Source of the DNA: Alphaproteobacteria bacterium
GTDB taxonomy: Bacteria; Pseudomonadota; Alphaproteobacteria; Micropepsales; Micropepsaceae
NCBI GenBank assembly: GCA_028871795.1
Contig: JAGWMG010000004.1
Coordinates: 186,001 to 250,000 of the forward strand
Direction: 5' to 3'
DNA: 64,000 nt
Shown here one piece after another: positions 1 through 64,000 of the stretch. Numbering within the stretch: position 1 is the first letter of the stretch; each line of letters opens with the position of its first letter. The notes below the pieces were generated by a model. It was given only the letters and a program-made list of their open reading frames with translations. It did no database searches and was not told the DNA's origin. The translations under genes and the position numbers were made by a program.

Positions 1-1320
1 CATGCCGCCAAGGGCATTCTGACGGCGCGCGGCGGCATGACCAGCCACGCGGCGGTGGTTGCGCGCGGCATGGGCCGTCCGTGCGTAGCCGGCGCCGGCG
101 CGCTGCGTATCGATGCGGATGCGGGCGTTATGACGGCAGGTTCCGTGACGATCAGGCGCGGCGAAGTCATCACTCTGGACGGGACTTCGGGCAAGATCTT
201 CAAGGGCCGCGTACCGATGCGCCAGCCCGAACTGACCGGCGATTTCAACAAGCTGATGGCCTGGGCCGACGAAGTGCGCGTCCTCAAGGTCCGCACCAAT
301 GCCGACACTCCGGCGGATGCGGTGACCGCCGTCCGCTTCGGTGCCGAAGGTATCGGACTGTGCCGCACTGAGCACATGTTCTTCAACGACGACCGCATCA
401 TCGCGGTGCGGGAGATGATCCTGGCGGACGACAAGCCGGCGCGCGAAGCCGCCTTGGCGAAGTTGTTGCCGATGCAACGCAGCGATTTCGAAGCGATCTT
501 CAAAACGATGTCGGGTCTGCCCGTCACCATCCGTCTGCTCGATCCGCCGCTGCACGAATTCCTGCCCCACAAGGAAGAGGAATTCGCCGATGTGGCGAGG
601 GCTTGCGGCGCAACGGTCGCTAAGCTGCGCTCGAAAGCCAACGCGCTTCACGAATCCAACCCGATGCTGGGGCATCGCGGCTGCAGGCTGGGCGTGACCT
701 TCCCGGAAATCTACGAAATGCAGGCGCGTGCGATCCTCGAAGCGGCGCTGAATGTGGAAGCGGCCGGCACCAAGGTGCATCTCGAAATTATGATACCCCT
801 GGTCGCCTTCAAGACCGAATTGGACATGATGAAGGATCGCATCGATGCCGTGGCTGCAGGCATCAAGAAGGAGCGCGGCAGGGTGCCGTCCTACATGATC
901 GGCACCATGATCGAACTGCCCCGCGCGGCATTGCGGGCGGCGGAGATCGCCGAGACGGCGGAATTCTTCTCCTTCGGCACCAACGACCTGACCCAGACGA
1001 CCTTGGGTCTGAGCCGCGACGACGCCGGCATGTTCCTGCCGGAGTATCTGACAAAAGGCGTGCTCAAGGTCGATCCGTTCGTTTCGATCGATCGCGATGG
1101 CGTCGGTGAATTGATCAAGATCGCGGCCAAGCGCGGGCGTTCGACGCGTGTGAAGCTCAAGCTCGGTATCTGCGGCGAGCACGGCGGCGACCCGGATTCG
1201 ATCCAGCTCTGCCATGAAGCGGGACTCGATTATGTGTCTTGTTCGCCGTTCCGCGTGCCTGTGGCGCGGCTTGCCGCTGCACAGGCCGCACTCAAGCAAA
1301 CAACCGAACGCGACGTGTGA
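1..1320 (+). CDS. ppdK: Pyruvate, phosphate dikinase, C-terminal part (5' end outside window)
   Basis: Cytosolic enzyme interconverting pyruvate + ATP + Pi and PEP + AMP + PPi. The frame is open from the first base, so 439 residues of a usually ~880-residue protein are visible. The window starts inside the phosphohistidine domain: GGMTSHAAVVARGMG carries the catalytic His (residue 16 here). The C-terminal PEP/pyruvate TIM barrel follows, with GLCRTEHMFF, IGTMIELPRAALRA, the long FFSFGTNDLTQTT motif and CGEHGGDPDSI, which holds the barrel's catalytic Cys. GLCRTEHMFF and the GGMTSH site favour PPDK over PEP synthase or PtsI. A strong intrinsic terminator follows the stop. No frameshift is seen. 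Confidence 0.95.
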   Translation, partial: HAAKGILTARGGMTSHAAVVARGMGRPCVAGAGALRIDADAGVMTAGSVTIRRGEVITLDGTSGKIFKGRVPMRQPELTGDFNKLMAWADEVRVLKVRTNADTPADAVTAVRFGAEGIGLCRTEHMFFNDDRIIAVREMILADDKPAREAALAKLLPMQRSDFEAIFKTMSGLPVTIRLLDPPLHEFLPHKEEEFADVARACGATVAKLRSKANALHESNPMLGHRGCRLGVTFPEIYEMQARAILEAALNVEAAGTKVHLEIMIPLVAFKTELDMMKDRIDAVAAGIKKERGRVPSYMIGTMIELPRAALRAAEIAETAEFFSFGTNDLTQTTLGLSRDDAGMFLPEYLTKGVLKVDPFVSIDRDGVGELIKIAAKRGRSTRVKLKLGICGEHGGDPDSIQLCHEAGLDYVSCSPFRVPVARLAAAQAALKQTTERDV

Positions 1321-1348
1321 GACGGTTCGTCCGTATACTGATAAAAAC

Positions 1349-1387
1349 GGGAATCTTTGGAAAATATCCAGGGATTCCCTATTTTTT
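1349..1387 (+). terminator. Rho-independent terminator after ppdK
   Basis: GGGAATC (1349-1355) pairs with GATTCCC (1373-1379); an inner TGG/CCA closes the stem further. TATTTTTTT follows directly. It lies 29 bases after the ppdK stop and is the clearest intrinsic terminator in the window. Confidence 0.85.
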
Positions 1388-1548
1388 TGAACGCAAGCGT
1401 GACGGAGTGTCACGTTCTATGAATTTTGTATTTGACGATTCGGATTTTCTTCGCCACAAGGCGCGACGTTCGATAGGGGGACTGATGGGGATCTTTCGGT
1501 ATTAACGCCGTGCTTGTTCGAAACGAAATCCGAAGAGAGTCAATCCCG

Positions 1549-2208
1549 ATGAACCAGAAATCCAGAGATGCACTGTTGCGGTCTGACCGCATTCTGGTCG
1601 GAGCGCTGGCGATTGTGCTTGCAGCAGTGAGCGCCGCCGTTGGTGCCGCCGCTGCATATCGTCCGCATACGGATCAGGTCAAAACCGCGGTGATGATAGC
1701 CGGGCCGGCGATGCCTGCTGCGGCGGTCCAAGCGTCGCCCGTGGCGGTGCGGCCGGCGGACAGATCGCTGGTCGAAGAGCTCATTATGAACAAACTCAAG
1801 GTGGAGCATCGCTGCCTGTCCGAGGTGCTGTACTACGAAGCGCGCGGCGAGGGCACCAAAGGCCAGAAGGCGATCGCCGAGGTTGTTTTCCACCGCATGC
1901 GGACCGGAAATTATGGCCACTCGATCTGCGCCGTCGTCTATGAGGGCGCGGACAGGCCCGGCTGCCAGTTCTCCTTCACCTGCGATGGCGAGTTGAGGCA
2001 GGCCAAGTCGCCTCAGGCGTGGCTGCGAGCCCAAATCCTGGCCGCACGCATCCTGACGGGCGAAGAGGGTCTGAACGACATTACCGGAGGCGCCACCAAC
2101 TTCCATGCCGTCTCGGTCCTGCCCGACTGGGCCAGCGAATTGCAGCGCACGGTTCAGATCGGTAATCATGTCTTTTATAAGGGCCCGTCGCACGCGCGGT
2201 CGATGTAG
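1549..2208 (+). CDS. Cell wall hydrolase, SleB / Hydrolase_2 family
   Basis: 219 aa. One N-terminal membrane segment (about residues 15-36) is followed by a linker and then a Hydrolase_2 domain from about residue 88 to the end. The domain shows SEVLYYEARGEGTKGQKAI (Glu97 is the likely catalytic acid), FHRMRTGNYG, CQFSFTCDG and ATNFHA. The family cleaves peptidoglycan glycan strands (spore cortex enzyme SleB in Bacillus; related periplasmic proteins in alphaproteobacteria), so a membrane-anchored wall-remodelling enzyme is inferred. The ATG at 1549 is chosen because a GAAGAGAG-like ribosome site precedes it; an in-frame GTG at 1510 would add 13 residues. It is a single gene after the ppdK terminator. 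Confidence 0.85.
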   Translation: MNQKSRDALLRSDRILVGALAIVLAAVSAAVGAAAAYRPHTDQVKTAVMIAGPAMPAAAVQASPVAVRPADRSLVEELIMNKLKVEHRCLSEVLYYEARGEGTKGQKAIAEVVFHRMRTGNYGHSICAVVYEGADRPGCQFSFTCDGELRQAKSPQAWLRAQILAARILTGEEGLNDITGGATNFHAVSVLPDWASELQRTVQIGNHVFYKGPSHARSM

Positions 2209-2222
2209 CCGCTAAACGTGAT

Positions 2223-2247
2223 CGGAAAAATGCGAAGCGGTTTTCCG
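2223..2247. repeat. REP-like extragenic palindrome, copy 1
   Basis: Perfect 7-base arms CGGAAAA (2223-2229) and TTTTCCG (2241-2247) flank ATGCGAAGCGG. The core GAAGCGGTTTT recurs at 29015-29025. It resembles the palindromic intergenic repeats common in Rhizobiales-like genomes and lies between the SleB-type gene and the cupin gene. Confidence 0.5.
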
Positions 2248-2324
2248 GCCATCTTATCGGGAGGCGGCCCGCGCGCAGCGCGACCGGAGGACAAGCTCAG
2301 CCGCTGATCGGGGAGTAGATTGTC

Positions 2325-2786
2325 ATGCCCAAGATCGACATCGCCGCCGTATCGGAACGCAAAGGCACGGGCTACCCGCAGCAATTCAATGCACCCTGTG
2401 CCGAACGCGTGCGGCAGCGGCTGGGCAATGCCGGTGGACTGATTGATTTCGGGGTCAATCTCATGCGCCTGCCGCCAGGCAATTGGTCGAGCCAGCGGCA
2501 CTGGCATTCGCACGAAGACGAATTCGTCTATGTGCTCGAAGGCGAGCTGACGCTGATCGAAAATGGCGGCGAGACGGTGCTGCGCGCCGGTGATTGTGCG
2601 GCTTTTCCGAAAGGCTCCGGCAACGGCCATCACATGATCAACAAGTCGGGCGCGATGGCGGTTTATCTCGAAGTCGGTTCACGCTCGCCCGCGGACATCA
2701 CCATCTGCTCCGACGTCGATATGATGAGTTCCAACGCCGACGGCCGGTTTGTGCACAAAGATGGCACGCCCTATCCCGAGCGATAG
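2325..2786 (+). CDS. Cupin domain protein
   Basis: 153 aa, single Cupin_2 barrel. The metal-binding histidines are visible in RHWHSHEDEFVYVLEGE (His59/61/63, Glu66), with the second cupin motif around GDCAAFPKGSGNGHHMIN (His102/103). No signal peptide, so cytosolic. The start follows a GGGGAG ribosome site about 8 bases upstream. Proteins of this length with one cupin are found as uncharacterised metal-dependent enzymes or sugar/small-molecule binders; the substrate cannot be named. The gene is convergent with nadC, which ends 33 bases downstream on the other strand. Confidence 0.85.
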   Translation: MPKIDIAAVSERKGTGYPQQFNAPCAERVRQRLGNAGGLIDFGVNLMRLPPGNWSSQRHWHSHEDEFVYVLEGELTLIENGGETVLRAGDCAAFPKGSGNGHHMINKSGAMAVYLEVGSRSPADITICSDVDMMSSNADGRFVHKDGTPYPER

Positions 2787-2818
2787 AGCTTCTCCCAGCT
2801 TGGTTGAACGGAATGACT

Positions 2819-3673
2819 CTAGAAATCCAGCGCCACATCCAAACTTGGCGCCGAATGGGTGATCGCGCCCGACGAGATGTAATCCACGCCGGTTTCGGCG
2901 ATGGTGCGAACGGTTGCCAGCGTGACGTTGCCGGAAGCCTCAAGCACCGCGCGGCCCTTCGTCATTTCGACGGCGCGTTTCAGGTCGTCGACGCTCATGT
3001 TATCGAGGAGAATGGTGTCGGCGCCGAGCCGCAAGGCTTCCTCGAGTTGATCGAGGGATTCGACTTCGACCTCGATCCTCATCATATGACCCGCGCCGGC
3101 GCGAGCGCGCTCAAGGGCACGGGCCAGTCCGCCTGCCGCGACGATATGATTGTCCTTGATGAGGACGGCGTCGTCCAATCCGAAGCGGTGATTGAAACCA
3201 CCACCGCAGCGCACGGCGTATTTCTCCAAGAGGCGCAGGCCCGGCGTGGTCTTGCGGGTGCAGACGATGCGCGCCTTGGTGCCCGCGACGGCATTGGCCA
3301 GCGCGCGCGTCTGGGTCGCGACGCCCGAAAGGCGGCCGACGAAGTTCAAAGCCACGCGCTCGCCCGCCAGGATGCTGCGGGCCAATCCCGACACTGTCGC
3401 CAGGCCGCTGCCGGCATTCGCGTCGCTGCCGTCCTGCACGTCGAAGCGGAATTCGAGCGAGGTATCGAGCAGGCGAAACACGGCTTCGGCGCAAATCAGT
3501 CCCGCAATGCGCCCCGGCTCCCGCGTTCGCAGCAGTGCTTCGACACGGCGCTCGGCGGGCACCACAAGTTCGCTGGTGACGTCGCCGGCGCGGCCCAAAT
3601 CCTCCTCCAGCGCGCGGCGCACGATCGGTTCGAGAAGCAGCCGGTGCGGGGGACACGGCAGAGCCTGGGTCAC
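2819..3673 (-). CDS. nadC: Nicotinate-nucleotide pyrophosphorylase (carboxylating; QPRTase)
   Basis: 284 aa. Converts quinolinate + PRPP to nicotinate mononucleotide, CO2 and PPi, the last step of the nadABC branch. Hallmarks are the N-terminal [14 protein letters not shown], then [30 protein letters not shown] and, near the C-terminus, [18 protein letters not shown]. The GTG start at 3673 overlaps the nadB stop in a GTGA arrangement, implying translational coupling. An open frame continues upstream but only inside nadB, so the coupled GTG is preferred; the length matches the family (~285 aa). Last gene of the NAD operon. Confidence 0.95.
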
Positions 3674-5253
3674 GCCAGGCTCCTCGCCGGCACGGTTGCG
3701 CCCGGCTCCGCGATCGTGCGTTCGGCCTGTGCCAGCGTCAGGAATGTGCGCTCGCCGTGCGGATCGGTTTGCGGATGATCCGTGCGGAAATGGCTGCCGC
3801 GGCTCTCGCGCCTCGCCAGCGCACCCGCGATCACGAGTTTCGCTCCGGCAGTCATGTTGAGCAGGGCTGGTTCGTGGGCGCCGGCGCGTTCGATTTGGCT
3901 GACGATGCGCGAGGCTTGCGTCAATCCTTCGGCGCAGCGTTCGAGGCCGACGAGGCGGGCCATCGCGTCGCGCAACGCCTGCGGCGGCGGCGGCACGCGG
4001 AAGCTTCCCGGAGTCGGCAGCGTGCCGCGGCCGGCGCGCAGGAGGCCGTGTTCGCGCAAATCCTCTGCCACGCGGGCACCGAACACCAAAGCTTCGAGCA
4101 GCGAATTGGAGGCCAGCCGATTGGCGCCGTGCAGGCCCGTCGCCGCGCACTCGCCCACCGCCCGCAGTCCCTTCAGTGAGGTTCGTCCGCGCGTATCGGT
4201 GGCGATGCCGCCCATGTGGTAATGCGCGGCCGGCACGACCGGGATCGGCTGGGTCGCCGGATCGATGCCTTCTTCGCGGCAGGCTTCGTAGACGGTAGGA
4301 AACGCTTGCGCGAACTTCGAACCCACGGCTTCGCGGCAGTCAAGGAACACTTTGTGGCCGGCGGCGATCTGGCGATGGATGGCGCGGGCGACGATGTCGC
4401 GCGGACCAAGTTCCGCGTCGACATGGATCGCCGGCATGAAGCGGCGGCCCTTCTCGTCGATCAGAGTGGCGCCTTGGCCGCGCAACGCTTCGGTGGCCAA
4501 CGGCACCGGAGAGCGTCCGACGGCAATCGCCGTCGGATGGAACTGCACGAATTCCGGATCGGCGATGACCGCTCCGGCGCGGGCCGCCATGCCCAGGCCT
4601 TCGCCGCGGGTTTCCGTCGGGTTGGTGGTGACGGCATAGAGCGCACCTATTCCCCCCGTCGCCAGGATCACCTCCTGCGCGCGGAAAAGAACCAGCCGCG
4701 CGGACTCGCCAGCGCCGTAACGCGCGAACAGGCCCGCCACACGCCCGTCCTCCATCGCCAGTTCGATGGCGTGAAAACCCTCCAGCAAGGTGACAGACGG
4801 CGCAGCGAAGGCGCGTTCGGTCAGTGCCCGCATCACCGCCGCACCGGCGCGGTCGCCGTTGACGTGAACGATACGCGCAGCCGAATGCGCGGCCTCGCGG
4901 CCCACCGCCAGCGAACCGTCCTTGCGGCGGTCAAACGGCGCGCCGAATGCGACCAGATCTTCGATGCGTGCGGGCGCTTCGCGCGTCACCAGGGCCGCGA
5001 TCGTGGGATCGCAAAGGCCGGCGCCGGCCGCAACCGTATCGGCGGCATGCGCTTGCCAGCTGTCGCCTTTGGCCACCGAGGCGGCGATCCCGCCTTGGGC
5101 CCTGGCGCTCGATCCCGAAACGCCGGGATGGGCGTCGGCCAGCACCAAAGCGGGGAAGGGGGACAGCTTCAGCGCCGTAAACAAACCGGCGACGCCGGCG
5201 CCCAGGATCAACGCGCCTTTGGTCTCGATGATGTTGTCGGCGTGCATGCTCAT
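3670..5253 (-). CDS. nadB: L-aspartate oxidase
   Basis: 527 aa flavoprotein oxidising L-aspartate to iminoaspartate for quinolinate synthesis. An N-terminal Rossmann site, [13 protein letters not shown], is followed by the family's active-site segments: [39 protein letters not shown] and [19 protein letters not shown] helical C-terminal domain completes it. Related to SdhA (also in this window), but it lacks the RSHTV covalent-FAD segment and has [10 protein letters not shown] instead, as expected for NadB. Start at 5253 lies 5 bases after the nadA stop; a GTG 9 bases further upstream is an alternative. The stop overlaps nadC. Confidence 0.95.
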
Positions 5254-5258
5254 GGTAT

Positions 5259-6299
5259 TCACGCGGCGGCGCGGCGGGGAGCGCCCACCGCGAGCATGCG
5301 TTCGACCGAGGCGCGCGCCCGCGCCGCGACGGCCGGATCGACCGTCACTTCCACGCTCATGGTTTCGAGCGACCGCAGGATCTTCGGCAAGGTGATGCGC
5401 TTCATGTGCGGACAGAGATTGCACGGCCGCACGAACTCGACGTCGGGATATTCAACGGAGACGTTGTCGCTCATCGAGCATTCGGTGACCAGCACGACGC
5501 GACGCGGCCGGTGCTTTCCCACATAGGAGATCATCCCGGAGGTCGAGCCCGCGAAATCGGCTTCGGCGATCACCTCAGGCGGGCATTCGGGATGGGCGAG
5601 GACGACTACTCCCGGGCTGGCTTCGCGATAGGCGCGGATGTCGGCAGGCGTGAAGCGCTCGTGTACTTCGCAACGGCCTTTCCAGGCAATGATCTTCACC
5701 GCCGTTTGCTTGGCGACATTCTTGGCGAGAAATTCATCGGGGATCATAACGACCGTGTCGGCCCCCCATTCGCGCGCGATGTCTTCCACCACCGCAGCGG
5801 CGTTCGATGACGTGCAGCACACGTCGCTTTCGGCCTTCACCTCGGCCGACGTGTTCACATAGGTGACGACCGGCAAGCCGGGATATTTCTGCTTCAGCAG
5901 CCGCACATCGGCGCCCGTAATGGACGCCGCCAGCGAACAGCCAGCGTCGGGGTCGGGGATCAGGACGGTTTTTTCCGGCGAAAGAACCTTCGCAGTCTCC
6001 GCCATGAAATGCACACCCGCCTGCACGATGATCTTCGCGTCGGTCTTGGCAGCCTCGCGCGCGAGTTGCAGCGAATCGCCGACGAAGTCGGCGACGCAAT
6101 GGAATATCTCCGGCGTCATATAATTGTGGGCGAGTATGACGGCGTTCCTTTCGCGCTTGAGGGCATTGATCGCCAGGATGGTGGGCGCGTGCACCGGCCA
6201 TTCGATTTGCGGAACGACGTGCGCGACCTTTTCATAATAGCCGCGTGCGGCGCGCGCGATCTCGGGTGTGAAGTCGAGACGGGGTTCGCTATTCTGCAT
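5259..6299 (-). CDS. nadA: Quinolinate synthase (4Fe-4S)
   Basis: 346 aa. Condenses iminoaspartate with dihydroxyacetone phosphate to quinolinate. The three cluster-binding cysteines fall in [21 protein letters not shown] and [27 protein letters not shown] and the HPECPPEV segment are also typical. The ATG at 6299 is preceded by AAAGGGACGAAC, a good ribosome site; an in-frame TTG at 6323 would add 8 residues without a comparable site. It is the first gene downstream of the candidate NadQ operator and promoter, and nadB follows at once. Confidence 0.95.
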
Positions 6300-6326
6300 G
6301 TTCGTCCCTTTTTCTTTTGCCAATTA

Positions 6327-6343
6327 ATACTCGTTATGAGTAT
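6327..6343. promoter_or_regulatory. Candidate NadQ operator upstream of nadA
   Basis: Perfect inverted repeat ATACTC-GTTAT-GAGTAT, 28 bases before the nadA ATG and abutting the putative -10 box. Repressor position and the adjacent nadQ gene make a NadQ-controlled operator plausible; binding is inferred only. Confidence 0.55.
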
Positions 6344-6344
6344 A

Positions 6345-6372
6345 TATATAGGGCGAAAAGACCGGCCTTCAA
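6345..6372 (-). promoter_or_regulatory. Putative nadABC promoter
   Basis: Reading the minus strand, TTGAAG (6372-6367) and TATATA (6350-6345) are separated by 16 bases and resemble sigma70-type -35/-10 elements. The transcription start would fall within or beside the palindrome at 6327-6343. Confidence 0.45.
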
Positions 6373-6379
6373 GACCGGT
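6361..6379. other. Near-perfect palindrome overlapping the putative nadA -35
   Basis: ACCGGCCTT-C-AAGACCGGT has 9-base arms with one mismatch. On the minus strand it is followed by CTTTTCG, so it could end nadQ transcription weakly, or it could be a second protein-binding site over the -35 box. Confidence 0.35.
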
Positions 6380-6396
6380 GATTTGTTTATGCTACA

Positions 6397-6404
6397 TATG
6401 AGTA
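6397..6404. promoter_or_regulatory. Second TATGAGTA half-site
   Basis: TATGAGTA at 6397-6404 repeats the right half of the palindrome (6335-6342) exactly, 62 bases away (about six helical turns). A left arm is not convincingly present. Possible auxiliary site for the same regulator. Confidence 0.3.
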
Positions 6405-6511
6405 CAACAACGTCAAGAGCCGGGTGCAAATTGCCCCGATTCCTCGGACAACCTATTGGTTCCTAAGAGAACATTATTTCGGCAAAGCATGGCTGCTCTT
6501 GCCCGCTCAGC

Positions 6512-7471
6512 TTACGAGCCCGCGCGCCGTGTGCCAAGCCGAACGCCCGGCGAGGGACGTTCGCGCAGCACTTCGCGCCGGAAACGGAACAGCTCGGCCG
6601 GGCGGCCGCGCGTCAGGGCGGAGACTTTGCCGGTGCCTTCCACCAACCCTAGGCCTTCCACCAGCCGGCGAAAATTCTGCTTGTGCAGGCGAATGCCGGA
6701 GATTGCTTCCACCGTGCGCTGCAGGTCCAGGAGCGTGAACGACGCCGGCATCAATTCAAAAACGACGGGGCGGTATTTCATCTTGCCGCGCAGCCGCGCA
6801 ATGGCGGTGGCGAGGATCCTGCGGTGGTCGAAAACCATGCCGGCGCCCAGTGGCAGCGGCTTGTCCGCGCCGTCACGCCCGTCGCGCACGCTTTCCTGCA
6901 CCAAGCCTGCTTCGTAAAGCAACTCGTAGCGCTCGAGAACCTTCTCTTCGTCCCACGCCAAGCCCTCGAGCCCGAAGCACAGCCGCGCGCGGTCGCGCCG
7001 CGTTTCTGAGAGCCCGGCATGCGGCGCCGATTTCGCAAATGCTGCCAGCGCGGGCGCGATCACTTCGGCGATGATGGCAGGTTTCTCGCCGCGCCAATCC
7101 TCCCAGGGAAAATAGCGATACCAATCGCGCCACAGCGTGTCGGGTGCCTCGCCGGACTGGCGCGTCAACGCGAGGTAACCGACCGAAACGATGCGCGGGC
7201 CCTCGCCGGGCTTCAACTCGTGGCGGCCTCGATCGCCGAAAGTGTAAAGCTGCTCCGCGTAGCCGAGATCGAGATGGGTCTGTTCGCCCACCCAGGTCCG
7301 CAGGCCGCCCTCCAGTGTGCGATGCTGCAGGGGATCGAACGGGCCGAAGGGCAGGGCGTCGCCGTGGTCCTTGCGATGCTTGACGATGAGGACACAGGGA
7401 CGCTCTTCGGCAACGGAGACGATGGCCGCCGAAAGGCCGATCGCAACGACATGCTTCTGAGCGGCGCTCAT
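6512..7471 (-). CDS. nadQ: NadQ-type Nudix-like transcriptional repressor of NAD synthesis
   Basis: 319 aa. The N-terminal half (about 1-160) reads as a Nudix fold (VAIGLSAAIVSV, VLIVKHRKDHG, LPFGPFDPLQHRTLEGGLR), but the REXXEEXGU catalytic box is absent, so it should sense rather than hydrolyse a nucleotide. The C-terminal half holds the winged helix typical of NrtR/NadQ proteins (KYRPVVFELMPASFTLLDLQ, then HKQNFRRLVEGLGLVEGTGK and GRPAELFRFRRE). The size fits the alphaproteobacterial NadQ group (COG4111-like) better than ~220-aa NrtR. Start ATG overlaps the preceding phosphatase-like gene (ATGA). nadA follows after 212 bases containing a palindrome. The family represses nadABC; the ligand here is not known. 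Confidence 0.85.
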   Translation of the reverse strand: MSAAQKHVVAIGLSAAIVSVAEERPCVLIVKHRKDHGDALPFGPFDPLQHRTLEGGLRTWVGEQTHLDLGYAEQLYTFGDRGRHELKPGEGPRIVSVGYLALTRQSGEAPDTLWRDWYRYFPWEDWRGEKPAIIAEVIAPALAAFAKSAPHAGLSETRRDRARLCFGLEGLAWDEEKVLERYELLYEAGLVQESVRDGRDGADKPLPLGAGMVFDHRRILATAIARLRGKMKYRPVVFELMPASFTLLDLQRTVEAISGIRLHKQNFRRLVEGLGLVEGTGKVSALTRGRPAELFRFRREVLRERPSPGVRLGTRRAGS

Positions 7472-7992
7472 GGAGTCAGGATCGTCAAAGGAAACTCCAC
7501 CGGTATGCCTTCCTCGACCATGTGGCACGGGCCCATGCCTTCCACCGCCCGGATCATCCGCCCTTCGCGATTCAGTGCATTGTCGGCCAGGTGCACGAGG
7601 AGGCGGTTGGGCGCCGCATGCGGAGCGCGCGATCGCATCTCCTGCGCAAGGTCGTTTTCGCTGCCCGGACCGTAGTGGTCGCATAGCACCGTGAAGGCCG
7701 CCGCCATGGAACGACTAACGCCCGCCCAGCAATGCATTAGAATGGGATGGGTGCCGTCCCATCCGCGGGCGAAGGCGATCAGCTGCGCAACGTGCCGTGC
7801 CGCGGGCGGCGCATTGCCCATGCCGGGGTCGGCGATGTCGTTCAGGCCGAGACGGAGGTGGCGTTCGGCGGCGATGCCTTCCGGTGTCCCGATCATAAAT
7901 TCGGGCGACAAGAGCGTCACCAGATGCGAGGGCCGGGACGCACGGATGGTATCGAGAACGGCGGAGAGTGGAGTGACGAGAATCATCGACAT
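7468..7992 (-). CDS. Tyrosine phosphatase-like protein
   Basis: 174 aa cytosolic protein with a cysteine phosphatase P-loop, HCWAGVSRS (His87, Cys88, Arg94), fitting HCX5RS. A candidate general acid is in LNDIADPGMG. It resembles the small predicted protein tyrosine phosphatases of alphaproteobacteria (COG5350-like). The stop overlaps the nadQ start by four bases, so the two are probably cotranslated. The substrate is unknown; a nucleotide or phosphoprotein substrate tied to NAD metabolism is only a guess. A second ATG lies two codons in (7986). Confidence 0.75.
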   Translation of the reverse strand: MSMILVTPLSAVLDTIRASRPSHLVTLLSPEFMIGTPEGIAAERHLRLGLNDIADPGMGNAPPAARHVAQLIAFARGWDGTHPILMHCWAGVSRSMAAAFTVLCDHYGPGSENDLAQEMRSRAPHAAPNRLLVHLADNALNREGRMIRAVEGMGPCHMVEEGIPVEFPLTILTP

Positions 7993-8050
7993 GGCCGCAT
8001 TCTGCTAGCCCAGTATTATGGCGCACAAAAGTCGCGATGCGGAGCGGGGC

Positions 8051-8635
8051 CTAGGACAGCCGGCGGAAGCGCTCCAGGAACTGGGCTTGGGCTTCTTGGG
8101 TTGCCAGAGGCACCAAACGGGGCGTCTTGAGGGCCTTGGGCGGGGTCCCGAAATAGCGCTTGGCTTCGGCTTGCTCGAACCCGGCAAGCTGTGTGGCCTC
8201 GTAATAGGCCGCCAGGACGTCGGCCTTCCTGAACACGGCCGGCAAAGGCGTCGGCGCCTTGGGCGGCAGCCCAAATCGCAGGTGAATTGCTGCAAGAAGT
8301 CTTAGCTCGAAGTCCTTGTAATCAATACCGACTGCGGCTTTGAATGGGCTTATGAGGTCACCGACAACATACTCGGGCGCGTCATGTAGAAGTGCCATCA
8401 GCCGTGCCTCCCGGCCGAGGCGCGGATTAAGCTCGGCGGCCAGCCGCTCGACCAGGACACAATGCTGCGCGACCGAAAAGGCGTGCTCGCCCTTGGTCTG
8501 GCCGTTCCACCGGGCGACGCGGGCCAGGCCATGCGCGATGTCCTCGATTTCCACGTCCAGCGGCGAAGGATCGAGCAGGTCGAGCCTGCGGCCGCTCAAC
8601 ATTCGCTGCCAGGCGCGGGACGGCGGTTCGGCCAA
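8051..8635 (-). CDS. HD-domain phosphohydrolase (YfbR-like)
   Basis: 194 aa. HD-type metal-dependent hydrolase: His51 in GEHAFSVAQHC, the HD pair at 84-85 in ALLHDAPEYVVGDL, and a distal Asp expected in the RKADVLAAYYEATQL helix. The E-Y-V-V-G-D-L stretch is typical of the YfbR/5'-deoxynucleotidase-like group, which dephosphorylates nucleoside monophosphates. No membrane segment. It is 58 bases upstream of the phosphatase-like gene on the same strand and 11 bases after the TSUP permease gene, so it may share a transcript with both. Confidence 0.8.
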   Translation of the reverse strand: MAEPPSRAWQRMLSGRRLDLLDPSPLDVEIEDIAHGLARVARWNGQTKGEHAFSVAQHCVLVERLAAELNPRLGREARLMALLHDAPEYVVGDLISPFKAAVGIDYKDFELRLLAAIHLRFGLPPKAPTPLPAVFRKADVLAAYYEATQLAGFEQAEAKRYFGTPPKALKTPRLVPLATQEAQAQFLERFRRLS

Positions 8636-8646
8636 GACGGCTCTCC

Positions 8647-9435
8647 TTAAAACAACAGCTTCAAGGCGACAAAAAATAGCACGCCGGCCAGGATATGGCG
8701 CAGCATCTGATCGGGCATGCGCGCCGCCAGCGCGCTGCCCACGAAAATGCCGGGCAAGGAACCCAGCAGAAGCGTGCCGAGCAGGGAAGCGTCAATGTTC
8801 CCGAGGAGCCAGTGCCCCACGCCTGCGGCGAGGGTCAACGGCACCGCATGGGCGATGTCGGACCCTACCAGCCGCGCCATCGGAAGTTCGGGATAGAGCA
8901 GGATCAGGGCCGTCACGCCGAGTGCCCCGGCACCGATCGACGTCGATGCCACCAGCGCGCCCAGGATCGCGCCGGTCAGGATCGTGAAGCGATGCGTTCT
9001 TGAGTCGCCGAGCGAACCGACGCGCGCTCGGTAGAACACCACGAGTTGACGCCGAAAGACGAGAGCACAGCAGGTCACCAGGAGCGTCGCACCCAGAATT
9101 TTGGACAAGAAAGCGTTTGCCGCGTGGTTGGAAACGCCGATGAAATGCAGTGCGAGCAGCGTGAGAATCGCCGCCGGCACGCTGCCGGCTGCCAATCGCC
9201 GGACCACCCGCCACTCGATGGTGTGATTGAGGCCGTGCATCAGCGATCCGCCGGTCTTGGTCGCGGACGCGTAAAGCAGGTCGGTGCCGACCGCCGTCAC
9301 CGGCTGGATTCCGAACAGCAGGATGAGGATCGGCGTCATCAGGGAACCGCCGCCCGTGCCCGTCAGTCCGACAAGCGCTCCGACGATGAAGCCCGATGCC
9401 ACAAAGCCCCAATTGACGGCATGAAAAAATACCAC
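8647..9435 (-). CDS. TSUP family (TauE/SafE-like) membrane permease
   Basis: 262 aa, about eight hydrophobic segments. It begins with the family's GFIVGALVGLTGTGGGSLMTP motif (shown in part) and has a second-half repeat (LGALVASTSIGAGALGVTAL), the duplicated half-structure of TauE/SafE proteins that export sulfite, sulfonates or other organic anions. The transported compound cannot be inferred: no sulfur-metabolism gene is adjacent. Start ATG at 9435. The downstream HD-hydrolase gene begins 11 bases after the stop. Confidence 0.85.
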   Translation of the reverse strand: MVFFHAVNWGFVASGFIVGALVGLTGTGGGSLMTPILILLFGIQPVTAVGTDLLYASATKTGGSLMHGLNHTIEWRVVRRLAAGSVPAAILTLLALHFIGVSNHAANAFLSKILGATLLVTCCALVFRRQLVVFYRARVGSLGDSRTHRFTILTGAILGALVASTSIGAGALGVTALILLYPELPMARLVGSDIAHAVPLTLAAGVGHWLLGNIDASLLGTLLLGSLPGIFVGSALAARMPDQMLRHILAGVLFFVALKLLF

Positions 9436-9535
9436 GTTCCGACTTTCATGCTTGCGACGGCCGAGAAATCACATGGAAGAGAAACGCAACATTTCCATAA
9501 CGGAGGGAACCGGACAACTGCCGGTTTCAGCCGCG

Positions 9536-10663
9536 TCAGACCGCCATCTTCCGCAGGATAGCGCTACCAGCCGAATAGCCGGCACCGAAGGCACAGAACT
9601 GGCCGTGATCGCCGGGTACGAGATCGGCGCTGTATTTGTGGAAAGCGATGATCGCGCCGGCAGAACTCGTATTGCCGTATTCATGGAGGATATCCGGTGC
9701 GAACCCCGGTTTTACATCGTAGCCTGCGACGCGACGCACGATCAACTCGCTCATGTTGATATTGGCCTGATGAAGCCAGAGCCGTTTGAGCGACGAGGGC
9801 TCAAGCGCGTTCTCGGCGAGATGCGCGAGAATGAAATCCGATACCAGGGGCACGATGTCCCTGAAGACCTTGCGGCCTGCCTGCACGAAGAGTTTGTCAC
9901 GGGCGCCGATGCCATTCGGGTCCGCGCGGTTCAGGAAACCGAAATTGTTGCGGATATTGTTGGAGAACCTGGTCTTCAACTTGATCGAGAGGATTTCCCA
10001 GGGATTGCGTCCTCGCACCGCATCCGCCCGCTCGACGACGAAGGCGGACGCCGCATCGCCGAAAATGAAATGGCTGTCGCGATCTCGGAAGTTCAAGTGG
10101 CCGGTCAATATCTCCGGGTTGCAGACCAGGATGGCGCGCGCCTGTCCCTGCGCGATCATGTCGAAAGCGACGGCCATAGCGAATATGGCCGAAGCGCAAC
10201 CGACATTCATGTCGAAGGCGAAACCCTCGATGCCGAGCGCATCCTGAACCTCCACGGCGATGGCCGGATAGGGCCGTTCCAGATTTGCGCAACTGACGAT
10301 GACGGCGTCGATGTCCCGTGCCTCGCGGCGCGAATTGGCGAGCGCTTCGCGCGCGGCCGCCACGGCGATTTCCGCGGACAAGGAAAGCTGCTCGTTCGGC
10401 CGTTCCGGAATGCGCGGGCACATGATTTTCGGATCGAGTACGCCGGTCTTGTCGATTGCGTAGCGGCTTTTGATGCCCGAAGCCTTGACGATGAAGTCGA
10501 CCGAGGAATCCTGCAGGGCCTCCATCGAGCCCGCGGCAATCGCATCCGCATGGGTCGCGTTGAAGCGGCGGACATATTCGTTGAAGGAGGCCACGAGTTC
10601 TTCGTTGGAGATCGATTGCGCCGGCGTGTAAAGCCCCGTCCCCGAAAGAGCCAATCCCGCCAC
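9536..10663 (-). CDS. Beta-ketoacyl-ACP synthase III-like protein (thiolase fold)
   Basis: 375 aa. The KAS III catalytic triad is complete: Cys156 in DMNVGCASAIF, His298 in LHQANINMSE and Asn331 in EYGNTSSAGA. Length exceeds housekeeping FabH (~320 aa), with extra sequence at about 35-90 and 235-255. A FabH paralogue starting on a non-standard acyl primer is therefore likely, for example in specialised lipid synthesis. The GTG start at 10663 is chosen because AAGGGGA lies 7 bases upstream; the open frame extends 30 codons further without a good ribosome site. Divergent from queC. No acyl carrier protein gene is nearby. Confidence 0.85.
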   Translation of the reverse strand: MAGLALSGTGLYTPAQSISNEELVASFNEYVRRFNATHADAIAAGSMEALQDSSVDFIVKASGIKSRYAIDKTGVLDPKIMCPRIPERPNEQLSLSAEIAVAAAREALANSRREARDIDAVIVSCANLERPYPAIAVEVQDALGIEGFAFDMNVGCASAIFAMAVAFDMIAQGQARAILVCNPEILTGHLNFRDRDSHFIFGDAASAFVVERADAVRGRNPWEILSIKLKTRFSNNIRNNFGFLNRADPNGIGARDKLFVQAGRKVFRDIVPLVSDFILAHLAENALEPSSLKRLWLHQANINMSELIVRRVAGYDVKPGFAPDILHEYGNTSSAGAIIAFHKYSADLVPGDHGQFCAFGAGYSAGSAILRKMAV

Positions 10664-10797
10664 GCTTGTATCCCCTTGGTTTTGGGGTCCACCGTGACCG
10701 ATGCACAAACGGAAGGCAAGCGCGTCAATTTGGCGTTTAGGATATGTTCGCATTCCGGCGGTGGCCTAGGGCGCCGCTTGGCGCTAAACAATCCGTT

Positions 10798-11496
10798 ATG
10801 ACAACGGACAACGCACTGGTGCTCTTTTCCGGTGGGCAGGATTCGACCACCTGCCTGGCGTGGACGCTGGCGCGCTTCAGCCGCGTGGAGACCGTCGGCT
10901 TCGATTACGGTCAAAGACATCGCGCGGAAATGGACGCGCGCGTACGCGTGCTGGCGGCCATCCATACACGCTTTCCCGATTGGGCGGGACGGCTGGGGGA
11001 GGATCACACGCTTTCGCTCGACGTGCTGAAACAGATCGGCGGAACGGCGCTGACAAACGCGATGACGATTGAAATGGGCGCCGACGGGCTGCCCACGACC
11101 TTCGTGCCTGGCCGCAATGTGATGTTCCTCACCGCCGCGGCGGCGCTGGGCTATCGGCGCGGCATCGCCGATCTGGTCGGCGGCATGTGCGAGACGGATT
11201 TTTCCGGCTATCCCGATTGCCGCGACAAGACGATCGAAGCGACAGCCGCGGCATTGACCCTGGCACTCGCCCGCCGCGTGACGATCCACACGCCCCTGAT
11301 GTGGATCGACAAAGCGGCGACTTGGTCGCTGGCGGAGGAACTCGGCGGCGTGGCACTCGTCGATCTTATCCGTGAGGAGACCGTCACCTGCTATGAAGGC
11401 GACCGCAGCCATCGCCACGATTGGGGCACCGGGTGCGGTGCCTGCCCAGCCTGCGTTCTGCGCGCCAAAGGCTATGCGAAATACAGGGCTCGATGA
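10798..11496 (+). CDS. queC: 7-cyano-7-deazaguanine synthase
   Basis: 232 aa. Converts 7-carboxy-7-deazaguanine to preQ0 with ATP and ammonia. ATP pyrophosphatase P-loop SGGQDSTT at residues 11-18; C-terminal zinc site Cys198, Cys213, Cys216, Cys219 in [15 protein letters not shown]. The ATG at 10798 is used because the protein begins directly before the P-loop strand, as in the family. The stop overlaps the queE ATG (ATGA). queD is not in the window; queF lies 30 kb away. Confidence 0.95.
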
Positions 11497-12128
11497 CGTA
11501 CCAGGTGAAGGAAATCTACTACACCCTGCAAGGCGAGGGCGCCCGCAGCGGGCGGGCGTCCGTGTTCCTACGTTTTGCCGGCTGCAATCTTTGGAGCGGG
11601 TTGGAACGCGACCGCGCGAGCGCCGTCTGCCGCTTCTGCGATACGGATTTCGTGGGGACGGACGGCATCGGCGGCGGGAAATTTTCCGACGCCGAAACTG
11701 TGGCACGGGCGGTAGCCGAGCGTTGGCCGAGTAACGGTGTGGCGCAGCCTTATGTGATCTGCACTGGCGGAGAGCCGCTGTTGCAGCTCGACGATGCGTT
11801 GATCGCCGCGCTGCACGCGCGAGGCTTCGAAATCGGCATCGAAACCAACGGTACTCTGCGCGCCCCGGCAGGCATTGAGTGGATTTGCGTCAGCCCCAAG
11901 GTGAACGCGGAGCTGGTGCTAACAAGCGGCCAGGAATTGAAGCTCGTCTATCCGCAGGAGGGCGTGCCGCCGGAGCGTTATGCGGCTCTCATCTTCGACC
12001 ATTTTTTCTTGCAGCCGATGGACGGGCCGGAGCGCGAGGCTCATACGCGTGCCGCCACGGACTACTGCCTGGCCCATCCGCAATGGCGCCTCAGCCTGCA
12101 AACCCACAAGCTGATCGGGATTCGCTAA
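11493..12128 (+). CDS. queE: 7-carboxy-7-deazaguanine synthase (radical SAM)
   Basis: 211 aa. Radical SAM enzyme converting 6-carboxytetrahydropterin to CDG. The cluster-binding cysteines are Cys31, Cys46 and Cys49 (CX14CX2C), the widened QueE spacing common in proteobacteria rather than CX3CX2[21 protein letters not shown], the SAM-binding TGGEPLLQ and [10 protein letters not shown] at the C-terminus are typical. Translationally coupled to queC. The nitroreductase gene ends convergently 4 bases downstream. Confidence 0.95.
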
Positions 12129-12132
12129 TTTC

Positions 12133-12726
12133 TCAGAATCTGGTGACGATCTTTTCCATGTCGGGCCGTGGGCGTTCCTCCAGCGGCACCGTGCTCTTGC
12201 CGATGTAGATGAACCCGGCGATCCGTTCGCCCGGCCTTAGACCCAATCGTTCCAAGACCAGCGGATGATAAGCGCACCATTCGGTGATCCAGTTGGCGAC
12301 GAAGCCCAGCGCATGGGCGGCAATCAGCATGGTCTGGCAGACGGCGCCTGCGGAAAGCTGCTGCTCCCATTCCGGGATCGGAATGGCTTGGCGTACGCAG
12401 CTGACCACGCCGACGACCACCGGCGCGCGCAGGAACCGCCCGGCTTCCAGCGCCTCGCGTTCGGCCGTGACCGCTTCTGTGATCTTCAGGCATTCGACAA
12501 GCATCTCGCCAAAGCGCGCCCGCGCCTCGCCCTCGAAGACGATGAACCGCCAGGGAAACAGCTTGCCGTGATCGGGGACACGGGCCGCCGCCCGCAGGAT
12601 GATCCGAAGCTCTTCGGCGTTGGGGCCGGGGCCGGTCATGGCCTTGGCCGAGCCGGACCGCCGGGAAAGCAGCAAGTCGATGGTCTGTGGCGCTGGCCGG
12701 TTCAATACCGGGGGTCCTGGATTCAT
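12133..12726 (-). CDS. Nitroreductase family protein (YdjA-like)
   Basis: 197 aa FMN-dependent fold. LLSRRSGSAKAM near the N-terminus supplies the flavin-phosphate-binding Arg pair; AARVPDHGKLFPWRF and GFIYIGKS fit the small, single-domain YdjA/nitroreductase subgroup. Reduces nitro compounds or quinones with NAD(P)H in other members; the physiological substrate is unknown. Convergent with queE. It begins 117 bases from the divergently transcribed cysE. Confidence 0.8.
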   Translation of the reverse strand: MNPGPPVLNRPAPQTIDLLLSRRSGSAKAMTGPGPNAEELRIILRAAARVPDHGKLFPWRFIVFEGEARARFGEMLVECLKITEAVTAEREALEAGRFLRAPVVVGVVSCVRQAIPIPEWEQQLSAGAVCQTMLIAAHALGFVANWITEWCAYHPLVLERLGLRPGERIAGFIYIGKSTVPLEERPRPDMEKIVTRF

Positions 12727-12843
12727 GATGAACCTATGTCAGTTTCCCGGGTTGTAGCTTGGCCGGGGCTTCCTATCTAGATCGGGGTGGCACTTTGGCA
12801 ATGTGCCCGCCCTACGGTAAAGTGCGCCTTCAGGGAGAACGAT

Positions 12844-13659
12844 ATGGCCGTCAGAGGCGAAAAGGTCGCCAGTCTTGACCCGATCTGGAGCGCCTTGCGC
12901 GAGCAGGCACAGCAATTGGCGACGCGCGAGCCGGCGCTGGCCAGCTTGGTGCACGCCACCATCCTCAATCATAGCCGGCTGGAGGATGCGCTCAGCTATC
13001 ACCTCGCCAAGAAGATCGGCGGCGAGGAAATGAGCCCGATGCTCCTGCGCGAGATTTTCGAGGAAGCCATCAACGCCGATCCGGCCATCGCCGACGCTGT
13101 GCGCGCCGATCTCTCGGCGGTGTTCGACCGCGATCCCGCCTGTCATTCCCACGCGGAGGCGTTCCTGTTCTACAAAGGCTTTCATGCGCTGGAGGCCTAT
13201 CGCATCGGCCATTGGCTGTGGGCGCAGAAGCGCGACGGCATGGCGCTGTTCTTCCAGAGCCGGATTTCGGAATTGTTCGCCGTCGACATCCACCCCGCCG
13301 CCAAGCTCGGCCGCGGGATTATGATCGACCACGCCACCGGCGTCGTCATCGGTGAGACCGCGGTGGTGGAGGACGACGTCTCGATGCTGCACGGCGTGTC
13401 GCTGGGCGGCACCGGCAAGGAGCAGGGTGACCGCCATCCCAAGATCCGCCGCGGTGTGCTGCTGTCGGTTGGCGTCAAGGTGCTGGGCAACATCGAGATC
13501 GGCGAGTATTCGCGCATCGGCGCCGGCTCCGTGGTGCTCAAATCCGTTCCGGCGCACTGCACGGCCGTCGGCGTGCCCGCGAAGCTGGTCAACTGCTCCG
13601 GCTGCGATCGACCGTCGCAGGAAATGGATCAGTTCATCGACGAAGCGGACGGCAAGTAA
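12844..13659 (+). CDS. cysE: Serine O-acetyltransferase
   Basis: 271 aa. Makes O-acetylserine for cysteine synthesis. N-terminal helical SATase domain (about 8-150, with CHSHAEAFLFYKGFHALEAY) followed by a left-handed beta-helix of hexapeptide repeats (IGETAVVEDDVSMLHGVSLG onward) containing the catalytic His pair region and GGTGKEQGDRHPKI. Start ATG at 12844 has AGGGAGA at about 6-base spacing; the frame is open further upstream without support. The C-terminal tail ends before a DUF3126-type gene 86 bases on. Confidence 0.95.
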   Translation: MAVRGEKVASLDPIWSALREQAQQLATREPALASLVHATILNHSRLEDALSYHLAKKIGGEEMSPMLLREIFEEAINADPAIADAVRADLSAVFDRDPACHSHAEAFLFYKGFHALEAYRIGHWLWAQKRDGMALFFQSRISELFAVDIHPAAKLGRGIMIDHATGVVIGETAVVEDDVSMLHGVSLGGTGKEQGDRHPKIRRGVLLSVGVKVLGNIEIGEYSRIGAGSVVLKSVPAHCTAVGVPAKLVNCSGCDRPSQEMDQFIDEADGK

Positions 13660-13745
13660 TTCCGCTGCCGCGCACCGTGCCGTTAAGGCGCTTGACCGGC
13701 AATCGCGGCTATGCGAGTTCAAGCCGTACCGTTAGGGAGACGCCT

Positions 13746-13979
13746 GTGACCCGCAGCGAAATCTGGCGCATCGAGAAGTACCTACGGAACCTGTTTCGTC
13801 TCGATACGATTTCTGTGATCGAGCGGCCCAAGCAGGCGGACTCTGTCGAAGTTCACGTCAATGGCGAATTCATCGGCGTGATCTTCAAGGACGAGGAGGA
13901 TGGCGAAACCTCCTATGCCTTCAACATGGCCATTCTGGAAATGGATTTGCCCGAGCCGCCGGCCAGCCGCGCAGGATAA
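13746..13979 (+). CDS. DUF3126-type small conserved protein
   Basis: 77 aa, soluble. It reads as the small alphaproteobacterial DUF3126 family: TRSEIWRIEKYLRNLF, SVEVHVNGEFIGVIFKDEED and SYAFNMAILEMDL. No catalytic residues are evident and the function is unknown. The GTG at 13746 is chosen because AGGGAGA stands 5 bases upstream and homologues begin here. It follows cysE by 86 bases and precedes a membrane protein by 6 bases, so a cysE-DUF3126-membrane protein transcript is likely. Confidence 0.8.
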   Translation: MTRSEIWRIEKYLRNLFRLDTISVIERPKQADSVEVHVNGEFIGVIFKDEEDGETSYAFNMAILEMDLPEPPASRAG

Positions 13980-13985
13980 GTTGTC

Positions 13986-15221
13986 ATGCAGGTGACCGGG
14001 GACGGCAATGTCGCCGGCGCGGCCATGCGTTTCGCGCTCCGCCATCGCGTCCTGCTGAGTTCGGCGGCATTATCCGCCCTGTGCGTCTGGACAGTCGGGG
14101 ACGCTGCAAGAGCCGCCCTTGGTGGCGCACCACTTCTCGAGGCAGCGCTCATCCTCGCGGGCGCCGCCCTGGCTGCGGTTTCTCTTCTCTTTTATACCCG
14201 GCATTGGGCGTTGGCGTTATTGACCGCTGCGGCTCCGCTGCCGGGTCTGACCTGGGCCGCGCCAACGGGTGCCGGCGACGCGTTCGGCGCCGTCCCTTTA
14301 CTGGCTTACGTCTTCGCCTATGCCGTGGCGGTCGTGCTGGCGCACAACGTTCTGGTCCGCACGCTGGACAGTGGCGTGGTCGAGCATCCCTTCAAACCGG
14401 CTGGGGCAGCCGTCGCGCTGATGTCCGCCATGGCGCTGTCGTGGTTCTGGCGCACCCCCGCAGGAGCGGCGGCGTATCAGGCCGTGCTGGATGCCGTACT
14501 GGCCGTCGTTTCGACGTTGATTGTCATGCCGATCGGCGCGGCGTTCCTGCAATTCGACGAGGTGTTCGTCGCCGTAGCCAACCGCGCGCGCGAACGCCGT
14601 CAGCGGCTGTTCGAAAAGATTGGCGTGGTCACTATGCCGCGCTGGGGCATGAGCATCGCCGGCATCGCTTTGATCTTCATCGCCTTGGCGGGGTTCGGGG
14701 CCGAACCGGCGCTTTTCTCCAAGCATTTCGGGAGCGTATTCGCGGCGTCGCTGGGTCTGGCCTTCGCGTTTTCCGTGGTGGTTTGCGGCGGCTGGCGCGA
14801 AGGGCTTGGCGTCACGGTCGCCGCAGGACTGGCCGGCCTGATGGCGTTGTGGGCTTTTGCAGAAATTCGCAACGTCGCTCAGGCATCGAGAGTCGGCGTC
14901 ATGGAGATCATGTCGCTGACGTTCTTCCTGGCCTTCTGCAGTGCCAGACGCGCGGCGAAGTATCGACGCCTCGGCGACGATCCCTCGGTCGCAAGGTTGC
15001 GCGCCGTGGAAGATCTCGGCGGACCGCAACTGATTGCCGTCCTTGGCGGGATCGCTGCCGTGCTGCCGTCCGTCGTGGTGCATCACGCCTACGCGGCTTA
15101 TCCGGTGGCCCTGGCGTTTGCTGGCGCAGGTGCTGTCGGTTTTGCACCCGCCCTGGCGACGGCTTGCGCGGCGTTGCTTCCCCGGCGGCGTTCCGTCGAA
15201 GAGCTATACGGGCGGGACTGA
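13986..15221 (+). CDS. Polytopic membrane protein, unknown function
   Basis: 411 aa with roughly ten hydrophobic segments, for example 19-36, 46-70, 100-122, 130-150, 165-188 and 218-238. A basic loop around 195-212 (NRARERRQRLFEK) suggests a cytoplasmic face. I recognise no transporter or enzyme signature. Only 6 bases separate it from the DUF3126-type gene, so they are probably cotranscribed. Codon use looks native. A gene of unknown role in the inner membrane is all that can be supported. Confidence 0.7.
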   Translation: MQVTGDGNVAGAAMRFALRHRVLLSSAALSALCVWTVGDAARAALGGAPLLEAALILAGAALAAVSLLFYTRHWALALLTAAAPLPGLTWAAPTGAGDAFGAVPLLAYVFAYAVAVVLAHNVLVRTLDSGVVEHPFKPAGAAVALMSAMALSWFWRTPAGAAAYQAVLDAVLAVVSTLIVMPIGAAFLQFDEVFVAVANRARERRQRLFEKIGVVTMPRWGMSIAGIALIFIALAGFGAEPALFSKHFGSVFAASLGLAFAFSVVVCGGWREGLGVTVAAGLAGLMALWAFAEIRNVAQASRVGVMEIMSLTFFLAFCSARRAAKYRRLGDDPSVARLRAVEDLGGPQLIAVLGGIAAVLPSVVVHHAYAAYPVALAFAGAGAVGFAPALATACAALLPRRRSVEELYGRD

Positions 15222-15271
15222 CGTCGCGCCGCCGGTTGCACTGCCGAAATGAGCTGCCCACGCAGCACAAA

Positions 15272-16012
15272 TCAAGGTCGGCGCTCCAACCGCGCCGTCT
15301 CGAACGAGGCGATGAGATTATGCACGCCATCGTCGATTTCGCGCCATCTCGACAAATGCGTGCGCTTGTAGCGGTAGAACATTGAGATGCCACGCGCCAA
15401 GGGCGTATCGCGCACGCAATTCGGGCTGGCGACATCGGGTCCAAGTCGTGTGCAGCGCATCACGAGAAGGCCCCTGGACATTTCGCCAACGAACAGGTCT
15501 TCGTTGTGATAACCCGAATCCTGGCGGAAGGCGTATTGCCTGAGCCCATACGGTCCCTCCGTGCCGCGCGGGTCGACCACGTAGCCCATGTAGACCCGAT
15601 CGAGGCGGTCCGATTCGCTCAGGTTGAGGTCGTCCTGCCGGATACGCATTTCGATGATCGGCGAATGCGCGCTGTTGTCGGTAAAGGTCTGCGCTTCCCA
15701 ATTCGACCAGCCTTCCATCTCCGGAAAAATCGCGAACAGTGCGATCTCGCGCCGGTCGCCGCCCTGGCGTGCGCTTTCGTACTCCAGATAGTTGGCCGGG
15801 ATGTGGAAGACGTGGCCGCTGATTCTCAGGGTCACGACATCGCTGCGCGAGGTCGGAGAGACCTGCTCCTCGAAGAGATTGGAGGCGCTGGGGGTGAGGT
15901 AGAGCGCCAGGAACAACAGCGACATCGCAACCGTGACCAGGAGCACCACGAGCGGGATCAGCCACCCGGAGCGCTTCCGGATTGTTTCGTCGTCGTCAGT
16001 CGTTCGGCTCAT
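15272..16012 (-). CDS. Single-pass membrane protein, unknown function
   Basis: 246 aa. A short charged cytoplasmic N-terminus (TTDDDETIRKRSG) is followed by one transmembrane helix (about 18-40, IPLVVLLVTVAMSLLFLAL) and a ~200-residue periplasmic domain rich in aromatics and acidic residues. Two cysteines late in the domain (RCTRLG, NCVRDT) could form a disulfide. No known domain recognised. Convergent with the polytopic membrane gene. Confidence 0.7.
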   Translation of the reverse strand: MSRTTDDDETIRKRSGWLIPLVVLLVTVAMSLLFLALYLTPSASNLFEEQVSPTSRSDVVTLRISGHVFHIPANYLEYESARQGGDRREIALFAIFPEMEGWSNWEAQTFTDNSAHSPIIEMRIRQDDLNLSESDRLDRVYMGYVVDPRGTEGPYGLRQYAFRQDSGYHNEDLFVGEMSRGLLVMRCTRLGPDVASPNCVRDTPLARGISMFYRYKRTHLSRWREIDDGVHNLIASFETARLERRP

Positions 16013-16220
16013 TCCCGGTCCCGTGCCGAGTCGGCAATCGATCCATCTAGCATAAACGAATTAACGTCTCGCACCGCGGCTTGGACGCAACAATTCGGGA
16101 CAACATGCGCTCACAGCCTGCCGCGAACCACCCGAAAAGCGTCCCGCAACGGCACAAATCGCGCCGCCGGAGCGGGCACGACGGCTGCAACGGCTATGCA
16201 AAGCGCTCGGGAGGGGCAAG

Positions 16221-16511
16221 TTGCGCGAAATCGTCGTTGTCTTGTTCGCGGTTGCCGCCGGCTTCACGGCCTCGGGGATTGTGGCAAATCTGTACCGACT
16301 GCTGGCGAAAAAGCCCGAAAGCAATTTCGGCAAGACGGTCTATGTCGCGGTCATGGTTGTCGCCGGTCCGAGCGTGCTCGTAGACAAGGCGGCCAAGAGC
16401 TTCCGGGCGAAGGGATGCTCCCGCAACGCTTTGTTCCTGGCGGCCGCGGTCGCCGGCTACTGGAGTTTCGCTATCGGACTCTTCGTCCTGACTGTCAGCT
16501 TAGCTCTGTAA
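16221..16511 (+). CDS. Small membrane protein, unknown function
   Basis: 96 aa with three probable helices (about 3-25, 38-55 and 70-95) and a basic loop KAAKSFRAKGCSRNA between the last two. Start is TTG at 16221 with GGAGGGG a few bases upstream; no nearby ATG fits. It ends 3 bases before the convergent phoH stop. Several alphaproteobacteria carry such ~100-aa orphan membrane proteins; no function can be given. Confidence 0.6.
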   Translation: MREIVVVLFAVAAGFTASGIVANLYRLLAKKPESNFGKTVYVAVMVVAGPSVLVDKAAKSFRAKGCSRNALFLAAAVAGYWSFAIGLFVLTVSLAL

Positions 16512-16514
16512 CTC

Positions 16515-17261
16515 TCAGAGAACAGTCAACATTCCCGCAACCAGCGGGTGGCGCACGATGTCGCTTTCGCCCAACCTGATGACCGTGATCTCAGGTACTT
16601 TTTCGAGCCGATCCGCCACCTCGCGCAACCCCGACAAGCCGCTCAGCAGGTCCGTCTGATCGGGGTCCCCTGTCAGAACCATCGTCGAGCGCCAGCCCAG
16701 CCGCGTCAGCAGCATCTTGAGCTGGCCATAGGTGCAGTTCTGCGCCTCGTCGATGACGATGAAACAGTCGTTCAGCGTGCGCCCGCGCATGTAGGCGACC
16801 GGAGCGATCTCGATGACGCCTTCGGCCAGCAACGCTTTGAGCCGTTTGCTTCCAAGGCGTTCGGTCAACGCGTCATAGAGCGGCCGCAGATACGGTGCCA
16901 GTTTGTCCTGCAGATCGCCGGGCAGAAAGCCTAGACTCTCGCCGGCTTCCACTGCGGGACGGGAGAGCACGACGCGGCCGACGCGTCCGGACTCCAGTGC
17001 CTCCACGGCCTTGGCGATGGCGAGGTATGTCTTGCCGGTGCCGGCGGGCCCGAGCGCCACGGCCACGGAGCGTTCGTCGATGGCGTCCATGAGGCGTTGC
17101 TGAACGGGGCTCATAGCCCGAACGTTTTTTACGTATTTACGGCTGCGCGGATCTCCATCGTGTGGATTCCAGCCGCAGCGGACTGGAAACAAAGGATGGA
17201 TGTTTTCGTCGTCTGTAAAGTTGGCTTCACGGGACTTGTAACGCGCGGAACGCTTGGCCAT
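16515..17261 (-). CDS. PhoH family ATPase
   Basis: 248 aa cytosolic P-loop ATPase: Walker A GPAGTGKT, SRPAVEAGESLGFLPGD, Walker B CFIVIDEAQN and sensor TGDPDQTDL. The ~50 residues before the Walker motif are basic and lack the KH-like domain of longer PhoH/YbeZ proteins, so this is the short PhoH type. RNA-related helicase or NTPase roles have been proposed for the family. The ATG at 17261 has AGGGAGC at good distance. The 267-base interval to the divergent carbonic anhydrase gene must hold both promoters; I see no other element there. Confidence 0.85.
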   Translation of the reverse strand: MAKRSARYKSREANFTDDENIHPLFPVRCGWNPHDGDPRSRKYVKNVRAMSPVQQRLMDAIDERSVAVALGPAGTGKTYLAIAKAVEALESGRVGRVVLSRPAVEAGESLGFLPGDLQDKLAPYLRPLYDALTERLGSKRLKALLAEGVIEIAPVAYMRGRTLNDCFIVIDEAQNCTYGQLKMLLTRLGWRSTMVLTGDPDQTDLLSGLSGLREVADRLEKVPEITVIRLGESDIVRHPLVAGMLTVL

Positions 17262-17528
17262 GGATGCTCCCTGGTCAAAAAACGAACGCTTATCGGAAGG
17301 TTTAACGAGGCATATGCGCAAGGGCGGCGCACCGCGCCCCGGACGTTTGGAATCTGCAAAGTGCAGCGACGCACCGTAATCCTGCCCCCGTCGCCAAAGA
17401 ATCACGCCAACGCATTCAGAGTAACAGAACTCCGAAAACCGGAATCGATTTTTTTTCGCGTGTCTAGCTTAGCCGTCAAATCGTCGTCACAATGTCAAAT
17501 GCAACAGCTACACAGACGAGACTTGCAG

Positions 17529-18059
17529 ATGCCGATCTATTCCTTGGAAGAGATTGCGCCGGAGTTTCCGGCAGACGGCCGATACTGGATTGCGCCGACG
17601 GCGGTGGTCATCGGCCGCGTGCAACTGATGACGAATGCGAGCATCTGGTTCGGAGCCGTTCTACGCGGCGACAACGATTTGATTTCCATCGGCGAGAACA
17701 GCAACATTCAGGATAATGTCCTGATTCACACCGATCTGGGACAACCTGTGACGGTGGGTGCGAACGCGACGGTCGGCCACAGCGCGATCCTGCATTCGAC
17801 CGCCATCGGGGACAATTCCATAATCGGCATGGGTGCCACTTTGCTCAACCGTTCGCGGATCGGGAAGAATTGCATCGTCGGCGCGAATGCGCTCGTCACC
17901 GAAGGGAAGGAGTTTCCCGATGGGATGTTGATCGTCGGCACTCCGGCGCGCGCGATGCGTCCGTTGACCGACGCAGAACTGATGCTGGTGAAGGCGTCGG
18001 CGGACATCTATGTCGCGAACTATCGACGTTTTGTCAACGCACTGAGATGGCTGGATTGA
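17529..18059 (+). CDS. Gamma-carbonic anhydrase family protein
   Basis: 176 aa. Left-handed beta-helix of hexapeptide repeats (about 15-135) with the family's metal His residues placed in VLIHTDLG and TVGHSAILHS, and GTPARAMRPL before the C-terminal helix. Similar to YrdA/PaaY/CaiE-type trimers, some of which hydrate CO2 and others act on thioesters. The ATG at 17529 gives the usual length. Its stop lies directly against the stop of the convergent GYF-domain gene. Confidence 0.85.
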   Translation: MPIYSLEEIAPEFPADGRYWIAPTAVVIGRVQLMTNASIWFGAVLRGDNDLISIGENSNIQDNVLIHTDLGQPVTVGANATVGHSAILHSTAIGDNSIIGMGATLLNRSRIGKNCIVGANALVTEGKEFPDGMLIVGTPARAMRPLTDAELMLVKASADIYVANYRRFVNALRWLD

Positions 18060-18638
18060 TCAACCTGTCGCGCGGGCGGCGAGGGCCAGTGTTTTTTGCC
18101 AGATGCGGCGGATGCGAGATTCTGCTTCCGGCCCGAAATTGAACCAGGCCGCCTTGTCGTGCGTAGCATCTGCGACGAACAGCGTGTCGATCTTTCCGAG
18201 CCTTTTGACCAGCGCCGTGCGGATGGTGTTGATCGACGCCTCGCTGGACAGGATCCAGGCCTGGGGCATGATCGGATACGCCGAGCCGAAATTGAAGATT
18301 TCCTCTTCCAGTCCTGAGATGGACCGCGATTTCATGTCGGCGACGATGACGTAATGCGCGCGTTCGCCCGAACTCTCATCCTCGTTGCGGCCGAAATTCT
18401 GCTGCCCCGAGTCGGCGCTGGCGGTGAAGAACACCGGTTTTGCCGGCGTCGGCGTCGCCAGCTGGAACAACGCCGCAAGTTCGCTGTCGGCCGCCGCGGG
18501 GTGGAATAGTTCTTCGCCATCGCGGGCCACCAGGGAATGAGCCGCGAGTCTTCCTTCCCCCGCAAAAGAGCGCATTTGCTCAGCAGTGTAGGGGCCGTAG
18601 GTGTGACCGTTGACGCTGATAGTCCAGCTATACGACAT
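18060..18638 (-). CDS. GYF_2 domain fused to a SinR/Cas2-like ferredoxin-fold domain
   Basis: 192 aa in two parts. Residues 1-55 fit GYF_2 (DUF4339): a W/Y-rich strand, GHTYGPYTAEQMRSFAGEG and LVARDGEELFHPA. After a linker, 95-168 reads like SinR-like/Cas2-like small proteins: HYVIVADMKS, an alpha helix, QAWILSSEASINTIRTAL, then KIDTLFVADATHDKAAWFN. GYF_2 usually mediates protein contacts; SinR/Cas2-like folds are dimeric and sometimes nucleolytic. No CRISPR array or cas gene is nearby. The second-domain assignment is pattern-based and uncertain. Convergent with the gamma-carbonic anhydrase gene with no gap. Confidence 0.7.
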   Translation of the reverse strand: MSYSWTISVNGHTYGPYTAEQMRSFAGEGRLAAHSLVARDGEELFHPAAADSELAALFQLATPTPAKPVFFTASADSGQQNFGRNEDESSGERAHYVIVADMKSRSISGLEEEIFNFGSAYPIMPQAWILSSEASINTIRTALVKRLGKIDTLFVADATHDKAAWFNFGPEAESRIRRIWQKTLALAARATG

Positions 18639-18781
18639 CTGGGCTCTTAGTCCCGTCTACTTTGCCGAAGCCTAGGATTGAATGGTTACCCAAGGGTTTC
18701 GACGCGCCTTAATGGCGCAAGGGGGTATGCGGTGGCGCCGCTTTGCGTAATCTAGGGCGGTAAACCGGGAGGCTTCGCCAT

Positions 18782-21568
18782 ATGAAACGCGTCTTGCCCG
18801 TCGTCTTTCTTGCACTGACCGCCGTTCTGGCCGGCTGCGGCAAATCCGGGAAGGAGGCGCGTCCCGCGTGGATTTCCGAGAATCTGCCGCTAGGCCGATT
18901 GCCCCAGGTGGCTGTTCCCAGCCGCTACCGATTGTCTTTCACCATCGATCCCAGGAAAAATGGCTTCACCGGCCATGACGAAATCGATGTGACCTTCGCC
19001 AAGCCGCGCCGGACCTTGTTCCTCCACGGACGAAGACTGACAGTCTCTGGGGTCGAAGTCAGACTGGCCTCTGGTAGAATCATCACCGCGCATTACGACC
19101 AGGTGGACCGTTCCGGTATCGCGAGACTGGTGTTCGTGGACGAGGTACCGCGCGGCCCCGCTACCCTGATTTTTGATTACGATGCAAAGTTCGACCGATC
19201 GCTGTCCGGCCTTTACAAGGTCGTAGATCGCGGGGTGTCCTATGCCTTCACCCAGTTCGAAGCGGCCGATGCGCGGCGCGCCTTTCCCTCCTTCGATGAA
19301 CCCGGTTTCAAGACTCCGTTCGAGGTCACGGTCACGGCACCGGCCGGCGACAGCGTCATCACCAACAGCGAAGAAACATCCGTTACGCCGGTACTCGGCG
19401 GCATGAAGCGAATTGTTTTTGCGGCCACGAAGCCGTTGCCAACGTATCTTGTGGCGGTGGCGGTGGGACCGTTCGACATTGTCGACGGTGGCGTTATCGC
19501 ACCCGATCAAGTGCGCAGCCGAGCGGTTCGCCTGCGCGGCATCACGGCGAAGGGCGAGGGTGACCGCATCCGGCTGGCCCTGTCATGGACACCGAAAATC
19601 GTTCGGGCCCTGGAAAGCTATTTCGGCGTCGCCTACCCATATTCCAAGCTCGACATGCTGGCGGTGCCCGACTTCGCCGCCGGCGCCATGGAGAATGCTG
19701 GCGCCATCACGTTTCGCGAACGGCTGCTGTTGTTCGATGCCAAGGCTCCCCTCGAACAGAAGCGCAGCAGTCTGCTGACGCAGGCCCACGAGCTGACACA
19801 CCAATGGTTCGGCGATCTGGTGACGCCCCAGTGGTGGGACGACATCTGGCTCAATGAGTCGTTCGCGAACTGGATGGAAGTCAAGGCCGCGGCGTCGGTC
19901 ATGCCGGATTGGCAATTCGACACGGAAACGCTGCGCAGCGGCTTCGACGTGATGGCAACCGACGAACTGGCTTCGACACGGCAGATCCATCAACCGGTCC
20001 GCACACAGGACGACATCTCCGATGCGTTCGACGGCATCACCTACGACAAAGGTGCGTCGGTGCTTGCGATGTTCGAGAATTATCTCGGACCGGATGTGTG
20101 GCGCGCCGGTATCCACACCTATTTGACCAAGTACGCCTTCGGCACGGCGAAGGCGAAGGACTTCGTCGACACGATCGCGCATGCCGCGCAGTCCAAACCG
20201 AGAAATCTCACGATCACCGTCGACAAGAACGAGAACATATTTTGGAACGGCGAGAAGCTCGCGAACCAATCCGAATTGAAACAGCGAATGGTCGAATCCA
20301 TTAATCAATCGTCTGCGGACAACATCGCCAGGGCTTTCGATACGTACCTGAACCAGACCGGCATTCCGCTGCTGCATGTCGCGGCCCAATGTGGCCAGGG
20401 CAATTCGCATCTGGACGTCGCGCAAGCGCCTTACACGCCGATCGGGCAACGGGCGACGGCGCGCCTTTGGGATGTTCCCGTGTGCCTGGAAGACACCCAC
20501 AACACAAAATCCTGCTGGCTGATGGGCGGCCAATCTGCGGTGATTCCGCTGACGCAGCGTTGTGCCTGGCCACTAATGCCTAACGCCAACGGCAAGGGCT
20601 ATTACCGGTTTGCTTTCGATGAAAAGGGCTGGCCCGATGTGATCGCGGCGGCGAAATTGTCCCCCGCCGACCAGATCACATTGCTGGAGAACGTCATGGC
20701 AGGAGTGCGTGCAGACGATGCGAGCGCAGGCTATCTCATCGGGATCATCCGCGCGCTGGCGCCGGCCGCGCGCTGGGACGTCATCGACAGGATTTCCGTT
20801 ATCCTGCATCGCCTGCGCGAAACCACTGGCGGGGACCTCGCGGATTATCGCGCGTTCGTGCGCATGAATTTTGGTTATCGTCTGAAGGCGGTCGGCCTGG
20901 CGATGAAGCCGAAAGAAAAGCCGGCGACGACTCTGGAGCGCGAGAAGTTGGTGCATCTGGCGCTGGCCGAAGGTGCAGATCCGGTGCTGACTGCCGAGCT
21001 ATCGGCGGCGGCGCACAGCTATGTCGCGGCAGCCGGGCAAAAGGCTGAAGCCCTCGCTCCCGATCTCTTGGGCGATGCGTTGCGCGCGGGACTGGTCGCC
21101 GATCCGCCTTTCGCCGACGCGCTGACACGTGCCTATGAGGCTTCCGACGACGAATACTTCCGTCGGTCGGTGATCTACGCTTTCAGCGGCAGCGGCGATC
21201 CCGCCGTGATCGGAAAGCTGTTGGCAATGGCGCCGCGCATGCGCGGCGGCGAGTTGCGGTATCTGTACCAATTCATGGCTGCGGAGCCGACCGCCCGCAC
21301 GGTGTTGTGGAACTGGTTCAAGGCGAATTACGGCGCAATGGTGGCGCGCAGCGGGACGCGCGGACTGTCGCGCGGGGTGAGCATCCTGTCGAACGCTTGC
21401 GACAAGGGCTCGCGTGACGCCGTGGAAACTTTCTTCCGGCCGAAAACAGACGTGCTGGAAGGCTCGGCCCGACCGCTCGCGCTCGTGGAAGAGAGAATCG
21501 AAGGCTGCATCGCCTTCAAAGCGGCGAAGGACCCGGAAATTGCCGCTGCGCTTCAATCGCAGCGGTAA
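18782..21568 (+). CDS. M1 family metallopeptidase (aminopeptidase N-like), lipoprotein
   Basis: 928 aa. The signal peptide ends in a lipobox LAGC (Cys19), so it is probably anchored to the periplasmic face of a membrane. Catalytic features are intact: GAMENAG exopeptidase motif at 301-307, HELTH zinc site (His336, Glu337, His340) and zinc ligand Glu359 in NESFANW. The segment FDGITYDKGASVL marks the catalytic Tyr region. A long helical ERAP1-type C-terminal domain follows. It removes N-terminal residues from periplasmic peptides. Single gene with a hairpin terminator after it. Confidence 0.9.
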   Translation: MKRVLPVVFLALTAVLAGCGKSGKEARPAWISENLPLGRLPQVAVPSRYRLSFTIDPRKNGFTGHDEIDVTFAKPRRTLFLHGRRLTVSGVEVRLASGRIITAHYDQVDRSGIARLVFVDEVPRGPATLIFDYDAKFDRSLSGLYKVVDRGVSYAFTQFEAADARRAFPSFDEPGFKTPFEVTVTAPAGDSVITNSEETSVTPVLGGMKRIVFAATKPLPTYLVAVAVGPFDIVDGGVIAPDQVRSRAVRLRGITAKGEGDRIRLALSWTPKIVRALESYFGVAYPYSKLDMLAVPDFAAGAMENAGAITFRERLLLFDAKAPLEQKRSSLLTQAHELTHQWFGDLVTPQWWDDIWLNESFANWMEVKAAASVMPDWQFDTETLRSGFDVMATDELASTRQIHQPVRTQDDISDAFDGITYDKGASVLAMFENYLGPDVWRAGIHTYLTKYAFGTAKAKDFVDTIAHAAQSKPRNLTITVDKNENIFWNGEKLANQSELKQRMVESINQSSADNIARAFDTYLNQTGIPLLHVAAQCGQGNSHLDVAQAPYTPIGQRATARLWDVPVCLEDTHNTKSCWLMGGQSAVIPLTQRCAWPLMPNANGKGYYRFAFDEKGWPDVIAAAKLSPADQITLLENVMAGVRADDASAGYLIGIIRALAPAARWDVIDRISVILHRLRETTGGDLADYRAFVRMNFGYRLKAVGLAMKPKEKPATTLEREKLVHLALAEGADPVLTAELSAAAHSYVAAAGQKAEALAPDLLGDALRAGLVADPPFADALTRAYEASDDEYFRRSVIYAFSGSGDPAVIGKLLAMAPRMRGGELRYLYQFMAAEPTARTVLWNWFKANYGAMVARSGTRGLSRGVSILSNACDKGSRDAVETFFRPKTDVLEGSARPLALVEERIEGCIAFKAAKDPEIAAALQSQR

Positions 21569-21573
21569 AGCAA

Positions 21574-21607
21574 AACAGCCCCGGCCGGTCTCCCGACTGG
21601 GGCTGTT
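21574..21607. terminator. Bidirectional hairpin terminator
   Basis: AACAGCCCC (21574-21582) pairs with GGGGCTGTT (21599-21607), lying between convergent genes. Read on the minus strand, the stem is followed by TTGCTTT; on the plus strand the T run is weak, so it mainly serves the minus-strand glycine-zipper gene. Confidence 0.7.
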
Positions 21608-21628
21608 GCGTCGTTGGCCTGGCGAAGT

Positions 21629-22282
21629 TCAGTCGAAGCGCCAGTTGCCGTCGCCCTGGCGGCAAGCCGTGCCCGACCGTGTGTAACTGTGCCAACGGGC
21701 ATAGGTGGTTTCGCTGAACGTGCGGCAGACATTACCGTCGCGGTGGAACTCGCGCTGCGGCACGAAGTAGCCGTAGTCGTTCCCGTGGCGCCACGAATAG
21801 CGGCGGCCCATGTCTCCGTCCAAGCCTTCCGCGTAAACGCGCATCGCATAGGGGTGGTCTTCGCAGGGCATGTCGCGGGTCATGGCGTTGCCCAGCATTC
21901 CGCCGAGGATCACGCCGCCGACGACGGCGCCGCCGTTGCCGTGTCCGGCCGCGTTGCCGATCAGACCGCCGGCTAGCGCGCCGAAAAGCGTTCCGGCGAT
22001 GTTACTGTTCCGGCGGCAATTGTCTTCATAGACGCCCTGCTGATAGTAGCCCTGCTGCGGCGGGCCGTTATCGTAGTTGCCTCCTTGGTCGTACCCGCTC
22101 TGGTCGTTCATGCGGATATAGTGGCCGCTGCGGTCGAAATATCCGTTTTGGTCGTACTGGCTGTAATAGCCGTAGGGATCGGGCCCGGGGCTGTTGTTCG
22201 GGCCGTCATAGGGCTGTGCCGAAGCCACCGTCGCGCCGAACACCAGCGCAAGCGCCGTGGCCGTCAAAAAGATATTCCTCAT
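21629..22282 (-). CDS. Secreted glycine-zipper (2TM) domain protein
   Basis: 217 aa. Signal peptide (1-22, ending VASAQP), then a low-complexity stretch rich in Gly, Tyr, Gln, Asp and Asn (about 23-95), then a glycine-zipper 2TM segment AGTLFGALAGGLIGNAAG with a following GGVILGGMLGNAMTR. The C-terminal domain has a CEDHPYAMRVYAEG segment and four scattered cysteines. Such proteins sit in the outer membrane or periplasm of alphaproteobacteria; their function is not defined. AGAGGAG precedes the ATG. Confidence 0.8.
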   Translation of the reverse strand: MRNIFLTATALALVFGATVASAQPYDGPNNSPGPDPYGYYSQYDQNGYFDRSGHYIRMNDQSGYDQGGNYDNGPPQQGYYQQGVYEDNCRRNSNIAGTLFGALAGGLIGNAAGHGNGGAVVGGVILGGMLGNAMTRDMPCEDHPYAMRVYAEGLDGDMGRRYSWRHGNDYGYFVPQREFHRDGNVCRTFSETTYARWHSYTRSGTACRQGDGNWRFD

Positions 22283-22430
22283 TACGCTGCACTCCTCTGA
22301 ATTTGGGGCAAACAGGCCGTGCGTCTAACCTCGCTCCCGCACACTGAACGGTTCCTGAACGGAATAAGGCGGGAATACGACGGCAGCAGCTTAACCCTTT
22401 CGGGCGACGATTTGCAGTAGGCCCGGCGCC

Positions 22431-24221
22431 CTAGTACACGCGCGCCTTCGGCTGGACGTATTCGACCTCGTCGGTCAGCGTGTAGCTGTGCACCGGACGG
22501 TCGCCGAGGCGCACTTCGCCGGTCTTCGGGTCGAACCAGGACAGGGTGTGCTTCATCCAGTTCTTGTCGTCGCGCTCGGGATAATCTTCGCGCGCGTGCG
22601 CCCCGCGGCTTTCGGTGCGGTTGAGCATGCTGGCGAGGGCGACCGACGCCTGGGCAATCAGATTGTCGTATTCGAGCGTTTCCACCAGATCGGTGTTCCA
22701 CACCATCGAACGGTCGGTGACGCCGATGTCGCCGATGCGGTTGCAGATCTCGCGGATGCGTGTCTTGCCTTTCGCCAGCGTCTCGCCGGTACGGAACACG
22801 GCGGCATCCTCCTGCATCGCCTTCTGCATGGCGAGCCGCATCTGGGCGGTCGAGGTCTTGCCCTTGGCGTTACGGAAGCGGTCGAGCCGCGCCAACGCCT
22901 CGTCGCCGGCACCCTTGGGCAGCGTGGTCTGCCCGTCAGTGTGGCCCTGAAGCGATTTTGCCGCCTGCTCGCCGGCCGCCTTACCGAACACCACCAGATC
23001 GATCAGCGAATTGGAGCCCAGCCGGTTAGCGCCATGCACCGAGACGCATGCCCCTTCGCCCACGGCCATGAGGCCGGGCACCACCGTATCGGGATTGCCG
23101 TCCTTCAGCGTCAGCGCTTCGCCCATATAGTTCGTCGGGATGCCGCCCATGTTGTAGTGGACGGTCGGCAGCACCGGGATCGGTTCCTTGGTCACGTCCA
23201 CGCCGGCGAAGATGCGCGCGCTTTCGGTGATGCCGGGCAGCCGCTCGTGGATAATCTTGGGGTCGAGATGCGACAGGTGTAGGTTGACATGGTCCTTCAA
23301 GGGGCCGACCCCGCGGCCGGCGCGGATCTCCAGCGTGATGGCGCGGCTGACCACGTCGCGCGAGGCGAGGTCCTTCGCGTGGGGCGCATAACGCTCCATG
23401 AAGCGCTCGCCTTCGGAATTGGTGAGGAACCCGCCTTCGCCGCGCACGCCTTCGGTGATCAGCGTGCCGACGCCGTAGATCCCGGTCGGATGGAACTGGA
23501 TGAATTCCATGTCCTGCAGTGGCAGACCGGCGCGTAGCACCATGCCGTTGCCGTCCCCCGTCTGGGTGTGGGCGCCGGTGCAGGAAAAATAGATGCGCCC
23601 GTAGCCACCCGTGGCCAGGATCACCTTGTGTGTGCGGAAGCGATGGATCGTGCCGTCGTCGAGGCACCACGCCATCAGTCCGCGCACCGCACCGTCTTCC
23701 ACGATAAGATCGAGCGCAAAATACTCGATGAAGAAGTTTACCTCGTGCTTCACGCACTGGCCGTAAAGGGTGTGCAGCATGGCGTGGCCGGTGCGGTCGG
23801 CGGCGGCGGCGGTTCGCTGGGCAGTACCCTTGCCGTAATGACTGGTCATGCCGCCGAAGGCTCGCTGATAGATTTTCCCGTCCTCGGTGCGCGAGAAGGG
23901 CACGCCGAAATGTTCCAGTTCGTAAACCGCTTCCGGCGCGTTCTTGCAGAGATACTCAATGGCGTCCTGATCTCCCAGCCAGTCCGATCCCTTCACTGTG
24001 TCGTACATGTGCCAGCGCCAATCGTCTTCGCCCATGTTGCCGAGCGCGGCCGCCACTCCGCCCTGCGCCGCAACCGTATGGCTGCGGGTAGGAAAGACCT
24101 TGGTGACACAAGCGGTTCGAAGGCCGGCGCGGGCGCATTCCAGTGTGGCCCTGAGACCGGCGCCGCCGGCGCCGACGACAACGACATCGAAAGAATGGTC
24201 GGTGATAGGATATGCGGTCAT
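22431..24221 (-). CDS. sdhA: Succinate dehydrogenase flavoprotein subunit
   Basis: 596 aa, matching the family. Oxidises succinate to fumarate at the cytoplasmic face of complex II. Rossmann motif [12 protein letters not shown], covalent-FAD His48 in [10 protein letters not shown], active-site EGVRGEGG and [14 protein letters not shown], and the C-terminal ARVY end. Start ATG at 24221 lies 14 bases after the sdhD stop; an upstream in-frame extension into sdhD is rejected. The usual next gene, sdhB, is missing here and is found at 31440-32234 on the plus strand. Confidence 0.97.
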
Positions 24222-24235
24222 TTCGGGTTCCAAAA

Positions 24236-24613
24236 TCAGACGATGGAAATTCTCGCCAGGGCGAAGAGACAAGCGGCGGCGACGGCTATCGCAAAGCCGT
24301 AGTTCAACAGCATGAGGAACAGCTTGAAGCCTTCATGGGGCACATAATCGACAACGACTTCCCGCAGGCCCATCGCCAGATGATACAGCGAGATCAGGAT
24401 GAAGGTTCCCAGCAGCACGGCATTCAGGGGATTGGACAGGAAGATCAGTTCGGAAACTTCCTTAGCACCGATCAGACCGAGCGCCGACACCGCGAACCAT
24501 ACGGTCAGCGGGATGAGCGCGATCGCCGTGATGCGTTGACGCATGAAATGACCAACGCCGGAATGCGCCGAGCCCAGGCCCCCGACCTTGTGAAGGGGCG
24601 TCTCGAGACTCAT
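24236..24613 (-). CDS. sdhD: Succinate dehydrogenase membrane anchor subunit
   Basis: 125 aa, three transmembrane helices. [16 protein letters not shown] and [17 protein letters not shown] contain the quinone- and haem-side residues typical of SdhD, including the His of YHLAMG. Its ATG overlaps the sdhC stop (ATGA at 24613-24610). With SdhC it anchors the flavoprotein/iron-sulfur dimer and passes electrons to ubiquinone. Confidence 0.93.
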
Positions 24614-25020
24614 TGGTAGTATCCTCCCTTGCCGAGATAGGCGAGGGCGAAGAAGCCTCCCGCCAGCAGCAGCGACAGCACGAATACCAGGACGCCGGTC
24701 TTGTTGGCCGTCGGAAGGGCGAAGCCGTAGCCGAAGTCCCAGGCCAGATGCCTGATGCCGTTCACCAGGTGATAAGCGAGCGCCCACGCAAATCCGAACA
24801 GCACGACTTGACCGATTGGTGTGGCGAGCATGCTGTTGAAGAAATTGAAGGTCTCCGGGCCGTACGACACCGCGATCAGCCACCAGGCGACGAGCAGCAT
24901 ACCGCCCGCGAGCGCCACGCCGGTCATCCGATGGGTGATCGAGGTCGCCATGGTGACCGGCCAGCGGTAAATGGTCAGGTGGGGCGAAAGCGGACGTACT
25001 TTCTGCGGATGTTCCGCCAT
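24610..25020 (-). CDS. sdhC: Succinate dehydrogenase cytochrome b556 subunit
   Basis: 136 aa, three transmembrane helices. LSPHLTIYRWPVTMATSITH and HRMTGVALAGG are the SdhC signature (Ser and Arg of the ubiquinone site); HLVNGIRHLAWDFG carries the haem-ligand His. Start ATG at 25020 follows GAGGACC. First gene of the minus-strand sdhCDA operon; its promoter must lie in the 91 bases before the divergent membrane-protein gene. Confidence 0.95.
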   Translation of the reverse strand: MAEHPQKVRPLSPHLTIYRWPVTMATSITHRMTGVALAGGMLLVAWWLIAVSYGPETFNFFNSMLATPIGQVVLFGFAWALAYHLVNGIRHLAWDFGYGFALPTANKTGVLVFVLSLLLAGGFFALAYLGKGGYYQ

Positions 25021-25111
25021 GAAAGGTCCTCAAGGAAGGTGGGGCCAAAAACGGGCCGGAGTGTAGGTTTGCCGGCCCCTAAGTCAACCGATGTGGTAAG
25101 CGTCCGCTGAT

Positions 25112-26611
25112 TTGCGGTTTGACGGGCCGTGCGACATTCTGGCGGCAAGGGTGGGTGCATTTTTGGCGGCGACGAGCGATTCGCAAATTCGGGCGACGAT
25201 CCCAGGCCGGTTGGCGTCGAAGCCCGCCGTCACGCCGCTGCGCCTTGCGGCGCTGACGTTGTCCAATCCCGTCGCCGAAGTCGCTGCCGTCGCGCTACTC
25301 TGTCCGGTTTTTCTGTATGCCGCGCTGTGGAACGGCTTTCCTTTCGTATTCTTCGACACCGGCGCCTATGTGCGCGAGGGCTTGGCGCATTTCTTCGTGC
25401 CGGAGCGCTCGGCGGTCTACTCGCTGTTCCTGTTCTACGCGGGCGCGCGGGCCAGCCTGTGGTACGTGGCTTTTGTGCAGTGTCTTGTCACGGCGTTCGC
25501 AATAACCGAGTTTGCTCGTGCGGTGCGTCCGCAAACCAGCCTGTGGAAACTGCTCGCCATCGCTCTGACGCTGGCACTTTTCACCAGCATCGCATGGTGT
25601 GCAGGCCAGATCGAACCGGATTGCACGACTCCGATGCTGGTGCTGGCGCTTTATCCGCTCGCTTTCCGCACACGACGGGTGGGCTGGGTACGAGGTGTGC
25701 TTCTGGTGTGCATCGCGGCCTTCGCCACCGGCGCGCATCCGTCGAATTTGGGTTTGTCGGCGGGATTGGCAGGCGGCATTGCGGCGGCCAAGCTCGCACG
25801 TCTAGTTTGGCCCGGCTTGCCGCGAGCCAATTTACTGCCGGCGGTGCTGACGTTCGCACTTGGTCTCGGCCTAGTGCTGACGGCGAACTACTCTCTGACG
25901 CACAAACTGTTCGTCAATCGTTCCGGTGCAGTTTTTCTCACGGCGAGGCTGATGGGCGACGGCATCGTCAAACGCACGCTCGACGACATTTGTCCCACAC
26001 GGCGCCTCAAGCTCTGCACTTACAAAGACCGCCTGCCGCCGACCGCAGATGCATGGCTGTGGCACGCCAAGAGCCCGTTCAACGCTCTCGGTCGGTTCAA
26101 CGGTACGGAAAACGAATCCAACATCGTTGCTGCCGAAAGTCTCCGCCGCTATCCGTTCGCGAGTCTCGCCACAGGCTTGTTCCAGGCGTTGCGGCAATTC
26201 TGGATGTTCCGCACGGGCGACGGATTCGCTCCGGAGCAATACGTTCTTGATCCGGAATTCAAGAATTTCCTGCCGCGGCAATTCGAACATTATCTGGAGG
26301 CCCGGCAGCAGCGAGGCTTCTTGCGGTTCACCGACGTCAACGTCGTCCACTATCCGGTGGCGTTGTTGTCCCTGATCTGGCTCGGCGTCGTTCTAAGGCG
26401 CGACGTCAAGAACAAACGGTGGAAGAGGGCAGCGCTGCCGGCATTCGTCTTCCTTGCACTGACCGGCAATGCGCTGGTCTGCGGCCTGTTCTCCGGCCCG
26501 CACGACCGCTACCAGTCACGGCTGATCTGGGTGCCGGCGCTGGTTTTGCTGTTGACGGAGCGGCCGCGTCTGCGTCACGCCTTGCGGAGGCCAGTCGAAT
26601 CCGGCACTTAA
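25112..26611 (+). CDS. Polytopic membrane protein, unknown function
   Basis: 499 aa as drawn from a TTG at 25112; a GTG at 25151 is an alternative, and the start is uncertain. About ten hydrophobic segments, several in the first 290 residues (LLCPVFLYAALWNGFPFVFF, LALFTSIAWCAG, VLTFALGLGLVLTANYSLTH) and two at the end. A hydrophilic loop of ~130 residues (about 285-415) contains DICPTRRLKLCTYKDRLPP and may be periplasmic. The overall shape recalls membrane glycosyltransferase-like proteins, but no catalytic motif is recognised. Divergent from sdhC; rpe follows within 10 bases. Confidence 0.65.
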   Translation: MRFDGPCDILAARVGAFLAATSDSQIRATIPGRLASKPAVTPLRLAALTLSNPVAEVAAVALLCPVFLYAALWNGFPFVFFDTGAYVREGLAHFFVPERSAVYSLFLFYAGARASLWYVAFVQCLVTAFAITEFARAVRPQTSLWKLLAIALTLALFTSIAWCAGQIEPDCTTPMLVLALYPLAFRTRRVGWVRGVLLVCIAAFATGAHPSNLGLSAGLAGGIAAAKLARLVWPGLPRANLLPAVLTFALGLGLVLTANYSLTHKLFVNRSGAVFLTARLMGDGIVKRTLDDICPTRRLKLCTYKDRLPPTADAWLWHAKSPFNALGRFNGTENESNIVAAESLRRYPFASLATGLFQALRQFWMFRTGDGFAPEQYVLDPEFKNFLPRQFEHYLEARQQRGFLRFTDVNVVHYPVALLSLIWLGVVLRRDVKNKRWKRAALPAFVFLALTGNALVCGLFSGPHDRYQSRLIWVPALVLLLTERPRLRHALRRPVESGT

Positions 26612-26620
26612 TGCCGCCTG

Positions 26621-27280
26621 ATGGCTGCCTCCGTCCGCATCGCTCCTTCGATCCTGTCGGCTGATTTCGCCCGGCTCGGCGCCGAGGTCGAAGCGATTTC
26701 AAAAGCGGGCGCCGACCTCATCCATGTCGACGTCATGGACGGTCATTTCGTGCCGAACATCACCATCGGTCCACCGATCGTGAAGGCCTTGAAACCGCAT
26801 GCGAAAAAGCCCCTCGACGTGCATCTGATGATTTCTCCCGCCGACCCCTTCGTGGAAGCCTTCGCGGAGGCCGGCGCCGACGGAATCACGGTGCATCCAG
26901 AGGCCGGTCCGCATATTCATCGCACGTTGCAGTTCATCCGCAGTCTGGGGAAGAGGCCCGGCATCGCGTTGAATCCCGGTACGCCGGTCGATCACATCGA
27001 TTGCGTGCTCGATCTTGTCGATCTGGTCCTGATTATGACAGTCAATCCCGGATTTGGCGGCCAAGCATTCCTTACCAGTCAACTCAAGAAAATCGAGGCC
27101 GCCGCCAACCGCATCGCCAAGACGGGCCGCGACATCGCGCTCGAAGTCGATGGCGGCATCACGCCCCGGACCGCAAAGCAGGCGATTTCCGCGGGAGCCA
27201 ACGTCCTGGTGGCCGGTACTGCGGTGTTCAAGGGCGGAGCGGGCAGCTACGCCGCCAACATCGCTGCGTTGCGAGGGTAG
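26621..27280 (+). CDS. rpe: Ribulose-phosphate 3-epimerase
   Basis: 219 aa TIM barrel interconverting ribulose 5-phosphate and xylulose 5-phosphate in the pentose phosphate pathway. Signatures are IAPSILSADFARLG, the metal site HVDVMDGHFVPNITIGPP, VHLMISPAD, MTVNPGFGGQAF and EVDGGITPRTAKQA. ATG at 26621. The downstream heparinase-like gene begins 4 bases after the stop, an arrangement also known in Rhizobiales. Confidence 0.96.
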   Translation: MAASVRIAPSILSADFARLGAEVEAISKAGADLIHVDVMDGHFVPNITIGPPIVKALKPHAKKPLDVHLMISPADPFVEAFAEAGADGITVHPEAGPHIHRTLQFIRSLGKRPGIALNPGTPVDHIDCVLDLVDLVLIMTVNPGFGGQAFLTSQLKKIEAAANRIAKTGRDIALEVDGGITPRTAKQAISAGANVLVAGTAVFKGGAGSYAANIAALRG

Positions 27281-27284
27281 AAGA

Positions 27285-28994
27285 GTGGCTTCGGCACAGC
27301 GCCCACGGCCGCCTCTGGCGCTTCTTCCCGAAGCTGCCGGAGTCGCATTCTGGAGGATGTGCGGAGGACTGCGGCGCCGGTGGCGCCGCGGGTGGTTCTA
27401 TCGCCGCCTGCTGAAAGGGCCGCTGGCGGACCGTATCGCGTTTCAGCCATATGACGCGCTGCCGCGCCGGCTTGAAGACGCCGATGCGCTGTTGCGCGCG
27501 CGTTTCCGTTTCAACGGCGATGTCGTCGAACCGAAAGACCGGTCGATTTTCGATCAACCCGCACCGTCGCGCGCATGGGCCGAGGCGCTGCATGGCTTCG
27601 CTTGGCTGCCTCCGCTGGCCGCGGCAGGCGGAGACGCCGCCCGCACGCTTGCCACCAATCTTCTCAGCCAATGGCTGAAGCGCAACGCGCGCTATTCCGA
27701 ACCGGCTTGGCTGCCGCATGTCACGGCGCAGCGTCTGATCAACATTTTCGGTCATGGACGATTCGTTCTGGCGAATTCCGAAATGCTGTGGCGGTCCAAA
27801 GTGTTCGTATCGCTGCGCGAACAGTCGCGCATGCTCGCGCGCATTGCCGGCGAAGCGCCCGACGGATTGCCGCGCCTGGAGACTGCGGCGGCGGTGGCCT
27901 TGTCGGGTGCCTGCCTTTCCGACAGTCCGCGCCGGTTGGAATCCGGGCTGATGCGGTTGGAGGCAGAAATCGCGCGCCAGATTCTGCCCGACGGCGGTCA
28001 CATTAGCCGCTCGCCGGAGGCGCTGGTACACGCCTATCGTCATCTCGTGATGGTGATGGACGCACTCGCAGCCACCGGTCACGAAGTGTCCCACGCGCTG
28101 CGCAGCGCCCACGACCGCATGGCCCCTATGATCCGTTTCTTCCGACACGGCGACGGCGCTTTGGCCTTGTTCAACGGCGGTTCCGAAAGCGATGCGCGCA
28201 TGATCGCCGGATTGCTGGCGCGCGACGAAGTGCGCGGCCAGCCGTTCGCATATGCCCGGCACTCCGGTTATCACCGTTTGAGCGCGGGACGCACGCTGCT
28301 GCTGCTGGATTGCGGCCAGCCGCCGCCCGGCGCCTTCTCCGTGGACGCCCACGCCGGATGCCTCGCCTTCGAACTGAGCGCCAATGCGCAGCGCATCGTC
28401 GTCAATTGCGGTGCGGTGACAGGCGCGGCTCACCGCAAATGGGAAAACCCGCTAAGAGCCACGGCAGCGCATTCGACGGTTGCGCTCGCCGATACCTCCA
28501 CGGCCGCGATCCTGGGCGAGGGGTGGCTCAGCAACCTGGTGGGACGGCGCCTGATCGGCCGCATGAATGAAATCGAGACGCGACGGGTCGAAACCTCGAA
28601 GGGCTGGACGATCGAAGCGGGCCAAGACGGCTATGTCCGTGCGTTCGGCGTCCGCCACGAGCGCGAGGTCACCCTGTCGCCGCAGGGGTTGGCGCTGACC
28701 GGCACGGATCGGCTGCTGCCACAACAGCGGCATGGCGCCGATGTTCCCTACGCCGCGCGTTTTCACATCCATCCCGACGTGCGTACGTCTCGCGCCCAGA
28801 GCGGCGACATCGTCCTGAAGCTGCCGAACGGCGAAGGCTGGCGCTTTCGGGCCGGCGTGCCGGTGGCGGTCGAGGAAAGCGTCTATCTGGGAGGCGACAC
28901 GGTTCGGCGTTCGGAGCAGCTGGTCGTGGCCGGGACTGTCAGGGATGCCCCGGTCGAGATCGACTGGTTTTTCGAGCAGATCGGGGCCATCTGA
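27285..28994 (+). CDS. Heparinase II/III family protein
   Basis: 569 aa. An N-terminal alpha/alpha-toroid region (about 90-290: [34 protein letters not shown]) precedes a heparinase II/III-like beta-sandwich domain (about 300-540, with [20 protein letters not shown] and [15 protein letters not shown]). Related lyases cleave uronic-acid polysaccharides; in alphaproteobacteria this rpe-linked version is of unknown specificity. No signal peptide is seen, which argues against extracellular polysaccharide degradation. The GTG start at 27285 is chosen by GAGGG upstream and the 4-base gap to rpe; longer starts would overlap rpe. Confidence 0.8.
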
Positions 28995-28996
28995 CA

Positions 28997-29039
28997 CACG
29001 ATCCGCAAAGCATGGAAGCGGTTTTGCGAAAAAATCGTG
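28997..29039. repeat. REP-like extragenic palindrome, copy 2
   Basis: Outer arms CACGAT (28997-29002) / ATCGTG (29034-29039) and inner arms CGCAAA (29004-29009) / TTTGCG (29023-29028). It shares GAAGCGGTTTT with the element at 2223-2247. It starts two bases after the heparinase-like stop, so the transcript could fold here. Confidence 0.5.
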
Positions 29040-29151
29040 CGCCGGCGACAGCGCGGCGGATCACGGTGCGCGACGATTCTTGCCAAGTATCGAAGGGGAG
29101 ACTATTTCGAAGCACACGTGCGGTCAGGTCCTCTTTTGTCGAAGGCATCCC

Positions 29152-30183
29152 ATGAAAGCTCTCGTGAAATCCAAGGCGGCGGAAGGTATCTGGCTCGAGA
29201 ACGTGCCGGAGCCGGTCTATGGCATCGACGACGTCCTGATCAAAGTGTTGAAAACCGGCATCTGCGGCACCGACGTCCACATCTACAACTGGGATGGCTG
29301 GGCACAGAAGACCATCAAACTCGGCACGGTGACGGGCCACGAGTTCGTGGGACGGATCGTCGCAGTCGGTAGCAGCGTACAGAGCCACAAGATCGGCGAC
29401 CTGGTCAGCGCGGAAGGCCACATCGTCTGCGGCTATTGCCGCAATTGCCTCGCTGGGCGCCGTCATCTTTGCGCCAACACGCTGGGCGTGGGCGTTAATC
29501 GAAACGGCGCCTTCGCCGAATTCGTCGCGGTGCCCGCGATGAACATCTGGCACTGCGACGCCAAGGTTCCGCTCGAGATTTATGCAATCTACGATCCGCT
29601 GGGCAACGCCGCCCATACGGCGCTGTCGTTTGATCTCGTCGGCGAGGACGTGCTCATCGCCGGGGCTGGACCCATCGGTGTGTCGGCGGTGCCGATGGCG
29701 GTGAAAGCCGGCGCGCGCCATGTGGTCGTCACCGACGTCAACGATTACCGCCTCGGCCTCGCGGACAAGATGGGGGCCACGGCGGCGGTGAACGTAAAGA
29801 AAGAAACCCTCAGGGAGGTGATGAAGAACCTCGGCATGACCGAGGGTTTCGATGTGGGCCTGGAAATGTCGGGCAATCCTGACGGCTTCCGCCAGATGAT
29901 CGAGGCCATGGCGCACGGCGGCAAGATCGCCATGCTCGGTATTCAGCCGGAGGCAACGGGCATCGACTGGAACGCCGTGGTGTTCAAGGGGCTCACCATC
30001 CGCGGCATCTACGGACGCATGTTCGGCGAGACCTGGTACAAGCTCACGTCCATGATCCAGAGCGGAATGGACATCGCGCCGGTCATCACGCACCGCTTTT
30101 CCTACAAGGATTTCCAAAAGGGGTTCGACGTCATGCGCTCGGGCAACTCGGGGAAGGTCATTCTCGATTGGAGTGAATTGTGA
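29152..30183 (+). CDS. tdh: L-threonine 3-dehydrogenase
   Basis: 343 aa zinc-dependent medium-chain dehydrogenase oxidising threonine to 2-amino-3-ketobutyrate with NAD. Catalytic zinc site [15 protein letters not shown] and GHEFVGRI; structural zinc cysteines in [21 protein letters not shown]-binding [26 protein letters not shown] near the C-terminus is typical of Tdh. ATG at 29152. The stop overlaps the kbl GTG start (GTGA), coupling both steps of threonine-to-glycine catabolism. Confidence 0.96.
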
Positions 30184-31370
30184 GGGCCGCTCTCGACGAA
30201 TCCCTGCACACCGACCTCGCGGCGATGGCGAAGGCCGGCACGCTGAAAACCTTCCGCCACATTACCGGCCCGATGGACACCGAAGTCACGATGGCAGAGA
30301 TGGGCGGGCGCGTGCTGGTCCTTTCCTCCAACAATTATCTCGGCCTTGCAGATCATCCGGAGGTCGTCGCTGCCGGCAAGAAGGCCTTGGACGAATATGG
30401 CGCGGGCACAGCCTCGGTGCGCTTCATCTGCGGCACGTTCTCCGTTCACGGCCAGATCGAAACAGCGCTGGCGCAACTGTCGCATACGGAAAGCGCGCTC
30501 ACCTATGTTTCCTGCTGGGCGGCCAACACCGGGCTGATCCCTGCCGTCGCGGGCGAAGAGGATGCGCTGATTTCCGATGCGCTCAACCACGCTTCCCTGA
30601 TCGACGGCTGCCGCGGGGCCAAGGCCAAGCGGTTTGTCTACAAGCACTCCGACATGGCGGACCTCGAAGCTAAGCTCGCCGACGTGAAAGGGGCGCGGCG
30701 CGTCTTCATCGTCACCGACGGCGTGTTCAGCATGGAAGGCGACATCGCGCGCCTGCCGGACATCGTCGCACTGGCGCGGAAGTACGACGTGTCCGTGATC
30801 CTCGACGATTCCCACGGCACCGGCGTCATGGGCAAGCACGGACGCGGCACGGCGGAGCATTTCGGCGTCGAAGGCCAGATCGACATCGTCACCGGTACGC
30901 TGGGCAAGGCGCTTGGCGGCGCGGCGGGCGGCTATGTCGCAGGGTCGAAAATGCTGGTGGATTACTTGCAGCAGGTCTCGCGCCCGCAACTGTTCTCCAA
31001 CGCCCTGCCGGCGACCATTGCCGCCAGCGCCATGAAGGCGGTGGAAATCCTGGAACGCGAGCCCGGGCGCGTCGAACGGCTGCACGCGATCACCCGGAAG
31101 CTGCGCGACGGGTTGAAAGCCCGTGGATTCAAGCCGTTGGAAGGCGAGTCGGCCATCGTGCCGATCATCGTCGGCGACACGGCGTTCGCCATCCGCATGA
31201 GCAAGGAGCTGCTGTCGGAGGGCATCTTCATCACCGGCTTCGGCTATCCCGTGGTGCCGGAGGGCACGGCGCGTCTGCGCATCCAAGCCTGCGCCGCGCT
31301 CAGCGATGCGCAGATCGATTTCGCGCTGGCGACGTTCGAGAAGGTCGGAAAGAAGCTCGGAGTCATTTGA
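30180..31370 (+). CDS. kbl: 2-amino-3-ketobutyrate CoA ligase (glycine C-acetyltransferase)
   Basis: 396 aa PLP enzyme splitting 2-amino-3-ketobutyrate with CoA into glycine and acetyl-CoA. Alpha-oxoamine synthase signatures: [52 protein letters not shown] and the PLP-lysine segment [18 protein letters not shown] start overlapping the tdh stop. sdhB begins 69 bases downstream on the same strand, so read-through from tdh-kbl into sdhB is possible. Confidence 0.96.
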
Positions 31371-31439
31371 ACTGTGCGTTGCGGCGCAGGGCGCGCTTTG
31401 CTAAGCACTTGTAAGCACACCATTCATCCGGGGATTCGC

Positions 31440-32234
31440 ATGGTCCAGTTCACTTTGCCCAGAGGCAGCAAGCCGAAGAGGGGCAAAAGGTGGAAAGCGC
31501 CCAAGACCGCCAACGGCAAGAAACCGAAGCGGACCAAGGAGTTCCGCGTCTATCGCTACGATCCCGTGGCAGGCGGTAACCCGCGCATCGATACCTATAG
31601 GGTCGACCTGACGAGTTGCGGGCCGATGGTCTTGGACGCTCTGGTCAAGATCAAGAACGAGATCGACCCAACGCTAACCTTCCGCCGGTCTTGCCGCGAA
31701 GGCGTGTGCGGTTCCTGCGCCATGAACATCGCCGGCAGCAACACTCTGGCCTGCACCAAGGCGATCGCCGACGTGTCTGGCCCGGTCGCCGTCTATCCTT
31801 TGCCGCACATGCCGGTGGTGAAGGACCTCGTGCCGGACATGGCGCTATTCTACGCCCAATACGCTTCCATCGGGCCGTTTCTCCAGACCAAGACGCCGCC
31901 GCCCGAGACCGAGTGGATGCAATCACCCGAAGATCGCGCCAAGCTGGACGGGCTTTACGAGTGCATCCTGTGCGCCTGCTGCTCGACCTCCTGCCCGAGC
32001 TATTGGTGGAATTCCGACCGCTACCTGGGGCCGGCGGCACTGCTGCAGTCCTATCGCTGGCTGGCCGACAGCCGCGACGATATGACCGGGGAGCGCCTGG
32101 ACAATCTGGAAGACCCGTTCCGGCTCTATCGCTGCCATACGATTATGAACTGCACCAGCGCCTGCCCGAAGGGTCTCAATCCCGCCAAGGCTATCGGCGA
32201 GATCAAGCAGATGTTGGTCAAGCGCAGCGTGTGA
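31440..32234 (+). CDS. sdhB: Succinate dehydrogenase iron-sulfur subunit
   Basis: 264 aa. 2Fe-2S cluster Cys85, Cys90, Cys93 and Cys105 in [10 protein letters not shown]...LAC; 4Fe-4S/3Fe-4S ferredoxin part with [16 protein letters not shown] and [18 protein letters not shown] basic, Lys-rich N-terminal extension (about 9-34) precedes the fold. It transfers electrons from SdhA to the SdhCD quinone site. Unusually it lies 6.4 kb from, and on the strand opposite to, sdhCDA. All cluster ligands are intact, so it is presumably the working copy. Confidence 0.96.
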
Positions 32235-32248
32235 GTTATGCTTCGCGC

Positions 32249-32521
32249 ATGACGCGAATGAATGCTGCGCTATTGGCTGGCGTCGGGACGGCTTTGCTCT
32301 TTGCGGCGGCGTTTTCGTTGATCGATTGGCTAGTTGGTACGGCTGGCTTTTGGCGTGGCTTTTTCTCTCCGCTTTTCGTAGCCGGTGTCATCGTCTTCAA
32401 CAGCGTCGTGGTACTTCCGGTCATAATCTGGCGGCAGCGCCGTGCGAAACGCGAAGAGAAAGACGAACGCGCTACGCCGCTGCCTGCTTCGGAGCGCCTG
32501 AAAGTCCGGCGCGGAGTCTGA
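32249..32521 (+). CDS. Small two-helix membrane protein, unknown
   Basis: 90 aa starting 14 bases after the sdhB stop. Two hydrophobic segments (about 7-29 and 38-60) are followed by a highly charged tail (RQRRAKREEKDER). The last 50 bases overlap the 3' end of the convergent diiron gene. No recognised domain. It may be cotranscribed with sdhB, but nothing shows it belongs to complex II. Confidence 0.5.
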   Translation: MTRMNAALLAGVGTALLFAAAFSLIDWLVGTAGFWRGFFSPLFVAGVIVFNSVVVLPVIIWRQRRAKREEKDERATPLPASERLKVRRGV

Positions 32522-33341
32522 GCATGCGCCACAGAAGCGCCTCGGCCAACTTCGTTAGACGCCCATGCGGGTCGGCACCCACGGCTTTCGCCACCATCTG
32601 AGTCAGCTTCGCGATGTGGCGGCGGCGATAGATGCGCAGAGTGGTATTGTAGCCGGCCTTGGCGTAGACCGCGCGGACATAGGGCACGGTTGCGACCTGA
32701 TCCGCCGGGACGACGGCGCAGTAATAGGCATAGCTGAGTTCGTCGTCGTCAGATTCATTCACGCGGGCGACGGCGACCTGCAACTTCTTCCAGAAGGGCA
32801 GGTCCGGTTCATCCTGCTTATGAAGAGTCTCGTAGAACAGCCTATAATGCCTGAATTCGTCGGCGGCGATCCGCCCGGCGATCTCTTTCAGGACAGGTTC
32901 GTCGGTCGCGTCCTTGATAGCGGAGTAATAGGACGATGTACCGCTCTCCACCACGCAGCGGGCGATCATCTCGGCACGGCGCGAGCCGCGCACCGACACG
33001 TCGTGCGGGTTGGCGAAATGCGCGGGCCGGTAGCCCTTGTGAAAACGCGCGAACGTCTCGTCGAATTTGAAGCTGGGGTCGGCCATTTCCGCCCAACGGC
33101 CGAGCGTCTTGCCGTGCTGGCTTTCCTCGCGGCCCCATTCGTCGATGGCGGCCAACGTATCGGAGCCGGAATCTTTGAAGATGCGTTTGAGGTAGGTGAC
33201 GTAGTCCGGCGCGTTGTATTCGACGAGGGCAGCCGTCTTGATGGCGTTCAGCATCCACGGCTTGATTTTCGAGGCATCGAAGTTCGCCCACAAAACGTCG
33301 TTCGGGCTCCAGCCTTTCGCGTACACCTTGCCGTCCAACAT
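32472..33341 (-). CDS. Ferritin-like diiron protein, acyl-ACP desaturase-like
   Basis: 289 aa, mostly helical. It has four metal-ligand helices in order: Glu in LVEYNAPDYVTYL, EExxH in WGREESQHGKTL, Glu in VVESGTSSYYSA and DExxH in AADEFRHYRLF. This is the pattern of carboxylate-bridged diiron enzymes, closest by eye to acyl-ACP desaturases (EENRHG / DEKRHE), though shorter than the ~330-aa plant enzymes. A desaturase or monooxygenase activity is inferred; the substrate is unknown. No membrane segment. Upstream 33342-33597 (256 bases) is AT-richer and holds its promoter. Confidence 0.75.
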   Translation of the reverse strand: MLDGKVYAKGWSPNDVLWANFDASKIKPWMLNAIKTAALVEYNAPDYVTYLKRIFKDSGSDTLAAIDEWGREESQHGKTLGRWAEMADPSFKFDETFARFHKGYRPAHFANPHDVSVRGSRRAEMIARCVVESGTSSYYSAIKDATDEPVLKEIAGRIAADEFRHYRLFYETLHKQDEPDLPFWKKLQVAVARVNESDDDELSYAYYCAVVPADQVATVPYVRAVYAKAGYNTTLRIYRRRHIAKLTQMVAKAVGADPHGRLTKLAEALLWRMLRLRAGLSGAPKQAAA

Positions 33342-33597
33342 CGTCGCGTCCGCCCAAGTCTTCGCAGTGCAACAATGTTCTTTATAGCAAAACCGCTCGC
33401 CTTTACGGAACAGCTTTTCAGCAACTTAACCCTAGAGCGAAATGGGATAAGGTTATTTTTCCTGCTATGTTCGTGTTCATTGGCGCTTGTTCGGGCAGGC
33501 ATTTGCTTGCTCGTGTGGTGGAATTCGCCCGCCTTGCGTAAATAAAAAAAGGGTGCTGCCAATGGCCGGAGGGGCTGTTGAAGTGGGAGAAGCCTGA

Positions 33598-34095
33598 ATG
33601 AAAACACACAAGAAGATCGCATTCGCTGCATCGGCGCTTGTCTTGTCGGTCGCGGTGGCGTCCGCACAGGGCGTGACCGGCGCTCCGTCGCCCAACAATC
33701 CGCTTGTTCCGACAGGGACGACGGTGCCTATCGTTCCGGCTGGGACGGTGCCTACAAATTTACCGCCGATTCCAGTCGGAAATCATTACGTCTGCTATCC
33801 AGTGAAGGCGCTGACGCAATTCAAACCGCATACCGCCGTTTTCCATGACCAGTTCGGAACCTGGAACGTGTATGTGCTTAGCATCACACGGCTTTGCACA
33901 CCGGCTCTCAAGAGGGCCGATGGCAGGGTCTACGAGATGGTCAACCCGCGGCTGCACATGACCTGCTATCAGATTCGTTATCAGACAGGTCCGCTGCCGC
34001 CGGTGATCACCAACGACCAATTCGGACCGCTGCGGCTGACACTGTCACCCGCTACCGAAGTCTGCCTACCAGCTGGAAAGACTCCGCTGAAATAG
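33598..34095 (+). CDS. Secreted protein with two tandem DQFG/LC-P repeats
   Basis: 165 aa. Signal peptide with cleavage after ASA (residue 22), a Pro/Thr/Val linker (about 25-60), then two copies of one ~50-residue motif. Copy 1: HYVCYPVKA, FHDQFGTWNVYV, TRLCTPALKR. Copy 2: HMTCYQIRYQ, TNDQFGPLRLTL, TEVCLPAGKT. Each copy has a conserved Cys pair. Proteins with this DQFG-type repeat occur widely in bacteria as exported proteins of unknown role (DUF7450-like, from memory). Preceded by an AT-rich interval; a hairpin follows. Confidence 0.7.
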   Translation: MKTHKKIAFAASALVLSVAVASAQGVTGAPSPNNPLVPTGTTVPIVPAGTVPTNLPPIPVGNHYVCYPVKALTQFKPHTAVFHDQFGTWNVYVLSITRLCTPALKRADGRVYEMVNPRLHMTCYQIRYQTGPLPPVITNDQFGPLRLTLSPATEVCLPAGKTPLK

Positions 34096-34111
34096 CCGTT
34101 TGATTCGGCGT

Positions 34112-34141
34112 GGCTCCGCGGTCGTAGGCGGCCGCGGAGCC
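34112..34141. terminator. Hairpin between convergent genes
   Basis: Perfect 10-base arms GGCTCCGCGG (34112-34121) and CCGCGGAGCC (34132-34141), 10-base loop. Lies between the secreted-protein stop and the atpC stop, so it probably ends both transcripts, although no clear T run follows on either side. Confidence 0.6.
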
Positions 34142-34146
34142 GCTCA

Positions 34147-34545
34147 CTAAAGCGTAGCGCGCATGCCCTTGAGATGATCCAGCGTTTCCTGGGCCTTGGC
34201 TCGCTCGCTGTCGGTCTTCGCCAACGCGAGGTCTTCCTCGGCGTTCTTGATCCGCTGGTCGAGCGTCGCGGCATCCAGCTCCGCCACCGGGACGGCCTCG
34301 TCCGCGAGCACGGTCAGCTTGCCCGGGTTCACTTCGGCAAAGCCTCCGATGACATAGAAGCGTTGATCGCCCTCGGTCCCGCCCGACACTGCGATGACGC
34401 CGGGGCGCAGGGTGGAGATCAATGGCATATGACCCGCCATCACGCCCATGTCGCCCTCCGAGCCCGGAATGGTGACCATTTCGGCCTCCGTTGAGAGCAG
34501 CAGCCGTTCAGGAGAGACGAGGTCGAAGGCGATCTTGTCGGTCAT
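34147..34545 (-). CDS. atpC: ATP synthase F1 epsilon subunit
   Basis: 132 aa. N-terminal beta-sandwich (KIAFDLVSPERLLLSTEAEM, VTIPGSEGDMGVMAGHMPLI, then PGKLTVLADEAV) followed by a helical hairpin (about 90-130) rich in Ala, Lys and Glu. Part of the central stalk; inhibits and couples F1 rotation. The start lies 3 bases after the atpD stop. Last gene of the operon. Confidence 0.94.
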   Translation of the reverse strand: MTDKIAFDLVSPERLLLSTEAEMVTIPGSEGDMGVMAGHMPLISTLRPGVIAVSGGTEGDQRFYVIGGFAEVNPGKLTVLADEAVPVAELDAATLDQRIKNAEEDLALAKTDSERAKAQETLDHLKGMRATL

Positions 34546-34548
34546 CGG

Positions 34549-36015
<1,467 letters not shown>

Positions 36016-36423
36016 TCAGACGACGGTCAGCGCGACCGGCACGTTGCCGCGCGTCGCTCTGGAATAAGGGCAGATCTTGTGGGCGTCTTCGAGCAGCGCC
36101 TGCACGGCTGTCTTGTCCGCGCCCGGCACGTGGAGCGTGATGTCCACCTTTAACGCGAAGCTGATCTCGTCCTTGTCGAGCGTGACCTGCACGCCGACGG
36201 CCGCCTTTGCGGGATCGATGCCGTGCTTGCGGCCCAGCGCGATCACCGCTTGGTTGAAGCAGGCCGAATAGCCCAGCGCAAAAAGCTGCTCCGGATTGTG
36301 CCCGTCGCCGGCGCCGCCGAGTTCCTTCGGAAACGCCATCGACAACGCCAGCGCGCCGCCATCGAGGTGGGCGCGGCCTTCGCGCCCGCCCTTGCTTGCC
36401 GCCTTCGTGGTGTAGCTCGCCAT
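36016..36423 (-). CDS. Organic hydroperoxide resistance protein (OsmC/Ohr family)
   Basis: 135 aa thiol peroxidase reducing organic hydroperoxides. The two redox cysteines sit in the Ohr-type contexts NPEQLFALGYSACFNQA and KICPYSRATRGNVPV, and the active-site Arg region is in the N-terminal strands. Ohr rather than general OsmC is favoured by CPYSRATRGN. Located inside the ATP synthase gene series on the same strand, 24 bases before atpD, so probably transcribed with it. No OhrR regulator gene is adjacent. Confidence 0.88.
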   Translation of the reverse strand: MASYTTKAASKGGREGRAHLDGGALALSMAFPKELGGAGDGHNPEQLFALGYSACFNQAVIALGRKHGIDPAKAAVGVQVTLDKDEISFALKVDITLHVPGADKTAVQALLEDAHKICPYSRATRGNVPVALTVV

Positions 36424-36510
36424 CGTCCGGTTCCTTTCTCTAGAACGCCTCGGCGTCGGGAGTCATTATAGTCAGTGTCAGCAGACGGCCATTCCCGGCG
36501 GACGGCGCAG

Positions 36511-36996
36511 CTAACGAAAAAGTAATGGCGTGAAGTGTGCGATCAAACCGCCGGCGATTAATGATCCGAGCGTCAGTGCGACATTTGTTATGAAGGCGCG
36601 CCGGCCATGTCTCGAAAACTGTCCTTCTAAAGCTGCCGTGACGGCGTCCAACTGTTCCTTCGTAAGGGATTTTATTTCTTTGTATTTTTCGACCTCCGCC
36701 TTCAATTTGTTTGCTGTTGATGTTCTGTCTTGTATTTCCTGCTCCAGCTGTTTCAACAGCGTGGTCGCTTGACCGACGGCTCTCAGCGCTTCCGAAATGC
36801 GATCTTCGAGAGACGAAATGCCTTTCTTCTCTCTCGGTGGCAAACCTAATAGCCGACGGAAAGCTGGACTCCGTCGAACCAGAATGAAGTACCAATACGA
36901 AACCGAGATTCCAAGATACGCGCCTAATGTGGTTGCTATAGCGGCATTGTTCTGCCAACCAAGAAGTCGGGAAATATGTTGAACAAAGTCCTCCAT
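36511..36996 (-). CDS. Membrane/coiled-coil protein inserted in atp operon, unknown
   Basis: 161 aa. Order: transmembrane segment (about 18-41, IATTLGAYLGISVSYWYFIL), short Arg-rich loop, long coiled coil (about 60-120, with ALRAVGQATTLLKQLEQEI and ANKLKAEVEKYKEI), transmembrane segment (about 134-157). No known family is recognised. By eye, base composition is clearly lower in GC than the flanking atp genes, with TTTTATTTCTTTG-like stretches, suggesting horizontal acquisition. It lies 75 bases after the atpG stop and 87 bases before ohr. Whether it acts on ATP synthase is unknown. Confidence 0.7.
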   Translation of the reverse strand: MEDFVQHISRLLGWQNNAAIATTLGAYLGISVSYWYFILVRRSPAFRRLLGLPPREKKGISSLEDRISEALRAVGQATTLLKQLEQEIQDRTSTANKLKAEVEKYKEIKSLTKEQLDAVTAALEGQFSRHGRRAFITNVALTLGSLIAGGLIAHFTPLLFR

Positions 36997-37071
36997 TCAT
37001 CCCCCCACAATCTCTGTTGCGAGAACCATCTGATACACGCACAACGCGAATCCTGCAACTTGTATACATTG

Positions 37072-37941
37072 CTATAAAGCTTCTGCGCCGGAGATGATTT
37101 CGATCAGTTCCTTGGTGATCTGCGCCTGCCGCGTGCGGTTGTAGAGCAGGGTGACCTTGTCGATCACCTCGTCGGCGTTGCGCGTGGCGCCGTCCATGGC
37201 GGTCATCTTGGCGCCGAATTCCCCAGCGACATTCTCAAGCAGCGCATGGAAAATCTGCACGCTGACGTTGCGCGGCAGCAGGTCCGCCAGGATTTCCCGT
37301 TCGTCGGGCTCGTACTCGTAGAAAGCTCCGCCCGTCTTGGTTTCCTCGACCGGCGCGGGGATGAGCTGCGTTGCCGTGGGTATCTGGCTCATCACCGATT
37401 TGAATCGCGCATAGACGACGGTCGCCTTGTCGAAGACGCCTTCGTCGAACATCGCCAGCACGCGCTTGCCGACGGCCTGCGCATTGGCGAAACCGATGCG
37501 CTTGACGCCGGTGAATTCGACCGTATCGACGATCAACGGTCCGTGCACGCGCCGGAGCTGGTCGCGGCCTTTGCGGCCGACGCACAGGATCAGAACCTTC
37601 TTGCCGTCCCGCCTTAGCGCCTCGATCTTCTGCTTTGCCAGCCGCACGATGTTGGTGTTGAAGCCGCCGCACAGGCCGCGATCCGACGTCGCCACGATCA
37701 GCAGATGCGTGTCGTCCTTGCCGGTGCCGGTAAGAAGCTTCGGCGCGCCCGGATTGTCCTTCATGCCGCCCGCCAGATTGGCGATCGCTTCGCCCATTTT
37801 CTCGGCGTAGGGACGCGCGGCAATGGCGGCATCCAGCGCGCGGCGGAACTTCGAGGCCGCCACCATCTGCTGGGCCTTGGTGATCTTGCGGATCCCTTTG
37901 ACCGAGGCGATGCGATTACGGAGGGCCTTCAGGCTAGCCAT
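37072..37941 (-). CDS. atpG: ATP synthase F1 gamma subunit
   Basis: 289 aa rotor shaft. The N-terminal helix [20 protein letters not shown] and [15 protein letters not shown], the central Rossmann-like part with [13 protein letters not shown], and the C-terminal helix [20 protein letters not shown] with [15 protein letters not shown] are diagnostic. The ATG at 37941 shares its A with the atpA stop (TGATG), so the two are coupled. A longer open frame upstream lies inside atpA and is ignored. Confidence 0.96.
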
Positions 37942-39470
37942 CAGGCGAAGGCTTTCGCGAATTCGTCCAGGATCGACTTCAGCTTGGCTTCGATTTCGGG
38001 CGTCAGCGTCCCACCCGTGCGGATGGCATCGAGTACGTCCGTGTATTTGCCGCGCATCAGTCGCAGGAGGTCGGCCTCGAAGCGGCCGACGTCGGCGACC
38101 GTGAGTTTGTCGAGGTAGCCTCGCATACCGGCGAATAGCGAACACACTTGTTCCTCGACGGGCATCGGAGAGAACTGCGGCTGCTTGAGCAGCTCGGTGA
38201 GACGCGCACCGCGATTGAGCAGGCGCTGCGTCGAGGCATCGAGGTCGGACCCGAACTGCGCGAAGGCGGCCATCTCGCGATATTGCGCCAGATCGAGCTT
38301 GATCGAACCGGCGACCTGCTTCATCGCCTTGACCTGAGCGCTCGATCCGACGCGGCTGACGGAAATGCCGACGTTCACCGCCGGGCGGATACCCTGATAG
38401 AACAGATCGGTCTCCAGGAATATCTGGCCGTCGGTGATCGAGATCACGTTGGTCGGAATGTAGGCGGAGACGTCGTTGGCCTGAGTTTCGATGACAGGCA
38501 GGGCCGTCAACGAACCGCTGCCGAAATCTGCGTTCAGCTTCGCGGCGCGCTCCAACAGCCGAGAATGCAGATAGAACACGTCGCCCGGATAGGCTTCGCG
38601 TCCCGGCGGGCGGCGCAGCAGCAGCGACATCTGGCGATAAGCTACAGCCTGTTTCGACAAATCGTCGTAGATGATCAGCGCATGCATACCGTTGTCGCGG
38701 AACCATTCGCCCATGGCGCAACCGCCGAACGGCGCCAGAAACTGCAACGGCGCCGGTTCGGAGGCGGTGGCGGCGACGACCGTCGTGTATTCCATCGCGC
38801 CGGCGTCTTCGAGCGTCTTGACGATCCGCGCCACGGTGGAGCGCTTCTGGCCGATGGAAACGTAGATGCAATAGAGCTTCTTCTCGTCGCCGCCGGCGTT
38901 GATGTTTTTCTGATTGATGATCGTGTCGACGATGATCGCCGTCTTGCCGGTCTGCCGGTCGCCGATGATCAGTTCGCGCTGGCCGCGACCGATGGGGATC
39001 AGGGCGTCGATGGCCTTGATGCCGGTCTGCATCGGCTCGTTCACCGAGCGCCGCGGAATGATGCCGGGCGCCTTGACGTCCACGCGGCGGCGTTCGGCGA
39101 CGTTGACGATCGGGCCCTTACCGTCGATCGGCACGCCGAGCGGATCGACGACGCGGCCGAGCAGCCCCTTGCCGACAGGAACGTCGACGATGGCACCCGT
39201 GCGTTTGACCGTTTCACCTTCCTTAATGGTGGTGTCGGAGCCGAAGATGACGACGCCGACATTGTCGTTCTCCAGATTCAGCGCCATGCCCTTGATGCCG
39301 CCGGGGAACTCGACCATCTCGCCGGCCTGAACATTGTCGAGACCATAGACGCGCGCGATCCCGTCGCCGACGCTCAGCACTTGGCCGACTTCGCTCACTT
39401 CCGCTTCGACGCCGAAATTCTGGATTTCGCGCTTGAGGATTGCGGAGATTTCGCCCGGTTGGATGTTCAT
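37941..39470 (-). CDS. atpA: ATP synthase F1 alpha subunit
   Basis: 509 aa non-catalytic nucleotide-binding subunit. Begins [17 protein letters not shown]-loop [26 protein letters not shown]; the Arg-finger region in [17 protein letters not shown] and [16 protein letters not shown]. The ATG at 39470 is used since homologues begin here. It starts 31 bases after the atpH stop. Confidence 0.97.
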
Positions 39471-39501
39471 GTCTCGTCCTTCAGATTTCCGATTTCCGGC
39501 A

Positions 39502-40056
39502 TCATGCGCCGCGCATAACGGCGCGGATGCCATTCAGCTTGGCCCGCAGCGAGGAATCGATCATGCGAGAGCCAACTTTCACGACTAGACCGCCGAGAAG
39601 CGTGGGATCGACACGCGCCGCAATCTGCGGATCGCGGCCGAACTTGGCTCTCAGAACACGCTTGAGTTCCGCCGTTTCGTCGAGACGCAGCGGGCGCGCA
39701 GAGGCGATTTCGGCATCGATCTCGCCGCGTTGGCGGGCGAGCAGGGCTTCGAAGTCGCGGATGGCGTCGAGTAGCAGATACAACCGGCGTTTGGCAGCAA
39801 GCAACAGCACGAAACGCGTGGTCAGCGGCGCTGCGCCCATCTTGTCGAGGATCGCGGCCATGCCTTTGGCCTGTTCGCTCCGGCTGAACACCGGAGCGCG
39901 CACGAAGCGGGCAAGGTCGGATGTCTGCGCGATCATCGCTTTGAGGGCGTTGAAATCGCGCTCCACCGAATCGAGGGCTCTCTCTTCAAGCGCCAGCTCG
40001 AAAACCGCCAGTGCGTATCGCCCCGCAATCCCGGACATGTGAGCTTCGTCTGCCAA
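39502..40056 (-). CDS. atpH: ATP synthase F1 delta subunit
   Basis: 184 aa stator subunit linking F1 to Fo. N-terminal helical bundle starting ISGRYA-like as [18 protein letters not shown]-terminal [20 protein letters not shown] and RAKLNGI. Start is ambiguous: TTG at 40056 (ADEAH after the initiator, CGGGGC upstream) gives the usual alphaproteobacterial length; ATG at 40038 gives 178 aa. First gene of the F1 operon; Fo genes are not in the window. The 201 bases to lepB hold the promoter; TTGCGC (40201-40196 on the minus strand) followed by GCTAAG is a weak candidate. Confidence 0.9.
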
Positions 40057-40257
40057 GCGTGCCCCGTTTGCTGGAGACTGCCGCAAAGCGTCCGGCAGAC
40101 CCAGCATAACTATTTGATTCAGCGATGAAATACACCGATACGCGCGAATCCCGATCCGCGCGCGCGCTGGCCTTAGCATGGCCAAGGGAGAGGGCGCAAC
40201 ATTTCGGCGTCAGGCCAGGTGTCGCGGGCGCAACGGCGCCTGCGTTTTGGCGTCGTC

Positions 40258-41100
40258 CTAATGCACGCCGTTCAGCATCCGCGAGACCCGGAATTCCGTG
40301 ATCCACTCCCAGATTTCGTCCGCGTTGGTGAAGTCGACCGACGCGAGCACGACGAAGACACGGCCCACCAAGTTTCCCATCGGCACGTAACCGACGCCGC
40401 CCAGGGAAGGCGGCACGCGGCTGTCCGCAGAATCGTCGCGGTTATCGCCCATCATAAAAACGTAGCCGTTCGGCACGACGTAGACGGGCGTGTTGTTGAG
40501 CCAGCCGTCCCAGCTCTTCTTGTAGACCGGGTGCTCAATGCCGTTGGGCAGCGTCTCGATATATTTCGGCACCGTATCATACTCGCCGGCGGCCTCTTCG
40601 TGGGGACCGTTTTCATCGGGACCGTTTCCCGCCGCGCGCAGCGCCAGTTCCTTTCCGTTGATCCACAGCCGTCCTTCACGCATTTGCAGGCGGTCGCCCG
40701 GAAGACCGACAACGCGTTTGACGTAGGTCACGCTGGTATCGCTCGGCAGGCGGAACACGATGACATCGCCGACTTTGGGCATCCGGCCGAGGAAGCGGCC
40801 GGATGGTGTCGGCCCGTTCACGTAAGGGATGGAATAGCGGCTATAGCCATAATTGAATTTCGTCGCCAGGGTCAGATCCCCGATGGCAAGAGTGGGCTGC
40901 ATCGACCCCGACGGCACATAGAATGGCTGGGCGATCACAGTCGTTAGGGAGAGCACGATGACGATGGCCAGGACCGGCTCTTTCAGCCAATCGACCGTGG
41001 CACGCACCTTCTTGTGGGCGAAAAAGACCGCGAATGGCGCAACCGTCTTTTGGGCGAGATCGCGCGCCCGCGCCCGCCAGTCGGCCGGATTGGAATTCAT
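40258..41100 (-). CDS. lepB: Signal peptidase I
   Basis: 280 aa inner-membrane serine protease removing signal peptides. A single main transmembrane segment at about 40-60 precedes the catalytic Ser66 in FYVPSGSMQPTL; general-base Lys128 lies in YVKRVVGLPGDRL; GDNRDDSADSR is box E. The ATG at 41100 is preferred because AAGGGA stands 7 bases upstream; an ATG at 41124 lacks such a site. The rnc-era partners often seen with lepB are absent. Confidence 0.94.
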   Translation of the reverse strand: MNSNPADWRARARDLAQKTVAPFAVFFAHKKVRATVDWLKEPVLAIVIVLSLTTVIAQPFYVPSGSMQPTLAIGDLTLATKFNYGYSRYSIPYVNGPTPSGRFLGRMPKVGDVIVFRLPSDTSVTYVKRVVGLPGDRLQMREGRLWINGKELALRAAGNGPDENGPHEEAAGEYDTVPKYIETLPNGIEHPVYKKSWDGWLNNTPVYVVPNGYVFMMGDNRDDSADSRVPPSLGGVGYVPMGNLVGRVFVVLASVDFTNADEIWEWITEFRVSRMLNGVH

Positions 41101-41236
41101 AAATTGGTCCCTTTTCTTTTCCATATGGATTTCGTGGTTTTTCGTCCGGATTTCAAGTCTTCGCACGAACACGGCCACTCGGGGAAGACAACAGCATGTC
41201 CATTGCGTTACATAATCGACCGCCTAGGAGGTGCCC

Positions 41237-41776
41237 ATGAAAACCCTTATTGCCGGACTTGCTCTGCTTTGCGGCTTTGCCACGATGCCTGCGTATGCGG
41301 CGCTAGCGGTCGGCGCAGCCGCGCCCGACTTCTCCACCAAAGCCTCGCTCGGCGGCAAGGAGTTTGACTTTTCACTTGCTGATGCCCTCAAGAAGGGCCC
41401 GGTCGTGCTCTATTTCTACCCTGCGGCATTCACCAAGGGCTGCACGATCGAAGCGCACGAATTCGCCGATGCCACCGACAAGTTCGCCGCGCTCGGTGCC
41501 ACGGTGATCGGCGTCAGCCACGACGACATCGCCACACTCGACAAATTTTCGGTCAGCGAATGCCGCAGCAAATTCGCGGTGGCCGCCGACCCGAACGGCA
41601 CGGTAATCAAGTCGTACGATACGGTACTGGCGAAGAATCCCGCCTATGCCGACCGCACGTCATATGTCATCGCGCCGGATCATACTGTGCTGTTCACCTA
41701 CACGGACATGGACCCATACAAGCACGTGGATCTGACGATGGCCGCGGTCAAGAAGTGGAAAGCAGCGCACCCCTGA
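41237..41776 (+). CDS. Exported peroxiredoxin (BCP/AhpC-TSA fold)
   Basis: 179 aa. Signal peptide (1-22, cleavage near AYA) directs it to the periplasm. Peroxidatic Cys69 in YPAAFTKGCTIEA; Cys109 in FSVSECRSKF is a possible resolving residue. The spacing is that of a BCP-like thioredoxin fold. A perfect AGGAGGT ribosome site before the ATG at 41237 suggests strong translation. Reduces peroxides with an unknown thiol donor. Confidence 0.88.
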   Translation: MKTLIAGLALLCGFATMPAYAALAVGAAAPDFSTKASLGGKEFDFSLADALKKGPVVLYFYPAAFTKGCTIEAHEFADATDKFAALGATVIGVSHDDIATLDKFSVSECRSKFAVAADPNGTVIKSYDTVLAKNPAYADRTSYVIAPDHTVLFTYTDMDPYKHVDLTMAAVKKWKAAHP

Positions 41777-41863
41777 GCTGGCGCGCTTGACCGGAACCCC
41801 GCGGAGCTTAAAACGCCATATGACGTTCCTCCCCGGCCGTGAGCCAGGGGAAGCGGAGGAGTT

Positions 41864-42316
41864 ATGGCGAAGAAACTCACGCAACTCGGTCGCCGCGCCG
41901 CACTTCCAAAGTCGCCGGATGCCGCCAAACTGGAAGCGGTCACCAATCCACATGGGGATAGCGACTATGTCGTGCGCTTCACGGCGCCCGAGTTTACTTG
42001 TCTCTGCCCGGTAACGGGCCAGCCGGATTTCGCGCATTTCGTCATTGACTATTGCCCGGCGAAGTCCCTCGTCGAATCCAAATCGCTGAAGTTGTTCCTG
42101 TCGAGCTTCCGCAATCACACCGCTTTTCACGAGGATACGACGCTTCTCATCGCCAAGCGCATCGTGGCTGCGATCAAACCGAAATACCTGCGCGTCGCCG
42201 GCTACTGGTATCCGCGCGGCGGCATACCGATCGATGTGTTTTGGCAGATCGGAAAACTGCCCGCCGGCGTCTGGCTACCCGACATTGAGGTCGAGCCCTA
42301 TCGCGGGCGGGGGTGA
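41864..42316 (+). CDS. queF: NADPH-dependent 7-cyano-7-deazaguanine reductase
   Basis: 150 aa, the short (YkvM-type) QueF, a tunnelling-fold enzyme reducing preQ0 to preQ1. Catalytic Cys48 in [17 protein letters not shown] with Asp55; NADPH-site motif [15 protein letters not shown] (71-85) and substrate-binding His89-Glu90. GGAGGAG precedes the ATG. The last 19 bases overlap the convergent tag gene. queC and queE are 30 kb away. Confidence 0.95.
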
Positions 42317-42897
42317 GCCGCCAACTTCTCGCATTCCGCATGCCGATGACAAGCCACAACATGATCGTTGACCATGCCGACAGCCTGCGCGAAGGCGTAG
42401 ACGATCACCGGCCCGCAGAAAGTGAAGCCGTGCTGTTTCAGCTCCTTCGCCAGCGCTTCACTCATCGGCGTTTCCGCCGGAACTTGCTTGGTCGTCTTGT
42501 AGCGATTGATGCGCGGCCGCCCGTCCACATGCTTCCAGATCAGATGCGAAAATCCGCCCGGGTCCTTTTCCTGAATGTCCAGCCAAAGCTGCGCGCCCTT
42601 GATCGCCGCCTTGATCTTCCCGTTCGAGCGGATGATGCCTTCATTCTTCATCAGTCTTGCGAAGTCGCGCTTGCCGTAACGCGCGATTTTTTCGGGGTTG
42701 AAGCCGTTGAAGGCGCGGCGGAAATTCTCCCGCTTGCGCAGGATGGTGATCCACGAAAGGCCCGCCTGGAAGCCGTCGAGCACGAGCTTTTCATAAAGCG
42801 CCCGGTCGTCATATTCCGGAACGCCCCATTCGAGATCGTGGTAAGCCACGTAAAGCGGGTCTTCGCCCGGCCAGGGACAGCGAAGCTTGTCGCTCAC
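42298..42897 (-). CDS. tag: DNA-3-methyladenine glycosylase I
   Basis: 199 aa base-excision enzyme removing 3-methyladenine. HhH-related Tag fold: [46 protein letters not shown] near the end and [12 protein letters not shown] supplying zinc-site His/Cys residues along with the N-terminal Cys. GTG start at 42897 overlaps the VOC gene stop (GTGA), so they form a coupled pair. Confidence 0.93.
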
Positions 42898-43376
42898 CTC
42901 TTTGCCTTGTGCCTCTTCTTCGCCCTCGGCGCAGTTTTCCTGACGGTTTTCTTCGCGCGCTTGACTTTGGGCTTCATTTTTTTCTTGGCCTTTGCCCGCG
43001 ACGTCGTCATCAGCGTGGCTTCCAGCTTGTTGCCGTCGAGATCGAGGACGAACGCGCCGTAATAGTCCGCGCTGTAGAGCGGGCGCGGGCCGGGTTCGCC
43101 GCCGTCCGCGCCGCCATTCGCGATCGCTTCGGCATGGAAGCGGTGCACCGCGTCCTTGCTGCGGGCGATGAAGCTGATGTGGACGCCGTTGCCGGTGGCT
43201 GCCGGCTGTTGGTTGTGCGGCAACTGCACCCAGAACGAAGGATGCTGGTCGCCGTAGCCGATGGCATAGGGCAAAAACTCCATGACGCGCTTGTAGCCGA
43301 GCGCGGCCAGCACGGCGTCGTAGAATTTCGCGGCGCGCTCGACATCGCGCACCCCTACGGACACATGATGCAACAT
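42894..43376 (-). CDS. VOC (glyoxalase-like) protein with a Lys/Arg-rich tail
   Basis: 160 aa. Residues 1-122 form a VOC fold: LHHVSVGVRDVERAAKFYDA, HPSFWVQLPHNQ, HISFIARSKDAV and YYGAFVLDLDGNKLEA, with His and Glu in metal positions. The remaining ~38 residues are almost wholly Lys, Arg and Ala (KAKKKMKPKVKRAKK and [11 protein letters not shown]), like histone-H1 tails, which suggests nucleic-acid or membrane-surface binding. It is coupled to the DNA repair gene tag. The enzymatic substrate is unknown. Confidence 0.85.
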   Translation of the reverse strand: MLHHVSVGVRDVERAAKFYDAVLAALGYKRVMEFLPYAIGYGDQHPSFWVQLPHNQQPAATGNGVHISFIARSKDAVHRFHAEAIANGGADGGEPGPRPLYSADYYGAFVLDLDGNKLEATLMTTSRAKAKKKMKPKVKRAKKTVRKTAPRAKKRHKAKR

Positions 43377-43428
43377 ATCTTCACTCCTCCCGATGCCATC
43401 CGAGACTTTGAACCGTGCGCGACCGCCG

Positions 43429-44223
43429 TCAAGGGGAATGCCACGACGGTTTCGAAACTTTCACCTCGCGGCCCTCGACCTCGAACGGCGCCTTCGCCAA
43501 GCGGTCCAGCCTGATCGTTGCAAAGCCGCGCGAACCATAAACCGAGGCGACCGTCCCGATTTCTTGAGCGTCTGCTGTCACCGGCTTGCCCGGAGCGAGG
43601 GGGGTTGCGTCACTTGTGGTCAAAGGAAGCAATCGTTTGCGCGCGGTGCCGCGATGTTTCATGCGGGCGGTAAGCTCCTGTCCGACATAACAACCTTTGT
43701 CGAACGACACGCCGTGCAATTCGTCGAGCCCCGCGTCCAGGGCGAACATCTTGTCGGAACCGAAATCGCAGCCTTCGGGCACGCCGATTCCGAGCCTGAA
43801 GGCCTGGTAGGTCTCGGCACCGCTTTGCGCCGCGACGGTATCTTCGGTAGCGATGGCGCGCATACCCAACGCCGGCAAACGCGGATCGGCAAACCCGTCC
43901 GGCAGGCTCTCGCCGTCGAGCGCCGCAAACACGCCAAGATCGTCCCGCGCCTTGATTTCGACCTTGGCCCGCAGCTTGTACAGCGACAGGCGCGTCATCA
44001 AAGCCTCGCGTGCCTCGCGCCGACAGTCGAGCAGCAGTGTCCCGTCGCTTTCGCTTACCAGGAAGTCGAACAGGATCTTGCCCTGGGGAGTCAGCAGCGC
44101 CGCATAGAGCGCTCGGCCAGGCGCCACTTTTTCCACGTCATTGGTGATGAGCCCCTGAAGGAATGCGCGCGCTTCCGGTCCGGAAACGGCGATCACGGCG
44201 CGGTCGGTCAATGCGAGCACCAT
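43429..44223 (-). CDS. YgfZ/GcvT-like folate-binding protein
   Basis: 264 aa. The YgfZ signature KGCYVGQE is present (in SFDKGCYVGQELTARMKH), with GcvT-like N-terminal features (ALTDRAVIAVSGPEARAFLQ, GLITNDVEKV, YAALLTPQGKILFD). YgfZ/IBA57 proteins use folate to help assemble or repair certain iron-sulfur enzymes. The gene is divergent from the dihydroorotase, with 65 bases between starts. Confidence 0.9.
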   Translation of the reverse strand: MVLALTDRAVIAVSGPEARAFLQGLITNDVEKVAPGRALYAALLTPQGKILFDFLVSESDGTLLLDCRREAREALMTRLSLYKLRAKVEIKARDDLGVFAALDGESLPDGFADPRLPALGMRAIATEDTVAAQSGAETYQAFRLGIGVPEGCDFGSDKMFALDAGLDELHGVSFDKGCYVGQELTARMKHRGTARKRLLPLTTSDATPLAPGKPVTADAQEIGTVASVYGSRGFATIRLDRLAKAPFEVEGREVKVSKPSWHSP

Positions 44224-44288
44224 GAGTGAGGAAGTAATCTTCCTTTACGCCGTTGCCAAGGCGGACGGTGCGGCCTACTCCTTGTCGC

Positions 44289-45626
44289 ATGACGGAATCC
44301 TTTGATCTCTTGATCCGGGGCGGGGTGTGCGTGACCCCGAACGGCATCGCGCCCGCCGACATCGGGGTAAGAGGCGGCAGGATCGCGGCTGTCGGCGCTC
44401 TGGGTTTGGCGAAAGCGGCGGAGTTTTTTGACGCCAACGGGCTTCATGTCCTTCCCGGTGTTATGGATACACAGGTTCATTTCCGCGAACCCGGCAACGA
44501 ACACAAGGAAGACCTGGAGAGCGGCAGCCGCGCGGCCGTGCTGGGCGGCGTCACCGGCGTCTTCGAGATGCCCAACACCGATCCGCCGACCACGACGCGC
44601 GCCACACTTACAGACAAGCTCGCGCGCGCCTCGGGACGGATGCATTGCGACTACGCCTTCTACGTCGGCGCCACGCCGGCAAACGTCGGTGCTCTGGCGG
44701 CGCTGGAGCGTATGCCCGGCGTCTGCGGGGTGAAGGCGTTTCTCGGTTCTTCCACCGGCACTCTTCTGCTCGATCGCGAGGAAGCGGTCCTGGCGGCGCT
44801 CAAGGGCGGCACGCGGCGCATGGCCGTGCATTCCGAAGACGAATCGCGGCTCAGGGAGCGCAAGCGTCTGGCGGCCAAAGGCGACGTACGGTCGCATCCG
44901 ATTTGGCGCGATGCGGAAACGGCGCGAGCCTCCACGGAACGAGTCCTGCGCTTGGCGCGCGAGGCGGGCCGACGCCTGCATGTGTTGCACGTGACGACGG
45001 CCGACGAGTTGCCACTGCTCGCCGCGGCCCGCGACCTCGCCACAGTCGAGACCACGCCGCAGCATCTGACGCTGGCGGCCCCCGAATGCTATGAGCGGCT
45101 GGGGACCTGCGCCCAGATGAATCCGCCAATCCGCGAGGTGCATCACCGCGAGGCGTTGTGGGCGGCGGTGCGCGACGGCCTGATCGATGTTATCGGCTCC
45201 GATCATGCTCCGCACACCCGCCCGGAAAAGGACAGGACGTACCCCGACACGCCGTCCGGGATGCCGGGCGTGCAAACTTTGGTGACGCTCCTGCTCGATC
45301 ACGTGAATGCGGGGCGGCTGTCGCTGGAGCGTTTCGTCGATCTCACCAGCGCCGGCGCGGCGCGTATCTTCGGCATCGCGGGGAAGGGCCGTATCGCGCG
45401 CGGCTACGATGCGGATTTCACGGTCGTGGACCTGAAGGCAAGAAAAAAGATTGAAAATTCCTGGATCGCGTCCAAATGCGGCTGGACTCCGTTCGACGGA
45501 ATGCAAACCACAGGCTGGGCGCTCGCCACGATCATCCGCGGGCGGATCGTCATGCGCGATCGGGCGCTTGTGGCCCAAGGGCAAGGGGAACCGATCAAGT
45601 TTGTGGAAACGTTCAAGGGCGAATAG
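44289..45626 (+). CDS. pyrC: Dihydroorotase, class I
   Basis: 445 aa amidohydrolase of pyrimidine synthesis. GVMDTQVHFREPGNEHKEDL, GGVTGVFEMPNTDPPTT, GVKAFLGSSTGTLL, HVLHVTTADELPLL and VIGSDHAPHTRPEKD are class I signatures. The first His of the usual HxH metal pair is Gln here (QVH), as in a distinct alphaproteobacterial subgroup, so metal binding may be reduced or altered. C-terminal WTPFDGMQTTGWALATIIRG is typical. ATG at 44289. An open antisense frame across the gene is a composition artefact. Confidence 0.92.
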   Translation: MTESFDLLIRGGVCVTPNGIAPADIGVRGGRIAAVGALGLAKAAEFFDANGLHVLPGVMDTQVHFREPGNEHKEDLESGSRAAVLGGVTGVFEMPNTDPPTTTRATLTDKLARASGRMHCDYAFYVGATPANVGALAALERMPGVCGVKAFLGSSTGTLLLDREEAVLAALKGGTRRMAVHSEDESRLRERKRLAAKGDVRSHPIWRDAETARASTERVLRLAREAGRRLHVLHVTTADELPLLAAARDLATVETTPQHLTLAAPECYERLGTCAQMNPPIREVHHREALWAAVRDGLIDVIGSDHAPHTRPEKDRTYPDTPSGMPGVQTLVTLLLDHVNAGRLSLERFVDLTSAGAARIFGIAGKGRIARGYDADFTVVDLKARKKIENSWIASKCGWTPFDGMQTTGWALATIIRGRIVMRDRALVAQGQGEPIKFVETFKGE

Positions 45627-45673
45627 CAAATGGCGAATAGAAGCGCTTCCCTATTCTCTCCTCGTTATTCGCC
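45618..45673. repeat. Short GGCGAATAG repeats, direct and inverted
   Basis: GGCGAATAG occurs at 45618-45626 (ending at the pyrC stop) and again at 45632-45640; the inverted form TATTCGCC is at 45666-45673. GGCGAATA/TATTCGCC could fold into a hairpin with a 26-base loop between convergent pyrC and usg. Confidence 0.45.
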
Positions 45674-45676
45674 GCT

Positions 45677-45940
45677 TCAATTGAGTGTGAACTCTCCTGC
45701 GGCCAGCTTCAGTTCGACATCGGAAATCAGCCCTCGCGCGGCGACGCGGACCGAATGCAGCCTGCCTTCGATGTGTGTCTCCCAGAAGCGGAGGAATCCG
45801 TTCAGCACCGGGAATTTCGGGGCAAGATCGAACTCCTGCCAGATGAAGCTCTGCAGGACAGCCGGATGGTCCGGCATGTGGTAAAGAATTTCCGCCGTGG
45901 TCAGGCGGTAGCCCCGCAACGCCAATTCAAAATGTCGCAT
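45677..45940 (-). CDS. usg: Usg family protein
   Basis: 87 aa. Matches the small Usg family known from alphaproteobacterial tryptophan-operon neighbourhoods: ALRGYRLTTAEILYHMPDHP, SFIWQEFDLAPKFPVLNGFL, and FWETHIEGRLHSVRVA. Function unknown; no trp gene is nearby. Convergent with pyrC. The 173 bases between its start and the 18-codon leader ORF upstream of lysE hold a divergent promoter region; nothing else is evident there. Confidence 0.85.
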   Translation of the reverse strand: MRHFELALRGYRLTTAEILYHMPDHPAVLQSFIWQEFDLAPKFPVLNGFLRFWETHIEGRLHSVRVAARGLISDVELKLAAGEFTLN

Positions 45941-46113
45941 GACACCCCACTTTCCCCGCCTTCGAACCTTTCTATCCTAGCGCGGGTCTTGTTAGCGAAA
46001 GCTTGCACTCAGGCGGGGTTGCGTGTCGAGTTCGGTTTTGCAAGATGATGCGGATTCGGGTGCCTTAACGTCCGCCTAGCTCCAAGCAGCATTAAGAAGA
46101 GGGAAGTGCCAGG

Positions 46114-46170
46114 ATGAAGAACCGCTTAGGAAGTTCGTATGCAGCCGTCTTCGAGACCGCTGCCGGATGA
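46114..46170 (+). CDS. 18-codon leader ORF coupled to the LysE-type gene
   Basis: Starts ATG at 46114 after an AGAGGGAAG ribosome site and encodes MKNRLGSSYAAVFETAAG. Its TGA overlaps the ATG of the LysE-type gene (ATGA at 46167-46170). The exporter gene itself has no good ribosome site, so translation of the leader probably delivers ribosomes to it. No run of a single amino acid suggests classical attenuation. Confidence 0.5.
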   Translation: MKNRLGSSYAAVFETAAG

Positions 46171-46829
46171 ATTACATTGTTCTCATCGTTGCGGGCGTGC
46201 TGATCGGTTTTTTCGCCGCGTTGCCGATCGGAGCGGTCAATTTGATTTGCATACGCCGCACGCTGCAGCGCGGCTCCGGGTACGGTTTCGTATCCGGATT
46301 GGGCGCCGCGCTCGGCGACGGTCTGTTCGCTGCCGTTACCGGGTTCGGTTTCACGGCAATAGGGCAGCTGATCGTCGGCTTTTCAATCCCGTTGCAGCTC
46401 ATCGGCGGTTTGATGCTGTTGTCCTTCGGCATTCGTACCTTCTACACGCCGCCGCCGCCGCGTTTCGACGAAAGACTGACGGCGGCGAACGAGAACGGCA
46501 CCTCTACTCACATACGCGCCATGGTCTCCACTTTCGTACTCACGATTTCCAATCCGCTGACTCTGTTCGGCTTTACAGGGTTGTTCGCCGGATACCTGGG
46601 CGCACTCGCCGGCGATAAACCGAGTTTCTTTGCCGTCGCCATGATCGTTCTGGGCGTGTTCGGCGGTTCGACGCTTTGGTGGCTGACGCTGACCACAGGT
46701 GTCGGTCTTTTGCATGCACGCATCAACGACCGCACCATACGGCTCATCAACGAAATATCCGGCGCCATGATCGCGCTCTTCGGGGTGGCGGTCCTCGGTC
46801 ACCTTGCACTGCATCTTCTGGGGCGGTAG
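46167..46829 (+). CDS. LysE/RhtB family amino-acid exporter
   Basis: 220 aa, six hydrophobic helices. GFFAALPIGAVNLICIRRTL matches the LysE-family N-terminal motif (G-x-x-x-P-I-G-A-x-N), FVSGLGAALGDGLFAAV the second helix, and TISNPLTLFGFTGLFA the second conserved block. Exports amino acids or related metabolites; the substrate cannot be predicted. Translation is likely coupled to the 18-codon ORF upstream. A GGGGCG/CGCCCC hairpin overlaps the stop. Confidence 0.85.
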   Translation: MNYIVLIVAGVLIGFFAALPIGAVNLICIRRTLQRGSGYGFVSGLGAALGDGLFAAVTGFGFTAIGQLIVGFSIPLQLIGGLMLLSFGIRTFYTPPPPRFDERLTAANENGTSTHIRAMVSTFVLTISNPLTLFGFTGLFAGYLGALAGDKPSFFAVAMIVLGVFGGSTLWWLTLTTGVGLLHARINDRTIRLINEISGAMIALFGVAVLGHLALHLLGR

Positions 46830-46836
46830 ACGCCCC
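46820..46836 (+). terminator. Weak hairpin at end of LysE-type gene
   Basis: GGGGCG (46820-46825) and CGCCCC (46831-46836) with a GTAGA loop spanning the stop codon. No T run follows, so it may be a weak or Rho-assisted terminator. Confidence 0.3.
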
Positions 46837-46982
46837 TCGATCTACCAGTGCGTGTGCCAAGCAGTACATCGCGCACAACGTGTGGTGGTGGTACTGCAAC
46901 CCTAACCAACTCCGACGGCGCGCCTCCCAATTTCCAGCCGGTTGTGACATCCTTTTCGAAAGGGTGGGGTAAGGTTCCGCGT

Positions 46983-48236
46983 ATGACCTCCGAAATTGCG
47001 GTAATGAACCAACGCGGTGTCGCGCTTGCGGCCGATTCCGCCGTGACCCTGATCGACGGCGGCGTCGTGGTCGTGCGCAACGATCAGCGCAAGCTGTTCA
47101 ATCTCGCGAACGGCCTCCCGCTCGGCGTGATGTTCTTCGGCGTGGCCGACATGATGGGCCATCCCTGGGAGCACTTGATCGAGCACTTCCAGAAGAAGGC
47201 AAGGCCCGGACCGCTGCCGCACGTCCGCGACTACGCGGCGAAATTCACCGGTATGCTCGACAATCTCGAGGAGTTCTTTCCGCGCGAGCGGCAGAAGGAC
47301 GACTACAAGCGGCTGCTGGCCTCGGTGTTTCGCTATGTCTTCCACCTGGCGCAGTACATACGCGAGACGGGCGGGGCCGAACGCGCCCGCGTTTCCGACG
47401 CGGAGATTCTCGAAGAATCCATCGAACACATCTGGCGGGTCTATCAGCAACGCGAGGACGGCAGTTCACGCCCGGATCTCGCGTGTTTTCCGCAGGGCTT
47501 CGCCGCGGTTGTGGCGCGCGATTATTCCGGCACGGTGGACGAGTTGATCGCCTATGGCTTTTCGAACTTCAACCTGAGCCAGACTGCGGTGCTGCGCTTG
47601 CGCGACATCGCGGTGTATTGCGTGGTCAAGGATTTGTTCCTGGAGGACGTGACCGGACTGGTGTTTGCGGGATACGGCACGGACGAGCGCTATCCCGTCG
47701 TCGTCACCTATTTCCTTTCCGCCATCGTCGGCGGGATCGTCAAGCGCGCCGAAGCCAGCGCTGACGCCATCGACGGCGAACTGCGTTCCAAGATCCGCAT
47801 CTTCGCCGACAGTGAAGTCACCAACGCTTTCATCCGCGGCATCGATTACGGGCTGGAACGGCGCTTCTACGGCACCCTGCAGTTGATGATGCAGGGCCTT
47901 GTCGATCATGTGGTCAGCGCCTTCCCGAATGCCGACCAAGGCCAGCGCGAAGGCGTCAGGAAGCAGTTCCAGGGGCATATCCTGCCTCAGTATCTCAACA
48001 CTTTTCACGCCATGATGGAGGACTACCAGCAGCAGACCTATATCAACCCGGTGCTCAGGGTCCTGGAAATCGCCGCCCGCCCCGAGTTGGCGGAAACCGC
48101 ACGCGATCTTGTGGCTCTCAACATCCTCAAAAAGCGTATAATGGCGCAGCACCAGACGGTCGGCGGCGCTATTGACGTCGCCATCATCAGCCGCGAGGAC
48201 GGCTTTAAGTGGTGGACGAAGCAGGGCGGAGGCTGA
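46983..48236 (+). CDS. Proteasome-like Ntn-hydrolase candidate, 417 aa
   Basis: The N-terminus fits a proteasome beta-type start: MTSEIAVMNQRGVALAADSA, with Thr2 exposed after Met removal, Asp18 in the AADS motif and Lys37 in NDQRKLFNL, i.e. Thr1/Asp17/Lys36 against proteasome Thr1/Asp17/Lys33. Then GLPLGVMFFGVADMM resembles the following strand. The last part (VGGAIDVAIISREDG, from 393) looks like the closing GG-strand. Between lie ~300 mostly helical residues not found in HslV or Anbu. No ATPase partner is adjacent. A 112-aa protein follows 2 bases after the stop. Assignment is inference from motifs; a protease or other amidohydrolase role is open. Confidence 0.6.
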   Translation: MTSEIAVMNQRGVALAADSAVTLIDGGVVVVRNDQRKLFNLANGLPLGVMFFGVADMMGHPWEHLIEHFQKKARPGPLPHVRDYAAKFTGMLDNLEEFFPRERQKDDYKRLLASVFRYVFHLAQYIRETGGAERARVSDAEILEESIEHIWRVYQQREDGSSRPDLACFPQGFAAVVARDYSGTVDELIAYGFSNFNLSQTAVLRLRDIAVYCVVKDLFLEDVTGLVFAGYGTDERYPVVVTYFLSAIVGGIVKRAEASADAIDGELRSKIRIFADSEVTNAFIRGIDYGLERRFYGTLQLMMQGLVDHVVSAFPNADQGQREGVRKQFQGHILPQYLNTFHAMMEDYQQQTYINPVLRVLEIAARPELAETARDLVALNILKKRIMAQHQTVGGAIDVAIISREDGFKWWTKQGGG

Positions 48237-48238
48237 CG

Positions 48239-48577
48239 ATGGCCGAGACACGCAAAGCGGGTGGGGCATTACTCGACGGTGCCGAGCGATTCGATCGCCT
48301 GGCCCGCATCGTCAAGGACAACCAGCTCGGCCGCACCAGTACCGGCCCGAGACCTCCCGTCACCGAAGCCTTCGAGTTGAGCCCGGAAGACGCCTGGTCC
48401 AGGAAGTATATGACGCAATGTATCGGGCCGGTTTGTTTCGATCCTGCAGTGGAGCCGCCGGTATTCGCCAAATTCGCCGCACCCGTGGAAGCCGCCGCCA
48501 ATTCGGGCCCGATCGGCTTGGTGATCGGCAAGCCCGTCCGGCGGCGTTCCTGGCTTGGGCGGCTGTTCGGACGGTGA
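48239..48577 (+). CDS. Small hypothetical protein downstream of Ntn-like gene
   Basis: 112 aa, soluble and rather polar, starting 2 bases after the preceding stop with GGGCGGAGG as ribosome site. Contains GGALLDGAERFDRLARIVKD and ends with a basic RRRSWLGRLFGR tail; SRKYMTQCIGPVCFDPAV holds two Cys. No family recognised. The tight spacing suggests that it is made together with, and may bind, the 417-aa protein. A GTG 10 codons upstream is a weaker start. Confidence 0.6.
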   Translation: MAETRKAGGALLDGAERFDRLARIVKDNQLGRTSTGPRPPVTEAFELSPEDAWSRKYMTQCIGPVCFDPAVEPPVFAKFAAPVEAAANSGPIGLVIGKPVRRRSWLGRLFGR

Positions 48578-48666
48578 CGATCCGCGCCAAGCGCGGGATT
48601 AAACTTGCGGCGCTCGCGTCCGGGATGAACTATCGTCCAAAAGTGGAAGTGGATGGAGCTACGGCA

Positions 48667-49215
48667 ATGAGGCGTTTAGGGTTTGTTCTGGCCGCACTGG
48701 TCGCGGCCGCACCGTTCTCGGCGGCGGCAGCCGACAGCGCGCTGAGCCCGGCGGCGAACGCGGCATATCTCGCAGCCTATGCCAAGAAACCAAGTGTCGT
48801 TCAAAAGCCGGACGGTCTGCTATATCGCATCCTGCACAATGGCTACGGCTCGCGTCCTAACCCCCAGGACTATGTGACGGTCTACTACACCGGAAAGCTG
48901 ATCAACGGCACGGTCTTTGACGGCACAGAGCCGGAACAACCGGTGCGCTTCAAGGCCAACAAGTTGATCCCAGGATGGTTTGAGGCACTTTCGTTGATGC
49001 GCGTGGGCGATCGTTGGGAGGTCGTCATCCCGTCCTCGCTGGGGTACGGCGAAAGAGGCACACCGGATGGCTCAGTACCGCCCAATCAGACGCTTGTGTT
49101 CGAAATCGAACTGGTCAAGACGGTGCCGCCGAAGCTGCGGCCGCACGCGCCGGACGAAGATCCTGACAAGATCAACGACAACGAAGATTTGGGACCCGAC
49201 GACAGCGGGCAGTAA
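48667..49215 (+). CDS. FKBP-type peptidyl-prolyl isomerase, exported
   Basis: 182 aa. Signal peptide (1-21, cleavage near AAA-AD), short helical stretch, then one FKBP domain (about 45-148): DYVTVYYTGKLINGTVFDG, VRFKANKLIPGWFEALSLM, RWEVVIPSSLGYGERG, and PNQTLVFEIELVKT. The acidic C-terminal tail (DEDPDKINDNEDLGPDDSG) is unusual. Assists folding of periplasmic or outer-membrane proteins. The GH17-GT2 gene follows after 9 bases. Confidence 0.9.
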   Translation: MRRLGFVLAALVAAAPFSAAAADSALSPAANAAYLAAYAKKPSVVQKPDGLLYRILHNGYGSRPNPQDYVTVYYTGKLINGTVFDGTEPEQPVRFKANKLIPGWFEALSLMRVGDRWEVVIPSSLGYGERGTPDGSVPPNQTLVFEIELVKTVPPKLRPHAPDEDPDKINDNEDLGPDDSGQ

Positions 49216-49224
49216 CGGGTCGGA

Positions 49225-51888
49225 GTGGCGACGGCAGTGTTTGCATCCCTCGTCGGACGGTTGCGATCGCGCTTGAGCGGCGGGACGCTGCGAATCGCGG
49301 TGGCGCTTACTCTGGTCGTGGGCGCCAGTGCGCTGTTCTGGGCGAGCCGCGACTACACGGTGGTAGCGCCCGACTGGGACGGGCTGGTCCGCGGCGTCAC
49401 CTACAATCCGAGCCATATCTTCTCGCAACGCCAGTCGAAGCAGATTTCGCCGGACCGCATCGCCGCCGACATGGCGCAACTGTCCCGCATCACCGGGCAC
49501 ATCCGCACCTATACGGTGTCCGGCGGGCTCGACAAGGTGCCGGAGATCGCGCGCCGCTACGGCTTGACCATTTCCCTCGGCATCTGGATCGGCGCCGACC
49601 TGAACAAGAATGAGCGTGAAATCGACACCGCGCTCAAGGCGATTCTCGCCAACCGCCGGGTGATAGACCGTATCATCGTCGGCAACGAGTCGATCCAGCG
49701 CGGCGATGTCAGCGCGGACCAGTTGAACGCCTATATCGACCGCGTGCGCGAGGCCGTGCCGGGCCGCATCAAGGTCACGACCGCCGAAACCTGGGCAACC
49801 TGGCTGATGCATCCCGAGATCGGCGAGCACGTTGACGTCATATTCGTGCATCTGTTGCCCTATTGGGAGGGAAGGGACGTAAGAACCTCGCTGACCTTCC
49901 TGCAGCAGGCATTCGGCGACGTGCAGGAGGAATTTCCCGACAAGCCGATCGTCATCGGTGAAATCGGCTGGCCGTCGGAGGGGCGTACCAGGAGCGCTGC
50001 CGAGCCGTCGCTCGCCAACGAGGCCTATTTCATCCGCAGCTTTGTCCAACTCGCGTTGGACAAAGGCTACGACTACTACATCATCGAAGCCTACGATCAG
50101 CCTTGGAAGGTCACCAACGAAGGCGTGGTAGGCGCCTATTGGGGCCTATATGACGCAGGCGGCCGTCCCAAGTTCGCATTCACCGGCTTGCTGCGTTCCT
50201 TCCCCGAATGGCGCGAGTTCATGCTCGGGGCGGCCATCCTCACACTGCTGCTCGGGTTGTTGATCCTAAGAAGCATGCCGCGCGTGCGGCAGACGGGCTA
50301 CATCGTTATGGGCGGACTGGTAGCGGGCGTCACGACCGGCCTGATGCTGGTGGTCGACGCCACCACGCTCGATTACATCGATCCGGCCGACATCGCCATG
50401 ATCCTGGCGATGTCGCCTCTGGTATTCCTGGCGTCGACCGTGATCCTGACCGAAGGCATCGAGCTGGCAGCCAGCCTGTGGCGGGTGGAGCGCCGCACGG
50501 TGCGCGCCGCTATTCCGGAGGCAAGCGAACGCGTTTGCGTGCACGTGCCCTGCTACAACGAGCCGTCGGCGATGGTGATCGAAACCCTCAATGCGCTGGC
50601 GCGGCTGGACTACGAGAATTTCGAAGTCATCGTCCTGGACAACAACACGCCCGATCCGGCGACCTGGAAACCGGTGGAAGCGCATTGCTCGATGCTGGGC
50701 CCGCGCTTCCGCTTCTATCATTTCGATCGGGTGCAGGGCTTCAAGGCTGGCGCGCTCAATCTGGCGCTCGAGCTGACCGGTCCCGAAGTGAAGTACATCG
50801 CCGTCATCGACAGCGATTACCGCGTCGAGCCCAATTGGCTGCGGCTGACGTTGCCTTACTTCGCCCAGCCCGGCATTGCGCTTGTGCAGGGTCCGCAGGA
50901 TTACAGCGATGCGTCCGAGAGCGTGTTCAAGGCGATGGCCTACGAGGAATATCGCGGTTTCTTCCACATCGGCATGGTGGAGCGCAACGAGCACGATGCC
51001 ATCATCCAGCACGGCACCATGATGATCGTGCGCAAGAATGCGCTCGCGGAGGTCGGCGGCTGGAGCACCTGGTGCATCACCGAGGATACCGAGCTGGGGC
51101 TGAGACTCTTCGAAGCCGGATACGGCGCCGCCTATATTCCGCAGAGCATGGGGCAGGGACTGATCCCCGATACGCTGAAGGCATTTCAGAGTCAGCGCTA
51201 CCGCTGGGTCTACGGCGCCATGCAGATCCTGAAGCGTCATGCCGGCGCGATCTTCCTGGGGCGGGCGCGGCTCTCCTTGGCCCAGCGTTACCAATTCCTG
51301 AGCGGCTGGCTGCCGTGGATTTCGGACGGCCTGAGCATCGTCGTCACACTGATCGCGCTGGTCTGGACTTTTATGATGTGGGCGGCGCCGCGTTACGTTT
51401 ATGTGCCGATGCCGTTGCTGTCGGCGGCGGCGCTGGCGCTGTTCCTCGCGAAGATTATGAAGACGATGTTGCTCTACCCCCAGAAGGTTCGCTCCGGCTT
51501 GAAAGGAGCGGTGATGGCGTCGGTCGCCGGCTTGGCGCTCACCCATACGGTCGGCAAGGCGACGTGGGCGGGTTTGTTGACCAGCGGAAAGCCGTTCCTG
51601 CGGACACCAAAATGCGCCGATCAGGCGCTGCTCAGCCAAGCTCTGCGCGGGGTGTGGCAGGAGACGGCGCTGTTCGTACTATGCGCCTTTGCAATCGCTT
51701 CCGTGCTGGCCACCGGGCGGCTCGACGATCCCGCCGCGCGGCTTTGGATGGTGATGCTGACAGTGCAGTGCCTGCCGTATGCCGCCACGATTGTCACCGC
51801 GGCGCTGAGCGCGCGCTCCAACGCCAAGGACCGCCAAGCGCCGGACATGCCAGCCGAGACAAAGACCACGCTGGCGAAAGCGGCATAG
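49225..51888 (+). CDS. GH17-GT2 fusion, beta-glucan synthase (NdvB/NdvC-like)
   Basis: 887 aa inner-membrane protein. TM helix (about 23-41), then a GH17 barrel (about 50-325) with acid/base Glu155 in VGNESIQRGD and nucleophile Glu246 in IGEIGWPSEG, four hydrophobic segments (332-425), a processive GT2 domain (about 440-690: DSD at 529-531, TED at 619-621, QRYRW at 657-661) and a C-terminal TM block. Such fusions make or branch beta-1,3/1,6-glucans (Bradyrhizobium NdvB/NdvC, Pseudomonas NdvB). Both catalytic halves look intact. The periplasmic GH17 part probably transglycosylates the chain extruded by GT2. GTG start. Confidence 0.88.
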   Translation: MATAVFASLVGRLRSRLSGGTLRIAVALTLVVGASALFWASRDYTVVAPDWDGLVRGVTYNPSHIFSQRQSKQISPDRIAADMAQLSRITGHIRTYTVSGGLDKVPEIARRYGLTISLGIWIGADLNKNEREIDTALKAILANRRVIDRIIVGNESIQRGDVSADQLNAYIDRVREAVPGRIKVTTAETWATWLMHPEIGEHVDVIFVHLLPYWEGRDVRTSLTFLQQAFGDVQEEFPDKPIVIGEIGWPSEGRTRSAAEPSLANEAYFIRSFVQLALDKGYDYYIIEAYDQPWKVTNEGVVGAYWGLYDAGGRPKFAFTGLLRSFPEWREFMLGAAILTLLLGLLILRSMPRVRQTGYIVMGGLVAGVTTGLMLVVDATTLDYIDPADIAMILAMSPLVFLASTVILTEGIELAASLWRVERRTVRAAIPEASERVCVHVPCYNEPSAMVIETLNALARLDYENFEVIVLDNNTPDPATWKPVEAHCSMLGPRFRFYHFDRVQGFKAGALNLALELTGPEVKYIAVIDSDYRVEPNWLRLTLPYFAQPGIALVQGPQDYSDASESVFKAMAYEEYRGFFHIGMVERNEHDAIIQHGTMMIVRKNALAEVGGWSTWCITEDTELGLRLFEAGYGAAYIPQSMGQGLIPDTLKAFQSQRYRWVYGAMQILKRHAGAIFLGRARLSLAQRYQFLSGWLPWISDGLSIVVTLIALVWTFMMWAAPRYVYVPMPLLSAAALALFLAKIMKTMLLYPQKVRSGLKGAVMASVAGLALTHTVGKATWAGLLTSGKPFLRTPKCADQALLSQALRGVWQETALFVLCAFAIASVLATGRLDDPAARLWMVMLTVQCLPYAATIVTAALSARSNAKDRQAPDMPAETKTTLAKAA

Positions 51889-51892
51889 GCAG

Positions 51893-53293
51893 CTACTCCG
51901 GCACCAGTTTTCCCGGGTTCAAGATATTTTTCGGATCGAGCGTGCGCTTGAGCGCGCGCATGAGGTCGATTTCCACCTCGCTCTTGTAGCGCTTGAGGTC
52001 GGCGCGTTTCATTACGCCGATGCCATGCTCGGCGCTGAACGAGCCGCCAAAATCGCGCACCACATCGTGGACGACGCGGGCGATTTCGTCCCAGCGGGCG
52101 AGGAACGACGCCATGTCCGCACCCCTCGCGGCCTGGATATTGAAATGGATATTGCCGTCGCCGAGATGGCCGAAAGGGACCGGCCGCGCGCCGGGCAGGG
52201 CGGCAGAGACCGCCGCCGTCGCCTTGGCGACGAAATCCGCCACCGCCGCGACCGGCACCGAGACGTCGTGCTTGAGCGACGGGCCTTCCTTCTTCTGTGC
52301 CTCCGACATGGATTCTCGCAGCATCCACAGCGCCGCGCGCTGCGCTTCGCTGGCCGCGATCACGGCGTCGCCCGTCAAGCCGTTCGACAATGCCCCTTCC
52401 AGCGCGCCTTCGAACACATCCTTGAGTGCAGCCGCGCCCGACACTTCGGCGAGCGCGTACCACGGCGACGATGCTGCGAACGGATCGCTCGTCCCAGGGA
52501 TATACGCGAGCACAAGCTCCAATCCGCTCCGGGGCAATATCTCGAAGGCGTTGACCAGCCCGCCGGTCGCCGCTTGCAGGCGTGCCAACAGCCCGACGGC
52601 TGCGTCGATGCTCGGCACGGCTACGAAGGCGGTGCAACGCATCGCCGGTTTGGGAAACAGTTTCAGGGCCGCGGCTGTCACGATCCCAAGGGTGCCCTCG
52701 GCGCCGATGAAAAGCTGCTTCAGGTCGTAACCGGTATTGTCCTTGCGCAGCGTGCGCAGCAGGTTCAGCACGCGCCCGTCAGCCAGCACCGCCTCGATGC
52801 CGAGCACCTGTTCGCGCGCCATGCCGTAGCGCAACACGTTGAGCCCACCAGCGTTGGTGGAAAGCGTCCCGCCGATGGTGCAGCTTCCCTCCGCCGCGAG
52901 GCTGAGCGGCAGCATCAGCCCACTGTCGTCCGCCGCACGTTGCGCCGCGGCCAGGATCACGCCGGCCTCAGCGATCATGCTCGCATCCACGGCATCGAGG
53001 CGGCGGATGCGGTTCAGGCGCGATAAACTGAGCAGGATTTCGTTGTCGAACGGGATTTGGCCGCCGACCAGCCCGGTGTTGCCGGCTTGCGGGACGACCG
53101 GCGTGGTCGTCTCGTTGCAGATCGACAGGATGGCGGACACTTCCGCCGTCGTTGCCGGCTTGAGAAGAAGCGCCGCGCGGCCTTTGTACTTGCTGCGCCA
53201 CTCCTCCAGGTGTGGAGCAATTTCGGCCTGATCCTCCGTGAATCCCTTCGGGCCGACGGCGGCTTTCAGTCTGGCGGCGGCCTCGCTGTTCAT
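51893..53293 (-). CDS. FAD-linked 2-hydroxyacid dehydrogenase (GlcD/D2HGDH family)
   Basis: 466 aa. The FAD_binding_4 domain shows VVPQAGNTGLVGGQIPFDNE, CTIGGTLSTNAGGLNVLRYG and GAEGTLGIVTAAALKL; the C-terminal FAD-linked oxidase domain ends FSAEHGIGVMKRADLKRY. Pattern fits D-2-hydroxyglutarate or D-lactate dehydrogenases donating electrons to the respiratory chain. Its ATG overlaps the tsaC stop (ATGA), and it ends convergently 4 bases after the glucan synthase gene. Confidence 0.88.
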   Translation of the reverse strand: MNSEAAARLKAAVGPKGFTEDQAEIAPHLEEWRSKYKGRAALLLKPATTAEVSAILSICNETTTPVVPQAGNTGLVGGQIPFDNEILLSLSRLNRIRRLDAVDASMIAEAGVILAAAQRAADDSGLMLPLSLAAEGSCTIGGTLSTNAGGLNVLRYGMAREQVLGIEAVLADGRVLNLLRTLRKDNTGYDLKQLFIGAEGTLGIVTAAALKLFPKPAMRCTAFVAVPSIDAAVGLLARLQAATGGLVNAFEILPRSGLELVLAYIPGTSDPFAASSPWYALAEVSGAAALKDVFEGALEGALSNGLTGDAVIAASEAQRAALWMLRESMSEAQKKEGPSLKHDVSVPVAAVADFVAKATAAVSAALPGARPVPFGHLGDGNIHFNIQAARGADMASFLARWDEIARVVHDVVRDFGGSFSAEHGIGVMKRADLKRYKSEVEIDLMRALKRTLDPKNILNPGKLVPE

Positions 53294-54258
53294 GGCGTGT
53301 CTCCGCGCGACGCGGCGGCGCGCATGAGACGGTCGTTGATGGCCTCGCCGAGGCCGTCCGCAGGGATCGGCATGACGGCGATGGCATCGCCTTCCGTATC
53401 GAGCGCGCGCAGCATCGCGAACAGATTTGCCGCCGCCTCGCGAAGATCGCCGCTTGGGCTGAGATTGAGCATCCGGCGCGCACAGGGGACGTTCGGTCCG
53501 AAAGCGAGCAGGGATTCGTCCGCAGCCGCCTCCTGCACGTTCAATCTCAAGCTGGCGCGAGGCGCATAATGGCTGGCGAGACGGCCGGGCGAACTCATGG
53601 CTCCCTGGGCTGGAGAGGCCAACGGTCCCGTGATGGTTTCAAGGGCTTCACGCAGCACCGCGCCGGGGCGCAGCAGCACCGGCCGGTCATGCTCGAAACC
53701 GATCACAGTCGACTCGATGCCGAGTGGGGTTGGTCCCCCATCCAAGATCATGTCCACCTTGCCGCCAAGACCTTCCTCGACATGCGCAGCACAAGTAGCG
53801 CTGACACGGCCCGAAGGATTGGCGCTCGGCGCGGCCAGCGGGACGCCGGCCTCGGCGATCAGCCGCGCGGCAACCGGGTGCGAAGGCATGCGCACGGCCA
53901 CAGTGTCCAATCCGGCACTTACTAGATGTGTCAGGCGGCAATCGTCACGGCGCGGCAGGACCAATGTCAGCGGGCCTGGCCAGAAGGCCTGCGCCAACTG
54001 CTGTGTTAGCGGTGAAAACATTGCAAATACAGATGCCTGTACGACGTCTTTCACATGAACTATAAGCGGATTGAAGTGCGGCCGGCCCTTGGCGGCGAAG
54101 ATTGCTGCAACCGCGCGCCCGTTGGTTGCGTCGGCCCCCAGCCCATAGACAGTTTCCGTCGGAAACGCGACCAGCCGCCCCGCGCGGAGGCTCGCCGCAG
54201 CGGCGGAAATCGCCGCGAAATCCGCTGCGCGAATGATAGCAACATCGGCGTCGGTCAT
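53290..54258 (-). CDS. tsaC: L-threonylcarbamoyladenylate synthase (Sua5 type)
   Basis: 322 aa. Makes threonylcarbamoyl-AMP from threonine, bicarbonate and ATP for the t6A37 tRNA modification. YrdC domain (about 12-200): GRLVAFPTETVYGLGADATN, KGRPHFNPLIVHV, SANPSGRVSATCAAHVEE and LLRPGAVLREALE. The C-terminal Sua5 domain (about 225-320) makes it the long form. Coupled to the downstream FAD dehydrogenase gene. Confidence 0.93.
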   Translation of the reverse strand: MTDADVAIIRAADFAAISAAAASLRAGRLVAFPTETVYGLGADATNGRAVAAIFAAKGRPHFNPLIVHVKDVVQASVFAMFSPLTQQLAQAFWPGPLTLVLPRRDDCRLTHLVSAGLDTVAVRMPSHPVAARLIAEAGVPLAAPSANPSGRVSATCAAHVEEGLGGKVDMILDGGPTPLGIESTVIGFEHDRPVLLRPGAVLREALETITGPLASPAQGAMSSPGRLASHYAPRASLRLNVQEAAADESLLAFGPNVPCARRMLNLSPSGDLREAAANLFAMLRALDTEGDAIAVMPIPADGLGEAINDRLMRAAASRGDTP

Positions 54259-54288
54259 GCCTCAACTTACCGCACTGCGACGACCGGG

Positions 54289-54843
54289 TCAGCTTTTAGT
54301 CGCGGTCAGGTCCACAGTCACCGCGACCTCATGCGCCACCGGTTTCGGGGCGGCCCATTCGCCTTGGCCGACGCCGAACGCGGTGCGGTCCAAAACGACC
54401 TTGCCGGTCATATGGGCCCGGTTGGCGCCGAAAGCGAGCTTGAACGGCAGGCGCAGAGGCTGCGTCACGCCGCGGATCGTCAACTTGGCGTCCGCCACAT
54501 AGGAACCGTCGGCAAGGCGCTTGAATCTGCTTGCTTCGAAACGGGCGGTTGGAAATTTGTCGACGGCAAAGCCAAGCGCGCCTTTCAGCCCGTCGTCGCT
54601 GTCCGGCGCGTCCGATTTTTCGCTGCTGAGATCAATAACGGCCACAACATGCGAATGGGCGAGGTCGGCGGCGTCGAAGTCGATGTCCGCCTTCCAGGAC
54701 TGGAACACGCCCACGAAGGGTTCGGCGCCCCAGTTTGCGCTGAAGCCGAGTTTGCTCTTGGCAAGTTCGACGTTCCAATGCGCGGCGCACGCCGGCACCG
54801 CCGCCAACCCCAGCAGTGCGGTTGCGGCGAGGATGCGCCTCAA
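54289..54843 (-). CDS. YceI family protein (copy B)
   Basis: 184 aa. Signal peptide (about 1-20, ends ACA) and lipocalin-like YceI barrel: WNVELAKSKLGFSANWGAEP, VGVFQSWKADIDFDAADLAH, and SRFKRLADGSYVADAKLTIR. YceI barrels bind long isoprenoids such as ubiquinone or polyprenyl chains. The start overlaps the cytochrome b561 stop (ATGA). It is the last gene of a YceI-b561-YceI operon. Confidence 0.9.
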   Translation of the reverse strand: MRRILAATALLGLAAVPACAAHWNVELAKSKLGFSANWGAEPFVGVFQSWKADIDFDAADLAHSHVVAVIDLSSEKSDAPDSDDGLKGALGFAVDKFPTARFEASRFKRLADGSYVADAKLTIRGVTQPLRLPFKLAFGANRAHMTGKVVLDRTAFGVGQGEWAAPKPVAHEVAVTVDLTATKS

Positions 54844-55433
54844 GCCTTACCCCGAACGCGAATTCTGGGCAGCATCCGCGCCAGGACCCCATCGTGCCGG
54901 ATGAACTGATGGTAAAACGCGGCAATCACGTGGAGCGGGACCAGCCCGATAAACGCCCAAGCCAACCAGACATGAATCGTCTCGAACGTCTCGTGATAGG
55001 GATGCCCGGCGTGGCGCGTCATATCCGAAAGCACGGGGACACTGGGCCAGTCGAACAAACCGAACACCGAGGTCGGATGTCCTTGCGACGCCACGGACAC
55101 CATCAGCCAGCCTGCCAATGGAACCGCCACGATCAGGAAATAGAAGATGAAGTGCATGGCTTGGCCGGAAAACCTGATCCAGGGAGCAAGCCCCGGCGGC
55201 GGCGGCGGTACCGGATTGATCAGCCGCCACACGACACGAAGAACGCTTAACGCCAGAACCGACAGCCCGATCGACTTGTGCAGCGAGATCAGTTCGAATT
55301 TGCCCGGATCTTTGTTCGGCAGATCGGCCATGTACAAGCCGATGCTGAGATTCGTGATCACGGCCGCCGCGATGAGCCAATGCAGCGTCATCGCCACGGT
55401 TCCATAGCGCAGTGTCGTGTTAGCGGTCCGCAT
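54840..55433 (-). CDS. Cytochrome b561
   Basis: 197 aa, four transmembrane helices with haem-ligand His residues in MTLHWLIAAAVITNLSIG, LHKSIGLSVLALSVLRVVWR, QAMHFIFYFLIVAVPLAGWL and HVWLAWAFIGLVPLHVIAAF. It matches the diheme prokaryotic b561 type (CybB-like), which passes electrons between quinol and periplasmic acceptors. Embedded between two YceI genes, with 3 bases and a 4-base overlap, so the three are one unit. Confidence 0.92.
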   Translation of the reverse strand: MRTANTTLRYGTVAMTLHWLIAAAVITNLSIGLYMADLPNKDPGKFELISLHKSIGLSVLALSVLRVVWRLINPVPPPPPGLAPWIRFSGQAMHFIFYFLIVAVPLAGWLMVSVASQGHPTSVFGLFDWPSVPVLSDMTRHAGHPYHETFETIHVWLAWAFIGLVPLHVIAAFYHQFIRHDGVLARMLPRIRVRGKA

Positions 55434-55436
55434 GTC

Positions 55437-56045
55437 CTATTCCTTCTGCTGCTGAAATGCGGCCTCGATGATGAGCTTCACATCGTCGCCGACGAAAGGC
55501 TCCCATATCATGCCGGTGATCCCGAAATCTGTGCGCTTGATGGCGGCCGTCGCTCTGAAACCGACGACATAGTCACCGCTCATCTGGTCGGGACGGCCGC
55601 CGGTGAACGTTGCGGCCAAGGTGACGGGCTTGGTGACATTCCTGATCGTCAGGTCGCCGGTGATCTTGCCTGTGGTGGGGCCGGTGCGCGTGATCGCCGT
55701 CGATTTGAAGATGGCGGCAGGGAAATCCTGCGCGTCGAAAACCGTCTTGCCGGCCAGCGTGCCGTTCAACTCCGGACTCGGCGTGTCGACGCTGCCCGTG
55801 TCGATCGTCACGGAGACCGCGCTCTTCTCGGGCTCGGCGTGGTCGAACGCCAGCGTGCCGGACACCTTGTCGAAGCGTCCGTAATAATCGGTGACCCCTT
55901 GATGGGCGATGGCAAACAGGATCTGGCTGTGTCGCGGGTCCATCTTGTAGCGGCCTGTCGGCGCCTGCTTGGGATCGGCGCTTTGGGCGCTTGCCGCTAC
56001 CGCGGTGCACGCGAGCGCGAACACAGCGATGAAGAACGAACGCAT
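55437..56045 (-). CDS. YceI family protein (copy A)
   Basis: 202 aa. Signal peptide (1-20, ends ASA). YceI barrel: GRYKMDPRHSQILFAIAHQG, YYGRFDKVSGTLAFD, PAAIFKSTAITRTGPTTGKI and DFGITGMIWEPFVGDDVKL. Diverged from copy B (they share the fold motifs but little contiguous sequence), so not a recent duplication. First gene of the operon; its promoter lies in the 157 bases before the divergent SDR gene. Confidence 0.92.
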   Translation of the reverse strand: MRSFFIAVFALACTAVAASAQSADPKQAPTGRYKMDPRHSQILFAIAHQGVTDYYGRFDKVSGTLAFDHAEPEKSAVSVTIDTGSVDTPSPELNGTLAGKTVFDAQDFPAAIFKSTAITRTGPTTGKITGDLTIRNVTKPVTLAATFTGGRPDQMSGDYVVGFRATAAIKRTDFGITGMIWEPFVGDDVKLIIEAAFQQQKE

Positions 56046-56202
56046 ATTTTCCGCTCCGAAAAGGGAGGTTTACCCAGGGGACGTCGCGATTCTATTGCAC
56101 CATCCCGATTATATTGCTCAAAAGGTCGTGACCGCCAACCTTGACGTCTTTTGCGACGCCTTTCCATAGTCTTCTGGCTGTCATTTGCGTTGGGGATAAT
56201 CA

Positions 56203-57069
56203 ATGTCGCTTTCCGGCAAGACCCTGTTCATCACCGGCGCCAGCCGCGGCATCGGCTTGGCTATCGCTTTGCGCGCGGCGCGGGACGGCGCCAATGTTGT
56301 CGTTGCGGCAAAGACGGACAGGCCCCATCCGAAGCTTCCCGGCACCATTCACACCGCTGCGGACGAAATCGTGAGAGCGGGCGGCAAAGGATTGCCGATC
56401 GTCTGCGATATTCGCTCCGAGGATCAGGTGGCGGCTGCCGTCGGGCAATGCGTCGAGCGCTTCGGCGGCATCGACATCTGCGTGAACAATGCCAGCGCCA
56501 TTTCGCTGACCGGAACGCTCTCCACTGAAACCAAGCGCTTCGACCTGATGCATCAGGTCAATGCACGCGGTACCTGGCTGGTGTCCAAGGCATGCATTCC
56601 GCATCTGAAGCGGGCGGCGAACCCGCATGTGTTGATGTTGTCGCCGCCGTTGGACATGGCGCCCAAATGGTTCCGGGGCCACACCGCCTATACGATGGCG
56701 AAGTTCGGTATGAGCATGTGCGTGCTGGGCATGGCGGCTGAATTCGCCGGCGACGGCATTGCTTTCAACGCCCTGTGGCCGCGCACGGGCATCGCCACCG
56801 CGGCCATCAGGCACGCGCTGGCGGGAGAGGAGGGCCTGAAGCATTGCCGCACGCCGGACATCCTAGCGGACGCGGCCTATCTGGTTTTCAACAAACCCGC
56901 CAAGAGCTTCTCCGGCAATTTCCTGATCGACGATAGTTTCCTGGCCGAAAACGGAGTCACGGATTTCGACCGCTACCGCGTGGACCCGGGCAAAAACTTG
57001 ATGCCCGATTTCTTCGTACCGGACGGGGCCGTCCCGCCAAAGGGCGTCAGCCTGGAGGCGTTGTCATAA
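56203..57069 (+). CDS. Short-chain dehydrogenase/reductase (HSDL2-like)
   Basis: 288 aa. Cofactor motif TGASRGIG at 11-18, VNNASAIS around 95-102, and catalytic Tyr/Lys in HTAYTMAKFGMSM (YxxxK); the catalytic Ser is in MLSPPLD. KTDRPHPKLPGTIHTAADEI after the second strand and LWPRTGIATAAIRHAL are hallmarks of the HSDL2-like group, which lack a known physiological substrate. No sterol-carrier domain is attached. The gene stands alone, with the SNase-like gene 83 bases on. Confidence 0.87.
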   Translation: MSLSGKTLFITGASRGIGLAIALRAARDGANVVVAAKTDRPHPKLPGTIHTAADEIVRAGGKGLPIVCDIRSEDQVAAAVGQCVERFGGIDICVNNASAISLTGTLSTETKRFDLMHQVNARGTWLVSKACIPHLKRAANPHVLMLSPPLDMAPKWFRGHTAYTMAKFGMSMCVLGMAAEFAGDGIAFNALWPRTGIATAAIRHALAGEEGLKHCRTPDILADAAYLVFNKPAKSFSGNFLIDDSFLAENGVTDFDRYRVDPGKNLMPDFFVPDGAVPPKGVSLEALS

Positions 57070-57152
57070 TGGCCGGTTAGCCTGTGGCGCGCAGACCCGT
57101 GCACAATCGCGGGATTTGTGCAGAATGAACTGGGGCGGGGGAGTAAGCGTTC

Positions 57153-57932
57153 ATGGATTGGCGCATTTCGGTATTTCTGGCGGCGGCGTTGGCGTGCGGT
57201 GGAGTGGCTCAAGCGGCTGCACCTCCCTGCGCCGGCGATGTGGAAATCAGCGATGCTCCCATCGTCCGCGTCGAGCACAATGACGTACTGATCCTGAGGG
57301 ATGGACGCGCCTTGCATCTCGAAGGCATCCGCGTGCCCCGCGCCGCCCAGGATCGCGCGCCACAGGCGCTGGACGATCAATCCTTCAACACGTTGAACGC
57401 CCTGGCAAAGGACCAGGATGTCGTGGCACGCGCCATGTGGCCCAAGGAAGACCGCTACGACCGCGTCCGGGCGCAAGTGTTCACAGAGGACGGAACTTGG
57501 CTGCAGGCCGAACTGCTGCGCCGGGGTCTGGCGCGCGTCGACATCGCGCCCGACCGCGGCGAATGCTATCGCGAGCTTTACGACGCCGAAGCCGTGGCGC
57601 GCGCTGCCCACGCCGGCATCTGGTCCTCGCCGGCTTACGCGATCCGCACGCCCGATACGCTGAAGGACGACACAGGCACGTTTCAGGTCGTTTTCGGCAA
57701 GGTGCTGAACACGGACCTCAGGGACGGTCGCGCCTATCTGAATTTCGGAACAGACTGGAAGACCGATTTCACCGTCACGATTTCGCCCGACGACATGAAG
57801 ACCTTCCGCCGGATGGGCGTCGACCCGCTGGGCTACAAGGACAGGCTGGTGCGGGTGCGCGGTATCGTGCAGTTCCTGAACGGCCCCGAGATCGAGATCG
57901 GCAATCCCAAGCAGATCGAGCTGCTGCAATAA
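57153..57932 (+). CDS. Exported SNase-like (thermonuclease fold) protein
   Basis: 259 aa. Signal peptide (1-22, ends AQAA). OB-fold of the staphylococcal nuclease type from about 30-160: LILRDGRALHLEGIRVPRAA, DRYDRVRAQVFTEDGTWLQA and ELLRRGLARVDIAPD. The classic catalytic Asp-Arg-Glu-Arg set is only partly evident (RVP for the usual R-x-x-G region), so nuclease activity is uncertain. A second domain (about 170-255) looks like another OB-type strand set (VFGKVLNTDLRDGRAYLNFG). A strong bidirectional hairpin follows the stop. Confidence 0.75.
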   Translation: MDWRISVFLAAALACGGVAQAAAPPCAGDVEISDAPIVRVEHNDVLILRDGRALHLEGIRVPRAAQDRAPQALDDQSFNTLNALAKDQDVVARAMWPKEDRYDRVRAQVFTEDGTWLQAELLRRGLARVDIAPDRGECYRELYDAEAVARAAHAGIWSSPAYAIRTPDTLKDDTGTFQVVFGKVLNTDLRDGRAYLNFGTDWKTDFTVTISPDDMKTFRRMGVDPLGYKDRLVRVRGIVQFLNGPEIEIGNPKQIELLQ

Positions 57933-57936
57933 TGAA

Positions 57937-57961
57937 AAGGCCCGGAAATCCTCCGGGCCTT
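57937..57961. terminator. Bidirectional intrinsic terminator
   Basis: Perfect 10-base arms AAGGCCCGGA (57937-57946) and TCCGGGCCTT (57952-57961) with an AATCC loop. Between the convergent SNase-like gene and carD; on the minus strand it ends in CCTTTTCATT. Confidence 0.85.
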
Positions 57962-57981
57962 CCAATTTCCGAAAGCCGCCG

Positions 57982-58542
57982 TCAGGCCGCTTTCTTCAAC
58001 AGTACGCCTTCGACGCGCTTGACCGCGGCCTGCTCGTCGATACGTTCCACCGCCGCGACTTCGCGGGCCATGCGGGCGAGCGCCGCTTCGTAAAGCTGCC
58101 GCTCGGAGTAGGACTGCTCCGGCTGTCCGCTGGCGCGATGCAGGTCGCGCACGACCTCCGCGATCGAAACCAGGTCGCCCGAGTTGATCTTCGCTTCGTA
58201 TTCCTGGGCGCGCCGGGACCACATCGTGCGCTTGATCCGGGCGCGGCCCTTCAGCGTGTTCAACGCCGTCGCGACCGTATCCGGAGAGGAAAGTTTGCGC
58301 ATTCCCACGGACTTGGCCTTCAAAGTCGGGACGCGCAGGGTCATCTTATCCTTGTCGAAGGTGATGACGAACAATTCGAGTTTCGTGCCCGCCACTTCCT
58401 GCTCTTCGATGCGCATGATCCTGCCGACGCCGTGGGTGGGGTACACGACGTGGTCGTTGGCCTTGAATTCGGATTTCCTATTGGAATTCGCCGGGACCTT
58501 CTTGGCGGCCACAGGAGCAATAGGCGTCTTCGTCGTCGTCAT
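57982..58542 (-). CDS. carD: CarD family transcriptional regulator
   Basis: 186 aa. N-terminal Lys/Ala-rich stretch, then the CarD RNA-polymerase interaction domain (about 30-95: FKANDHVVYPTHGVGRIMRI, ITFDKDKMTLRVP) and a C-terminal helical DNA-binding domain (ARIKRTMWSRRAQEYEAKI, YSERQLYEAALARMAREVAA). Binds RNA polymerase beta and stabilises open complexes, mainly at housekeeping promoters. ATG at 58542 with GGAAAT upstream; a GTG 8 codons earlier is less likely. Preceded by 310 bases without a gene. Confidence 0.92.
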   Translation of the reverse strand: MTTTKTPIAPVAAKKVPANSNRKSEFKANDHVVYPTHGVGRIMRIEEQEVAGTKLELFVITFDKDKMTLRVPTLKAKSVGMRKLSSPDTVATALNTLKGRARIKRTMWSRRAQEYEAKINSGDLVSIAEVVRDLHRASGQPEQSYSERQLYEAALARMAREVAAVERIDEQAAVKRVEGVLLKKAA

Positions 58543-58852
58543 ATATTTCCATTTCCGTTCGCGCACTCAAAATCGCGCCGTCCGTGCGGAGGCATCGCAT
58601 TACCTTGCACTGCAACAGAATACGGCGCCTCCGGACCTTTCGTTAATCCGGGTGGGGCAGCGCCTTTCGAGCTATTTCAGAACAGGTACAATGTATCACA
58701 AACCTGTAGAATAGGGAAGGACAGAATCATCAAACCTTTGAATTTTCGGAATTTATTTCAAATCCAATGAGAGATTGTCAGCAAAAACACAGCTTTCGAG
58801 TGGGATCACGCGAGCTTGGAGCCGCCCTTTCGCAAGTGCTAAATCGTTAATT
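58543..58852. other. 310-base interval between fdxA and carD
   Basis: No ORF with coding character is seen. It is AT-richer toward 58680-58860 and should hold the fdxA 3' end and the carD promoter. The only structured element noticed is the inverted repeat at 58682-58707; no T-run terminator for fdxA is evident. Confidence 0.6.
58682..58707. promoter_or_regulatory. Inverted repeat ACAGGT-N14-ACCTGT upstream of carD
   Basis: ACAGGT at 58682-58687 and ACCTGT at 58702-58707, 140-165 bases before the carD ATG. The 20-base centre-to-centre spacing equals about two helical turns, compatible with a dimeric regulator site. On the minus strand GATACATTG lies inside and could be a -10-like element. 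Function unproven. Confidence 0.3.
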
Positions 58853-59191
58853 TTACTCTCCGGAACCGGGTTTTTCGGTGAAATACTTTTCGTACTTGCC
58901 CTTTTCGTCCTTGTAGGCGTCCGCGTCGGCTGGCGGGATCCCCTTCTGGGTGATGTTCGGCCAGACCTTGGCGTATTCGGCATTCAAGGTCAGCCATCTC
59001 TCCAGGCCGGTTTCGGTATCGGCCTTGATGGCTTCGGGCGGGCATTCCGGCTCGCAGACGCCGCAATCGATGCACTCGTCGGGATGGATGACGAGCATGT
59101 TTTCGCCCTCGTAGAAGCAATCCACGGGGCAGACCTCCACACAGTCCATGTATTTGCATTTGATGCAGGCGTCGGTGACGACGTAGGTCAT
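58853..59191 (-). CDS. fdxA: 7Fe ferredoxin (3Fe-4S/4Fe-4S)
   Basis: 112 aa. Cysteine layout of the Azotobacter FdI type: Cys9, Cys17 and Cys50 for 3Fe-4S; Cys21, Cys40, Cys43 and Cys46 for 4Fe-4S, in [19 protein letters not shown] and [18 protein letters not shown]-terminal ~50 residues ([16 protein letters not shown]) are conserved in FdxA. Cytosolic electron carrier with an unassigned partner. ATG at 59191; follows the S4-protein gene after 31 bases. Confidence 0.95.
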
Positions 59192-59222
59192 TGCGTACTC
59201 CGGAGGTATCTTTGTTTGTCCA

Positions 59223-59521
59223 TTAAGGTGCGCGCGTCGCAGGATCAAGCGCTGCGTTGTCCCTGGGCGGCTCTGCGACGATTTCGTAAAGTAGCTGTGC
59301 TTCGCGCGCGGGGCCGCGCTTTGCGGCGCAGGCCAGAATCCGCACCAAGACGATTTCCCGTGCCTGCGGTACGGTTAAGACGTCACCCGGTTTGACCGCC
59401 CGCCCGGCCTTTTCCACACGCTGCCCGTTCAGCCGCAACAGGCCGGATTCGCATGCCCGCCGCGCCAGCTCGCGCGAGCGGTAGAAGCGGGCGCACCACA
59501 GCCATTTGTCGAGGCGGTCGC

Positions 59522-59525
<4 letters not shown>
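59223..59525 (-). CDS. S4-domain RNA-binding protein (Hsp15-like)
   Basis: 100 aa. S4 motif at about 1-60: [44 protein letters not shown]. Hsp15 (HslR)-type proteins bind stalled 50S-nascent-chain complexes; this shorter relative shares the S4 core and a basic tail. ATG overlaps the helicase stop (ATGA at 59525-59522). The SUV3-S4-fdxA-carD order is common in alphaproteobacteria. Confidence 0.9.
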
Positions 59526-62041
<2,516 letters not shown>

Positions 62042-62160
62042 CAGGCAGGAAGATGGGTGTTTTCGATTTGCGGTACAAGCAACGGCGCATCGGGCGCTGT
62101 GCAACGCGTCCGTTAGGCGATGTTACACTTCCCGTACCCGGATACAAGGGGTAGAATAAC

Positions 62161-62877
62161 GTGAGTACTCCCGATTCGCGCTACTTGATGCGCAATCTCT
62201 CGTGCCCGATTGTGGAATTCATGCGGTTTCGGCTTGTTTGGTCTGGGTCTCTTCGATCATCCGGCAACACCTCAAAGCCGGAAGATGTGAGAGCCATACG
62301 TGACGAAATACATCCCCAAATTGAACAACTCTGGCAGACACACATTGCACTAAAGCGCCTGAAATTTACCTCTCAAATTGAACGCGGCGGGTCACGCGGC
62401 ACCGTCACGAGTTGGGCTCCCCTTCATCGAATACCAGATCGGGAACCACCAAAATGGGCGACCCAGGCCCCGCAAGGCTTTGTCGATTTATGCGAACCGA
62501 TAAAAGTTGGTGAGCGCACGGTAATCCCGTTGGTGAGAAAGTCTCTCAGTTTGGCATGTAGGTTGACTGTGCTTTTTCTGCGGGAGGAAGACCCTGGCGC
62601 GCTATTTTTCAAGGCTGGCGACTTGGACGGGCGGCTAAAGACGCTGCTAGACGCCCTGAAAATGCCGTCGCCTGCCGATGACGCCAAATACCCTTCCGCG
62701 CACGATCCGCTGTATTGCCTCATGGAGAGCGACACACTCGTGACTCGTTTTGATGTGGAAACAGACCGCCTCCTGACACCCCAGACACCTAAGGCAACTA
62801 ATGTGCAGTTGGTAGTCGAAGTTTCGATTGATGTGTTGGAAGTTGGCGATTGGAACGTCTGCCTTGTAGGGGGCTAG
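62161..62877 (+). CDS. Hypothetical protein with RusA-like nuclease motif
   Basis: 238 aa. Contains GGDLDNRLKT-like sequence, here KAGDLDGRLKTLLDAL (152-166), giving Asp154, Asp156 and Lys160, with Asp173-Asp174 and later CLMESDTLVTRFDVETDRLL. The D-x-D-x-x-x-K pattern and downstream acids mirror RusA Holliday-junction resolvases; the N-terminal ~130 residues are specific to this mobile-DNA-associated family. GTG start with AAGGGG upstream; ATG at 62188 is an alternative. GC is lower than in the core genes to the left. The assignment is by motif only. Confidence 0.55.
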   Translation: MSTPDSRYLMRNLSCPIVEFMRFRLVWSGSLRSSGNTSKPEDVRAIRDEIHPQIEQLWQTHIALKRLKFTSQIERGGSRGTVTSWAPLHRIPDREPPKWATQAPQGFVDLCEPIKVGERTVIPLVRKSLSLACRLTVLFLREEDPGALFFKAGDLDGRLKTLLDALKMPSPADDAKYPSAHDPLYCLMESDTLVTRFDVETDRLLTPQTPKATNVQLVVEVSIDVLEVGDWNVCLVGG

Positions 62878-63044
62878 GCGCTTTCGCGGGGGTGTCTTTT
62901 TAGCGGAACAACCTTCTTAAACGCCTTGTCAAAATCCTGCGGGTCTTCCGACGCTTCGACCTTGCGCGCCATATCGACAAAGCGCGCATGGCGCTCTGCG
63001 TCGGTGAGTTTAGGTTTTTCCGCGACGGGTGATTTGCGAACCAT
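62874..63044 (-). CDS. Small hypothetical protein in accessory region
   Basis: 56 aa, soluble and highly charged: KLTDAERHARFVDMARKVEA then DPQDFDKAFKKVV, ending in a basic KRHPRES tail. Small proteins with this AERHARF motif accompany mobile or accessory genes. Start at 63044; a GTG-type start 6 codons upstream also fits. The last four bases overlap the convergent RusA-like gene. Confidence 0.55.
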   Translation of the reverse strand: MVRKSPVAEKPKLTDAERHARFVDMARKVEASEDPQDFDKAFKKVVPLKRHPRESA

Positions 63045-63106
63045 GGGAAGCGTATAGCACAAATGGGCTACCGCTTCCTAGGTTTCACGATCCAGTCGGG
63101 CGGAAG

Positions 63107-63123
63107 TTCGGGAAACTCCCGAA
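63107..63123. other. Hairpin after the transposase gene
   Basis: TTCGGGA (63107-63113) / TCCCGAA (63117-63123), AAC loop, three bases beyond the transposase stop. It may protect the element from outside transcription; an IS terminal repeat was not located with certainty. Confidence 0.4.
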
Positions 63124-63125
63124 AC

Positions 63126-64000
63126 TTAGGCCCACCCTCTACTAGTCGTTCGATAGGTGAGCCGCTTACCCTTCATACCTTGCAGGGCCATGTCGGCACG
63201 GCTCACGTCGTCAATGCCGAGTTTCTCACGATTGGAATAGCGGAAGTCGAATTCGCTCAGGTAGCGGCTCAGGTGCGTGTCGCTGACGTGCTGATAAGTG
63301 CCGTACAGCCCACGCTTAAGAATGCTGAAAAAGCCTTCGACGGAATTGGTGTGCGCGTCGCCTCTGACGTATTCCGACCGCTTGTGGTTGACGGCATCGT
63401 GCGACGCGAAGTTCCAGCCGATAAAGGTATAGGCGCGGCGTTCATCGGTCATAAAGCGCGATGCGCGGGAAGCGTTCTCAGCGACAGCGGCGCGCAAGGT
63501 GGAGGCCCGCACGTTCGGAATGTGCATGGAGCGGACGCGACCATCACGTTCGACCAGCGAGAAGACGACGCGCTTTTCGACGGGCGGACGGCCCAGCTTC
63601 TTCCCGGCCTCGGCTCCCACGAAAGTCTCGTCGGCCTCGATAGTCATGCCTGCGCCGCCCAACGGGCCAATGCTGCCGTCCTTCATGGCCTCGCGGATGC
63701 GATGCCCGAGGAACCAAGCGGTTTTCATGGAGCATTGAAGCATCCGCTGCACTTGGCGGGTCGAAATGCCCTTCTTGCTGGCGCACATGAGATGGATGAC
63801 TTGAAGCCACAGGTGCAAGGCAAGGTGACTTGACTCGAAGATGGTCCCGATCCGCACGGTGAAGGGCTTACGGCACGCATAGCACTTGCACAGGCCGGGG
63901 CGGGTGGTCTTACCGCTCAGACGGCCTACGCGCTTGGTTTCGCCGCAGAATGGGCAAACCGGGCCGTTGGGCCACAATCTGGCTTCGACGTAGGCGAATG
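63126..64000 (-). CDS. IS1595/ISXO2-type transposase, 5' end outside window
   Basis: At least 290 residues; the frame is still open at the window edge (AYVEARLWPNGPVCPFCG continues upstream of the first internal start). Zinc-ribbon N-terminus with CPFCG and CKCYACRKPF, then the DDE/DDN RNase H core of the ISXO2-like group: IEADETFVGAEAGK, FMTDERRAY, HTNSVEGFFSILKRGLYGTY and YLSEFDFRYSNR. The catalytic residues are present and no frameshift is seen, so it may be active. The complete element continues to the right. Confidence 0.88.
   Translation of the reverse strand, partial: FAYVEARLWPNGPVCPFCGETKRVGRLSGKTTRPGLCKCYACRKPFTVRIGTIFESSHLALHLWLQVIHLMCASKKGISTRQVQRMLQCSMKTAWFLGHRIREAMKDGSIGPLGGAGMTIEADETFVGAEAGKKLGRPPVEKRVVFSLVERDGRVRSMHIPNVRASTLRAAVAENASRASRFMTDERRAYTFIGWNFASHDAVNHKRSEYVRGDAHTNSVEGFFSILKRGLYGTYQHVSDTHLSRYLSEFDFRYSNREKLGIDDVSRADMALQGMKGKRLTYRTTSRGWA
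63126..64000. mobile_element. Insertion sequence, IS1595 family (partial)
   Basis: Deduced from the transposase that fills it. The left end lies between about 63045 and 63125, where terminal inverted repeats could not be matched because the other end is outside the window. It lies next to the RusA-like and 56-aa genes, marking the border of an accessory patch. Confidence 0.7.

Follow-up and report, generated by a model that had tools for sequence, protein, structure and literature searches.

A predicted proteasome-like threonine hydrolase, very probably of class PMI-4, and a small putative partner gene directly downstream in an alphaproteobacterial genome

The window analyzed here, that is, the whole stretch of DNA under study, comprises 64,000 nucleotides from a bacterium of the family Micropepsaceae (Alphaproteobacteria; assembly GCA_028871795.1, contig JAGWMG010000004.1, forward-strand positions 186,001 to 250,000), and all window positions below are counted from its first letter. 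A previous sequence-only reading had drawn attention to an ORF of 417 residues in this window as a possible new proteasome-like Ntn hydrolase, and had overlooked a smaller gene that begins 2 bases downstream of it. The features of the locus that are relevant to our analysis are listed below.

46167..46829, + strand: gene of a LysE-type translocator (Pfam PF01810), upstream of the cassette
46983..48236, + strand: gene of the putative PMI-4-type proteasome homologue (the enzyme), 417 residues, with the stop codon at 48234-48236
46986..46988, + strand: codon of Thr2, the predicted N-terminal nucleophile once Met is gone, equivalent to proteasome Thr1
47034..47036, + strand: codon of Asp18, equivalent to proteasome Asp17, kept in 181/181 readable loci
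47091..47093, + strand: codon of Lys37, equivalent to proteasome Lys33, kept in 181/181 readable loci
47265..47645, + strand: first helical insertion, approximately residues 95-221 (helices at about 101-215), after H1/H2, according to the secondary structure of the model
47847..48068, + strand: second helical insertion or extension, approximately residues 289-362 (helices 289-312 and 319-362), between H3 and H4, according to the model
48228..48232, + strand: GGAGG, read from the sequence as a Shine-Dalgarno-like element for the partner gene and located within the enzyme gene, close to its end
48239..48577, + strand: partner gene, 112 residues, starting 2 bases past the enzyme stop
48646..49215, + strand: gene of an FKBP-type prolyl isomerase (Pfam PF00254), downstream of the cassette

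The ORF at 46983-48236 translates as had been described and begins with Met-Thr, and all of the sequence elements pointed out in it earlier could be found, namely Asp18, Lys37, the AADS motif, the LGVMFFGVAD strand and the VGGAIDVAII strand close to the C-terminus. The predicted Met-Thr start is well supported by comparison of homologues, with no in-frame upstream alternative in 36 of the 50 non-redundant ones.

Structure prediction and a fold search agreed with the proposed Ntn fold. A model of the window enzyme, built from 55 diverse homologues (AlphaFold; mean pLDDT 91.4, pTM 0.88), contained the alpha-beta-beta-alpha sandwich, and its best matches in a Foldseek search of the PDB were proteasome beta subunits (E 2.7e-4). 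VIA, a second aligner that works on Foldseek's own list of matches, gave a Z score of 16.6 both to yeast proteasome beta5 (5d0v; rmsd 3.4, 179 residues aligned) and to Anbu (5nyw; rmsd 3.3, 194 residues aligned), with residue 2 of the model superposed on residue 1 of either chain. Independently of structure, the Thermoplasma proteasome beta subunit ranked first when a profile of the family was searched against the PDB (E 0.005), and in this alignment the N-terminal Thr, the KLF lysine (Lys37) and the GG-IDVAVI--DG strand were paired. The window enzyme itself matched no Pfam family, including PF00227 (Proteasome), which could be detected weakly in 5 of the 55 relatives (best E 2.4e-4). When searched alone against PDB sequences it gave nothing better than E 0.3, and only two chance-level matches were obtained from NCBIfam (E 0.02 and 0.08). 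Beta-lactamase-like matches of residues 219-271 were weak as well (E 0.02 to 0.7), fell within a strand segment and were rejected as chance. We regard it as almost certain that the window enzyme has a proteasome-like fold and belongs to the proteasome-like family.

In the model, helices 62-73 and 81-91 represent the usual first pair (H1/H2) and precede the first insertion. Four core strands (224-230, 239-249, 252-262 and 269-274) are then placed between the helical blocks; they are followed by helices within 278-387, of which about 289-362 form a long extra part, and the C-terminus consists of strands 397-403 and 407-412. The S3/S4 insertion is absent, strands 21-25 and 28-32 being joined via a short turn. 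The previous description of about 300 helical residues between the N- and C-terminal motifs should thus be revised, as the model has two helical blocks flanking four core strands, whereas the notion that the enzyme is unlike HslV or Anbu agrees with the long helical insertions seen in the model. Proteasome beta subunits and Anbu have the same core fold and triad but are about half as long as the window enzyme and lack the two large insertions; Anbu also has a long C-terminal helix H5, whereas the model of the window enzyme ends in strand 407-412. HslV, described in the main text of a recent survey as compact and working with HslU (Fuchs, Alva and Lupas, 2021; PMC8665760), belongs to the same superfamily, whereas the window enzyme has 417 residues with insertions and no ATPase was found beside its gene. 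Nine neighbors were scanned against Pfam and none was AAA+, as the sequence-only reading had held. In the same genome there is a separate PF00227 match of HslV size (C21:28257-28763), which we read as HslV.

The claim of novelty could not be maintained. First, residues 1-411 of the enzyme matched positions 1-409 of the 427 in the profile of PHROG 5990 (phrog_5990; E 6.3e-67), a phage family without assigned function, whereas the window copy lies among ordinary chromosomal genes and not in a phage. Second, the enzyme fits PMI-4 (Proteasome homolog with Multiple Insertions 4), one of the 22 new proteasome-like classes found by iterated PSI-BLAST and described in 2021 (Fuchs, Alva and Lupas, 2021; PMC8665760). 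According to the main text of that paper, PMI-4 is larger than any other of these classes (501 sequences at 90% and 411 at 70% identity), and its members are spread over many phyla, some archaea and phages; insertions after H1/H2 and between H3/H4 are common to PMI-3 and PMI-4, and an S3/S4 insertion marks PMI-5 and PMI-6. The window enzyme resembles PMI-4, as characterized there, in its proteasome core, Thr/Asp/Lys triad, both insertion sites and lack of an AAA+ neighbor. Its family likewise shows a wide bacterial spread with some archaea and phages, which separates PMI-4 from PMI-3; titles of homologue records name Planctomycetota, Nitrospirae, Nostocales, Anaerolineae, Bacillus and archaea, many of them MAGs. 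Because our searches agree with the size and spread stated for PMI-4 in the main text, phages included, we prefer this class to PMI-3. The window enzyme is therefore very probably a PMI-4 protein, an assignment that is feature-based and relies on the class description given in the main text (class representative HDY66466.1). It should be noted that the RKHYF tail of most other members is absent in the window's lineage. In the main text, the authors also say that nothing in the genomic context of PMI-4 suggested a function to them, and this text contains 0 matches to the terms operon, downstream, neighbo- and small protein (PMC8665760). At the locus analyzed here, in contrast, a small partner gene follows the enzyme gene.

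An alignment of homologues had been proposed earlier as a check on the putative catalytic residues. Thr2 was kept in 182/182 homologous loci, a set that contains duplicates (L001-L016 overlap L027-L048) and of which about 50 are left at 60% identity. Asp18 and Lys37 were kept in 181/181 readable loci, one row reading X at these positions, and Asp18, unlike Thr2 and Lys37, was part of a search pattern behind the homologue set. Because of this pattern, we also inspected 13 full-length loci found by profile, 2 from a phylum survey (12 genomes matched) and 11 from a class survey (16 matched, of which G198, G488, G512, G550 and G595 were left out because their matches were partial or weak). T, D and K were in place at the N-terminus in 13/13 of them, including the window itself and two loci whose partners are identical to those of loci already in the set. 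This conservation supports the view of Thr2, Asp18 and Lys37 as catalytic residues, and the window enzyme is likely to be an active hydrolase.

The partner of the window enzyme showed no match in Pfam or NCBIfam. When its gene was compared with that of L027, codon positions 1/2/3 differed 21/23/61 times over 112 codons, and comparison with two further relatives gave 24/24/56 and 21/20/62 differences, also over 112 codons; as far as these comparisons go, the codon pattern is that of a protein under selection. A short ORF on the same strand could be found directly 3' of most homologues, often overlapping the enzyme stop. By a strict rule (ATG or GTG start at -30 to +60, Shine-Dalgarno-like sequence and 30-200 codons), a small ORF was identified in 40/50 non-redundant homologues vs 63/280 control ORFs, the latter being other ORFs of at least 200 codons from the same loci, collected by a crude longest-ORF rule, mutually non-independent and in some cases maybe not genes. 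Among the ten homologues missed by the rule, inspection revealed a plausible short ORF in L088, L090, L094, L099, L115, L129 and L168 and no convincing one in L024, L067 and L137. In L137, a viral contig, an ORF of 347 residues with a hydrophobic N-terminus follows the enzyme in place of the small partner and is a possible alternative partner. The figure for the 13 profile-found loci was weaker: the strict rule identified the ORF in 6, a count that takes in the window and two already-known partners, and by eye there was a partner candidate in L209, L211, L213, L218 and L219 and none in L187 and L215.

Comparison of Rhizomicrobium with Parvularculaceae partners by hhalign gave a P of 0.29, and partners of different lineages do not appear to form one detectable sequence family. 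We also searched for motifs in 45 partners, one per representative and with equal random starts (L024, L067, L099, L137 and L168 were excluded beforehand). The score was 132.0 at width 8, compared with 112.0-127.9 in 16 shuffles, and 191.7 at width 11, compared with 151.1-171.2 in shuffles. One motif common to all partners was nevertheless rejected, as the signal exceeds the shuffles and yet is not universal. By eye, an aromatic-basic-aromatic theme seemed to recur (REWQKKFNP and EEYQRAFFP; DAWSRKYM in the window). In many alphaproteobacterial partners, the C-terminal tail is basic and then hydrophobic, and such tails may resemble those of proteasome activators. When the enzyme and partner of L057 were folded as one chain, in which a glycine took the place of the stop codon between them, the enzyme part was confident and most of the partner was below pLDDT 60, helices 482-510 (about 71-82) and 553-568 (about 70) being higher; no docking was seen in this single-chain model. 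As modeled, the partner looks largely disordered. When the open-licence PMC literature was searched for partners, roles in defence and later work on PMI-4, no listed title or abstract start concerned the pair, which is weak evidence.

The distribution of both genes was then compared over 60 genomes of the window's genus, apparently Rhizomicrobium; the genome of Rhizomicrobium electricum contains one of the homologues (L045). The enzyme was present in 26 of them and the partner profile gave a match in 27. All of the enzyme-bearing genomes (26/26) had the partner adjacent and on the same strand, a presence count that is partly circular because the rows of the partner profile were probably drawn in part from these very genomes. 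On the other hand, no partner was found in 33 of the 34 enzyme-lacking genomes, an absence that is not circular, and the remaining one (G010) had only a fragment (33 positions, E 2.4e-5). The partner was also present in all 23 aligned loci of the genus group (the window and L027-L048).

The chromosomal site of the pair in this genus is recognizable by its flanking genes. In 21 of the 22 loci compared in the genus, the FKBP gene was found no more than 1.3 kb past the enzyme stop, and in L039 it was found at 5.1 kb. The LysE gene lay at most 300 bases upstream in 9 of these loci and at a distance of 0.9-8.6 kb in 10, and 3 loci showed none, so that the upstream side of the cassette has changed more. 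Of the 34 genomes without the enzyme, 15 showed the neighboring glycosyltransferase gene, and the site was examined in 10 genomes lacking the enzyme. LysE and FKBP adjoin in 9/10, separated by 76-213 bases (as measured from BLAST matches) with neither cassette gene intact between them; no LysE was present on the piece examined in the tenth. Thus, the enzyme and partner genes come and go together at the LysE/FKBP site. In G010 (L193, G010:C46), a partner fragment of about 30 residues lies between LysE and FKBP at approximately 4625-4711 on the reversed strand and the enzyme is gone, so that this fragment is likely a deletion scar. The glycosyltransferase gene (window positions 49225-51888) encodes 887 residues with a weak match to glycosyl hydrolase family 17, below the Pfam cut-off, and a glycosyltransferase family 2 domain, perhaps a beta-glucan synthase; each of the 15 genomes searched that lack the enzyme contained a homologue of it.

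The enzyme is patchily distributed, occurring in 12 of 397 genomes of Pseudomonadota and in 16 of 387 genomes of the window's class. Homologues were found in 13 phage records and 173 stretches of viral contigs; a scan of viral contigs with the single window sequence as query found nothing. The contexts were read in five of the 13 phage records, and in these five the copies occupy mostly cargo-like places. The enzyme is the last gene, after a peptidoglycan hydrolase, in Streptococcus phage Javan85 and the next-to-last gene, followed by a 55-residue ORF, in satellite Javan103; it lies between a methylase and a holin in a Providencia phage, beside a holin in a Stenotrophomonas phage and among structural genes in a Porphyromonas phage. 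An E. coli prophage has the enzyme gene between the antiterminator Q gene and a DNA-methyltransferase gene, on the opposite strand. Among 5426 complete E. coli genomes, 9 showed a match that covered at least 80% of a near-identical copy from a viral contig. In E. coli strain H3 (L185, 7308-7457), a 49-codon partner ORF lies 3' of the enzyme and is lacking in the RefSeq annotation; other small partners may have been missed by annotation too.

On the whole, we are inclined to interpret the locus as a two-gene cassette, in which a threonine hydrolase is accompanied by a dedicated substrate or regulator encoded directly downstream. A functional pairing of enzyme and partner as such appears fairly probable, and the chances of the partner being a substrate or a regulator are about even. 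It had previously been suggested that the enzyme could be stand-alone or differently regulated. Although an ATPase is lacking among the nine neighbors, it is improbable that the enzyme stands alone, because a small partner gene accompanies it. In the proposed mechanism, methionine aminopeptidase would remove Met1 and free Thr2, and Thr2 would attack an amide bond with the support of Lys37 and Asp18, as do Thr1, Lys33 and Asp17 in the proteasome. The modeled helical insertions would alter the surface by which HslV and proteasome subunits make their ring contacts and pore, so that a degradation barrel fed by an ATPase is improbable. The partner, small, largely disordered and containing short motifs, would probably be produced from the same message by co-transcription and may act, through physical interaction, as the dedicated substrate or regulator of the enzyme. 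To our knowledge, control by a dedicated tiny partner is not known for any proteasome relative.

Several other explanations should be considered. Of these, the one that survives best, although unlikely, is a module for phage defence or addiction that travels as cargo, with the enzyme as protease effector and the small protein as inhibitor, trigger or antitoxin. The presence of homologues in prophages, phage satellites and plasmids and the patchy occurrence (12/397 Pseudomonadota genomes) would suit such a module. However, PADLOC-DB 2.0.0 profiles matched 0/7 proteins (the window and six relatives), the pair occupies a largely conserved chromosomal site in the genus (FKBP downstream in 21/22 loci), and the Porphyromonas phage copy is found among structural genes. 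It is improbable that the enzyme acts as an ATP-independent peptidase on unfolded proteins in general and has no connection with the gene downstream. Roles of this kind have been suggested for orphan homologues, as given in the main text of PMC8665760, and both the absence of an ATPase among the nine neighbors and the separate PF00227 gene of HslV size in the genome are compatible with it; the joint presence or absence of both genes across 60 genomes and the higher frequency of a small ORF behind the enzyme gene than behind control ORFs argue against it. We consider it quite improbable that the enzyme resembles connectase in joining or swapping peptides, as a ligase or transpeptidase for which the small protein would be the donor or acceptor. 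Connectase acts on a specific substrate and would in this respect be similar to the window enzyme as proposed here; a short peptide-like partner is also present beside most of the enzymes. The same main text describes connectase as a proteasome-fold ligase (PMC8665760). However, connectase lacks H1/H2 and has a two-helix insertion between S3 and S4 according to that text, whereas the window model has H1/H2 and no S3/S4 insertion. Finally, a catalytically inactive scaffold like the proteasome alpha subunit might be read from residue 53, by eye the oxyanion glycine (proteasome Gly47), which is G, N or D in the homologue alignment, but is highly improbable given that T2, D18 and K37 are kept throughout.

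The interpretation that we prefer, a hydrolase paired with a dedicated small protein, may be extended to the whole class. It seems somewhat probable that PMI-4 is not a group of orphan peptidases but a two-gene system, in which an ATPase-free threonine hydrolase is accompanied almost everywhere by its own tiny disordered protein in a mobile cassette. Such a cassette would move via phages, satellites, plasmids and chromosomes, and the partner would serve as specific substrate, inhibitor or targeting factor. As the main text of the 2021 paper gives no context for PMI-4 (PMC8665760), the co-inherited partner is a first functional handle that makes this open question directly testable. If the partner were a substrate or a switch, a proteasome-fold enzyme could be specific without an ATPase, and this specificity, if true, would bear on the evolution of ring-shaped proteasomes from simpler enzymes.

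In six loci (L188, L189, L190, L024, L090 and L092), the enzyme is located near multiubiquitin and/or ThiF-type genes. Genes of both types are annotated in L024 and L188-L190, and the ThiF-type gene in L090 and L092 was called via similarity to that of L024. The following Rhizobium plasmid stretches contain ubiquitin-like genes.

L188, 5001-11175: Rhizobium plasmid stretch with ubiquitin-like genes
L189, 5001-11157: Rhizobium plasmid stretch with ubiquitin-like genes
L190, 5001-11176: Rhizobium plasmid stretch with ubiquitin-like genes

A ClpP-type subunit gene is also near the enzyme in these three plasmids. A general link between the enzyme and bacterial ubiquitin-like cassettes was rejected as a family-wide rule, since no class-wide co-occurrence could be observed: Multi_ubiq was found in 15/387 genomes and the enzyme in 16/387, and the only genome with both had them on different contigs. 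What this branch (Rhizobium, L024, L090 and L092) does offer is the occurrence of ubiquitin-like conjugation genes together with a proteasome-like enzyme, partly on plasmids. The reading frame of the enzyme, whose gene starts at 5001, is interrupted in L188, a plasmid of Rhizobium leguminosarum, and in L192, a Hyphomicrobiales plasmid, and intact in the related plasmids L189 and L190.
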